Shown: piece after piece, positions 1 through 43,405 of the stretch
Layout: the number at the start of each line of letters is the position of its first letter
How positions within the stretch are numbered: the stretch's first letter is position 1
Source: Planctomycetota bacterium
Lineage (GTDB): Bacteria > Planctomycetota > Phycisphaerae > Phycisphaerales > SM1A02
Direction of reading: 5' to 3'
Length of the DNA stretch: 43,405 nt
Assembly: GCA_017859745.1 (NCBI GenBank)
Contig: JAFMML010000026.1
Coordinates: 1 to 43,405 of the forward strand
Notes under the pieces: model-generated
Told to the model about the DNA's origin: nothing
Database searches by the model: none
Seen by the model: the letters and a program-made list of their open reading frames with translations, nothing else
Position numbers and translations under genes: made by a program

Positions 1-87
1 TCGCATTGTGACTGTTGCCGGAGATCGCGCCCGCGATCACGAATTCGCCGCCTCGAGGCGTGGACCTCGGAGTGGCGAGTCGTTCGA

Positions 88-1062
88 TCAGGCGACTCCG
101 GTCGACGACCGGGCCGACACCCCGGATCGGTCGAGCACGATCGTCGCCGCGGCGGCGATGAGCACGAGTCCGACCAAGGCGTTCACCCCCGGGACGACAT
201 CCCAGATCGCGAAGTCGAGCAACGCCGCGAACACGATCCCGGAGTAGCGAAACGGCGCGATCTGCGCCGGAGTCGCCCGCTTCATGGCTTCCGCGATCAG
301 GCGCACCTGCAAGAGCGAGAGCGCCCCCAGGGCCAGCGTCGCCCCGACCATCACCGAGCGCGTCATCCACGGATCATGCCGTTCGGCAGGGGTGAACATG
401 TGCCCGGCCCAGTCTCGCACGGGGAACTCCATGGCCGTGAACACGGCGATGCAGGCCAGCAGGCCGAATCCGAGTTCGTACAAGGTGGTCCGCTTCGGAG
501 ACGCGTCGGGACCGAGTCGTCGCATGATGTCGAGACGGAACGCCATCAGCAGGCCGCCCGTCAACGCGCACAATTCCGCCGCATTCAGCGATCCCGGCCG
601 GGGATCGAGGACGACCGCGGCGCCGACGAATCCGATCACCGTGGAGGTCCAGACTCGCCACGGCTGGGGGCGCCGATGCAGGACTCGCAGAATCAACGGC
701 GAGAAGAGCGAAGCCGTGTTGAAGAGCAGCGTCGCATCCACCAGTGGGATCCAACGCACCGAGTCGTAGTAGAGGTAGATCGAAGCGGTCCAGCACAGTG
801 CCGCCATCACATGAAGCCCCGCATGCCTGGCGCGAAACACCGCCCAGGACCGCCGCATGAAGAGCAGCAGGGCGATGATCGCCAGACCCGTTCCCCATCG
901 GAGCACCATCAGGAACTCGGTGGATACGGCGAGCGATGCCCACTTCACGATGCTCGCCATCACCACCACCGCGAGCATCGCCAGACAGGTGAACGCGCCT
1001 CCGAAGAGGACGCTCGACTTCGTCGCCGGCGGCGAGCCGGAGCTCTCGCCGGATTCCGTCAT
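88..1062 (-). CDS. DMT-superfamily (EamA) transporter
   Basis: This is a predicted inner-membrane permease of the drug/metabolite transporter superfamily, 324 residues, with about ten hydrophobic helices arranged as two EamA repeats. A hydrophilic N-terminus of about 15 residues precedes the first helix. The segment RWIPLVDATLLFN near residues 100-115 and ATPAQIAPFRYSG near 270-285 are typical of the two EamA halves. I chose the ATG at 1062 (MTESGESS), because the open frame extends upstream only into non-conserved sequence overlapping the next gene. It lies 35 bases after the DUF1080 gene on the same strand and may be cotranscribed. The substrate cannot be told from sequence. Confidence 0.85.
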   Translation of the reverse strand: MTESGESSGSPPATKSSVLFGGAFTCLAMLAVVVMASIVKWASLAVSTEFLMVLRWGTGLAIIALLLFMRRSWAVFRARHAGLHVMAALCWTASIYLYYDSVRWIPLVDATLLFNTASLFSPLILRVLHRRPQPWRVWTSTVIGFVGAAVVLDPRPGSLNAAELCALTGGLLMAFRLDIMRRLGPDASPKRTTLYELGFGLLACIAVFTAMEFPVRDWAGHMFTPAERHDPWMTRSVMVGATLALGALSLLQVRLIAEAMKRATPAQIAPFRYSGIVFAALLDFAIWDVVPGVNALVGLVLIAAAATIVLDRSGVSARSSTGVA

Positions 1063-1097
1063 GGCGGCTGCCTCGACAATCGGACCGGATCGGGCGG

Positions 1098-1841
1098 TCA
1101 GGGCAGTTCGCGGAGTCGCAGCCCACGAAACTCGACGGGCGCCCCCTCGCTCTCGAGGCACAGGTATCCCGTGCGCGGATTGCAGTCGGTGCCTCCGGAC
1201 ACCTCGCGTCCGTTGACCCAGAGGCGGACTTCACCGTTGATCGCGCGAACGTAGTAGTGGTTCCACTCGCCGACGCCCTTGGAGCGATTCTCGCTGGGGA
1301 AGCTGCGCCGACCGTTGGGAGCCGTCGGAGCGAACGGCGTCATCGTAGATCCGCCCACCGGGAACACGTCGCCGTGGCAGGTGAACCAGTCGGCCTTGCC
1401 GCCGCCCTTCTCGAAGGCCGCGGTGTAGCCCAGATCCAGCACCTGCACCTCGATGCCCTCGGGAAGTCCGGGACCATCGAGGCGATCGAGCGAGGCCTTG
1501 GGCGTCCAGAGGAAGATGCCGGAGTTGCCCGCATCGCGCAGGTGCCGCCATTCGCAGATCAGTTCGAAGTTCGTGTAGGGCTTCGTCGAGCGGATCACGC
1601 CGACCGGATCTCCGGTGCAGTGCGCGAGGCCGTCCTTCCAGCGCCAGGTGTCCGCCTTGCAGTTGACGTTGACGAAGTCGCCCTCGCCCAGCGATCGGAA
1701 CCCCGCTTCGCGACCGTCGATCGACGCGACCGGTCCCGCGCCTTCCGCGTTCTCGGCGGCGGGCGACGCGAGCACTCGTGACGACACGGTCCCGAGGGCG
1801 GCGAGGGAGGCGAGATGGAACGCGCGACGATCGATGGACAT
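1098..1841 (-). CDS. DUF1080 (3-keto-disaccharide hydrolase-like) exported protein
   Basis: This 247-residue protein has a Tat-like leader (MSIDRRAFHL followed by a hydrophobic stretch ending in VLASPAA), so it is probably exported. The mature part is a single DUF1080/concanavalin-like jelly-roll domain. It has the characteristic segments GNSGIFLW, NHYYVRAINGEVRLWVNG and the closing FRGLRLREL. Planctomycetes carry many copies; members are linked to binding or hydrolysis of glycans and 3-keto-sugars. The start at 1841 is backed by a strong ribosome-binding site (AGGAGGA, 8 bases upstream). A -10-like hexamer TAGTCT (minus strand, 1873-1868) lies further upstream. The exact substrate is unknown. 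Confidence 0.85.
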   Translation of the reverse strand: MSIDRRAFHLASLAALGTVSSRVLASPAAENAEGAGPVASIDGREAGFRSLGEGDFVNVNCKADTWRWKDGLAHCTGDPVGVIRSTKPYTNFELICEWRHLRDAGNSGIFLWTPKASLDRLDGPGLPEGIEVQVLDLGYTAAFEKGGGKADWFTCHGDVFPVGGSTMTPFAPTAPNGRRSFPSENRSKGVGEWNHYYVRAINGEVRLWVNGREVSGGTDCNPRTGYLCLESEGAPVEFRGLRLRELP

Positions 1842-1929
1842 GGTCGGAGTCCTCCTGTGGAAACCCGAGACTACCCGAGTTCGCGAGGCGTCGCGGACCG
1901 AACCGCAAGGGCAATCGAAGAGGAACCGG

Positions 1930-1957
1930 TTGCATCGCGTCGTGGGCGTCGTAGGCT
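1930..1957 (+). promoter_or_regulatory. Predicted sigma70-type promoter, possibly leaderless start
   Basis: TTGCAT (1930-1935) and TAGGCT (1952-1957) are separated by 16 bases. The expected transcription start falls at or next to the ATG at 1964, so the mRNA of the DUF1592-type gene may have no 5' leader. No Shine-Dalgarno sequence precedes that ATG. Confidence 0.5.
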
Positions 1958-1963
1958 TCGCCC

Positions 1964-4237
1964 ATGCGGACCGGCCTGCTCGCCACGACGCTGCTGCTGG
2001 GATCGACGGCCACCGCCGAGGTGACGGATCTCGGGTCGCCGCACCGATCGGATCTCGCCGCACTGGCTTCGGCGATGAACACCTGGTGCGTGGACTGCCA
2101 CGCCGAGGACGATCCGGAGGCGGGGCTCGATCTCTCGCGGCTCTCGACCGATCCCGAGTCGGCGTCCGCGTCGGTGCTGCGTCGCGTTCGGGACCGTCTG
2201 CAGCGGCGCGACATGCCGCCGATCGACGATCCGGGGCCGCGACCCGATCCGGAGTCGTATGTCGATCTGGTCCACGTCGCCAACGGCGAACTCGACCGCC
2301 GCGCCGGCACCGCGGCGGCGGTCGCGCCGACCCTCCGTCGCCTCAACAACGTCGAGTATCGCAACAGCGTGTTCGATCTGACCGGCGTCGATGTGGACGC
2401 CGACGCCATCCTGCCGGCCGACGACGTGGGGGAGGGCTTCGACTCCATCGGATCGGTGCTGTCGCTGTCGCCGCTGGCGCTGGAGAAGTACCTCTCGATC
2501 GCCGAGCGCGTCGCCATCGAAGCGGTGCCGCTCGAGGCGCCGGCCGCAGCACGGCGTGTGGAGGGTTCGGATCTGACCGTCGTCGGCGGGGGACAGGCCC
2601 GGGATGGCGGCGCTCTCGTGTGGTCGCGAGGGTCCGCCGAGCACGAGTTTCGATTGCCGAGACCTGGTCGCTATCGCATCGCCTTCGAGGGCTGGGGCAT
2701 GCAGGCCGGCCCGGATCCGGTGCGGGTGGCGATCGTCGCAGGCCCCGCACCGCGACGCGTCCTCGCCGAGTTCGACCTTCCCGAGACCCGCGAGAAGCCC
2801 GGCCGCCGCGAGACCGAGGCGATCGTCGAATCGGGAGAGTCGGCGATCGGCGTCGCCTTCATCAACGACTTCGTCGATCGCAGTCTGCCCGCCGGAGCGC
2901 AGGATCGAAACCTCGTGGTGACGGCGATCGAGGTCGAAGGCCCGCTCGACGAGGTCGCGCCGACGCCGCAGGTCGCGGAGATGCGCCGGACCGGCGAACG
3001 CCGCGACGACTTCGCCCGCGCACTCGCACGCCGCGCGTTTCGACGACCCGCCGACGAGGCGGCGGTGGCGTCGCTTCTCGACGCCGCTTCGGGCCTCGAG
3101 GACGAGTCCGAGGCGCAACGGGCGATGCTCGTTCGGGCGCTCGTCGACCCCCGGTTCCTGTATCGCCTCGAGGCGGAGCCCGCCGCCGGCGCCGTCCGCC
3201 CGCTCGACGGCTTCGAGGTGGCGGTGCGCCTGTCCTACCTGCTGTGGGCGTCGATGCCCGACGAGCGACTGTTCGCCGCCGCGGCCGCGGGCGCGCTCGA
3301 CACCGAGCACTCGCTGCTCGTCGAGGTGGACCGCATGATCGACTCGCCGCGTTCGATCGCCCTCTCCGAGCGGTTCGGCCAGCAGTGGCTGCACATCTCG
3401 GCGGTCGAAACGCGGATGCCGGCCCCCGAGATCCTCGATCTCGCCTCACCGCTCGAGCGGGTGATGCTGCTGGAGGATCTCAAGGGCCAGACCACGCTCT
3501 TTCTCGATGCGATCCTCCGAGAGAATCGCCCGGTCGAGGATCTGCTCACCGCCGAGTGGACCTACCTGAACGAGCGTCTCGCTCGGCACTACGGCATCGG
3601 CGGAGTGCGCGGCTCGCACCTGCGGCGCGTCGACGTGGGGCGATGGAGACCGCCGGGCCTGCTCGGGCACGGCAGCGTGCTGCTCGCCACCAGCAATCCC
3701 ACGCGAACGAGCCCGGTGAAGCGCGGCAAGTGGGTGCTCGAGAGTCTTCTCGACAGTCCGCCACCGCCGCCCCCGCCGGACGTTCCAACGCTCGCGGATC
3801 GACGAGCGGCCGGGGATCGCGAGACCGCACGCGAGCAGCTCGCGCGACATCGGTCCGATCCCAACTGCGCCGGATGCCACGTGCGCATGGACCAGCTCGG
3901 TCTGGCGTTCGAGGGATTCGATGCGGTGGGTCGTCGCCGGATCGGCGACGGCGCCGCCCCGATCGACGCCACCGGCCGCCTCCCCGACGGACGCGTCTTC
4001 GACGGCCCCTGGGAACTCGCCGCCGTGCTGCGGGAGGACCCGGCCTTTCGCCGATCGATCGTCAAGCACCTGATGGTCTACGCCCTCGGCCGAGGTCTCG
4101 TCGGCGACGACGAAGCCACCGTCGACCACATCGCCCGCAGCATCGATGCGCCGTCCCTGAGGGACCTCGTCAAGGCGATCGTCGCCTCCGAGCAGTTCCG
4201 ACATCGCGCCGGGCCTCCAGCGGAGAACGCCTCGTGA
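1964..4237 (+). CDS. DUF1592/DUF1588/DUF1585 planctomycete cytochrome-like protein
   Basis: This is a 757-residue exported protein with a signal peptide of about 18 residues and a c-type heme motif CVDCH at 42-46. The planctomycete domain series follows: DUF1587 from about 125 (LNNVEYRNSVFDLTGVD), a carbohydrate-binding-like middle part at about 190-330, DUF1595 from about 345, DUF1592 from about 400, DUF1588 around 550-610 (GLLGHGSVLLATSNPTRTSP) and DUF1585 at the C-terminus. A second CAGCH motif lies near 634-638. The family is almost confined to Planctomycetes and related phyla, always beside a DUF1552 gene. A role in extracellular redox or polysaccharide metabolism has been proposed but not proven. 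The stop overlaps the GTG start of the next gene. Confidence 0.93.
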   Translation: MRTGLLATTLLLGSTATAEVTDLGSPHRSDLAALASAMNTWCVDCHAEDDPEAGLDLSRLSTDPESASASVLRRVRDRLQRRDMPPIDDPGPRPDPESYVDLVHVANGELDRRAGTAAAVAPTLRRLNNVEYRNSVFDLTGVDVDADAILPADDVGEGFDSIGSVLSLSPLALEKYLSIAERVAIEAVPLEAPAAARRVEGSDLTVVGGGQARDGGALVWSRGSAEHEFRLPRPGRYRIAFEGWGMQAGPDPVRVAIVAGPAPRRVLAEFDLPETREKPGRRETEAIVESGESAIGVAFINDFVDRSLPAGAQDRNLVVTAIEVEGPLDEVAPTPQVAEMRRTGERRDDFARALARRAFRRPADEAAVASLLDAASGLEDESEAQRAMLVRALVDPRFLYRLEAEPAAGAVRPLDGFEVAVRLSYLLWASMPDERLFAAAAAGALDTEHSLLVEVDRMIDSPRSIALSERFGQQWLHISAVETRMPAPEILDLASPLERVMLLEDLKGQTTLFLDAILRENRPVEDLLTAEWTYLNERLARHYGIGGVRGSHLRRVDVGRWRPPGLLGHGSVLLATSNPTRTSPVKRGKWVLESLLDSPPPPPPPDVPTLADRRAAGDRETAREQLARHRSDPNCAGCHVRMDQLGLAFEGFDAVGRRRIGDGAAPIDATGRLPDGRVFDGPWELAAVLREDPAFRRSIVKHLMVYALGRGLVGDDEATVDHIARSIDAPSLRDLVKAIVASEQFRHRAGPPAENAS

Positions 4238-5595
4238 CCACGCCGATTCCTCGACGCACCATGCTCCGCGGCCTTGGCGCCGCCCTCGCGTTGCCCTGGC
4301 TCGAGGCGATGACGCCACGCAGTCTCGGCGCGATCGGCGCAGCCGGCGACGCGCCGCGCCGACTCGCCTTCGTGTTCCTGCCCAACGGCGTCAACCGCGC
4401 CGCGTGGTTCCCCGAGCGGACCGGATCGCTGGATCGCATGCCCGAGGCCCTTGCGCCGCTCGAGTCGATGAAGGACCGCCTCACCGTCTTCAGCAACTTC
4501 GCCCACGCCAACGCCAACGCCCTCGGCGACGGCCCCGGCGACCACGCCCGATCGGCGGCGTGCTTCCTGACCGGCGCCCACCCTCGCAAGACGATGGGCT
4601 CGGACATCTCGGCAGGCGTCTCGATCGACCAGGTGATCGCGCGGGCCAATCGCGGCCGAACCCGGTTCGACTCCCTCGAACTCGGGCTCGAGCGGGGGAT
4701 GTACGCGGGCGGCTGCGACTCGGGCTACTCCTGCGCGTACAGCGCCAACATCTCCTGGGCTTCGCCCCACACCCCCGTCGCCAAGGAGCATCGGCCGCGA
4801 GAGCTGTTCGAGCGTCTGTTCACGACCGGCCCCGCCGGCGAGGACGCCGCGGCGAGGGCGTCGCGACTCGCTCGCCGCAAGAGCATTCTCGATGCGGTGG
4901 GCGCGGACGCGGCGGCGCTCCGAGATCGACTCGGCGCGAACGACCGTCGCAAGCTCGAGGAGTATCTCGAGGCGGTGCGTTCGGTGGAGCGTCGGGTCGA
5001 AGCCGGCGAGCGGGGGACGCAGACTCCCGAGGAACTCGGCGTCGAGGTCCCCGAAGGCGTGCCGGCGGAATGGTCAGAGCACGCCCGCGTCATGTTCGAC
5101 CTGCTTGCGATGTCCTTCCGCCTCGATCTGACCCGCGTCGCCACCCTGATGCTCGCCAACGAGGGGTCGAATCGTCCGTATCCGACGATCGGGGTGACCC
5201 GCGGCCATCACGATTCGAGCCACCACGACGACGATCCCGAGAAGCTTGCCGACTTCGCGGCGATCAACCGCCTGCACGCTTCGGCGGTGGCTGGATTCCT
5301 CGAGACGCTCGCGAACGAGCGGGACGCGTCGGGGCAGGCCCTCCTCGACTCGACCATGGTGGTCTTCGGCGGCGCCATCGGCGACGGCGACCGCCACGAC
5401 CATCGCAACCTGCCGGTGCTGCTTGCCGGCGGGGGAGAGGACGAGGCGCTCGCTGCTGGACACGGACGCCACATCGCCCTCGAAGGCGACGTGCCGCTGT
5501 GCGATCTCTTCGTCAGCCTCGCGGACCGATCGGGCGCGTCGATCGACCGATTCGGGGACAGCCGCGGCCGATTCGCGGTGCCGACGACCGCGTAG
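4234..5595 (+). CDS. DUF1552 domain protein
   Basis: This 453-residue protein has a Tat-like leader (RRTMLRGLG near residue 7, then a hydrophobic stretch), so it is probably exported folded. The rest is a DUF1552 domain, related in fold to the DUF1501/alkaline-phosphatase-like family, with FVFLPNGVN near 45 and a GDHARSAACFLTG segment typical of the family. I chose the GTG at 4234, because it overlaps the upstream TGA as GTGA, with a GGAG ribosome-binding site ten bases before it; an in-frame ATG at 4261 is the alternative. DUF1592-type and DUF1552 genes are near-obligate partners, so they probably act together outside the cytoplasm. The biochemical activity is unknown. Confidence 0.92.
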   Translation: MTTPIPRRTMLRGLGAALALPWLEAMTPRSLGAIGAAGDAPRRLAFVFLPNGVNRAAWFPERTGSLDRMPEALAPLESMKDRLTVFSNFAHANANALGDGPGDHARSAACFLTGAHPRKTMGSDISAGVSIDQVIARANRGRTRFDSLELGLERGMYAGGCDSGYSCAYSANISWASPHTPVAKEHRPRELFERLFTTGPAGEDAAARASRLARRKSILDAVGADAAALRDRLGANDRRKLEEYLEAVRSVERRVEAGERGTQTPEELGVEVPEGVPAEWSEHARVMFDLLAMSFRLDLTRVATLMLANEGSNRPYPTIGVTRGHHDSSHHDDDPEKLADFAAINRLHASAVAGFLETLANERDASGQALLDSTMVVFGGAIGDGDRHDHRNLPVLLAGGGEDEALAAGHGRHIALEGDVPLCDLFVSLADRSGASIDRFGDSRGRFAVPTTA

Positions 5596-5609
5596 GCCCG
5601 GAACGCACA

Positions 5610-5634
5610 CCGCCCTCGCACCTGGCGAGGGCGG
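5610..5634. terminator. Hairpin between convergent genes
   Basis: A 10-bp GC-rich stem (arms 5610-5619 and 5625-5634) with a 5-base loop sits between the converging DUF1552 and dockerin/FGE-like genes. There is no T-run on either side, so its role as a bidirectional terminator is only inferred from position. Confidence 0.4.
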
Positions 5635-5663
5635 CGTGACGGCTCCGAGGAGATGAAGAGCGT

Positions 5664-6869
5664 TCAGGGATTGCGGATCACGCGGAATCCGAAGTCGTAG
5701 ATCGCCGAGTTGGGATCCCGGTGGTACCGACGGGACGAACGACAGTTCACCGAGGGGCTGTCCCAACGGCCGCCGCGAACGATCTTCAGCTCGCCGCTCT
5801 CGGGACCGGCGGGATTCTCCAGCGGGCTCACCTTGTAGTAGTCGGGGTCGTACCAGTCCTGCACCCACTCCCACACGTTGCCGTGCATGTCGTGCAGGCC
5901 GAAGGCGTTGGCCGCCTTCTGACCGACGACCTTGGTGCCGTAGGGGATGTTGTTGCCGATCCACCATGCGATGCCTTCGAGCGTCGCGGGATCGTCGCTG
6001 CCGTCGTTGTAGGCCGTGGTGGTGCCCGCTCGGCAGGCGTACTCCCACTGGGCCTCGGTCGGCACCGCGAGGCCGGTGGCGGAGGCGAACATCTGGGTCA
6101 TGCCCCAGGTGACCTGCTCGACCGGCCGATCGGCGCTGTTGGCGTATCCGTCGAAGTAGCTGGGGTTGTACCCCATCACCTCCGTCCACTGACCTTGGGT
6201 GACCTCGTAGCGGCCGATGTAGAACGCTTCGGTCAGCACGACCTCGTGCACCGGGTACTCGTTGGGCTGGCAGGGGTCGACCGTCGAAGGCGAACAGCCC
6301 ATGTCGAACTGTCCCGAAGGCACCAGCAGCATCTCGATGCCGCTCGCGTCGTCGATGATCCGCCAAGGCAGCCCGGCGGCCTCGATGGCCTCCCGGATGG
6401 TGGAGTCGGTGATGACCTTCGGGTCCGGCGGCCACTCGACGATGGTCGCCCACGGCACCGGGGTGTAGTCGAAGCCGCCCGGGAGCGACACGTCGCCGGC
6501 GGTGGTCGTCACGACCACGTCCACCGGACCCCAGACCGCCGAAGCGGGCGTGACCGCGGTGACGGTGTTGGGATCGACGCCCACGACGTCGGTCGCGGGG
6601 ATGCCGTTGATGGTGACGCCAAGCACGCCGCCGAGACTCAGGCCCGTGATGGTGATCGCGGTGCCGCCATCGAGCGGACCGGTGCCAGGCGCGACCGAGT
6701 CGATGGCGATGGGGCACAGTTCGCCCCAGTGGCCCGCGACGATCGCGATGTCGATGCCGTTGACGATGCCGTCGCCATTGACGTCGGCGGCATTGCAGGT
6801 CTGGGCCCGGACGTCGCTTGCCAGCGCGGCCAGACAGATCGCCCCGGAGGCGGCGAGAATCGACTTCAT
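5664..6869 (-). CDS. Secreted dockerin-IPT/TIG-formylglycine-generating-enzyme-like protein
   Basis: This 401-residue protein has a signal peptide (to about ASDVRAQ, residue 22). It is followed by a GC-type dockerin segment (DVNGDGIVNGID, a calcium-loop pattern), an IPT/TIG immunoglobulin-like domain at about 55-135 and a C-terminal SUMF1/FGE-sulfatase domain at about 185-400. FGE hallmarks are YEVTQGQW, PTEAQWEYACR, MHGNVWEW, the VRGGRW motif and a GFRVI end. In true formylglycine-generating enzymes two cysteines lie after the RGG motif; here only the CR in NCRSSRR remains, so it is probably a non-oxidase, structural or binding member. The start at 6869 has a good AGGAG site 9 bases upstream. 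It may be attached to the cell surface. Confidence 0.88.
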   Translation of the reverse strand: MKSILAASGAICLAALASDVRAQTCNAADVNGDGIVNGIDIAIVAGHWGELCPIAIDSVAPGTGPLDGGTAITITGLSLGGVLGVTINGIPATDVVGVDPNTVTAVTPASAVWGPVDVVVTTTAGDVSLPGGFDYTPVPWATIVEWPPDPKVITDSTIREAIEAAGLPWRIIDDASGIEMLLVPSGQFDMGCSPSTVDPCQPNEYPVHEVVLTEAFYIGRYEVTQGQWTEVMGYNPSYFDGYANSADRPVEQVTWGMTQMFASATGLAVPTEAQWEYACRAGTTTAYNDGSDDPATLEGIAWWIGNNIPYGTKVVGQKAANAFGLHDMHGNVWEWVQDWYDPDYYKVSPLENPAGPESGELKIVRGGRWDSPSVNCRSSRRYHRDPNSAIYDFGFRVIRNP

Positions 6870-6911
6870 GTCGAGGTCTCCTGGCCGGTCGAGATCGAGT
6901 TCGTCCCGAGA

Positions 6912-6930
6912 CCGTCGGTACGCCCGACGG
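6912..6930. repeat. Inverted repeat 1 in divergent intergenic region
   Basis: A perfect 7-bp inverted repeat (CCGTCGG, 5-base spacer, CCGACGG) lies 43 bases upstream of the FGE-like gene, between it and the divergent aminotransferase gene. It could be an operator or a leader hairpin. Confidence 0.4.
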
Positions 6931-6973
6931 AGCATTCCGCGCCGGCCGCGCGAAACCGGGATGGCGGACACCT

Positions 6974-6993
6974 CGGCCGTGTCGCGACGGCCG
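6974..6993. repeat. Inverted repeat 2 in divergent intergenic region
   Basis: A second perfect 7-bp inverted repeat (CGGCCGT, 6-base spacer, ACGGCCG) is followed on the plus strand by TGGAAAA. It lies about 80 bases before the aminotransferase start. Its function is unknown. Confidence 0.4.
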
Positions 6994-7063
6994 TGGAAAA
7001 GGTACATCGAAGCGGCGGCGGGCCACATGGGGCGAACGCCTGCACTCGTCGCGCCGGGTGGTC

Positions 7064-7069
7064 TACCCT
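7064..7069 (+). promoter_or_regulatory. -10-like hexamer next to aminotransferase start
   Basis: TACCCT ends 6 bases before the ATG at 7076, placing the predicted transcription start at the start codon. The -35 region is weak, and no Shine-Dalgarno is visible. This fits a leaderless mRNA. Confidence 0.35.
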
Positions 7070-7075
7070 GATGGG

Positions 7076-8278
7076 ATGACCGACACCTCGACCGGCTCCT
7101 CGAGCTCCGCGCCCACGCCACCGTCCGCCGTCGCCGCCCGGTTTCGCCCGTTCGGGGCGACGATCTTCGCCGAGATGAGCGCTCTTGCGACCAGGTACGA
7201 CGCGGTCAATCTCGGTCAGGGCTTCCCGAACTTTCCTGCTCCGACGTTCATCAAGGACGCCGCGGTCGAGGCCATTCGGGACGGCCGCTTCGACCAGTAC
7301 GCCCGGATGACCGGCGCTCCGGCCCTTTCGAACGCGTTGTCGCGGCGCTATCGGGACCGAGGCCTCGAGTTCGACCCGGACCGCGAGATCACCGTGACCT
7401 GCGGCTGCACCGAGGCGATTCCCGCGACGATCCTGGGCCTCGTGAACCCCGGCGACGAGGTGGTTCTGATCGCGCCCTTCTACGACAGCTATCCGGCCGC
7501 GGTCGCGATGGCCGGCGGCGTCGCCCGGTACGTCACGTTGAAGGCGCCGGACTTTCGCCTGACCCGGGAGGACCTCGAGGCGGCCTGCTCCGCGCGGACC
7601 CGCCTGATCCTCGTCAACACTCCCCACAACCCGACGGGACGGGTGTTCGACCGGAGCGAACTGGAACTGGTCGCGGACGTGGCCCGACGGCACGACGCGC
7701 TGGTCGTCTCCGACGAGGTGTACGAGGACCTGCTCTTCGAAGGGGAGCACATCTCGATGGCCTCGCTGCCCGGCATGGCCGAGCGCACCGTGACGCTGTC
7801 GAGCCTCGGCAAGACCTTCTCCTGCACGGGATGGAAGATCGGCTGGGTCGCGGCGCCGGAGCATCTGTCGCGCGGCGTGCGTGCGGCGCATCAGTTCCTC
7901 ACCTTCGCGGTGGCGACGCCGTTCCAGGAGGCCGCCGCGATCGCGCTGGCCGAGGGCGAGGGGTACGTGCGAGACCTGCGGGACCGGTACCACCGCTCCC
8001 GCGACCGGATCTGCGCCGGTCTCGAGCGCCTGGGGTTCGGCGTGCACGTGCCTCAGGGAACCTACTTCGTCCTCGCCGACCATTCGGCCTTCGGCTTCGA
8101 GAACGACCGCGCGTTCTGCATGCACCTCGCCGAACACGCCCGGGTCGCCGCGATTCCGCCGAGCGTCTTCTACAGTCGTCCCGAGGACGGGCACGCCCTG
8201 GTCCGCTTCGCCTTCTGCAAGACCGACGAGACCATCGACGAGGCCCTCGCTCGAATGGCCAGTCTCTCGGTCGCCTGA
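7076..8278 (+). CDS. PLP-dependent class I/II aminotransferase (methionine/kynurenine type)
   Basis: This 400-residue fold-type I aminotransferase belongs to the YbdL/kynurenine-aminotransferase-like subgroup. Near the N-terminus it has NLGQGFPNF, the usual substrate-loop signature of this subgroup. Further on it has NTPHNPTGRVF (PLP-phosphate and ring contacts), SDEVYEDLLF (the aspartate that pairs with the pyridine nitrogen) and SLGKTFSCTGWKIGW with the Schiff-base lysine. It probably transfers an amino group from methionine, glutamine or an aromatic amino acid to a 2-oxo acid in the cytoplasm. The ATG at 7076 starts just before the conserved fold. The symporter gene begins 3 bases after the stop, so the two are likely cotranscribed, perhaps pairing uptake with catabolism. 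Confidence 0.92.
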   Translation: MTDTSTGSSSSAPTPPSAVAARFRPFGATIFAEMSALATRYDAVNLGQGFPNFPAPTFIKDAAVEAIRDGRFDQYARMTGAPALSNALSRRYRDRGLEFDPDREITVTCGCTEAIPATILGLVNPGDEVVLIAPFYDSYPAAVAMAGGVARYVTLKAPDFRLTREDLEAACSARTRLILVNTPHNPTGRVFDRSELELVADVARRHDALVVSDEVYEDLLFEGEHISMASLPGMAERTVTLSSLGKTFSCTGWKIGWVAAPEHLSRGVRAAHQFLTFAVATPFQEAAAIALAEGEGYVRDLRDRYHRSRDRICAGLERLGFGVHVPQGTYFVLADHSAFGFENDRAFCMHLAEHARVAAIPPSVFYSRPEDGHALVRFAFCKTDETIDEALARMASLSVA

Positions 8279-8281
8279 CCG

Positions 8282-10153
8282 ATGGACGCCGCCGGGACCG
8301 AAGCCGTCGCGACCGGACTCGCCGTGGCGGACTGGGCGGTGATCGGCGGCTACCTCGCCGCCACGCTGCTGATCGCTCTGCTGGTGCGACGCCGCGCCTC
8401 GCGAAGCGGAACGGACTTCTTCCTGGCCGGGCGCAGTCTGCCGTGGTGGATCGCCGGAACCTCGATCGTCGCCACGACCTTCTCGAGCGACACGCCGCTG
8501 CAGGTCGTGCGCATGGTCCGGGACGGCGGCGTCTCGGAGAACTGGTGGTGGTGGTCGATGGCCGCCGGCCATGCGGCGAGCGTCTTCCTCTTCGCCTCGC
8601 TCTGGCGGCGAAGCGGCATGGCCACGGACGTCGAGCTCATCGAGTTCCGCTACGACGGCGGCGCGGCGAGGGCGCTGCGGGTCTTCGACGGCGCGTATCA
8701 GGGCCTGCTCGTGGGCGGATGCGTGGTGGCGGGAGTCTCGATCGGCCTGGCGAAGATGCTCTCGATCATGCTCGGGATTCCCGACGGCACGCCGTGGCAG
8801 GCCGCGGCCGCGTGGGGGATCGAGATCGAGATCACCACCGCGATCGTGTTCGGCCTGGCCCTTCTCACCGTCGCGACGTCGGCGCTCGGCGGCCTGTACG
8901 GCGTCGCCTTCACCGATCTGGTGCAGTTCGTGATCTCGATGGCAGGTGCGGTGCTGCTCGCCACGACGGTGGCCGACACCTTCGGAGGCGTCGGCCCGAT
9001 GATGGACGCCGCCGGAAGGCACGTGCCCGACGCCGCGGCGCACTTCGGTCTGCTGCCCGACGCTTCGGCGAGCGGCGCGATGAAGTTCACGATCGCGGTG
9101 TGGTTCTTCATGGCGTGGTGGGCGAGGGCGCCCGGCCACGGCGCCACGGCCCAGCGGGTGCTGGCGACGCGCGGAGAACGGGACGGCGTGCTTGCGATGC
9201 TCTGGTTCGCGGTGGCCCACTACGCCCTGCGACCGTGGCCCTGGATCGTCGTCGCGATCGGCTCGCTTGCGGTGCTGCCTCCGGGCACGGTCGATGCCGA
9301 GGCGGCCTATCCGGCGATGATCGATCGCTTCTGCGGGCCCGGCGTCAAGGGGCTGCTCGTCGCGGCGATGCTCGCGGCCTTCATGTCGACGGTCGACACC
9401 CATCTCAACCTGTCCGGCGCGTATCTGGTCAACGACGTGATCGATCCGCTCCGCCGAGCGGTCCGGCGAGGTGACTCGCGGAGTGCGGGCGGCATCGTCG
9501 AGGACGACCGAAGTCCACGCGGCGGTCGGCGCGACGTTCTGCTCGGTCGTCTCCTGATGCTGCCGGTGCTTGCGATCGTGCTGGCGGTCGCGTCGGGCAT
9601 CGACGACATCCTCGCGATCTACAAGTTCCTCGCGGTCATCATGTCCGGCTCGGCACTGGTCCTCATCCTCCGCTGGTACTGGTGGCGGGTGAACGCGTGG
9701 TCGGAGATCGCGGCCATGGTCGCCTCGGTGCTGGTGGGCTGGCACGTGGCGAGCCTGGACACGCTGGCGATCCTGCCCGGGCGACCCGACGAGCATTTCG
9801 GGGCGAGAGTGGCGATCACGCTGGCCACCGCGACCGCGACCTGGCTCGCGGTGACCTTCATGACCCGACCCGTCGGCGACGCGACGCTGCGACGGTTCCA
9901 CGAACGGGTCCGTCCTCCCGGACCGGGGTGGCGGAGGTTCGATGGCGTCGGCCCGAGACGCAGTCTGGTCGAGCCGCTGCTGATGGCGGCGATGGTGACC
10001 GCCGGTCTCTGGCTGGCGGTCGTCGGCATCGGCGAGGCGGTGCTGGGCACGGCCACCGGAACCCGCTGGTGGGGTCTCGGCCTGCTCGCGGCCGCGGTGC
10101 CCTGCCTCCTGATTCCGTGGCGAAGGGTCTCGACGGGGCAGGGGGCCGTCTGA
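8282..10153 (+). CDS. Sodium:solute symporter family protein
   Basis: This 623-residue polytopic membrane protein of the SSS family (TC 2.A.21) has roughly 12-14 hydrophobic helices. The N-terminal segment DFFLAGRSLPWWIAGTSIVA followed by TTFSSDT is the family signature around the first sodium site. A charged cytoplasmic loop near 395-420 and a long C-terminal part with further helices fit the larger members found in planctomycetes. It begins 3 bases after the aminotransferase stop. The solute is not predictable; the neighbour suggests an amino acid or related compound, which is inference only. Confidence 0.88.
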   Translation: MDAAGTEAVATGLAVADWAVIGGYLAATLLIALLVRRRASRSGTDFFLAGRSLPWWIAGTSIVATTFSSDTPLQVVRMVRDGGVSENWWWWSMAAGHAASVFLFASLWRRSGMATDVELIEFRYDGGAARALRVFDGAYQGLLVGGCVVAGVSIGLAKMLSIMLGIPDGTPWQAAAAWGIEIEITTAIVFGLALLTVATSALGGLYGVAFTDLVQFVISMAGAVLLATTVADTFGGVGPMMDAAGRHVPDAAAHFGLLPDASASGAMKFTIAVWFFMAWWARAPGHGATAQRVLATRGERDGVLAMLWFAVAHYALRPWPWIVVAIGSLAVLPPGTVDAEAAYPAMIDRFCGPGVKGLLVAAMLAAFMSTVDTHLNLSGAYLVNDVIDPLRRAVRRGDSRSAGGIVEDDRSPRGGRRDVLLGRLLMLPVLAIVLAVASGIDDILAIYKFLAVIMSGSALVLILRWYWWRVNAWSEIAAMVASVLVGWHVASLDTLAILPGRPDEHFGARVAITLATATATWLAVTFMTRPVGDATLRRFHERVRPPGPGWRRFDGVGPRRSLVEPLLMAAMVTAGLWLAVVGIGEAVLGTATGTRWWGLGLLAAAVPCLLIPWRRVSTGQGAV

Positions 10154-10183
10154 GACGACTGCGATCGGACCTGGACAAATCCC

Positions 10184-10212
10184 TTGGCAGATCGCCGGGA
10201 TCTGCGTATTCT
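10184..10212 (+). promoter_or_regulatory. Predicted rplU promoter
   Basis: TTGGCA (10184-10189) and TATTCT (10207-10212) have a 17-base spacer, close to the sigma70 consensus. It lies 45 bases upstream of rplU, giving an expected leader of about 38 bases. Confidence 0.65.
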
Positions 10213-10256
10213 CTCCGATTCGCGCCAAGGCCCAACCGGCCTCGAGGAGTCCGACC

Positions 10257-10577
10257 GTGTACGCGATCATCGAAGACAGCGGTACCCAGATCAAGGTGTC
10301 CAGCGGCGACATCGTCGACATCGACACCCGTGAACTCGAGGAGGGCGCGACGAGCGTCGTGTTCGATCGGATTCTCGCGATCGGCGGTGGCGAGGGCGAG
10401 GCCTCGATCGGCACTCCCTACGTCGGTGGAGCGACCGTCACCGCCGAGATCCTCGGCGACGCCCGCGGCGACAAGATCGACGTCGTGAAGTACAAGCGCC
10501 GGAAGGGCTACCGCCGCAAGGCGGGGCACCGGCAGGACTACCTCCGGGTTCGAATCGGCGAGATCTCCGGCGGCTGA
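10257..10577 (+). CDS. rplU: Ribosomal protein L21
   Basis: This 106-residue large-subunit ribosomal protein binds 23S rRNA. It shows the L21 signature from start to end: MYAIIEDSGTQIKV at the N-terminus and the basic KYKRRKGYRRKAGHRQDYLRV near the C-terminus (positions about 80-100). The start is GTG at 10257, with GAGGAG about 8 bases upstream. In most bacteria rpmA (L27) follows directly; here the next gene is on the opposite strand, so rplU appears monocistronic. A weak hairpin (GGGGC-AGC-GCCCC near 10608) follows the gene. Confidence 0.96.
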   Translation: MYAIIEDSGTQIKVSSGDIVDIDTRELEEGATSVVFDRILAIGGGEGEASIGTPYVGGATVTAEILGDARGDKIDVVKYKRRKGYRRKAGHRQDYLRVRIGEISGG

Positions 10578-10637
10578 CGCCGACGCCTTCTGCGGGCGGA
10601 TCTTCTCGGGGCAGCGCCCCTCCAGATCGCCGACGAT

Positions 10638-11645
10638 TCAAAGCAACGACAGCAGTCCCCCGGGATCCTCGAGGGATCCGGTGCGCGATGCCAGGCGGGT
10701 CGCCTCGAGGCACGCGAGCAGTTCGCGGTGCGGCATGGGGGGGTCTGCGGGCCCCGATTGCCGCAGCCACCATCGATGCAGAAACTCCCCGAAGACCGCG
10801 CCCGGGCGGGTCGCGGGGGCATCGAGCCCGGCGCCTCCCGGAAGCCCGGTTCCACTCCCTCGCTCGGTGCCGTCGGCGCCGATCCACTCGATCGAACGAT
10901 CGTTCCACCGAACCGCACCGTCCGGCCCGAGCAACTCGACACCGCGATGCCAGGGGTACGGGCCGATCGCGACCGAAATGGTGGCCCAGCGGCCATCGGT
11001 GAAGGCGGCGGTCATCGTCACCGGCGGCTGGGGGCGGCGATGCTGGAACTCGGGGGGATCGGCGAGCGTCATGCCGAACGCCGCGATCTGCGCCGGCATC
11101 CCGAACCGAGACAGCACCAGATCGAGACCATCGGCAAGACGCCCGGCCAGCGAGCCCTCCTCGGGATGGCATCGCAGATCGACGTGCATCGCCTCGACCG
11201 GGCCGATGGCCTCGATCCAGTCGCCTCCGGCAAGCCAGTGACGGCTTGCGGAGATGCGCGGCACGGGAACCGGCCGGCGAGGCACCGACTCGAAATCGAC
11301 CCAGTCTTCGATTCGAACCGGGATCGGCCGCTCCGACAGCAACGGCTTGTCGAGCTCGAGCATCGCCCGAAGCGTTGCGACCTCGAGAGTTTCCGGCGCG
11401 AGCAGCAGCAGGGCGTCCACCGCGTCCGATGCGAGCGCCTCGCGGGGATCGCCAACCACCTTTGCGGCGGCGGCGTCCGCGAGCGACCTCACGTCGGTCG
11501 GCCTCGTTCCGCCGACCATGACCAGCTCGACGCCCTCATGCCCGGCGATCTGCTGCAAGAGGGAGCGAGCGCCGTCGTCCGCCCAGACCGCCAGACGAAG
11601 GGGCCCGCGAGGTTGCCGGCTCGAGGACTCGCCCATGGGCCGCAT
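10638..11645 (-). CDS. Divergent Gfo/Idh/MocA-like oxidoreductase
   Basis: This protein of about 335 residues resembles the Gfo/Idh/MocA fold: an N-terminal Rossmann-like half and a C-terminal alpha/beta half. The segment KPLLSERPIP corresponds to the family EKP motif (here ERP). The usual GxGxxG nucleotide-binding loop is not preserved (LAVWADDGARS instead), so cofactor binding is uncertain. Two in-frame starts are possible, 11645 (MRPMGESS) and 11636 (MGESS); neither has a clear ribosome-binding site. It is divergent from the RNase P RNA gene, 41 bases apart, and converges on rplU. It could be a sugar or inositol oxidoreductase relative that has lost activity. Confidence 0.6.
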   Translation of the reverse strand: MRPMGESSSRQPRGPLRLAVWADDGARSLLQQIAGHEGVELVMVGGTRPTDVRSLADAAAAKVVGDPREALASDAVDALLLLAPETLEVATLRAMLELDKPLLSERPIPVRIEDWVDFESVPRRPVPVPRISASRHWLAGGDWIEAIGPVEAMHVDLRCHPEEGSLAGRLADGLDLVLSRFGMPAQIAAFGMTLADPPEFQHRRPQPPVTMTAAFTDGRWATISVAIGPYPWHRGVELLGPDGAVRWNDRSIEWIGADGTERGSGTGLPGGAGLDAPATRPGAVFGEFLHRWWLRQSGPADPPMPHRELLACLEATRLASRTGSLEDPGGLLSLL

Positions 11646-11686
11646 GCTACCGACCGTCCACGATCCGTCGTGGCTACCATCTGTCC

Positions 11687-12068
11687 TGTTGGACAGGCGA
11701 CCGCGTCCGGGCATCGACCCGGCCGAGGAAAGTCCGAACACGACAGGACACGGTGGTGGCCAACAGCCACCGGCCCGCTGCGGGTCAGGGACAGTGCCAC
11801 AGAGAACAGACCGCCTGCGGGCAACCGCCGGCAAGGGTGAAACGGTGCGGTAAGAGCGCACCGCCCGACCGGTGACGGTCGGGGCAGGGCAAACCCCACC
11901 GCGTGCAAGCGCAAGCAGCTCCATGGACGGCTTCGTCGTCCTTACCGCGGTCCGCGGGACAGGGGCGGGTGGCGTGCAAGAGGACGTCGGCAACGGCGCC
12001 CCGAGAGAAATGGTCGCCACGGAACCTCGAACTCGAAGTTCCGAACAGAATTCGGCTTACGTCCAACA
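11687..12068 (+). ncRNA. rnpB: RNase P RNA, bacterial class A
   Basis: This is the catalytic RNA that removes 5' leaders from pre-tRNAs. The sequence contains the universally conserved 5' core GAGGAAAGTCCGAAC near 11726-11742, the ACAGAGAACAGA stretch near 11800, GGTGAAACGGTGCGGTAAGAGC around 11835-11860, GCAAACCCC near 11890, and the 3' core GAGAGAAATGG plus CAGAATTCGGCTTAC. The ends are set by the P1 helix: TGTTGGAC (11687-11694) pairs with GTCCAACA (12061-12068). The length is about 382 bases, normal for type A. A TACCAT -10-like hexamer sits at 11675-11680. Confidence 0.95.
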
Positions 12069-12076
12069 CGCAGACG

Positions 12077-12102
12077 ACCGCCCCGGCACCCGCCGGGGCG
12101 GT
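12077..12102 (+). terminator. Terminator-like hairpin after rnpB
   Basis: A perfect 11-bp stem (12077-12087 with 12092-12102) has a 4-base loop and begins 9 bases after the end of RNase P RNA. The following bases are only moderately T-rich. Confidence 0.6.
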
Positions 12103-12292
12103 TGCGTGCGGACAGGCGGAACCCCAAGATATTGGGGTGAGTGCGGCTCGAGCCCACGCCATGCAGTGCCCGCAAAGTGTGAAGTTTCTTCTTGTATTCG
12201 CCCCAGCCGTCGCAAGAATGCCTCCTTGCCCACAGGGGTCAGGACGGTCCGCCCCTCCCGCCGCCCGAGCCACCATCTTCGAAGGAGTCGAG

Positions 12293-12850
12293 ATGTCTCT
12301 CGGATCGAAGCTCACCAGCCTCCAGACCTACAACATGCTCCTCTATCGGCGAGCGCTCCATCCGGAGTTCTTCGCCATCGAGGGACGTCGCCGCCTGACG
12401 CTTGGGGAGTGCGAGTTCGAGGCGTGGATCTTCAAGGGCGGACATGCCCTTCGGATGCTGCGGCACGGCGACTGCATGTGCGAACTGGTCACGGATCAGC
12501 TCGATCACCTCCCGGAGAAGGGACTCGTGGCGACCCTGCCCTGCGCCGGCGAGCGGGACCACGAGGAGAAGGTCGTCGAAGGCATCACCTTCATGACCTC
12601 GATGCAGACCGAGACCCTGTCGGACCATCTCTACGTCGGAACCTGCCGCGAACTGCTCGACCACGCGAAGTCCTCCAACTCGCTGCTGGTCGAGTGGCCG
12701 GACGATCAGGGCAAGACGAATCTGTCGATCGTCGATCTGCAACGGTTCCGCGGCGAGGTCCACATGCAGGGCTACCACCTGCGCAGCGATTGCGGCCTCG
12801 TGCTTCGAACCCAGTCGATGTTCCAGTTCGAGGGCCAGCTCGAGGGCTAG
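12293..12850 (+). CDS. Conserved hypothetical protein, possibly DUF2617-like
   Basis: This 185-residue soluble protein has no signal peptide or membrane segment. The N-terminal pattern (LLYRRALHPEFF, then RRRLTLGECEFEAWIFKGGH) resembles what I remember of planctomycete DUF2617 proteins, but I cannot confirm this. Cysteines are scattered (CMCEL, LPCAGER, TCREL) without a clear metal-site pattern. The start at 12293 is supported by AAGGAG nine bases upstream. A 12-bp tandem duplication spans the stop codon. The function is unknown; the next gene (DMT transporter) starts 42 bases later on the same strand. Confidence 0.7.
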   Translation: MSLGSKLTSLQTYNMLLYRRALHPEFFAIEGRRRLTLGECEFEAWIFKGGHALRMLRHGDCMCELVTDQLDHLPEKGLVATLPCAGERDHEEKVVEGITFMTSMQTETLSDHLYVGTCRELLDHAKSSNSLLVEWPDDQGKTNLSIVDLQRFRGEVHMQGYHLRSDCGLVLRTQSMFQFEGQLEG

Positions 12851-12892
12851 CTCGAGGGCTGAATCACCCTCGCAGCCGCGAACCACCACACC

Positions 12893-13912
12893 ATGATCAC
12901 GATGGCGATCGCCCTCCCTGGCGTGGGCGAGTTGACTGGCTTGGGAACGGCCCTGTGCTGGGTCGGCACCAGCTTCTGCTTCGCCGCGGCTTCGCGACGC
13001 CTCGGAGCGGGCACCGTCAACCTGACCCGCAGCCTGCTGGCCCTTGGGCCGCTGCTGCTTCTGAATCTGCTGCTGCTGGGGACACCGTGGCCCGAGGCCT
13101 CGCCGGAGACGCTGATGTGGCTCGCCGCCAGCGGCGTCGTCGGCCTGGCGATCGGCGATCAGTTCCTGTTCGCCGCACTCGTCGACATCGGGCCTCGGCT
13201 GAGTGTGTTGCTGATGACTCTGGCACCGGTCTTCGCCGCGGCACTCGGCTTCGCCATGCTGGGCGAGACGCTCGGCCTGCTTGAAGGCCTCGGCATCGCG
13301 GTCACCCTCGGCGGCATCGCCTGGGTGGTGGCGGAACGCCCGCGTCCGGGCGATGCGGAAGCCCACCGTCACTCGCCGGGCATCCGGGCCCGGGGCATCG
13401 TCTTCGGCGTGCTCGGAGCGGCGGCGCAGGGGATCGGCGTCGTGCTGGCCAAACAGGGCATGATCGGAGGATCCGCCGAAGTCGATCCGCTGGCGGCTCA
13501 GCTCGTTCGCATGTGCGCCGGAGCCGGGTCGCTCGCCTTGGCCTGGACGATTCTGGGCCGGCGACGCTGGCTCGTGGGCTCGCGGGAGACCGCCTCGCGG
13601 GCGCGACTCGATCGGATCGCCGTGACCGGGCTCGTGATCGGCACCCTCATCGGGCCGGTGCTCGGCGTCTGGATGAGCCTGGTCTCGGTTCGCCATCTCG
13701 ATGCGGGTGTGGCGAGTACCTTGATGGCGATGAGTCCGGTGCTGGTGCTTCCCTTCAGCGTGTGGGTCGATCACGAACGGATCGGGTGGAGGGCTGCTCT
13801 GGGCGCCGCGATCGCCGTGGCAGGCGTCGCAATCCTCGCGTTCGGTGGCGAAAGCGTCGCCCCCGAGACCATCGAGGATTCTTCAGCGGTGGAGGCGAGC
13901 AATGGCTTCTGA
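12893..13912 (+). CDS. DMT-superfamily (EamA) transporter
   Basis: This 339-residue inner-membrane permease has about ten hydrophobic helices forming two EamA repeats, the second ending with SVRHLDAGVASTLMAMSPVLVLPFSVWVD and a last glycine/alanine-rich helix. A short hydrophilic tail follows. The start is ATG 12893; an in-frame ATG at 12902 is an alternative, and neither has a clear ribosome-binding site. It differs clearly from the DMT transporter at the left edge of the window. The last 11 bases overlap the uracil-DNA glycosylase gene, so translation of the two may be coupled. The substrate is unknown. Confidence 0.85.
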   Translation: MITMAIALPGVGELTGLGTALCWVGTSFCFAAASRRLGAGTVNLTRSLLALGPLLLLNLLLLGTPWPEASPETLMWLAASGVVGLAIGDQFLFAALVDIGPRLSVLLMTLAPVFAAALGFAMLGETLGLLEGLGIAVTLGGIAWVVAERPRPGDAEAHRHSPGIRARGIVFGVLGAAAQGIGVVLAKQGMIGGSAEVDPLAAQLVRMCAGAGSLALAWTILGRRRWLVGSRETASRARLDRIAVTGLVIGTLIGPVLGVWMSLVSVRHLDAGVASTLMAMSPVLVLPFSVWVDHERIGWRAALGAAIAVAGVAILAFGGESVAPETIEDSSAVEASNGF

Positions 13913-14672
13913 CCAATCCAGCCCAGAGGTGGCCTCCCAGACCGCCGCACGGATTCTGATCCGCGGAGACCTCGCGTTCGGCCTCGAATCCGTCCCGGTG
14001 AGCGGGTCGGACGACGAGTCCACCGCATCGCCGCCGGGCCGCGAGGACGAAGGTTCCGCCCGGAAGCTGTCCGGCCCCGAGGGCGCCGGTGCGAAGGACA
14101 AGCAGGCCGCCCTCGACGCCCTTCGGGTCCGCCACGATCGGGAGTGCCCGCACTGCACCGTGGCCACCGATCACACCCAGACGGTCTTCGGGGAAGGCGA
14201 TCCCGACGCGGATCTGATGTTCGTCGGCGAGGCGCCCGGCGAGACCGAGGATCGGACCGGACGGCCGTTCGTGGGGCGGGCCGGGAAGAAGCTCGAGGAC
14301 ATGATCGAAGCGATGGGCCTGTCTCGGTCGCAGGTCTACATCGCCAACGTCCTGAAGAGCCGTCCTCCGGACAATCGAACTCCGCTGCGACACGAGATCG
14401 ACGCCTGTGGCGGCTATCTCGCCGAACAGGTCCGGATCGTCGCGCCACGGGCGATCGTCGCTCTCGGCGGACCGGCCGCCAAGCTGCTGCTCGAGACCGA
14501 CGTCGGCATCACGCGGCTCCGCGGCACCTGGGGCCGCTATCGACCCGGCGATCTCGACATCCCGGTCATGCCGACCTTCCACCCGGCCTATCTCCTGCGC
14601 AACTACACGCCGGAGGTTCGCAAGCAGGTCTGGTCGGATCTGCAGGCGGTGCTGGTACGTCTGGGGAGCTGA
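13902..14672 (+). CDS. Uracil-DNA glycosylase, family 4-like (UdgX/SPO1-type fold)
   Basis: This 256-residue protein removes uracil from DNA to start base-excision repair. Motif A (GEAPGETED, 109-117) and motif C ([10 protein letters not shown], from 224) are intact. Family 4 enzymes bind a 4Fe-4S cluster through four cysteines. Here C82 and C85 (CPHC) and C169 are present, but the third position, usually KCRPP, reads KSRPP with Ser153. The cluster may be lost or changed, as in the alphaproteobacterial-type variants. The first 70 residues are low-complexity. The start at 13902 has GGAGG 8 bases upstream and overlaps the transporter gene by 11 bases. Confidence 0.9.
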
Positions 14673-15049
14673 CTCCGCGAGGCGTCTTTGCATCTCGGAT
14701 CGGTCGGAGCGGAACCGCGGCATTGCCCGTCGCGTATCCACTGTCGGTCCAGCGGAAGGATCTGCAGTCGGAGGTCCACTCGTTCCGCGACGACTGTCGT
14801 ATCGAACCCTGCCTGAACAACTCTGCCCCCACGACCCTGCCCCCACGAGGAGCCCGTCTCGGCCACGGCCGATCCGGGCTCTTTTTTCACGAGCACCCGG
14901 CTTCGACAAGATGGCGTGCTTCGCCACGGCACGGTCGCCGTCGGTCGCCAGGGTCGGAAACCGAAGCGGAATCCGAATCGAGATCGGAATCGGGATCGGA
15001 CCGTGGTGCCGGATCGCAGGTTCGCGCCGGCCCCACGGACGAGTCCGCC
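14673..15049. other. Intergenic region without a convincing gene
   Basis: This 377-base gap between convergent genes holds a strong rho-independent terminator at 14850-14887, a short tandem repeat (CTGCCCCCACGAC and CTGCCCCCACGAG, about 14821-14849) and a degenerate GGAATCNGGATCGG-type repeat near 14965-15001. The open frames here look non-coding. The distance of about 180 bases from the glycosylase stop to the terminator could be a long 3' UTR or hold a small RNA. Confidence 0.5.
14850..14887 (+). terminator. Rho-independent terminator
   Basis: The stem GAGCCCG (14850-14856) pairs with CGGGCTC (14875-14881), encloses a smaller GGCC/GGCC hairpin, and is followed by six T (14882-14887). It probably ends transcription of the rnpB-distal or DMT/glycosylase transcript. 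Confidence 0.85.
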
Positions 15050-15544
15050 TCAGGCCGGCTCGGATGAATCGTCGGTCCCGCGTCGGTCCGGCGATCGCAG
15101 CAGGATCGTCACCGGTCCATCGTTGACCGATTCGACCTGCATGTGGGTGCGAAATCGCCCGGTGGCCACCTCGATCCCGTGATCGCGTCGGAGGCGCTCC
15201 GCGAGCAGTTCGATGATCGGTTCCGCAAGCTCCGGCGCCGCGGCGCCGACGAAGCTTGGCCGATGCCCCCGGGTGGTGTCGCCGCAGAGGGTGAACTGGC
15301 TGACGAGCAGGATCGCGCCGCCGGTCTCGAGCAGCGAGCGGTTCATGCGGCCGTCGTCGTCGGGGAAGACCCGCAGCTTCGCGAGTCTGCTCGCCATCCA
15401 CTCCGCGTCGGTCGCACCGTCCTCCCGTTCGACCCCGACGAGCACCAGAAGGCCCGACTCGATCGCGCCGACGGTCTCCCAGCGATCCGGCGGGACGAGC
15501 GACCGTACCGAGGCCCGTTCGACCCGCTGGACGCAGGCGATCAT
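15050..15544 (-). CDS. dtd: D-aminoacyl-tRNA deacylase
   Basis: This 164-residue cytoplasmic proofreading enzyme hydrolyses D-aminoacyl-tRNA and Gly-tRNA-Ala. Hallmarks are MIACVQRV at the N-terminus, VSQFTLCGDT with the catalytic-pocket residues, RPSFVGAAAP, and the NDGPVT motif holding the cross-subunit Gly-Pro. An acidic tail (RRGTDDSSEPA) follows. The ATG at 15544 overlaps the stop of the upstream MEMO1-family gene as ATGA, so the two are translationally coupled. The length is slightly above the usual 145-150 because of the tail. Confidence 0.95.
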   Translation of the reverse strand: MIACVQRVERASVRSLVPPDRWETVGAIESGLLVLVGVEREDGATDAEWMASRLAKLRVFPDDDGRMNRSLLETGGAILLVSQFTLCGDTTRGHRPSFVGAAAPELAEPIIELLAERLRRDHGIEVATGRFRTHMQVESVNDGPVTILLRSPDRRGTDDSSEPA

Positions 15545-16743
15545 CCCGTCATGACCATGGCCGCTGCGGAAACGAGAGCGACGCCCTGGTCGTCCACGGC
15601 CTGGCGGTAGTCGATGAGTTCGGTCTGCTTCGGCGCGACCAGACGCTTGGTCGCGACCATGTTGCCCACCGAGCACCAGCGGGTGGGATTGCGGTTCCAC
15701 TCCACCGCCTCGAGGAACTCCGAGGGCTCCGAATCGAGGAAGCGCTTGATCATCTCGCGGTCGTGGGTCTCGACCTGCACGCATCGCTCTTCGTCGACCT
15801 TGCGAGGCTCGCCGAACTGGGGACCGACGTGGCTGAGATCGCTCGAGGCCACCACCAGCGTGCGTCCGCCCGCGGCATCGAGGGCTGCGCGAAGTCCGTC
15901 GATGAACTCGTCGGCGCCGACCCGCTTGCCGTCGTCCTCGATGAGGCCCGACAGGGGATCGGGCACCAGTGCGCCGATCACCGGCACCTCGCCGAAGAGA
16001 TGCTGGATCCACGGCAGGTGAAGTTGGATGGAGTGCTCCCCGATGTGATCGAGCTGATCGGCGATCGCCCGCTCGCCGAACCGGTCGCGCAGATCCGCCT
16101 GCAGCGACATGTCGGTCTCGACGTCGCCAAGCGGCGATCGGAAGCCCCACTCGGTCAGCACCACGCCGTCGCCGATTCCGAAGTGGTTGGTCCCCAGCAC
16201 CACGACGCGGTCGGGTGGCGACGTCCCCACGAGTCCGCGGTATGCCGAGGCGTAGATCGGCGAGCCGCGGCCGTAGTCCAGATGCGGAGCGACGATGGCG
16301 AGGATCTCGCCCTCGACCTCGGGATCCTCGGTCTCGTCGAGCCAGCCCTCGAGCCGGGCCCGGCACTCGTCGGCCCGTTCACCCAGCGCAAAGGCCGCCC
16401 CCTTGGGAAGGCGGCGATCGCTCTCGATCGCCGTCCGCTTCTCCGTCTCGAGGCGGGCGGCGGTGGGGCCCCAGAGCAGTCCAACCTGATCGAGGGCCTC
16501 GATCAGCGGCCGAATCTGCTCCACCTGCGCTCCGACCGCGTCCGCCACCTCCGCGAGGGTCTTCTCCCCCTGAAGGCGGGCAAGCAGCTGAAGGGCCTGC
16601 GGCGCGACGTTCAGGGTCCGATCGACGAGGCGGAGGGGGTCCTGGAGCACCACCATCTGCTGCTCACCCTGACGGACCGCCACGGGCACGAATCGACGGA
16701 TGTGCGGGCGGTCGATGTGTTCGGGAATCGCGTCTGAGTCCAT
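15541..16743 (-). CDS. MEMO1 family protein (AmmeMemoRadiSam system protein B)
   Basis: This 400-residue protein has a MEMO1 domain in its C-terminal two thirds, a fold related to extradiol dioxygenases. Metal-site residues are visible: H154 in PHLDYG, H187 in TNHFG, SSDLSH, and the cysteine of WCSVG. The first 95 residues look like a PqqD/winged-helix-type domain (LVDRTLNVAPQALQLLARLQ), a combination seen in other planctomycete members. The partner AmmeMemoRadiSam genes (AMMECR1, radical SAM) are not next to it. The substrate is unknown. The start is ATG 16743, with no ribosome-binding site and a -10-like TACACT just upstream. Confidence 0.9.
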   Translation of the reverse strand: MDSDAIPEHIDRPHIRRFVPVAVRQGEQQMVVLQDPLRLVDRTLNVAPQALQLLARLQGEKTLAEVADAVGAQVEQIRPLIEALDQVGLLWGPTAARLETEKRTAIESDRRLPKGAAFALGERADECRARLEGWLDETEDPEVEGEILAIVAPHLDYGRGSPIYASAYRGLVGTSPPDRVVVLGTNHFGIGDGVVLTEWGFRSPLGDVETDMSLQADLRDRFGERAIADQLDHIGEHSIQLHLPWIQHLFGEVPVIGALVPDPLSGLIEDDGKRVGADEFIDGLRAALDAAGGRTLVVASSDLSHVGPQFGEPRKVDEERCVQVETHDREMIKRFLDSEPSEFLEAVEWNRNPTRWCSVGNMVATKRLVAPKQTELIDYRQAVDDQGVALVSAAAMVMTG

Positions 16744-16750
16744 GGCTGGG

Positions 16751-16756
16751 AGTGTA
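16751..16756 (-). promoter_or_regulatory. -10-like hexamer next to MEMO1 start
   Basis: On the minus strand TACACT ends 7 bases before the ATG, predicting a transcription start at or one base before the start codon and so a leaderless mRNA. No clear -35 is seen. Confidence 0.35.
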
Positions 16757-16817
16757 GAGGGGGCGTCGACCTGCCGATCATCCTCGGATCGGAGGGAGGT
16801 TCGATCGCCGCGGGATC

Positions 16818-16846
16818 TTGGCGGCGGGTATCGGGCGGGCTACTCT
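16818..16846 (+). promoter_or_regulatory. Predicted promoter of DUF1573-ankyrin gene
   Basis: TTGGCG (16818-16823) and TACTCT (16841-16846) have a 17-base spacer, 85 bases upstream of the ATG at 16932. The leader of about 80 bases contains GGCTCGACC/GGCCGAGCC complementary segments near 16888-16910. Confidence 0.55.
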
Positions 16847-16931
16847 TGCCCGGTCCGACCGTTGCTTCGGCAACTCGTCAGAGGGCTCGACCGTATCGGC
16901 CGAGCCCGTCAGCCCATTCGGAGTCCGTCCC

Positions 16932-18716
16932 ATGTCTCTCGATCGATCGACCTCCTCGCTTCTCGGCCGGTTGCTGACGCGACCTCGGCCCGCCACCCTC
17001 TCCGCGGCCATCGCCGCCACGCTCCTCGTGGGCGGATGCGGCGAGAACGGCAGCGGCACGGCACCGACCACGGCCGCGTCGGAGACCTCGGCAAGCGAGA
17101 CCGCCGCAGCACCGGCGCCGGCCAAGGAAGCCGCTCCGAGTCTCATGACCACCGCCGACGCCGCGGCGAACGCCAAGACGATCGGCCCGGCCTCGGATCT
17201 GCTCGCGGCCCAACGTCCCGAGCGCGACGCCACCAAGACCTCCTCGAGCACGACGCAGACCGCCGATCGCAAGGCCGGCCCGGCGTTCCGGTTCGAGCCC
17301 GAGATCCTGGACATGGGCGAGATGATGTCGGACACGCCCAAGACGATGGCGGTTCGACTCGTCAACATCACCGACGCTCCGGTCAAGGTGAACCGAGCGA
17401 TCCCGAGTTGCGGTTGCACCACCCTCGGCACCCCGAAGGATCCGATCGGCCCCGGAGAGTTCACCGACATCGAGATCACCCTGAAGCCGGGCATCGCCGC
17501 GGGCGTCAAGCTTTCGAAGAAGGTCACCTTCGACATCGACGGCTACGCCCCGCAGGTGCTCACCGTGGCCGGCAACGTCGCCGAGTACGTCTCGGTCACT
17601 CCGAAGATCCTGAACGCGCCGCAGACGCCCGACGATCCGTCCGCCTCGGAGAGCGGGGTCGTGGTGTTCGCCTCGACCGACGGGGAGCCGTTCATCGTCA
17701 CCGGCGTCAATCCCTCGGTGGTCGCCGACGGCCTTCCGACCGAGTCCGGGACCGAGCATGAGCTCTCGATCGACTGGAACCTCTGGGAGGAGTCCAAGCG
17801 TCCGATCCGAGTGACCTTCACCACCAGCCATCCCAAGGCGCCGACGGTCTCGGTGACCGTGAAGCGGTCGGTCCGCGATCCCCGCGCGCCGGCCGCACCG
17901 ACTCCGGGACGAGCCGAGCCCGCCCCCTCGGGCCTGGCGGCGCTCATCGCCGCGGCCCGGAGCGGCGACGCGACCCGACTCAAGATGGAACTCGCCAACG
18001 GCATCGAGGTCGACGCCGTCGATCCCGCCTCGAGCCGAACGGCGCTGCATTGGGCGGCCGCGGAAGGAAAGCTCGCGGTCGCCGCGGCGCTGCTCGAGGC
18101 CGGTGCCGATCTCAATGCGATCGATCGCGTCGGCATGGGACCGCTTGCCATGGCCGCCAAGGGCGGACATCCGGAGGTGGTTCTGGCACTGCTCGAGGCC
18201 GGCGCGAACGTGAACACCCGCGACGCCGCAGGCGGCAGCCCGCTGCTCTGGGCGGCGGGGCTCGGCAACTCCGACACCGTCGAGGTCCTGATCGCCAAGG
18301 GTGCCGAGGTCAACATCGCCGACGTCAACGGCCTCAGCCCGCTGCTTTGGGCCACCAGCATCGGCCGAGATCCCCGAACCGTGGATCTCCTGCTCGAGGG
18401 CGGTGCAGATGCCAATCAGGCCGATCGCCTCAGCGGCGACACCCCCACGATCCGGGCGGCCAAGAACAGCGAGCCGAAGGTGCTCGAGATGCTGCTCGCC
18501 CGCGAAGTGGACCTCTCCAAGTCGAACCTTCGGGGCACCACCGCCCTCATGGCGGCCTCCGGGAGCGGCGGGGTGGCCCAGGTCGAGATGCTGCTCGCCG
18601 CCGGGGCCGACACCTCGGCGAAGGACAGTCGCGGGTGGACCGCCCTCGACTACGCCCTGAACCGCTCCGATGCCAGTCGCGACTCGATCGTCGCGCTGCT
18701 GCAGCCCGAAGGCTGA
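16932..18716 (+). CDS. Lipoprotein with DUF1573 domain and ankyrin repeats
   Basis: This 594-residue protein has an N-terminal leader ending in the lipobox LLVGGC, with Cys36 as the probable acylation site, so it should be membrane-anchored outside the cytoplasm. A serine/threonine/alanine-rich linker leads to a DUF1573 immunoglobulin-like domain at about 116-215 (RFEPEILDMGE, NRAIPSCGCTT). After a second beta-rich stretch, about seven ankyrin repeats fill 335-594 (TALHWAAAEGKL, GANVNTRDAAGGSPLLWAA and so on). This points to a periplasmic or surface protein-protein interaction scaffold. The start ATG 16932 precedes the leader; no strong Shine-Dalgarno is seen. The domain pairing is unusual. 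Confidence 0.88.
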   Translation: MSLDRSTSSLLGRLLTRPRPATLSAAIAATLLVGGCGENGSGTAPTTAASETSASETAAAPAPAKEAAPSLMTTADAAANAKTIGPASDLLAAQRPERDATKTSSSTTQTADRKAGPAFRFEPEILDMGEMMSDTPKTMAVRLVNITDAPVKVNRAIPSCGCTTLGTPKDPIGPGEFTDIEITLKPGIAAGVKLSKKVTFDIDGYAPQVLTVAGNVAEYVSVTPKILNAPQTPDDPSASESGVVVFASTDGEPFIVTGVNPSVVADGLPTESGTEHELSIDWNLWEESKRPIRVTFTTSHPKAPTVSVTVKRSVRDPRAPAAPTPGRAEPAPSGLAALIAAARSGDATRLKMELANGIEVDAVDPASSRTALHWAAAEGKLAVAAALLEAGADLNAIDRVGMGPLAMAAKGGHPEVVLALLEAGANVNTRDAAGGSPLLWAAGLGNSDTVEVLIAKGAEVNIADVNGLSPLLWATSIGRDPRTVDLLLEGGADANQADRLSGDTPTIRAAKNSEPKVLEMLLAREVDLSKSNLRGTTALMAASGSGGVAQVEMLLAAGADTSAKDSRGWTALDYALNRSDASRDSIVALLQPEG

Positions 18717-18755
18717 GCCCCGCCCGGCCCGCCTCGACTACCATTCGCACCAGAA

Positions 18756-18793
18756 CGCCGCCGTCGCCCTCGTGGCGACGGCGGTGTGGTTTT
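18756..18793 (+). terminator. Rho-independent terminator
   Basis: An 11-bp perfect stem (18758-18768 with 18774-18784), extendable to 13 bp, has a 5-base loop and is followed by TGGTTTT. It lies about 40 bases after the DUF1573-ankyrin stop and upstream of the carboxypeptidase gene. Confidence 0.6.
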
Positions 18794-18882
18794 CGACCCC
18801 GCGACCGCCAGTCCCATCGGCGGCTTGCGTATCCGACGACACCCACCACACGGTCCATCCGCCACCCGAGACCATCACGCCC

Positions 18883-20409
18883 ATGACCACCGCCACCGGC
18901 ACCGCCTACGACCGACTCGTCGAACGCTTCCGCGAGCAGCATCTGCTGGAGGGCGCGGCTTCGATTCTCTCCTGGGATCGCGAGACCATGATGCCGGCGG
19001 GGGGGGTGCCGTTTCGTGGCGAGCAGTTGGCCCTGCTGGCCAGCCTGACCCATCGCATCGCGATCGACCCCGAACTCGGGGACCTCATCGACGCGGCCGA
19101 TTCGGAGACCGCCGGCGCCGACGACGGGGATCCGCGACGCGTGAACGTTCGGGAGTGGCGCCGCGACCGCGAACGGAACCTGAAGCTGCCCGAGTCTCTG
19201 GTGCGCGAACTCGCCGAGGTGGCGAGCAACGCGCAGCACGAGTGGGCCGAGGCTCGCAAGGCCAACGACTTCGCGAGATTCAAGCCGTGGCTGGGCAAGC
19301 TCGTCGATCTCAACCGTCGCAAGGCCGAGTGCCTCGGCTGGGCCGAAGGCGGCGAGCCGTGGGACGCGCTGGGCGACCTCTACGAACCCGGCTGCACCGC
19401 CGCGGAGATCGAGGCGGTGTTCACGCCGCTCCAGCAGCGCCTCGCGGACCTCGTGGCCAGAATCGCCGAGGCGCCGACCCGACCCGACGACGCGTTCGAT
19501 CGGCTCGAACTCCCGCAGGCCCAGCAGGAGGCGTTCGTGCGCTTCGTCGCCGAGAAGTTCGGCTTCGACTTCGAACGCGGCCGCCTCGACACCTCGACGC
19601 ATCCCTTCTGCGGCGGCTCCCACCGCAACGACGTCCGCCTGACCACCCGGTTCCACTCCAACCTTGCGCTCGACGCCCTCGGTTCGACCATGCACGAGGT
19701 GGGGCACGGCATCTACGAGCAGGGGCTTCCGCAGGCCCACCTCGGCACCCCGATGGGGGAGGCCGCGTCGCTGTCGGTACACGAAAGCCAGAGCCGGATG
19801 TGGGAGAACCAGGTGGGCCGGAGCCGCGCCTTCTGGACGTGGCTCGCGCCGCAACTGGGTCGGTTCTTCGGCAAGTCCGTCGACGGCCTCGGCGTCGAGG
19901 AGATGTACGGGGCCGCCAATCGCGTCCAGCCGGGGCTCATCCGGGTGGAGGCCGACGAGGCCACCTACAACCTGCACATCATGATCCGGTTCGATCTCGA
20001 GAGGCGGATGCTCCGAGGCGACCTGTCGCTCGAGGATCTCCCGGCGGCCTGGAACGATGCCTACCGATCGTCGCTGGGACTCGAAGTGCCGGACGACGCC
20101 CGCGGCTGCATGCAGGACATCCACTGGTCGATGGGGGCGATGGGGTACTTCCCGACCTACACCCTCGGCAACCTCGTCTCGGCGGGCCTCTTCGATGCCG
20201 CGGTCGAGGCGATGCCGGACCTGCCCGACCAGTTCGCGCGGGGGGAGTTCGACGGCCTGCGGACCTGGCTGAACGAGAACGTCCACGCCCACGGTCGCCG
20301 GCACCGCTATCTCGAACTCCACCGACTCGTCACCGGACGCGAGGTGAGCGCCGATCCGCTGCTTCGCTATCTCGAGGGCAAGCTGCTTCCACTGCACGGA
20401 CTCGCCTGA
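18883..20409 (+). CDS. M32 family metallocarboxypeptidase (Taq type)
   Basis: This 508-residue cytoplasmic zinc carboxypeptidase trims amino acids from peptide C-termini. The zinc motif HEVGH lies at 271-275, followed by GIYEQG, and the third ligand is Glu301 in [11 protein letters not shown], matching the family spacing. The substrate-binding motif [12 protein letters not shown] is intact, as is the N-terminal [14 protein letters not shown]. Length matches the family (about 500). The start is ATG 18883; upstream in-frame sequence is not conserved. There is no clear ribosome-binding site. A TACCAT hexamer at 18739-18744 is a possible -10. It may be cotranscribed with typA, 86 bases downstream. 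Confidence 0.95.
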
Positions 20410-20495
20410 CGGTCGCGCCCGGATCTCCGTCGCGCCGATACACTTCCGCCCCCGATCGCACCGAGCCGCCGACGCGGCCCCCTCCGAGGCCGCCC

Positions 20496-22364
<1,869 letters not shown>

Positions 22365-22400
22365 CGCCGGGACGTGCGGGGCCGAGGGGACGCCACGCAA

Positions 22401-22416
22401 CATAACGGGGATTATG
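22401..22416. promoter_or_regulatory. AT-rich palindrome upstream of Fur-family gene (candidate operator)
   Basis: CATAA and TTATG form a perfect inverted repeat with a 6-base spacer. The AT-rich arms stand out in this GC-rich intergenic region, 74 bases before the Fur-family start. Fur/PerR boxes are AT-rich palindromes, so autoregulation is possible, but the spacing differs from the classical 7-1-7 box. Confidence 0.35.
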
Positions 22417-22489
22417 AGACTTCAGGCCGATCGAAAGGGGACCTGACGGAGCACTCGCCGCACGGCGGCTCGTCGCCAACAATGCCTCC

Positions 22490-23032
22490 ATGACCGTGGC
22501 CCCTCGAATCTCCCCACCCGCGATGCCGCCGTGCTCGGTCTTCCGGAGATTCCTGCGCGGCCGCGCCCTCAAGTACACCACGGAGCGTGCGGAGATCCTC
22601 GACCGCGTCCTGGCCTTCGACGGCCCCTTCGAGGTCGACGAGCTCGTTCGCTCGCTCGAGGATCGGCGACGGCAGGTCTCCAAGGCGACGGTCTACCGAA
22701 CCATCAAGTTGCTTCAGGAGGCCGGCATCGTCGCGCCGGCGCTTCACGACGGCAAGCAGTCCCGCTACCTGCTCGCCCACGGACGTGCTCCTCGCGACTG
22801 GATGGTCTGCGTCCGCACCGGCCGCACGGTCGACTTCTCCTCGCCGGAACTCGTCGAGTTGCGCGACCGGATCTGCCGCGAACTCGGCTGGGATCCGGTA
22901 GGCCATCGCCTCGAGATCTACGCCAGCAGCCCCGAGTCGATGGACGAGGATGCTCACACGAATCCCGCGGGCCCCGCGCCCGATCCAGGTTCGAGATCCT
23001 CCTCCGGATCGAGCGGCCTCGAGATGGCGTAG
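22490..23032 (+). CDS. Fur-family transcriptional regulator, degenerate metal sites
   Basis: This 180-residue protein has the Fur winged-helix domain: LKYTTERAEILDRVLAFDGPF (split at 28-48) and the recognition segment VSKATVYRTIKLLQEAGIV (63-81). The C-terminal dimerisation part is recognisable (VDFSSPELVELRDRICRELGWDPVGHRLEIY). However, the usual HHDH-x-CxxC block reads GRAPRDWMVCVRTG, leaving only Cys107, and the C-terminal CxxC is absent (SSPES). The regulatory and structural metal sites are therefore largely lost. A low-complexity tail of about 25 residues overlaps the opposite-strand tsaE gene by 79 bases. The ATG at 22490 has no clear ribosome-binding site; 22523 is an alternative. The ligand is unknown. 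Confidence 0.85.
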   Translation: MTVAPRISPPAMPPCSVFRRFLRGRALKYTTERAEILDRVLAFDGPFEVDELVRSLEDRRRQVSKATVYRTIKLLQEAGIVAPALHDGKQSRYLLAHGRAPRDWMVCVRTGRTVDFSSPELVELRDRICRELGWDPVGHRLEIYASSPESMDEDAHTNPAGPAPDPGSRSSSGSSGLEMA

Positions 23033-23667
23033 TCGCCGCGGAACCATCGCGACAGATCCGCACCGCGACACCGATCCGAGCAGAACCTCTCCTGCGCGCC
23101 GCCGGCGGAGATGTCGCGGCCGCAGATCGTGCAGCGGGCACCGATCGGAGCCGGCGTTCTCGCGACCGCGGATCCATGCAGGGTGCACAAGGCGTCGACG
23201 AGGCGACGAGATTCGGCCGGACGGCGGCGATCGAGGATCGCCACCCGACGCGACGAGTCCTCCTCGCCGGGATCGATCGTGACGACCAGATCGGGCGGCG
23301 GCGCGTGTTCGCCGAGACGATCTGGCCACTCGATGGCGATGATCGCCGCCGCCTCCTCGGCGATCGCCTCGATCTCGAGCCCCGCCGCCTCGCCTTCATC
23401 CTCGATGCGATAGGCATCCACGTGCACGAGCGCTCGCCGGCCATCGTCGTATCGCTGCAATCGCACGAAGCTCGGGCTCGACACCTCGTCGGTGGAAAGC
23501 CCGAGACCGCGGACGAGTCCTCGCACGAACGTGGTCTTGCCTGCACCGAGCCCGCCTTGAAGATGCAGGACGACCCCCTGTTCCAGAACGCCCGCGATGG
23601 TCTCGGCGATGCGCTCGGTGTCCATGTGGGTCGCCGCGAGGACGACGGTCGGCTCGGTCGAACTCAT
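22954..23667 (-). CDS. tsaE: TsaE ATPase fused to YacG-type zinc domain
   Basis: This is a 237-residue fusion. Residues about 5-155 are TsaE, the ATPase of the threonylcarbamoyl-adenosine (t6A37) tRNA modification complex: Walker A GGLGAGKTT (38-46), SSPSFVRLQRY, HVDAYRIED and the IEWPDRL motif. Residues about 177-215 match YacG, a small zinc protein that inhibits DNA gyrase in E. coli: CTIC (C179, C182), FCSDRC (C196, C200), then ADLSRWFRGDYAI. It is one uninterrupted frame. The ATG at 23667 overlaps the thiL stop as ATGA. The 3' end overlaps the converging Fur-family gene by 79 bases. YacG is normally a free protein of about 65 residues, so the fusion is notable. Confidence 0.9.
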   Translation of the reverse strand: MSSTEPTVVLAATHMDTERIAETIAGVLEQGVVLHLQGGLGAGKTTFVRGLVRGLGLSTDEVSSPSFVRLQRYDDGRRALVHVDAYRIEDEGEAAGLEIEAIAEEAAAIIAIEWPDRLGEHAPPPDLVVTIDPGEEDSSRRVAILDRRRPAESRRLVDALCTLHGSAVARTPAPIGARCTICGRDISAGGAQERFCSDRCRGADLSRWFRGDYAISRPLDPEEDLEPGSGAGPAGFV

Positions 23668-24644
23668 GCGTGCTCCTCCCGATCCGCGCCGACCTCGGCA
23701 GCCGCCGATCGGACGACGCCGTGTTCGAACCCCGATCGCGTGATGTCGACGATGCCGCCGCCGACGCGCAGTCGGACTGCGGGGCCCTGCCCTCGTTCGA
23801 CCACTTCGCCGATGCGCCGAACGGACACGCCTCCCGCGGATTCCGGAGGCGGAGAGGCGGCCGTGAAGAGGAGTTCGAAGTCCTCGCCGTCGCCGATGGC
23901 GCGACGCCAATCGAGGCCCGGAGCGCACGGGAGACTGGCGGCGTCGATTTCGATGGCGAGATTCGAGGACTCCGGCTCGCCGCGCCTCGCAACGAGCAGA
24001 TGACCTGCGTCGATGCCGAGTCCGTCGCTCAGGTCGATCATGGCGTGAAGGTCGTCGCCGAGGCGAGTCCCGAGTTCGATGGCGGCGTCGACTCGAGGCT
24101 CGAACTCGAGATGGCGCCCGCCGCCGTCGGGATCCAACGAACCTCCCAGGACGCCCGTGACCGCCACGTGATCGCCGATCCGGCTTCCTCGCCGGGTCAC
24201 GACGCGCCCACCGGGCAGCGCCGGAGTCGCGAGGATCGCCACGGAGACGACCAGCGGCGCGTCCGGACGGTCGTGCACCGAGGTGTCGCCGCCGACGAGC
24301 GGACACCCGTGTCGATCGGCCGCATCGCGCAGGCCCGCCAACAGGCGCTCGGCCACGGACTCCGGGCAATCCGCGGGCAAGGTCGCCGAGGCGAGGCATG
24401 CAAGCGGTCGCGCGGCCATCGCCGCGACATCGCTGACGTTCCGAAGCACCGCCTTGCGACCGATGAGAAACGGATCGGTCCCGGCTCGAAAATGCCGTCC
24501 CTCGACCACCGCATCGATGGCGGCCAGCACCCGGCCCTCGGGCGCACGCACCACCGCCATGTCGTCCCCCGCGTCGAGTTCGATCGACTCGCCCGCCGCC
24601 GCCTGCGTGGCCAACAGATGCGCAATGAAGTCCCGCTCACGCAT
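23664..24644 (-). CDS. thiL: Thiamine-monophosphate kinase
   Basis: This 326-residue cytoplasmic enzyme phosphorylates thiamine monophosphate to thiamine pyrophosphate with ATP. Family motifs: DAGDDMAVV near the N-terminus (magnesium-binding aspartates), NVSDVAAMAARP, GGDTSVHD, MIDLSDGLGIDAGHL and GDGEDFELLFT. The length is typical. I chose ATG 24644, because GAGGGGG lies about 10 bases upstream; ATGs at 24662 and 24674 would lengthen the overlap with waaA. The gene overlaps the end of waaA by 8 bases and the start of tsaE by 4, so the three genes form a tightly coupled operon. Confidence 0.95.
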   Translation of the reverse strand: MRERDFIAHLLATQAAAGESIELDAGDDMAVVRAPEGRVLAAIDAVVEGRHFRAGTDPFLIGRKAVLRNVSDVAAMAARPLACLASATLPADCPESVAERLLAGLRDAADRHGCPLVGGDTSVHDRPDAPLVVSVAILATPALPGGRVVTRRGSRIGDHVAVTGVLGGSLDPDGGGRHLEFEPRVDAAIELGTRLGDDLHAMIDLSDGLGIDAGHLLVARRGEPESSNLAIEIDAASLPCAPGLDWRRAIGDGEDFELLFTAASPPPESAGGVSVRRIGEVVERGQGPAVRLRVGGGIVDITRSGFEHGVVRSAAAEVGADREEHA

Positions 24645-25923
24645 CGCCACACGCCCCCTCATGCGTGCCGGCATCGAATCGGCATCGCGCCCGAAGCGCC
24701 TCGGCGGCGCGAGCGGACGCGCCCTGGCGGCACGCGATCACCCTTCGGCCCGCTTCTGCGATCGACCGACGCAGATCCGCATCGGCAAGCAGTCGCCGCA
24801 GGTTCTCGGGGAGACCCTCGCGGTCGGTGGCGACCACGCCACCGCCATCTCGGAGGGGCCCCACCGTCGACGCGAAGTCGCCCATCGACGGTCCCACGAT
24901 GGTCGCCTTGCCAAGGGCCACCGGTTCGACCGGGTCGGATCCATGCAGGCGACCGAAGCTCCGTCCGACGACGACGACATCGGCGAGGGCGTACGCGGCC
25001 CGCAGTTCTCCAAGGGTGTCGAGCAGATACCGACCTGTGGGGCTGCATCTCGCGCCTCGACTTCGCCGCACGCACCCCGGCATGGCGGCCTCCGCGGCGT
25101 CCCACCACTCCGGCCTTCGCGGGGCGCAGAGCAGTTGGACCCCCGACGGCATCGAGGAGACGAGCATTTCCGGCTCGCCGAGCGCCGTCGAGCCGGCGAC
25201 GACGAGGGGACGTCCCGGATCGATGCCCAAGGCCTCCCCAAGTTCGCGCGCCCCCTCCACCTCCGCCGCATCCTCGATGCGAGCCGCGTCCCACTTCATG
25301 CTGCCGGCGATCTCGATCCGATCTTCGGGCACCCCCAACGCCGCGAACCTGTCGGCATACGCCTGATCCTGGGCCAGCACGAGATCGAGGCCGCGGAACA
25401 TCGGCGCAACCAGCCGCCGGACCCGCCGGTATCCGCGATAGCTGCGCGGACTGAGCCGGCCGTTCAGCACCACGATCGGGATCTCGCGGCGGCGGCACGC
25501 CGAGACCAGATGCGGCCAGATCTCGAGTTCGATCGTGGCGACGACGTCGGGTCGAACCCGATCGAGCATCCGCTCGACGGCCGCGGAGAGATCGAACGGG
25601 TACTGCAGCACGGTGTGCGGCGGCTCGTAGAGATCGATCGCCCGGCGCAGCCCCGTCGGCGTGGTCGCGGCGATGGCGAGATCGACCTCGGGCGACTCCC
25701 CCTCGAGACGTCTCACGAGTTCCCTGCACGCGCCGATCTCGCCGACGGAGACCCCATGGATCAGGATGCGGCGACGTCCCCGCTCCGGAAGCGGTTCACC
25801 GTGTCCGAGTCGTGCCGAGAGGTCGAGCCCACCGCCGCCGGAGCGTCGGAGCCACTTGGGTGCGAGCACCGGAGCGGCCGCGACCGCGGCGGCGACGTAG
25901 GCGGCGTCGATCAGAACGCCCAT
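24637..25923 (-). CDS. waaA: 3-deoxy-D-manno-octulosonic acid (Kdo) transferase
   Basis: This 428-residue enzyme transfers Kdo from CMP-Kdo to lipid A precursor at the inner membrane, the first core step of lipopolysaccharide. Seen: an N-terminal hydrophobic anchor (VLIDAAYVAAAVAAAPVL), the GVSVGEIGACREL segment, TTPTGLRRA, the DVVATIELEIWPHL motif, VVLNGRLS, and the C-terminal glycosyltransferase part with VVAGSTALGEPEML, GSDPVEPVALGKATIVGP. All are typical of WaaA/KdtA. It is the first gene of the waaA-thiL-tsaE operon. A TAGCAT hexamer lies 10 bases before the ATG on the minus strand. Its presence supports an outer membrane carrying LPS. Confidence 0.95.
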   Translation of the reverse strand: MGVLIDAAYVAAAVAAAPVLAPKWLRRSGGGGLDLSARLGHGEPLPERGRRRILIHGVSVGEIGACRELVRRLEGESPEVDLAIAATTPTGLRRAIDLYEPPHTVLQYPFDLSAAVERMLDRVRPDVVATIELEIWPHLVSACRRREIPIVVLNGRLSPRSYRGYRRVRRLVAPMFRGLDLVLAQDQAYADRFAALGVPEDRIEIAGSMKWDAARIEDAAEVEGARELGEALGIDPGRPLVVAGSTALGEPEMLVSSMPSGVQLLCAPRRPEWWDAAEAAMPGCVRRSRGARCSPTGRYLLDTLGELRAAYALADVVVVGRSFGRLHGSDPVEPVALGKATIVGPSMGDFASTVGPLRDGGGVVATDREGLPENLRRLLADADLRRSIAEAGRRVIACRQGASARAAEALRARCRFDAGTHEGACGDA

Positions 25924-25978
25924 GGGCGGGGATGCTACGCCGATCGGGTCGCACCGTCGCCCAACCCCCCGCCGACGC

Positions 25979-26263
25979 CTACTTGGTCCCCTCGGGACCG
26001 CCGCCCGCGACGTACTTGGCCTCGATCGCCGCGGTCAGGTCGATCTCGCAGATGTTCGCGAGCGTGGCGAGCCACGCGAGGACGTCGGCGAACTCCTCGG
26101 CGAGGTTCTCGCGATCCTCTCGCCCCTGTTCGCGACGTCCGAGGGCATGGGCGAGTTCCCCGATCTCCTCGGAGAGCCACAGATAGGTCCCCGGGACGCC
26201 GCGGGCGGCGTCGGTGGCGTGGTAGCGATCCCTGATGAGGGACTGGAACTCCGAGATGCGCAT
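25979..26263 (-). CDS. MazG-like nucleotide pyrophosphohydrolase
   Basis: This 94-residue all-alpha protein matches the MazG-like family that hydrolyses NTPs to NMPs and pyrophosphate. The metal-binding acidic motifs are present: WLSEEIGELAHAL near 37-49 and NLAEEFADVLAWLATLANI near 61-79, followed by IDLTAAIEAKY. The ATG at 26263 starts the conserved RISEFQSLIRDRY helix; no strong ribosome-binding site is seen. The frame is open upstream through the tRNA, so that is not coding. It lies 55 bases before waaA on the same strand. House-cleaning of non-canonical nucleotides is the usual role. Confidence 0.9.
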   Translation of the reverse strand: MRISEFQSLIRDRYHATDAARGVPGTYLWLSEEIGELAHALGRREQGREDRENLAEEFADVLAWLATLANICEIDLTAAIEAKYVAGGGPEGTK

Positions 26264-26357
26264 GGCGATGTCCGAGTGCTCGAACGCGAAGCGGAGCGGA
26301 ACGTCGCCCCATGAAGACGCCCCACCGTCCGGTGCTGGGCCGGCCGGCGGGGCGGAA

Positions 26358-26431
26358 CGTCCACGGCAGGGCTCGAACCTGCAACCTCCGCCTTCGGAGG
26401 GCGGCGCTCTATCCAATTGAGCTACGTGGAC
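26358..26431 (-). tRNA. tRNA-Arg (CCG)
   Basis: 74 bases fold as a cloverleaf. Acceptor GTCCACG pairs with CGTGGAC, the anticodon stem CCGCC/GGCGG holds loop CTCCGAA with anticodon CCG, and the T arm has GTTCGAG. No CCA is encoded. A -10-like TACGAT lies on the minus strand at 26447-26442, just before the 5' end. Confidence 0.96.
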
Positions 26432-26486
26432 CGCGGGCGGGATCGTAGCAAAGCGACGGGTGCGGTCCCGTACCATCCGCGGACGA

Positions 26487-27659
26487 ATGCCCCGCACGAT
26501 CGCTCCGCTTCTCGTCTGCACCATCCTCGCGTCGTTCGGCACCGGAGTGGTCTGGAACGGCCTCGCATTCGTGACCCGGGACCAGTACGGCTTCGGGGAG
26601 GTGGAGAACCTCCTGTTGGCGGTCTTCAACGGCGGGGTCTACGTCGCGGCGGCGTTGGCAAGCGGCCCTTTGACGCGAAGTCTCGCCGGCCGCGCATCGC
26701 CTCGCACGGTGCTGGTGGGGATGCTGGCGATCCAGGCGCTCTGCTGCCCGCTTCCGACCCTGATCGAGAGCCCGTGGCTCATCTGGTTCGTCGCCGCGGT
26801 GCTCAGCGGATCGGCGGCGGTCCAGTGGCCGATCATCGAGAGCTATCTCACTGCCGGCCGAGACGGCGAATCGATGCGACGAGCGATCGGGTGGTGGAAC
26901 GTCGCCTGGATGGCCGCGGTGGCCGCAGCGATCCTCGGGATGACGCCGCTGCTCGCGATGGGGCGGCCATCCTGGACCTTCCTCGGTCTGGCGATCCTCT
27001 TCACCGTCGCCGCGGCGGTCGCCTCGCGCTTTCCCCCCGCTCCTGCGGATCACGCCGCAACACCCCACCCCCATCACGCGAGCCCGCGCTACCGGGCGCT
27101 CCTGACCTCCTCGCGGGTGCTGCTGCCTCTGGGATACGTGCTCGTGGGCGCGATCTCGCCGCTGATGCCCTATCTGCTGTCGGATCTCGACGCGCCGCTG
27201 GAGTGGCAGACCCCGACGACGAGCGTCTGGCTCGTCGCCCGCATCGGCATCGTGGTGCTGTTCTGGCGGACCAGCTTCTGGCACGGCAGGGCATCGACGC
27301 TCGTGCTCGCCGCAGGCCTTCTGGTCGGAGGGTTCGCAACCATGGTGCTGGCCACCTCGATGACGGCGATGGTCCTCGGGCTCGTCGCCTTCGGATTCGG
27401 CCAAGGCGTCGTCTACTACGCGGCGCTCTACTACGCCATGGCCGTGGGCCACGCCGACGTGGATGCCGGCGGGACGCACGAGGGCCTCATCGGCGCCGGC
27501 TACGCGGTCGGCCCGGGCATCGCCCTCCTTGGAAGTCTCGCCGCCGGCCCCACCGGCATCGTCGCCGCGACGTGGGCGCTGGTGGCCTTCGCGGCCGTGC
27601 CGGCCTTCAGGCCTCTGGTGCGACTCGCACGCCGTGAGCGCCACCCCGGCCCGGACTGA
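26487..27659 (+). CDS. MFS transporter
   Basis: This 390-residue protein has about twelve hydrophobic helices in two six-helix halves joined by a histidine/proline-rich cytoplasmic loop (near 190-210, PADHAATPHPHHASPRYR). This organisation is that of the major facilitator superfamily. I chose ATG 26487; an upstream GTG/ATG region overlaps promoter-like sequence (TACCAT at 26471-26476), and no Shine-Dalgarno precedes the start. It converges on the photolyase gene with a gap of only 3 bases. The substrate is not predictable. Confidence 0.82.
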   Translation: MPRTIAPLLVCTILASFGTGVVWNGLAFVTRDQYGFGEVENLLLAVFNGGVYVAAALASGPLTRSLAGRASPRTVLVGMLAIQALCCPLPTLIESPWLIWFVAAVLSGSAAVQWPIIESYLTAGRDGESMRRAIGWWNVAWMAAVAAAILGMTPLLAMGRPSWTFLGLAILFTVAAAVASRFPPAPADHAATPHPHHASPRYRALLTSSRVLLPLGYVLVGAISPLMPYLLSDLDAPLEWQTPTTSVWLVARIGIVVLFWRTSFWHGRASTLVLAAGLLVGGFATMVLATSMTAMVLGLVAFGFGQGVVYYAALYYAMAVGHADVDAGGTHEGLIGAGYAVGPGIALLGSLAAGPTGIVAATWALVAFAAVPAFRPLVRLARRERHPGPD

Positions 27660-27662
27660 GCG

Positions 27663-29087
27663 TCATCGACCGGCGGTGATCTTCGACAGGGCGTCGAGGG
27701 CTCGCTTCCGAGCCGTGGCGTGATCGACGATCGGCCGAGGATAGGTTTCGCCAAGACGCACTCCCGCCGTCGCGAGCACCGCCGGCGGCGCCTCCCATGG
27801 CCGGTGCAGGAACTTCGCGGGCACCCGGGCGAGTTCGGGAACCCACTGCGAGACGTACTCGCCTCGACGGTCGAACTTCTCGCCCTGCAGCACCGGGTTG
27901 AAGATCCGGAAGTAGGGCGCCGCATCCGCGCCGCACCCGCCGGCCCACTGCCAACCGAGGGTGTTGCTCGCGAGGTCCGCATCGACCAGCGTGTCCCAGA
28001 ACCACCTCGCTCCTTCGGTCCACGAGACGAGCAGGTGCTTCACGAGAAAGCTCGCGACGACCATCCGCACGCGATTGTGCATCCAGCCGGTCCGCCAGAG
28101 CTGGCGCATGCCCGCGTCGACCAGCGGGTAGCCGGTCGAGCCTCGCCGCCACGCCTCGAGACCGGCCTCGTCGCGGCGCCAGGGGAACCTCGAGAACTCG
28201 CCGCGCAGCGGCTCGTCGGTGGTGCCGGGGTACGCCGCGAGCACGTGGTGGGCGAACTCGCGCCAGCCGATCTCGGTGAGGAACTTGACGGTGTCCTCGC
28301 CCGCCCCGTCGACGCCGCCGATCGCGTTCCAGATCCGGCGTGGTGAAATCTCGCCGAAGTGCAGGTGCGGCGAGAGCATCGAGGTTCCGACGATGGCCGG
28401 CCGATCGCGGCCATCGCCGTAGGATTCGATCGCCGACTTGCGAAACGCAGCCAGTCGAGACTTCGCGCCGGACTCGCCCGGGTTCCAGGCCTCGGCGAGT
28501 CCCCCGTCCCAGCCGATCTTCGGACGCAGCGCGAGGCTCTCGATCGATTCGGAGCGGGGCCAGGATCGCGGAGCCTTCAGCGCCCTGGGTGCCGACTTCG
28601 ACGCGGGGATCGAGGCCTGCCTCAGGCAGGATCGCCAGAACGGCGTGAACACCCGGTACGGATCGCCACCTCCGGTTCGCACCGCCTCCGGCGAGAAGAG
28701 CAGCGTCGTCTCCAGTCGATCGAACTCGACGTCGGATCCCAGGGCCATGGCGACCGACTCCTCCTGCCGCCTGGCGGACGGCTCGTGGCGTCGGCTCGCC
28801 ACCACCCGCGAGGCGCCGGTCTCGCGAACGACGTCGCGCAGGACCTCGGCAGCGTCGCCGCTCCGCACCACGAGGCGGCTGCCGATCGATCGCAGCGATT
28901 CGTCGAGCGATCTCAACGACCGATCGAGCCACCAGCGACTCGCGGCGCCCGGCCTCCAGGCGCCTTCGCCTTCGGGATCGTGGATGAACAGCGGCACCAC
29001 CGTCCCGCCGGTCCTCGCGGCATGGTGCAGGCCGTCGTGATCGTCCAGTCGCAGGTCGTTGCGGAACCAGAGGATGGTTGCGGTCAT
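27663..29087 (-). CDS. phrB: Deoxyribodipyrimidine photolyase (class I cryptochrome/photolyase)
   Basis: This 474-residue flavoprotein splits UV-induced pyrimidine dimers with blue light. The N-terminal antenna-binding Rossmann domain begins ILWFRNDLRLDDHDGL. The FAD-binding domain has SPHLHFGEISPR, EIGWREFAHHVL, STGYPLVDAGMRQLW, GWMHNRVRM and NTLGWQWAGGCGADAAPYFR followed by IFNP, all diagnostic. The tryptophan electron-transfer positions appear retained. The ATG at 29087 overlaps the stop of the SRPBCC-SDR gene as ATGA, so it is the last gene of a three-gene operon with a second, iron-sulfur photolyase. Confidence 0.95.
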   Translation of the reverse strand: MTATILWFRNDLRLDDHDGLHHAARTGGTVVPLFIHDPEGEGAWRPGAASRWWLDRSLRSLDESLRSIGSRLVVRSGDAAEVLRDVVRETGASRVVASRRHEPSARRQEESVAMALGSDVEFDRLETTLLFSPEAVRTGGGDPYRVFTPFWRSCLRQASIPASKSAPRALKAPRSWPRSESIESLALRPKIGWDGGLAEAWNPGESGAKSRLAAFRKSAIESYGDGRDRPAIVGTSMLSPHLHFGEISPRRIWNAIGGVDGAGEDTVKFLTEIGWREFAHHVLAAYPGTTDEPLRGEFSRFPWRRDEAGLEAWRRGSTGYPLVDAGMRQLWRTGWMHNRVRMVVASFLVKHLLVSWTEGARWFWDTLVDADLASNTLGWQWAGGCGADAAPYFRIFNPVLQGEKFDRRGEYVSQWVPELARVPAKFLHRPWEAPPAVLATAGVRLGETYPRPIVDHATARKRALDALSKITAGR

Positions 29088-30529
29088 GCGTCGGGGTCCG
29101 TCGGGGATTCCGGGTGCGGTCTGCCGAACTCGAAGGCGAGCGCACGGTCGAGCGTCGGGAAGTCGAAGCGGAACCCGCTCTCGGACAGTCGCCGCGGAGC
29201 CACCGGAGCGCCCCCGAGCAGCAGCTCGCGACCCATTCGCCCGAAGGCCGCCTTGACGATGAACGCGGGCAACGGCGCGAGGAACGGACGTCGCATCGCT
29301 CGAGCGAGATCGCGGCCGAAGGTCCGGTTGGACCGAGGCTGCGGCGCGACCGCATTGATCGGGCCCGAGAGGTCCTCGCGTCGGATCGACCAGAGGATGG
29401 CGGCGATCAGATCGTCGAGCGCGATCCAAGGCATGGCCTGCCGACCATGCCCCACCGGGCCTCCAAGTCCCAGCGAGAACGGGGGCCGCAACTTCGCGAC
29501 GATGCCGCCGGTGGCGGAGACGACGACGCCGATGCGCAGATGCACCACGCGAATCCCCGCCTCCTCGGCGGGTCGCGTCGCCGCCTCCCAGGCCGCCGCG
29601 GTCTCCGCGAGGAAACCCGCGCCTTGGGGGCCGGACTCGTCGAGCGCCGTCGCTGGATCACCTTCCGCATCGAGATCGGGGCGATCGCCGTAGACGCCGA
29701 CCGCCGATGCCGAAACCAACACCCTCGGCGGGCGTTCGAGCTTCGCGAGAGCCTCGCACAGCAGCCGCGTGCCCTCGACGCGGCTCGAACGGATCGACGC
29801 CATGCGGGCCGGGGTCCAGCGGCCAGCGGCGATGTTCTCGCCCGCGAGATGGACCACCGCATCCATCGCTTCGAGCCCGCGGCCATCGATCTCGCCTCGC
29901 ACGGGATCCCAAGAGACGTCTCCGGCGGCGCGATCCGGCCGACCCCGAACCACACGGCGCACATGGTGCCCGCCGGTGGCGAGAAACGCCCGCAGCGGTC
30001 GTCCCACCATCCCGCTCGAACCGGTCAGGGCGATCTGGAGAGGTGCCGCGTCGGGACCGGCGAGGGTTCGGTCCTCGACATGACGACGAAGATCGTGCCG
30101 CAGGCGGTCGTGCCGAAACGCGAAGGTCCGATCGAGGTCGGCGCGAACCTTCGCGCCCGCGAGCAATCGTCCCACCGGGCCGAAGCGAATCGCGTACTCG
30201 ATGCGATCCTCGAGCAGGCTGTGCCCTTCCGGCTCGGGCATGAAGCGATGATCGTGCACCCAGGAGGCGAAGGGCCCCTGCACTTGACGATCGCGGAAGC
30301 CCCGCTCGGGATCGACGTCCTCGTGCACCGCCCGCCACCGGATCGGAATGCCGCCGATCGACAACTCCAATTCGGCGATGGAGCCTTCCGCCACGCCGCC
30401 GAAGGTGCCCACCACGCGGACCTTCTGCCAAGGCGGAAGCAGGCGATCGAGGGCTCCGTCGCGAAAGTGCCAGGCGGCGAGATCCTCGACCGGGGCCGGC
30501 ATGCGGCTCGAATGAAGGAAGACGGTCAT
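29084..30529 (-). CDS. SRPBCC domain fused to TIGR01777-type SDR epimerase
   Basis: This 481-residue protein has an SRPBCC/START-like ligand-binding domain at about 1-155 (starting MTVFLHSSRMPAPVEDLAAW, with EDRIEYAIRFGPVGRLLAG at its end). Residues about 175-475 form an extended short-chain dehydrogenase of the YfcH/TIGR01777 type: nucleotide-binding LTGSSGMVGRPL, AVVHLAGENIAAGRW, RVEGTRLL, SASAVGVYGDR. The reaction is unknown for the family, though NAD(P) binding is expected. Fusions of these two domains are known in several phyla. The start at 30529 lies 4 bases after the upstream photolyase stop, and it overlaps phrB by 4 bases. Association with photolyases suggests a shared light or oxidative stress response. 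Confidence 0.9.
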   Translation of the reverse strand: MTVFLHSSRMPAPVEDLAAWHFRDGALDRLLPPWQKVRVVGTFGGVAEGSIAELELSIGGIPIRWRAVHEDVDPERGFRDRQVQGPFASWVHDHRFMPEPEGHSLLEDRIEYAIRFGPVGRLLAGAKVRADLDRTFAFRHDRLRHDLRRHVEDRTLAGPDAAPLQIALTGSSGMVGRPLRAFLATGGHHVRRVVRGRPDRAAGDVSWDPVRGEIDGRGLEAMDAVVHLAGENIAAGRWTPARMASIRSSRVEGTRLLCEALAKLERPPRVLVSASAVGVYGDRPDLDAEGDPATALDESGPQGAGFLAETAAAWEAATRPAEEAGIRVVHLRIGVVVSATGGIVAKLRPPFSLGLGGPVGHGRQAMPWIALDDLIAAILWSIRREDLSGPINAVAPQPRSNRTFGRDLARAMRRPFLAPLPAFIVKAAFGRMGRELLLGGAPVAPRRLSESGFRFDFPTLDRALAFEFGRPHPESPTDPDA

Positions 30530-30533
30530 GCGA

Positions 30534-32222
30534 TCAACGACCTCTCGAGTCGGAGGGGGCGGACCCGACGACGTCCACGGGCAGCGGTCGCCCCTCGACG
30601 AGGAGCTGCTGCACCCGCGAGAAGGTATCCGCATCCCGTCGACGATCCGCCTCGGATCGCTTCCGCATCGCCTGAAGCACCACCCCGAGGCGGTGGTTGC
30701 CGCGAAGCGCCGGTTCGTGACGGGCCAGGAACGCCCAGTAGAGCCTCGTGATCGGGCAGGTCTTCTTCGGATGGAAGCGGCATCCGCCGCAGTAGTCGCT
30801 CATGCGGTCGATGTACGCGCTGCCGGCCACGTAGGGCTTGGTGGTCATGAATCCGCCCAACGCCCACGTCGCCATGCCCATCACGTTCGGCTCGACCACC
30901 CACTCCCACGCGTCGAGGTACGCGATCCAGAACCAGTCGGCCAGATCCCGCGGCGAGACGTCGAGCAGATTCGCAAGGTTGCCGAGGACCATCAGGCGGG
31001 TGATGTGGTGGGACCAGCTCTCGGCCCAGACATCCTCGACCACTCGATCGAGGCAGGCGAGTCCGCTCTCTCGCCCCCAGAAGGCCGGCGGGACGCCGAT
31101 CCGCTGCGAGAGGGCGTTGGCGTCGCTGCCCGCACCCACGCCGGTCGGCGCGTCGGAGACGGTCCACTCCCGTCCCGCCCACGCGGCGTAGCCGCCGTCG
31201 CCCGGCCGCGAGGTCTCCGGTTGACTCGCTCCGCCGAGATCCCGAAGTCCATCGGTTGCGTCGTGCACGTGCCGCACGAACTCCCGCCAGCCGATCAACT
31301 GCCGGATGAAGCCCTCGCGACTTGGAAGCGGCAGCTCCTCCATGGCGACGACGTCGCGCAGCACCTCGTGGGGATCGAGCCGGCCGAGGTTCAGCAGCGG
31401 CGAGATCCGCGTGTGGAACAGGCCTCGGCTCCGTACGCTCATCGCGTCCTCGAAGGGGCCGAAGTGCGGCAGGCACGCCGCCTTCGCCCAGGCCCACACC
31501 CGCCCCGCATCCTCGGCCGTCGCGGGCAGGGCCTGGAGATCGAGTTCGCCCGGATGGGAGGCGAATCGCCCTGCGATCTCCTCCCCCACCTCGCGACGGA
31601 GCGGCGTCTCCGCGAACCGCGGCGGATCAGGCGCCGCCGGCACCCCATGCCAGGCCTCGCGATTCTCGGCATCGAAGGAGAGCTTGCCGCCGACGGGCCT
31701 GCCCTCGTCGTCCATCAGGATGCCCGTTCGCTTGCGCACCCGGCGGTAGAAGGCGTCCATGCGCGGCCCGGCCTTCCCGATCGAGGCGTCGAACTCCGCG
31801 CGACTGGTCAGCCACAGCGGATGCTCGAGCCAGCGCAGCCGCCCCGCCTCGACGAACGGCGCGAACTCGCAGCGCATCTCCCGCTCGGCAGGATGCCAGG
31901 CCTCGACCTCGAGAAGATGCTCCCGCTCCAGCAGTTCGGCGAGGGCCTCCCGCATGGAACCGTCGGTGCGAAGGTGATCGACGTGTCCACCCACGTCCCG
32001 GACCTCGGCGACGAACGCCCGCAGATTGAGCAGGATCGACGCCACCCGCTGTCGGTGGTAGGGACGTCTCGAGAGCCACTCCCGGCTCTCGATGACCACG
32101 TATCGCCCGGGCTCCGCGCCGGAAGGCATCTGCCGACCGGAGAGTTGATCGGGCAGAACCAGTCGCGCCGGCGACCTGTCGGCACGGGATCCGGTCGTCG
32201 TCGCGCGGCGTGGTCGGCTCAT
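30534..32222 (-). CDS. Iron-sulfur bacterial cryptochrome/(6-4) photolyase family protein
   Basis: This 562-residue protein is of the FeS-BCP group typified by Agrobacterium PhrB, which repairs (6-4) photoproducts. Seen: LVLPDQLS near the N-terminus, the VRDVGGHVDHLRTD antenna-domain region, LIGWREFVRHVH, SWSHHITRLMVLGNLANLL and FMTTKPYVAGSAYIDRMSDY. Four cluster cysteines can be assigned: C390 (LACLDRVV), C478 and C481 (YCGGC) and C489 (TCPITRLYW). The 88-residue distance from the first to the second equals that in PhrB, while the last gap is shorter (7 residues between rather than 12). The start ATG 32222 precedes a basic N-terminus. It is the first gene of the operon. Confidence 0.92.
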   Translation of the reverse strand: MSRPRRATTTGSRADRSPARLVLPDQLSGRQMPSGAEPGRYVVIESREWLSRRPYHRQRVASILLNLRAFVAEVRDVGGHVDHLRTDGSMREALAELLEREHLLEVEAWHPAEREMRCEFAPFVEAGRLRWLEHPLWLTSRAEFDASIGKAGPRMDAFYRRVRKRTGILMDDEGRPVGGKLSFDAENREAWHGVPAAPDPPRFAETPLRREVGEEIAGRFASHPGELDLQALPATAEDAGRVWAWAKAACLPHFGPFEDAMSVRSRGLFHTRISPLLNLGRLDPHEVLRDVVAMEELPLPSREGFIRQLIGWREFVRHVHDATDGLRDLGGASQPETSRPGDGGYAAWAGREWTVSDAPTGVGAGSDANALSQRIGVPPAFWGRESGLACLDRVVEDVWAESWSHHITRLMVLGNLANLLDVSPRDLADWFWIAYLDAWEWVVEPNVMGMATWALGGFMTTKPYVAGSAYIDRMSDYCGGCRFHPKKTCPITRLYWAFLARHEPALRGNHRLGVVLQAMRKRSEADRRRDADTFSRVQQLLVEGRPLPVDVVGSAPSDSRGR

Positions 32223-32428
32223 CCGAGGATGGTTCGATCGGGAGGCGGGAGCGATTCGTCGGAGCGCTATCATCAGTCCGACCGGGCTTTGCCGATCGTC
32301 CCCAAGGCGAGTCCGACCATCGGGCATCCCTTTTGACGGCGGCCCCGAATGCGCCGTCCCAGGGATTGGAACATCCCCTGCCGCACCCCCGCGCCCCCTG
32401 GCGGCGTGCCGCATCAGGAGCTTCAAGC

Positions 32429-33544
32429 GTGAGCCTCGCAGACCATCAGTCGATCCCCGGAGTCGCTCTCGGCCCGCCCCACTGGTCCAAGGTCGCAGGC
32501 ACGGTGATGTGCCGGGTGATCGTCCCCGCGTGGGTCTTCGCCGGGGCCAGCTTCAAGCTGTTCGAGCGGGATCCGCAGCTCCTGCCACCACCGGTCCTCG
32601 ATGTGGTGAGGCAGATTGGAAGCGCGATCGGGGCCGATCTGCCGACGTTCCTGATGTTCTCGATGCGGGCCATGATCGCCGTCGAGTTCGCGGCAGTCGC
32701 GGTGATGGTGCTGTTCCCGAGACTCTCTCGACTGGTCGCGGCCTCGATCCTCGGCCTGTTCCTGATCGTGCTGTCCGCGGTGCTGTTCCAGGGATTCCAG
32801 AAGGGCGGCTGGTCCGGGATGATGTCGGACTGCGGCTGCTTCGGAAGCAGCGGACCGCCCGCACCGTTCATGCTTCTGATCGACGCGGTGCTGTTCGTGG
32901 GCGTGCTCGCCTTTCGCGTGCCGATGTCCGCACACTGGCCCCGCATCGAGCGCAAGATGATCGGGATCACCGCGGCCGTGGCCGTCGCCGGTGCCGTCGT
33001 CGCCTTCGCGGTCCCGAATCGGACGTTCGTGCTTGCCGAAGGCGAGGACGGCGGCACTGAAGCCTCCACCGCCGGCGGAACGGTCTCCGACGGCGGCGGC
33101 ACCTCCTCGACCACTCCGTGGTCGGCACCGAGACCGGCGCCGGAGCCCTACTACTTCACCAACTTCGCCGACTGGGTCGGAAAGCCGCTGTTCAGCCAGC
33201 CTCTTGCCCAGCAGATCTCGCGCCCGGTCCCCGACGGCTTCGATTCCGGTCGTTGGCATCTGGTCCTCTACCGCGCTGACTGCGAGCACTGCCACGCGCT
33301 GCTCGAAGAGCACTTCAGCGGAGTGCTCGAGACTCCGGTGCTGGCCGTCGAAGTACCCGATACCGATCCCTCGGCCGATCTGGGCATGCCCTGCGGGGAG
33401 TGCGACCTCGCCCAGTTCACGAAGGGACCGCAGTACGTCCTGACCACACCGGTGCTGTTGACCGTGGTCGATGGGCAGGTCGTCTGCGCTTGCGACAACG
33501 TGGACGATCTCGCCATGGTCGCGGAGTGTCTCGATGCCCAGTGA
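32429..33544 (+). CDS. MauE/DoxX-like membrane protein with C-terminal thioredoxin-like domain
   Basis: This 371-residue membrane protein has a MauE-like four-helix part at about 20-165 containing the DCGCFG motif (C135, C137). A fifth helix and a Ser/Thr/Pro linker follow, then a thioredoxin-like domain at about 270-370. That domain has CEHC (C285, C288), a second CGEC (C322, C325), a TPVLLTVVDG strand with the cis-proline position, and CAC (C353, C355). MauE relatives pass electrons for disulfide chemistry like DsbD/VKOR-type systems; a role in envelope thiol redox is inferred. The GTG start at 32429 has AGGAG 8 bases upstream. It overlaps the next, related gene by 11 bases. Confidence 0.82.
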   Translation: MSLADHQSIPGVALGPPHWSKVAGTVMCRVIVPAWVFAGASFKLFERDPQLLPPPVLDVVRQIGSAIGADLPTFLMFSMRAMIAVEFAAVAVMVLFPRLSRLVAASILGLFLIVLSAVLFQGFQKGGWSGMMSDCGCFGSSGPPAPFMLLIDAVLFVGVLAFRVPMSAHWPRIERKMIGITAAVAVAGAVVAFAVPNRTFVLAEGEDGGTEASTAGGTVSDGGGTSSTTPWSAPRPAPEPYYFTNFADWVGKPLFSQPLAQQISRPVPDGFDSGRWHLVLYRADCEHCHALLEEHFSGVLETPVLAVEVPDTDPSADLGMPCGECDLAQFTKGPQYVLTTPVLLTVVDGQVVCACDNVDDLAMVAECLDAQ

Positions 33545-34523
33545 GGCTGCCGCGTCGCCGACGGGTCGGACCGGCCTCGCCGCTCGGCTGGGCGTGCCGC
33601 TTCTGCTGATCGTGCTGATCGCTCTGGAGATCCGCTCCGGCGTCGCCTCGCTGCCTGCCTGGCTCGAAGGGTTCGGCGTTCGCTTCGAATGGAGTCCGGA
33701 GTCTCTGGTTCGCGGTCTCGTCGGCGTTCAAGCGGGGCTCGCCCTGTCGATCCTTCTGCTGGGGCGATGGTCGCGCCGACTCGCCCTCGCGACCATGGCG
33801 GGCATCGCCTTTGCGGCGATCGCGGAGCTCTCGGCGCTCCTTGGACGAGATGTCGAGACGTGGCGGTACCTCGTGCCGGCGATCTTGCTGGCGGTCTCGG
33901 GCGCCATGCTGCCGGCACTGCTTCGGAACGCCCCCGCCGCGCCCGGTCCGAACGGATCGGTCGCTTGGCGGGCCATCGGACTTCTCGCCATCGTCACCAT
34001 CGCGTTTGGACTTGCCGCGAGGGTTCCGGTTTCACCACTCCCCGGGCCTGTCCTCGGCTCCTTCTCGGGCGAGGTGATCGAGTTGCGCCCCGAGTCGTGG
34101 GTCGGGCAGACGATCCCGGCAACCGGTCTGGCCGGGCATCTGCCCGCGGTGACGCCGCTCACCCTCGAAGGCCGCTCCGCGGTCGTCCTCTACAACCCCC
34201 GCTGCGCGTCGTGCCATGAACTCTTCGACGAGTGGTTCGCCGACGGTGCGCCGTTCCGAGTCGTGGCGATCCAAGTGCCTCCCGAATCCTCGGCGGTGCT
34301 TCTCGAATCGGATCTTCCCGACGACGTCGAGTGCCCCGAGTGCGAACGACTGACCCTTCGCGCCGGCCCGCTCTGGATCGTCCAGCCCCCCGTCGTCGCC
34401 GCGGTCGAGGACGGCGTGGTCACCTGCGTGGCGATGAGGCCCGAGGAGATCGAGTCCTGTCTGGGTCGCTGGTTCGGACGCCCCGCGACGACGCAGGCTG
34501 AACCGTCAGCGAACTCGATGTGA
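33534..34523 (+). CDS. Membrane protein with thioredoxin-like domain, partner of upstream gene
   Basis: This 329-residue protein has the same plan as its upstream neighbour: about four or five hydrophobic helices, then a periplasmic-side thioredoxin-like domain from about 195. That domain has CASC (C224, C227), CPEC (C267, C270), the PPVVAAVEDG strand and a following Cys298. The CGC motif of MauE is missing from its membrane part. Shared spacing of the cysteine pairs indicates a diverged tandem duplicate. The ATG at 33534 overlaps the upstream stop by 11 bases, so expression is probably coupled. Its last 104 bases overlap tilS on the other strand. The target is unknown. Confidence 0.75.
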   Translation: MPSEAAASPTGRTGLAARLGVPLLLIVLIALEIRSGVASLPAWLEGFGVRFEWSPESLVRGLVGVQAGLALSILLLGRWSRRLALATMAGIAFAAIAELSALLGRDVETWRYLVPAILLAVSGAMLPALLRNAPAAPGPNGSVAWRAIGLLAIVTIAFGLAARVPVSPLPGPVLGSFSGEVIELRPESWVGQTIPATGLAGHLPAVTPLTLEGRSAVVLYNPRCASCHELFDEWFADGAPFRVVAIQVPPESSAVLLESDLPDDVECPECERLTLRAGPLWIVQPPVVAAVEDGVVTCVAMRPEEIESCLGRWFGRPATTQAEPSANSM

Positions 34524-35511
34524 GTTCGACCCGCACCCCGCCGGGCCAGGTCCACAGACGCGGCGACCGATCCATGTCGCCCACCGCCTCGGCCACCCGA
34601 CGACAACTCGCCTCGGTGAGGCGATCTGCGAGTTCTGGGGCTTCGAAGAGCAGGGCTCGCCGCAGACCCGCCGCAACGAGAAGCGGCGGCAAGTCCCGCA
34701 GGCGCTCTCGACACCAGGACCTCCGGGCGCCGTCGCCCCAGACCTCGTCGAGCCAACGATCGATCGCCTGCTCGGCGAGTTCGGCATGATCCGCCGCCGC
34801 CGCGACCCGGCGATTCGCTCCCGGGAAGATCGACTCGAGTTCTCGACAGACGCCCCGACGCAGCCTTCCCCTCAGGCGTCGCGGGTCCTCGTTGCCGGGA
34901 TCCTCGGCGGGCTCGAGTCCCAATCTCCTTCCGAGCTCGCGAAGCGATTCGCGGGGGACCCCGAGAAACGGCCTGACAAGGTGAATCCCGCCGCCCAGAT
35001 CGCGAGTGCGATGAATGCCTCTCCATCCGCGAGGCCCAGCGCCCCGCGCGATGGCGGCGATGACGGTCTCGAGTTGGTCGTCGGCGTGATGGGCCGTGAC
35101 GATTCTGCCGCAGGACGTCCGTCGCGCGACCTCGACGAGGGCCTCCTCCCGACGACGCCTGGCGATGGCCGCCCGATTGCCAGGCCCACCGCAATCCACC
35201 TCGGCAACCACGCATTCGAGACCGACGGCGCGGGCATGAGCCTCGACCATCGACGCCTCCAGCACCGATTCGGGTCGGAGACCGTGGTTCACGTGGGCGA
35301 TCACAACCCGATGCAGACATGACCGTTGCGAGATCGCCGCCCCCAGCCACAGCATGGGAAGCGAGTCCCCGCCGCCGCTGACGGCAAACAGCGAGGCATC
35401 GGGCGTGGCGGCAGTCGAGGGATCCGTCGACAGCGACTTCTCGAGAATCGCCGCCAGCGGAGACCGCCCCGCGGCGAGAACACGTGCGGAAATGGTGCCG
35501 GGATCGATCAT
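34420..35511 (-). CDS. tilS: tRNA(Ile)-lysidine synthase
   Basis: This 363-residue enzyme attaches lysine to C34 of the CAU anticodon of tRNA-Ile so that it reads AUA. The PP-loop ATPase motif is SGGGDS (45-50), followed by HVNHGLRPES, ARRRREEALVEVA, TAHHADDQLETVI and the RGAGPRGWRGI segment, all diagnostic. The C-terminal tRNA-binding part is shorter than in E. coli. I chose ATG 35511, which starts close before the conserved core; a TATGAT -10-like hexamer (minus strand 35556-35551) lies upstream. The gene's end overlaps the converging thioredoxin-like gene by 104 bases. Confidence 0.95.
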   Translation of the reverse strand: MIDPGTISARVLAAGRSPLAAILEKSLSTDPSTAATPDASLFAVSGGGDSLPMLWLGAAISQRSCLHRVVIAHVNHGLRPESVLEASMVEAHARAVGLECVVAEVDCGGPGNRAAIARRRREEALVEVARRTSCGRIVTAHHADDQLETVIAAIARGAGPRGWRGIHRTRDLGGGIHLVRPFLGVPRESLRELGRRLGLEPAEDPGNEDPRRLRGRLRRGVCRELESIFPGANRRVAAAADHAELAEQAIDRWLDEVWGDGARRSWCRERLRDLPPLLVAAGLRRALLFEAPELADRLTEASCRRVAEAVGDMDRSPRLWTWPGGVRVELTSSSLTVQPASSRGVRTSDPDRTRSPRASSPRR

Positions 35512-35529
35512 CGAACGATGTGATTCCAC

Positions 35530-35558
35530 TGGAACCGCCGAGCCGATTCGATCATACT
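35530..35558 (+). promoter_or_regulatory. Predicted divergent promoter region (DUF2802-like gene and tilS)
   Basis: On the plus strand TGGAAC (35530-35535) and CATACT (35553-35558) have a 17-base spacer. On the minus strand TATGAT (35556-35551) could serve tilS. The two -10 elements overlap, so the divergent genes may compete for polymerase. Confidence 0.4.
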
Positions 35559-35596
35559 TGCCGCCTCGGCATGGACGCCGGAACGAGGAGATTGCC

Positions 35597-36052
35597 GTGG
35601 ACGGATCCGGATCCTGGTGGGGAGAACACTGGAGCGAAGTGGTCGCCGTGGTGCTGGCAGGCGGATTCCTCGCACTGGTCGGCACGGCCGTCCGATCTTC
35701 GCTCATGCTGGGTCAGGCATCGGTCAATCGTCGAGTGCGAAATCGCAGAGCGAGCGACACTTCCTCCCCAGCGACTCAGGAATGGCGGTCCGCGGTCCAA
35801 CGACTCGAACGGCGAGTGGCGGTGCTCGAGGCGGCGATCGATGTCGACGACGAGGCTTCGCGTGGCGACGAAGGCGAGGCCGAGCGATCCGTGCTTGCGA
35901 AGCTGTCCTCCGCACCGACGGACGTGGCGGCAGAGGTCGAACGTCTCGCTCGCGAAGGGCACTCCACGGAGGCGATCGCTCGACGTCTCGGCGAGCCGGT
36001 TGGTCGCATCGAACTCATTCGCAACCTGCGCAGAGCGTCCGGGCAATCCTGA
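35597..36052 (+). CDS. Membrane-anchored helix-turn-helix (DUF2802-like) protein
   Basis: This 151-residue protein starts with a short acidic segment (DGSGSWWGEHWSE), one transmembrane helix (VVAVVLAGGFLALVGTAV), a basic stretch and a predicted coiled coil near 65-85. It ends in a helix-turn-helix-like motif EVERLAREGHSTEAIARRLG followed by EPVGRIELIRNLRR. This resembles the C-terminal motif of DUF2802/DUF6115 proteins (pattern: G-S-x-x-E-I-A-x-x-L ... E-L-I-x-x-L). The start is GTG 35597, with GAGGAG 6 bases upstream; a nearby ATG at 35571 is in another frame. It is divergent from tilS. Its role is unknown; a membrane-tethered nucleic-acid or protein-binding function is inference. Confidence 0.75.
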   Translation: MDGSGSWWGEHWSEVVAVVLAGGFLALVGTAVRSSLMLGQASVNRRVRNRRASDTSSPATQEWRSAVQRLERRVAVLEAAIDVDDEASRGDEGEAERSVLAKLSSAPTDVAAEVERLAREGHSTEAIARRLGEPVGRIELIRNLRRASGQS

Positions 36053-36064
36053 CCAATCGAAGTT

Positions 36065-36084
36065 CTCGGGGGGGCGCCCCCGAG
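36065..36084. terminator. Hairpin between convergent genes
   Basis: An 8-bp perfect stem (CTCGGGGG 36065-36072 with CCCCCGAG 36077-36084) and 4-base loop lies 12 bases after the DUF2802-like stop and before the converging small gene. It has no T-run. Confidence 0.45.
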
Positions 36085-36175
36085 CGATCGCGGACACTCT
36101 GCCGGCAGCGCGACATCCCACCTCCCTCGTCGGAGAACATCATCGCCCCGGGAGGTCGCGGGTTGCCCGTAGGCG

Positions 36176-36424
36176 CTACGCGGACGGCAGCGTCTCGACC
36201 CGATCGACCTGCGACATGAGCAGATGCAGGCGGACCCGATCGCCCGGCGCGGGCGAGCTCTCGAACTGCTGCGCAGCGACGCGAAACGCCGCGGGAACCT
36301 CGCCATCGGGTGCCACGACGAGATCCACGTACGGATCCCCGTGAATCGAGACCGGGGTGACGCGATCGACCACGACCTCGACCGCCCCCACCAGCGGGAT
36401 CCATGTGGGCGACTCGCCGTTCAC
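36176..36424 (-). CDS. Small hypothetical protein coupled to aldehyde dehydrogenase
   Basis: This 82-residue protein is beta-rich in appearance (VEVVVDRVTPVSIHGDPYVDLVVAPDG split over 17-43, then RVRLHLLMSQVDRVETL), perhaps a small barrel or OB-like fold. No cysteine cluster, signal peptide or membrane segment is seen. The GTG start at 36424 overlaps the aldehyde dehydrogenase stop as GTGA, the arrangement used elsewhere in this window for coupled genes. I do not recognise the family. Codon third positions are GC-rich as in its neighbours. The overlap is the main support that it is real. Confidence 0.6.
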   Translation of the reverse strand: MNGESPTWIPLVGAVEVVVDRVTPVSIHGDPYVDLVVAPDGEVPAAFRVAAQQFESSPAPGDRVRLHLLMSQVDRVETLPSA

Positions 36425-37845
36425 GGCTCGCCACCCTGCTCGGCCGCGGCGCTGATCACGCGAACCTGGGCGAACTGGCGGTGCCCTTCGGGACCGCCGC
36501 GGTAGCCGTATCCGGACTTCCTCGCGCCGACCCACGGCGTGCCCTCGGCACCGCCACAGCCTCGGTTGATGCCGACCATCGCCGTCGAGAGTCGGTCCGC
36601 GATCGCGTTGGCGCGATTCTCGCTTCCGAAGACCGCTCCGCCGAGTCCGTACGGGCTGTCGTTGGCGAGTCGCACCGCCTCGTCGTCGTCCTCGAAGGCC
36701 ATCACGCAGGCGACGGGTCCGAAGGTCTCCTCTCGCATGATCGGCATCGAATGGTCGAGACCCGCAAGCACCGTCGGGGGAACGAAGTTCCCCGGCGCGG
36801 CACCCTCGCCGAGCAGTCGCCTCGCCCCGCGTCGGACCGCGTCCTCGATCTGCGCGACCACATTCGTCTTCTGCCGGGCGTTCACCATCGGGCCGACGTC
36901 GACGCCCTCCTCGGTGCCCGCCCCCTGTCGCAGCGCCTGCGCCGACGTCACCAGTCGTTCGGTGAATCCGTCCACGACCGCGGCATGGACGTAGATCCGC
37001 TCGGTCGCGACGCAGACCTGACCCGCGTTGCGGAAGCAGTTTCGCGTTGCGAAGGCGACGGCCGCGTCGAGATCCGCGTCGTCGAGCACGATCAGCGGAT
37101 CCTTGCCGCCGAGTTCGAGGACCACACGCTTGAGACCGGAGCCTGCCGCCTGCAGGATGTCCTCGCCCGCGGCGCGGCTGCCGGTGAACACGACGAGGTC
37201 GACGTCTCCGCGAACCAGCGCCTTGCCTTGCGCTTCGTCGCCGTGGACGACCTGCATCACGTCGGGGTGGCCGGCCGCGGCCAGCGCCTCGATCAGCGGT
37301 GCCGCCCATGCCTCGCCGGTCAGCGGAGTCTCCTCGGAGGGCTTGAACAGCACCGTGTTGCCCGCGACAAGCGCCGGCAGCACCGACTCCTGCGGCATGA
37401 GCACCGGAAAGTTCCAAGGCGTCACCACCGTGGCGACGCCGAGCGGATCGAATCTCAGACGGCTGACCGTCCGGCGATCGCGACGCTCGATCGGCTCGAG
37501 ACTCTCGGCGATCTCGTCGAGACTCTCCACGAGGCTTCTCGCGCCGTGACGGGCCTCGCCACGGCCTTCCGCGAGCGGCTTGCCCATCTCGCGGGTTGCG
37601 AGGGTTCCGATCTCGTCGGATCGCTCGAGCAGTCCGGCGGCCGCCCCCTTCAGGATCTCGGCGCGGGCTCGGGGCGACAACGATCCCCATGCGACCTGTG
37701 CGGATCGTGCCGCGGCGATCCGCCGTGGGATCTCCTCGACCGGGGTCGTTCGAACCCGGCCGACCACTTCGCCGGTGGCGGGGTCGATCGACTCGAGCCG
37801 CTCTTCGGTCTGGATGGACATCCGGGGTGCATCGGTGTGGGGCAT
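36421..37845 (-). CDS. NAD(P)-dependent aldehyde dehydrogenase
   Basis: This 474-residue enzyme oxidises an aldehyde to a carboxylic acid with NAD(P). Seen: VVTPWNFPVLMPQES (cofactor loop), FTGSRAAGEDI, catalytic Glu244 in LELGGKDPL, nucleophile Cys278 in NAGQVCVATERI (34 residues apart, as usual) and EETFGPVACVM. It is closest in style to succinate-semialdehyde-type dehydrogenases, judged by length and REMGKPLAEGRGE near the N-terminus. The exact substrate is uncertain. The start ATG 37845 has AGGAG 10 bases upstream; an in-frame ATG 8 codons later (MSIQTEE) is the alternative. A small gene is coupled downstream. Confidence 0.93.
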   Translation of the reverse strand: MPHTDAPRMSIQTEERLESIDPATGEVVGRVRTTPVEEIPRRIAAARSAQVAWGSLSPRARAEILKGAAAGLLERSDEIGTLATREMGKPLAEGRGEARHGARSLVESLDEIAESLEPIERRDRRTVSRLRFDPLGVATVVTPWNFPVLMPQESVLPALVAGNTVLFKPSEETPLTGEAWAAPLIEALAAAGHPDVMQVVHGDEAQGKALVRGDVDLVVFTGSRAAGEDILQAAGSGLKRVVLELGGKDPLIVLDDADLDAAVAFATRNCFRNAGQVCVATERIYVHAAVVDGFTERLVTSAQALRQGAGTEEGVDVGPMVNARQKTNVVAQIEDAVRRGARRLLGEGAAPGNFVPPTVLAGLDHSMPIMREETFGPVACVMAFEDDDEAVRLANDSPYGLGGAVFGSENRANAIADRLSTAMVGINRGCGGAEGTPWVGARKSGYGYRGGPEGHRQFAQVRVISAAAEQGGEP

Positions 37846-38383
37846 GGGACGCGTTCTCCTGGACGGAGGGTAGCGATGACCGCACCAGTCGCCCCGCACC
37901 ACTCGACGCTCGACCGAGGAGTGACATCCTGCCGCCAGGCTCCTCCGCCGGCGGGAGTCCACCGCGGGAAGCGTCCTTGAACCGTGCCCGTGGTCCGCTA
38001 TGCTTCGCGATTCCCCTTGTGGGGCCGACGGTGACGTCGGCGGGACCCAGGGCCCCTCGCCCCCCGCCACGGCGCCGCATGAGGCGTCTCGTCGCGGCGA
38101 CGAACGCTTCCGCCCCGACCGCCGCGGTCACGGTCCCGTCGACGGATCCCCGTCCTCCGGATCGGCCCGCACGGCCCACGCCTTCGGTGGTTTCGAAGGA
38201 CGTCGGGCCTTGGAGCCTCCGAGAGACGACCGTGACGTCCCTTCGCCTTCGACACGCCTTCGCAGCGCCTCCGCCGGTCCGGTGCCGTTTCCAGACGGAC
38301 CCTGGACCGCGTTCGATCGACGGCGACCTCGGCGGCCTTCGGTTCCCCTCCGCGGAACCACCTGCGCATCTCGTCCCCCACGT
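37846..38383. other. 538-base intergenic region with a promoter but no convincing gene
   Basis: A good promoter lies at 37977-38004. From its predicted start to tRNA-Gln there are about 370 bases that hold small hairpins (CCCC-TTGT-GGGG; CCGACG-GTGA-CGTCGG with a GNRA-type loop) and no open frame with a ribosome-binding site or protein-like composition. It may be a long tRNA leader or an unassigned RNA. I see no RNase P, SRP, tmRNA or 6S signature. Confidence 0.5.
37977..38004 (+). promoter_or_regulatory. Predicted sigma70-type promoter upstream of tRNA-Gln
   Basis: TTGAAC (37977-37982) and TATGCT (37999-38004) have a 16-base spacer, one of the best matches in the window. It is 380 bases upstream of tRNA-Gln. 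Confidence 0.55.
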
Positions 38384-38454
38384 TGGCCCGTGGTGTAACG
38401 GTAGCACTCTTGGTTTTGGTCCAAGCAGTCCTAGTTCGAATCTAGGCGGGCCAG
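38384..38454 (+). tRNA. tRNA-Gln (TTG)
   Basis: 71 bases. Acceptor TGGCCCG pairs with CGGGCCA, anticodon stem CTTGG/CCAAG holds loop TTTTGGT with anticodon TTG, and the T arm CCTAG-TTCGAAT-CTAGG is perfect. CCA is not encoded. It precedes the glmU-prs operon by 88 bases. Confidence 0.96.
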
Positions 38455-38542
38455 TTCTCGTCGATCCAAGGCGAGTCCGACACGCGTCCCCGGGAGGTCG
38501 CGTGCTCGTTCACGGCATGACCGATTCGCTGGGGCGGACCGC

Positions 38543-39331
38543 ATGAGTCGCCCCCCCGCCGCCATCGTCCTTGCCGCGGGCAAGGGCACCCGCATGAAGA
38601 GCGATCTGCCGAAGGTGCTCCATCCGGCCGACGGAGCGCCGATGGTGCGGCACGTGGTGGAGGCGCTCCGGGCGATCGGTGCCACGCCGATCGTGCTGGT
38701 CGTCGGGCACGGTGCGGATCTCGTGCGGGAGGCCTTCGCCGGAGACGACGGAGACCTTCGGTTCGCGTTGCAGACCGAACAGCTGGGTACCGGCCATGCG
38801 GTGGCCTGCGGCCTCGAGGCCGTCGACCCATCCGCTGGAGACGGCGATCTGCTCGTCCTCTGCGGCGACGGCCCGCTCATCCGGGCGTCGACGCTTCGCT
38901 CTCTGCTCGAGAACCATCGCGACAGCGGCGCCGCGGCGACCCTCGCCACCAGTCGCGTTCCGGATCCCACCGGCTACGGGCGCATCGCCCGCGACGAGCA
39001 GGGGCGATTCAGGGCGATCGTCGAACACGCCGACGCCGACGAGTCCGAGCGGGCGATCGACGAGATCAACCCCAGCGTCTACGCCTTCCGGGAAGTGGCC
39101 TTGCGAGAGATCCTTCCCCGGGTCGGTCGCGGCAACGCCAAGGGCGAGGTCTACCTCACCGACGTCTTCTCGCTGCTGCTCGACGAGGCGGCCGCCGGCC
39201 GGGTCGAAGGCCCCGCCGTCGGGGTCGTCGCCGCGGTGCCGCCCGAGGAGGTCCTTTCGGTCAACACGCCCGAACAGCTCGCCGAGGTCGATCGAATCCT
39301 GCGGACCCGACAAGCGGAGAGCAAGGCATGA
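38543..39331 (+). CDS. glmU: UDP-GlcNAc pyrophosphorylase-type nucleotidyltransferase (GlmU N-domain only)
   Basis: This 262-residue protein matches the N-terminal uridylyltransferase half of GlmU. It makes UDP-N-acetylglucosamine from UTP and GlcNAc-1-phosphate for peptidoglycan and LPS. Motifs: IVLAAGKGTRMKSDLPKVLH (8-27), LQTEQLGTGHAV, CGDGPLI and GEVYLTDVF. The left-handed beta-helix acetyltransferase half of bifunctional GlmU (another 200 or so residues) is absent, and the prs gene follows immediately. So the acetylation of GlcN-1-phosphate must be done by another protein. The start ATG 38543 has GGGGCGG upstream. The stop overlaps prs as ATGA. The order glmU-prs-rplY-pth is conserved in many bacteria, which supports the name. 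Confidence 0.88.
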   Translation: MSRPPAAIVLAAGKGTRMKSDLPKVLHPADGAPMVRHVVEALRAIGATPIVLVVGHGADLVREAFAGDDGDLRFALQTEQLGTGHAVACGLEAVDPSAGDGDLLVLCGDGPLIRASTLRSLLENHRDSGAAATLATSRVPDPTGYGRIARDEQGRFRAIVEHADADESERAIDEINPSVYAFREVALREILPRVGRGNAKGEVYLTDVFSLLLDEAAAGRVEGPAVGVVAAVPPEEVLSVNTPEQLAEVDRILRTRQAESKA

Positions 39332-40311
39332 GCGCGAGCGACCGCGAGCACCTCAAGATCTTCGCCGGCAGTTCCAGCGAGTCCCTCGCCGAGGCGATGT
39401 GCCGGACCCTCGATCTGCCGCTGGGCAAGTCCGACCCGGAACGCTTCCCCGACGGGGAGATCCTCGTTCGCCTGCACGAGGACGTCCGCGGTCGAGACTG
39501 CTTCGTGGTGCAGTCGACCTGCGAGCCGGTCAACACCAACCTCATGGAGTTGCTGATCTTCCTCGACTGCCTGAAGCGGGCATCGGCCCGGCGGGTGACC
39601 GCGGTCATCCCCTACTTCGGCTACGCCAGGCAGGATCGGAAGGACGAGGGGCGGGTGCCGATCACCGCGAAGCTCGTGGCCAACCTCGTCACCGGCGCCG
39701 GCGCCGACCGCGTGCTCTGCATGGATCTCCATGCGGCGCAGATCCAGGGCTTCTTCGACATCCCCGTCGACCACCTCACCGCCGCTCCGGTGCTGCTGGC
39801 GCACTTCCAGTCGATCCGCGACCGCCTCGGCGACTGCGTGGTCGTCTCCCCGGACGTCGGCAACGTGAAGGTCGCGAACATGTTCGCCAACGCCCTCGGG
39901 TGCGAACTCGCGATCGTCGACAAGAGACGAAGCAGCGGGCAGGAGGTCGCGGTCAAGAACCTGATCGGCGAGGTCAAGGGCCGCACCGTCCTGATGTTCG
40001 ACGACATGATCTCCACCGGCGGCACCGTCTGCGAGGCGGCACGCCTCGTCCGGGAGCGCGGCGCCGGCGAGATCCACGTCGCCTGCACCCACGCGGTGCT
40101 CGCCGGCATGGCGCCGCAGCGGCTCGCCGACGCGCCGTTCACGACCGTCGTCGTCACCGACACCATTCCGCCGGGGCCGCGGTTCGAGCCGCTCGGCGAC
40201 CGTCTCGTCCGCCTCAGCGTGGCCCAGTTGCTCGGCGAGGCGATCCACCGCATCCATCACGACCAGTCGGTCTCGGAGATGTTCCGGACGGGCGTCGGCA
40301 CCAAGAGGTGA
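39328..40311 (+). CDS. prs: Ribose-phosphate pyrophosphokinase (PRPP synthase)
   Basis: This 327-residue enzyme makes phosphoribosyl pyrophosphate from ribose-5-phosphate and ATP for purine, pyrimidine, NAD, histidine and tryptophan synthesis. Diagnostic segments are KIFAGSSSESLAEAM and ERFPDGEILVRL, IPYFGYARQDRK (ATP contacts), MDLHAAQIQGFFDIPVDHL (with the metal-binding aspartate and histidine), the flexible-loop region DKRR and the PRPP loop FDDMISTGGTV. The length is typical of class I enzymes. The ATG at 39328 overlaps the glmU stop by 4 bases. It lies in the glmU-prs-rplY-pth order common in bacteria. Confidence 0.97.
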   Translation: MSASDREHLKIFAGSSSESLAEAMCRTLDLPLGKSDPERFPDGEILVRLHEDVRGRDCFVVQSTCEPVNTNLMELLIFLDCLKRASARRVTAVIPYFGYARQDRKDEGRVPITAKLVANLVTGAGADRVLCMDLHAAQIQGFFDIPVDHLTAAPVLLAHFQSIRDRLGDCVVVSPDVGNVKVANMFANALGCELAIVDKRRSSGQEVAVKNLIGEVKGRTVLMFDDMISTGGTVCEAARLVRERGAGEIHVACTHAVLAGMAPQRLADAPFTTVVVTDTIPPGPRFEPLGDRLVRLSVAQLLGEAIHRIHHDQSVSEMFRTGVGTKR

Positions 40312-40393
40312 ACACCGACCCTCGGATCCGCCGCCGACCGGGATCCACAGCACCAGGAACCGGGCGATCGCCCGAAGAGGAGTGTCAAGCGTC

Positions 40394-41032
40394 ATGAGTC
40401 ACGAAACCCCGACCCTCGAAGCCCACGTCCGAGACCGTCTCGGATCCCGCTATGCCAAGCGCCTCCGCGCCACCGGCCGCATGCCGGCGGTGATCTACGG
40501 CCACGGCGAAGCCCCGCTTGCGGTGAGCCTCGATGCCAAGGAGACCCTTCGGCATCTGCACCACGGCAGTCACGTGTTCAAGGTCGTCACCGACGGCGGC
40601 GAGCAGACCTGCCTCGTCAAGGACCTGCAGTTCGGCCACCTCGGCGACGACGTCATCCACGTCGATCTGACCCGCGTGAACCTCGACGAGCAGGTCGAGG
40701 TGCTGGTGCATCTGGAATTCACCGGCGCCCCGGCCGCGGCGGCCAAGGCCGGCGTGGTGCTGACCCACGTGCTCAACGAGATCGAGGTCCGCTGCAAGGT
40801 GAAGGACATCCCCGAGATGATCCGCGTCGACCTCGAGAACATGACCGGCGACGCCCTGACCGTCGGCGATCTCCAACTGCCGCCGGGATGCGTGGCCAAG
40901 ACCGCTGCCGAGGACATGGTGGCCCACCTCGAGCGTGTCGGCGAGACCGCCGAGGGCGAGGCGATCGAGTCCGACGCCTCGACCTCGCCGGAGGTTCTCA
41001 CGGCTCGCAAGGACGAGGAGGGGGCCTCCTGA
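40394..41032 (+). CDS. rplY: Ribosomal protein L25/TL5/Ctc
   Basis: This 212-residue 5S rRNA-binding protein has two domains. The N-terminal L25 domain starts LEAHVRDRLGSRYAKRLRATG and has the GRMPAVIYGHGE segment; the C-terminal TL5-type beta domain has VEVLVHLEFTGAP and EVRCKVKDIPEMI with IRVDLENMTGDALTVGDL. A charged tail follows. I chose ATG 40394 with GAGGAG 12 bases upstream; an in-frame GTG at 40382 is adjacent to that site and less likely. It is followed by pth after 13 bases. Confidence 0.96.
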   Translation: MSHETPTLEAHVRDRLGSRYAKRLRATGRMPAVIYGHGEAPLAVSLDAKETLRHLHHGSHVFKVVTDGGEQTCLVKDLQFGHLGDDVIHVDLTRVNLDEQVEVLVHLEFTGAPAAAAKAGVVLTHVLNEIEVRCKVKDIPEMIRVDLENMTGDALTVGDLQLPPGCVAKTAAEDMVAHLERVGETAEGEAIESDASTSPEVLTARKDEEGAS

Positions 41033-41045
41033 GGCCGTCGCTTCG

Positions 41046-41666
41046 ATGAAGCTCGTCGCCGGCCTCGGCAATCCCGGACTCGAGTATCGCGGAACCCGCC
41101 ACAACGCGGGCTTCGACGCGATCGACGCGCTGAGTGCTCGGCACGGCAGCGGCGGTCGCACCGCGAAGAGTCGCTTTCAGGGGCTGCTCGAGGAGATCCG
41201 GATCGGCGACGAGCGGGTGCTGCTGCTGAAGCCGCTCACCTACATGAACCGCTCGGGCCTCTCGATCGGCGAAGCCGTGCGTTTCCACAAGTTCGACCCG
41301 GCCACCGATCTCATGGTGCTCGTGGACGACATGGCCCTCGACTGCGGCGTCATCAGGCTCCGCGGCGAGGGAGGCGCGGGCGGCCAACAGGGCCTGCGGG
41401 ACATCGAGCGGGCCCTCGGAGGCGCACGCTACCCGCGCTGCCGAATCGGGATCGGCGATCCCGGCGATCAGGACTGGTCGAGCTATGTGCTCGGACGATT
41501 CCGACCCGAACAGAAGTCCCTCGTCGACGAGGGAGTCTCCCTTGCCGCCGATGCGGTCGAATGCTGGGCGTCGCGGGGCCTCGCGACCGCCATGAACACC
41601 TTCAACAAGGCGCCGCAGGCCCGCGGCGCGGATGCGACGGCGGAACGTCCGCCCGAGCCGTTCTGA
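41046..41666 (+). CDS. pth: Peptidyl-tRNA hydrolase
   Basis: This 206-residue enzyme recycles tRNA from peptidyl-tRNAs that drop off the ribosome. The catalytic His19 sits in TRHNAGF, with N9 in GLGNPG, Asn68 in KPLTYMNRSG and Asp95 in VLVDDMAL. In E. coli a conserved GGHNGL segment carries the essential Asn114; here it reads GGQQGL (Q114, Q115), a substitution also near the active site. The rest of the domain (PRCRIGIG, YVLGRFRPEQ) is standard. The start ATG 41046 matches the conserved MKLVAGLGNPG N-terminus. Confidence 0.95.
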   Translation: MKLVAGLGNPGLEYRGTRHNAGFDAIDALSARHGSGGRTAKSRFQGLLEEIRIGDERVLLLKPLTYMNRSGLSIGEAVRFHKFDPATDLMVLVDDMALDCGVIRLRGEGGAGGQQGLRDIERALGGARYPRCRIGIGDPGDQDWSSYVLGRFRPEQKSLVDEGVSLAADAVECWASRGLATAMNTFNKAPQARGADATAERPPEPF

Positions 41667-41693
41667 TTCCAACCCCGATCCTTCGCCGGGTCC

Positions 41694-41712
41694 CGTTCGC
41701 TCCTGGCGAACG
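41694..41712 (+). promoter_or_regulatory. Leader hairpin before rpsF
   Basis: A 7-bp perfect stem (CGTTCGC with GCGAACG, loop TCCTG) lies 49 bases upstream of rpsF. Ribosomal-protein leaders are often autoregulated, but I cannot match this to the known S6:S18 leader motif. Confidence 0.3.
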
Positions 41713-41760
41713 TCCCCGTCCGAAATCAACCGTCGCCTCGCGACCCCACGGAGTTCTTCG

Positions 41761-42219
41761 ATGACCGAGTCAACCCAGTCGCCGCCCCGTACCAACGTCT
41801 ACGAGGGCATGTTTCTCTTCCCCCAGTCGGCTTCGGCGGACCTCGCCGGCGCCGTCGACCATCTGAAGTCGATTCTCGCCCGCAGCGAGGCCGAGGTCAT
41901 CAGCCTGGTGAAGTGGGATGAGCGCCGCCTCGCCTACGACATCAAGGGCAACAAGCGCGGGATCTACTTCCTCGCCTACTTCCGGGCCGCCGGAGCCGCC
42001 ATCGCCCGCATCGAGCGGGACTGCAACCTCTCCGAGCAGCTTCTCCGGGCGATGGTCCTTCGGGCAGAGCACGTGGCTCCGGAGATCATGGAGAACGCCG
42101 AGGGACAGCAGAAGCTCGTCGACGAGTTGAAGCTGCGAAGCGAGGAGGCCGCCGCGAAGGAGGCCGAGCCCGCCGCTCCGGAGGAGTCCGCGGACGCCGA
42201 AGGTTCGACCGAAGCCTGA
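41761..42219 (+). CDS. rpsF: Ribosomal protein S6
   Basis: This 152-residue small-subunit protein binds 16S rRNA together with S18. The S6 fold is seen at about 13-110: NVYEGMFLFPQS, LVKWDERRLAYDIKGNKRG with YFLAYFRA, and the final RIERDCNLSEQLLRAMVLRAE. A low-complexity acidic/alanine tail of about 30 residues (EEAAAKEAEPAAPEESADAE) extends beyond the usual length. The start ATG 41761 has GGAG 10 bases upstream. rpsR and rplI, which often follow, are not in the window; ssb is the next gene. Confidence 0.96.
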   Translation: MTESTQSPPRTNVYEGMFLFPQSASADLAGAVDHLKSILARSEAEVISLVKWDERRLAYDIKGNKRGIYFLAYFRAAGAAIARIERDCNLSEQLLRAMVLRAEHVAPEIMENAEGQQKLVDELKLRSEEAAAKEAEPAAPEESADAEGSTEA

Positions 42220-42233
42220 TCTGGACGCCCTTC

Positions 42234-42255
42234 CGCCCGTGGGCCCACCCGGGCG
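42234..42255 (+). terminator. Weak hairpin after rpsF
   Basis: A 6-bp stem CGCCCG/CGGGCG encloses GTGGGCCCAC, itself a palindrome, 15 bases after the rpsF stop. No T-run follows. It may attenuate or process the transcript before ssb. Confidence 0.3.
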
Positions 42256-42410
42256 CCGAGTCCGCCGTTAGGATGCCGTACGGGTCGAGGATCGACCCTC
42301 TTCACGAATCGGGGCGGGACGCGCCGGCAACGCTCCGGACCGCCCGGAGGGCATCCCGATTCGCCAAGCGGACAGGCTTCGGCCCGACCCTCGGACGAAA
42401 TCGCGCAAAC

Positions 42411-42452
42411 CGACCCAGACCGACCCAGACACGACCCAGACACGACGCAGAC
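42411..42452 (+). repeat. Tandem repeat in ssb leader
   Basis: Four copies of CGACCCAGAC (the last with one change, CGACGCAGAC) lie end to end or with one A between them, immediately before the ssb ribosome-binding site AAAGGAG. Confidence 0.85.
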
Positions 42453-42468
42453 AAAGGAGTGCAGCGAC

Positions 42469-42897
42469 ATGGCGAACTTCAACAAGGTCATGCTCATGGG
42501 CAACCTGACCCGTGACATCGAGCTCAAGCAGACGGCCGGCAACCAGTCGGTGGCCGAGATCGGCTTGGCGGTCAATCGGAAGTTCCGAGACCGTGAGGGC
42601 AACGATCGCGAGGAAACGACCTTCGTCGATTGCGAGGCCTGGGGACGGACCGCCGAGGTCATGCACCAGTACCTCGCCAAGGGGCGACCGGTCTTCATCG
42701 AAGGACGCCTCAAGCTCGATTCCTGGCAGGACAAGGAAGGCAACAAGCGTTCGAAGCTCCGCGTGGTCGTCGAGAACTTCCAGTTCGTCGATTCCCGTGG
42801 CGGAGGAGGCAACTCCGGCGGTGGTGGCGGCGGGTCGAGCCGCAGCCAGCGGCCCGCCGAGGTCGCGGCCGGCAACGACGACGACATTCCGTTCTGA
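42469..42897 (+). CDS. ssb: Single-stranded DNA-binding protein
   Basis: This 142-residue protein coats single-stranded DNA in replication and repair. The OB-fold occupies about 1-108 (NFNKVMLMGNLTRDIELKQT, TFVDCEAWGRTAEV, KGRPVFIEGRLKLDSW). A glycine-rich linker leads to the acidic tip DDDIPF that recruits partner proteins. The length and C-terminus are complete. The start ATG 42469 has AAAGGAG 9 bases upstream. It follows rpsF by 249 bases, a common arrangement, with a tandem-repeat leader that may give it a separate transcript. Confidence 0.97.
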   Translation: MANFNKVMLMGNLTRDIELKQTAGNQSVAEIGLAVNRKFRDREGNDREETTFVDCEAWGRTAEVMHQYLAKGRPVFIEGRLKLDSWQDKEGNKRSKLRVVVENFQFVDSRGGGGNSGGGGGGSSRSQRPAEVAAGNDDDIPF

Positions 42898-42955
42898 TCG
42901 GCCTCGTCGCACCATCCGCCTCGCCGCAGTTTCGGCCGGCAGGGAGTGTGGTCGA

Positions 42956-42984
42956 TTGAGTCCGCACCGCCGAGTCGGTAGACT
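42956..42984 (+). promoter_or_regulatory. Predicted tRNA-Tyr promoter
   Basis: TTGAGT (42956-42961) and TAGACT (42979-42984) have a 17-base spacer, 47 bases before tRNA-Tyr. A GACGGGTGACCGCCCGTC hairpin lies in the leader. Confidence 0.6.
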
Positions 42985-43031
42985 TCGCGATCTCGACGGG
43001 TGACCGCCCGTCGGACAACTCGTGTCCCGAG

Positions 43032-43114
43032 GGGCGGTTACCCAAGTGGCCAACGGGGTCAGACTGTAAATCTGATGGCATACGCCTTCGGGGGTTCGAA
43101 TCCCTCACCGCCCA
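43032..43114 (+). tRNA. tRNA-Tyr (GTA)
   Basis: 83 bases, class II with a long variable arm (GATGGCATACGCCTTC region). Acceptor GGGCGGT pairs with ACCGCCC, and the anticodon loop CTGTAAA carries GTA. CCA is not encoded. Confidence 0.96.
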
Positions 43115-43211
43115 CTGTTCTTCGCGGCCCTCGACGAGTCGTTCGCTCGGAAGGGTTCGCAGGCGTGTCCGAAGTCTCACCGTCGAGTCGGTGCGGCGCA
43201 CGCCCCAGTCT

Positions 43212-43248
43212 CGATTCGGGTCAGGCAACCGAGGCCTGCCACGAATCG
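43212..43248 (+). repeat. Hairpin between tRNA-Tyr and tRNA-Pro
   Basis: Outer 7-bp stem CGATTCG/CGAATCG and inner 5-bp stem CAGGC/GCCTG with a small internal loop sit 8 bases before tRNA-Pro. It could be a processing element for a Tyr-Pro transcript; no T-run follows. Confidence 0.4.
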
Positions 43249-43256
43249 CTCCGCAG

Positions 43257-43330
43257 CGGGGTGTAGCTCAGCTTGGTAGAGCGCTTGCTTCGGGAGCAAG
43301 AGGCCGCAGGTTCAAATCCTGTCACCCCGA
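43257..43330 (+). tRNA. tRNA-Pro (CGG)
   Basis: 74 bases. Acceptor CGGGGTG pairs with CACCCCG, anticodon stem CTTGC/GCAAG holds loop TTCGGGA with anticodon CGG, and the T arm carries GTTCAAATC. CCA is not encoded. Confidence 0.96.
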
Positions 43331-43333
43331 CTT

Positions 43334-43368
43334 GGCGGGAACCGATTCCGGTTCCCGCCTTGTTGTTT
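43334..43368 (+). terminator. Rho-independent terminator after tRNA-Pro
   Basis: An 11-bp perfect stem (43334-43344 with 43349-43359) and ATTC loop are followed by TTGTTGTTT. It closes the tRNA transcript. Confidence 0.85.
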
Positions 43369-43405
43369 GAGCGCTCCGTTCGACCCTCCGGGTCGACACT
43401 CGCTC

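Follow-up and report, generated by a model that had tools for sequence, protein, structure and literature searches.

Introduction

The bacterial ATPase TsaE (YjeE) serves the t6A modification of tRNA. As described in PMC9654439, TsaE resets TsaB-TsaD by switching from ATP-bound to ADP-bound form and back, and tRNA is excluded when TsaE binds. The corresponding eukaryotic and archaeal system, KEOPS, is linked to telomere length and recombination repair in PMC3426518 and PMC10989989.

YacG of Escherichia coli is a stand-alone DNA gyrase inhibitor. PMC10886550 describes a zinc-finger part that touches GyrB with the critical insertion of a Trp, and a C-terminal region that is required and spans GyrB and GyrA. 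Phe513 of GyrB is implicated in the YacG site in PMC5507300, which prints F40 for E. coli YacG; in the E. coli YacG sequence itself, residue 40 is a Trp. The protein has been placed in the treble-clef TRASH family, according to PMC4999995. A literature search for a fusion of TsaE with YacG gave none describing it among the titles and abstract beginnings of the matches listed.

The Fusion Gene and Its Neighborhood

The window, i.e., the whole stretch of 43,405 nucleotides of planctomycete DNA that was analyzed, contains a gene (22954..23667, minus strand) whose uninterrupted translation runs for 237 residues and then reaches a stop. Pfam places a TsaE and a YacG domain in this open frame, both over their cut-offs. 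The original prediction, a TsaE joined in a single uninterrupted frame to a YacG-type zinc module, is thereby confirmed; its coordinates were correct, and the strand, which it left unnamed, is the minus strand. It had also considered that a sequencing error could have joined two separate genes. A local frame error is ruled out, because the fused form recurs in 111 of the 170 loci read within the order, the window's included, and these stem from six family groups. As no evidence in favor of such an error, of sequencing or of assembly, was found either, its probability is negligible.

In the host assembly (3.24 Mb, 97 percent complete), the fusion is the sole TsaE and the sole YacG over cut-off. 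A separate yacG, proposed as a check on the fusion, is absent at that level: three weak matches, none above 15 bits, fall short of it, and the TsaE model has sub-cut-off matches too. TsaD is present (260 bits), as is another, shorter match to PF00814 that is probably TsaB.

Directly upstream lies thiL (23664..24674, minus strand), a name that fits and is assigned at the level of PF00586. There is an overlap of 4 nt between the thiL stop and the start ATG of the fusion gene, and we infer that the fusion gene is translationally coupled to thiL. Further upstream, waaA (kdtA; 24637..25923, minus strand; PF04413, E = 2e-53) extends 38 nt past the listed thiL start. These overlaps and Pfam matches bear out the tight neighborhood with thiL and waaA that had been claimed. 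A thiL relative stands beside tsaE in 64 of the 66 order loci examined with tblastn; a waaA relative was seen in 27 of the 66, all of the window's family, a count limited by flanks of 1.5–2 kb. On the other side, a convergent Fur-family gene (22490..23032, plus strand; PF01475, E = 7.4e-22) shares 79 nt with the end of the fusion gene, and tblastn detected its relatives in 42 of the 66 loci. The usual Fur motif is CxxC; by eye, its second cysteine is missing from this protein (VCVRTG). A scan for promoters and terminators found none, and a plasmid search gave no match.

The TsaE Part

The TsaE ATPase domain occupies residues 14–140 (23248..23628, minus strand), the same span being obtained from the genome search. 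It matches PF02367 with 109.4 bits (cut-off 26.6, E = 1.6e-31) and the TsaE equivalog TIGR00150 of NCBIfam with 89.1 bits, above the cut-off of 60.1. The motifs named in the original prediction can be read directly: Walker A, GGLGAGKT, at residues 38–45 (23533..23556, minus strand), and IEWPDRL at residues 112–118. Together with H-x-D, the Walker A and E-W motifs of TsaE are thus all present, and G38, G41, G43, K44, T45, H82, D84, E113 and W114 are invariant in 22 aligned four-cysteine fusions.

A predicted model of the whole chain (pLDDT 83.7), a test proposed at the outset, superimposes its N-terminal part on Thermotoga maritima TsaE (6n9a_E) with a Z score of 21.2 and an rmsd of 2.0 over 160 aligned residues: by prediction, this part has the TsaE fold. 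Between the two Pfam stretches, residues 141–177 (23137..23247, minus strand) form the end of TsaE, its last predicted helix (150–167) and a linker. The mean pLDDT drops to 62 for residues 171–180 and below 50 at 173–175.

The YacG Part

The YacG-family domain covers residues 178–223 (22999..23136, minus strand), with cysteines at 179, 182, 196 and 200. The C-terminal part had been proposed for comparison with PF03884, and it matches this family over the gathering score of 25.5, with 32.3 bits on the fusion protein (E = 7.8e-8) and 35.3 bits in the genome search. The predicted CxxC-x13-CxxxC module and DLSRWFRGDY are indeed found in the sequence as C179-x2-C182-x13-C196-x3-C200 followed by ADLSRWFRGDY, so all four zinc cysteines are present. 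NCBIfam scores remain below the equivalog cut-offs (NF002362, 44.2 bits for 79; NF001638, 17.2 bits for 83), and we therefore call the C-terminal part a YacG-family domain and not a YacG equivalog.

When the C-terminal 68 residues were compared with solved chains by phmmer, the E. coli YacG chains 4tma_I and 1lv3_A came out on top with weak E values of 0.019 and 0.02, the cysteines and the Trp being in register. Lysozyme chains, which follow in that list from E = 0.064, are surely chance matches. In this alignment, Trp208 (23044..23046, minus strand) corresponds to Trp40 of E. coli YacG. The C-terminal tail, residues 214–237 (22957..23028, minus strand; AISRPLDPEEDLEP...), carries an Arg nine residues after the Trp and an acidic end. 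Trp208 and the acidic tail match E. coli elements that contact gyrase. In the model, residues 181–210 have block pLDDT values of 77–88, with a helix at 198–209, and the tail is weakly predicted (58–67). Fold searches with the predicted model ranked TsaE chains first, followed by other P-loop chains or unrelated ones; the YacG part was not reached.

Distribution of the Fusion

In the phylum of the window, 249 of 392 genomes have YacG at E <= 0.001. Within the order, the window protein was matched in 191 of 201 sampled genomes; YacG was matched at E <= 0.01 in 160 of them (51 + 78 + 31) and was over cut-off in 140 (48 + 68 + 24). One genome of the window's own genus (G364) gives a weak match to the protein (E = 5.1e-5) and no YacG match, and its gene is possibly cut by a contig end. 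Where both places are listed, yacG follows tsaE within 2 kb and on its strand in 129 of 130 order genomes. In the lone exception (L093, genome G482), some 13 kb separate tsaE from yacG, which is on the opposite strand.

To resolve the arrangements, 170 order loci were read with our own profiles built from fusions, 31 of the 201 genomes being left out; among those 31, coordinates place yacG after tsaE in G402, G500, G503 and G506. TsaE and YacG are fused in 111 loci, are adjacent separate genes in 42 and lie apart in one, with TsaE only in 15 and YacG only in one. This count, suggested with the original prediction, spreads the fusion over six families: the window's family f1 (35 fused, 14 TsaE only), f2 (52 fused, 11 separate, one TsaE only and one YacG only, at a contig end), f3 (eight fused), f4 (nine fused, 31 separate, one apart), f5 (six fused) and f101 (one fused). 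The fusion is an arrangement that recurs in each of the six order families sampled, and not one odd protein. In the separate pairs, the YacG domain begins 29–233 nt past the tsaE stop in 41 of the 42 and 717 nt past it in the remaining one.

In 14 f1 loci and one f2 locus, TsaE ends 1 to 33 residues past its domain, without YacG. No YacG over cut-off was found elsewhere in the 14 f1 genomes, where sub-threshold matches occur in G427 and G508. Since sister families carry the pair, we infer from these sequences that YacG was lost.

Outside the order, tsaE was found near none of 19 YacG loci, in stretches of mostly 4 kb on each side; these loci were chosen from the best matches listed, leaving out G024, a 2-base placeholder. 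The TsaE profile was not blind, as it recovered TsaE at all 80 loci of a bacteria-wide set. Ten neighbors of yacG tested outside the order included GrpE (L055, L064), a DksA/TraR-type zinc-finger protein (L058, L061) and four without a Pfam match. Long frames upstream of YacG at five such loci (L068–L072) resembled other fusions; Pfam matched YacG alone in them, and they are therefore read as open frames. In public species genomes, a search with one peptide pattern kept at least 80 loci. Among the matches listed, seven have YacG by TsaE (five in one frame, two as neighbors), and all seven are planctomycete records, six from Phycisphaerae/Phycisphaeraceae and one from Planctomycetaceae. YacG-like matches were also seen on eight contigs classed as viral in IMG/VR (L327–L334), seven of which were matched again by profile.

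A TsaE tree (167 rows, 132 columns) requires at least 13 changes for the fused/separate state and seven for zinc. The tree is poorly resolved, its strongly supported branches forcing about one change per group, and no conclusion was drawn from it.

Loss of Zinc Ligands

The weight that the original prediction laid on the zinc module does not carry over to family f2, where cysteines 2, 3 and 4 are missing from 50 of the 52 fused proteins (mostly C-P-x-T/S ... P-F-x-x-x-R-A). All four cysteines are present in each of the 12 non-fused f2 YacG domains read and in each of the 58 complete fused domains from other families; another f1 domain (G538) is cut at its start. Among the order loci read, the loss is thus confined to fused copies from a single family. 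All 50 zincless fusions (e.g., L041, L046, L051) retain cysteine 1, which suggests a role other than zinc. A Phycisphaerae MAG fusion (L253, 2468-3238) lacks ligands 2 and 3 and keeps cysteine 4 (PFADEKC), and is a possible intermediate in zinc loss.

Every one of the 50 zincless domains retains the core residues P, F, D, L and W, with D-L before the Trp. The Trp itself is found in 174 of 174 parsed YacG domains, the 50 zincless ones among them, a count that is biased because the profile, built on fusions, finds domains that keep the helix motif. Stand-alone YacG has Trp and D-L as well, both beyond the order (19 of 19) and in E. coli. Among order domains, the acidic pair of the tail occurs in 46 of the 50 zincless, 57 of the 61 remaining fused and 43 of the 44 non-fused ones; outside the order, it occurs in 17 of 19. 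An Arg nine residues after the Trp is frequent among order domains (130 of 155, fused and separate alike; 45 of the 50 zincless domains) and rare outside the order (1 of 19). At the level of sequence, the zincless branch retains the helix Trp and, for the most part, the tail; the zinc site is not retained.

Two zincless proteins (L096, L097) are matched by Pfam to TsaE and not to YacG at an E threshold of 0.01, their YacG part being recognized by our own profile. The model of another (L249) has short helices at 172–183 (block pLDDT 85, then 67); because four-cysteine relatives in the alignment help this model, it is weak evidence.

The gyrase side was compared in 30 GyrB proteins, 18 from genomes with YacG and 12 from genomes without. 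Phe513 is not diagnostic: Phe is found in 18 of 18 and 11 of 12, respectively. Co-variation over the 30 proteins did not separate the two groups informatively; of six columns that came through a loose filter, four reflect changes common to four genomes of one genus.

Discussion

We favor, with roughly even confidence, a modular protein of two functions: a TsaE serving t6A and a YacG part that probably still docks on gyrase. Neighboring genes of the conserved row thiL-tsaE-yacG would have been joined into one protein. Its N-terminal part would be the organism's sole TsaE, the ATPase switching TsaB-TsaD in t6A tRNA modification; the YacG-family part would dock on DNA gyrase through the helix Trp (208) and the acidic tail and hold gyrase off DNA, like E. 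coli YacG. The fusion would yield both activities in equal amounts. Against gyrase as the partner, the zinc finger, which makes contact with GyrB in E. coli, is without its ligands in most of f2, the YacG domain of the window scores below the NCBI equivalog cut-off, GyrB Phe513 does not discriminate and the Trp count is biased by a profile built on fusions. Moreover, the Arg at Trp+9, common in the order and rare outside, could mean a different partner.

Such a partner is part of a reading that we consider possible and rather doubtful, in which TsaE has recruited the YacG domain as an accessory that touches TsaB-TsaD or tRNA and has ceased to serve gyrase. The linkage of yacG to tsaE across the order, set against none of 19 loci outside, would fit it, as would this tail Arg, shared by fused and separate copies, and the confinement of zinc-ligand loss to fused copies of one family. 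However, 14 loci of the window's own family carry TsaE without the domain, and TsaE in all fifteen TsaE-only proteins does not need a YacG part; the retained Trp and D-L, furthermore, are the residues kept in stand-alone YacG. It is also unlikely that the fusion is a by-product of a tight operon, with both parts working as elsewhere and equal production its sole effect. The pair is kept together across the order, yet yacG has other neighbors at the outside loci examined; the coexistence of fused and separate forms in f2 and f4, the short distances in 41 of the 42 separate pairs (one at 717 nt) and the thiL relative beside tsaE in nearly all loci would be expected of a by-product. The absence of the domain from 14 f1 loci and the loss of three zinc ligands in 50 of 52 fused f2 copies could finally point to a decaying, functionless YacG part. 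We regard this as very improbable, given the five core residues kept in every zincless domain and the Arg in 45, in domains that the profile favors.

Returning to the two-function protein, we propose only tentatively, and with low confidence, that the state of TsaE (ATP- or ADP-bound, TsaB-TsaD-bound) may decide whether the YacG part is free to hold gyrase, docking being by the Trp helix and acidic tail and not by the zinc finger. TsaE activity, gyrase binding and cross-talk of the two parts are all putative, being drawn from sequence comparison. To our knowledge, no mechanism of the kind attributed to KEOPS is known for bacterial TsaE. If the tentative proposal of control by the TsaE state is true, t6A modification and DNA supercoiling are connected through a single protein in an order of planctomycetes. 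A conserved covalent link of TsaE to a gyrase-inhibitor domain offers a direct, testable case of such a connection, and the zincless branch is a natural experiment on what YacG function needs.

Comparison with Known Systems

The fusion protein resembles bacterial TsaE (YjeE; PF02367/TIGR00150) in its motifs, predicted fold, single copy and thiL neighbor; thiL also neighbors tsaE in Bacillus subtilis. It differs by a C-terminal domain of some 60 residues added after the linker. By its YacG match, this domain probably belongs to the same fold class as the treble-clef TRASH family. With E. coli YacG (PF03884; PDB 1LV3, 4TMA), it shares the four-cysteine motif, DLxxW and the acidic tail. However, E. 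coli YacG is a stand-alone protein of 65 residues encoded in the gene row coaE-zapD-yacG, whereas the YacG part of the window is joined in frame to TsaE. The cysteine pairs are separated by 13 residues in the window protein and by 15 in E. coli YacG; the S-R motif in the tail is common in YacG domains of the order, unlike in E. coli YacG, and, again unlike E. coli YacG, most fused domains of family f2 are without three zinc ligands.
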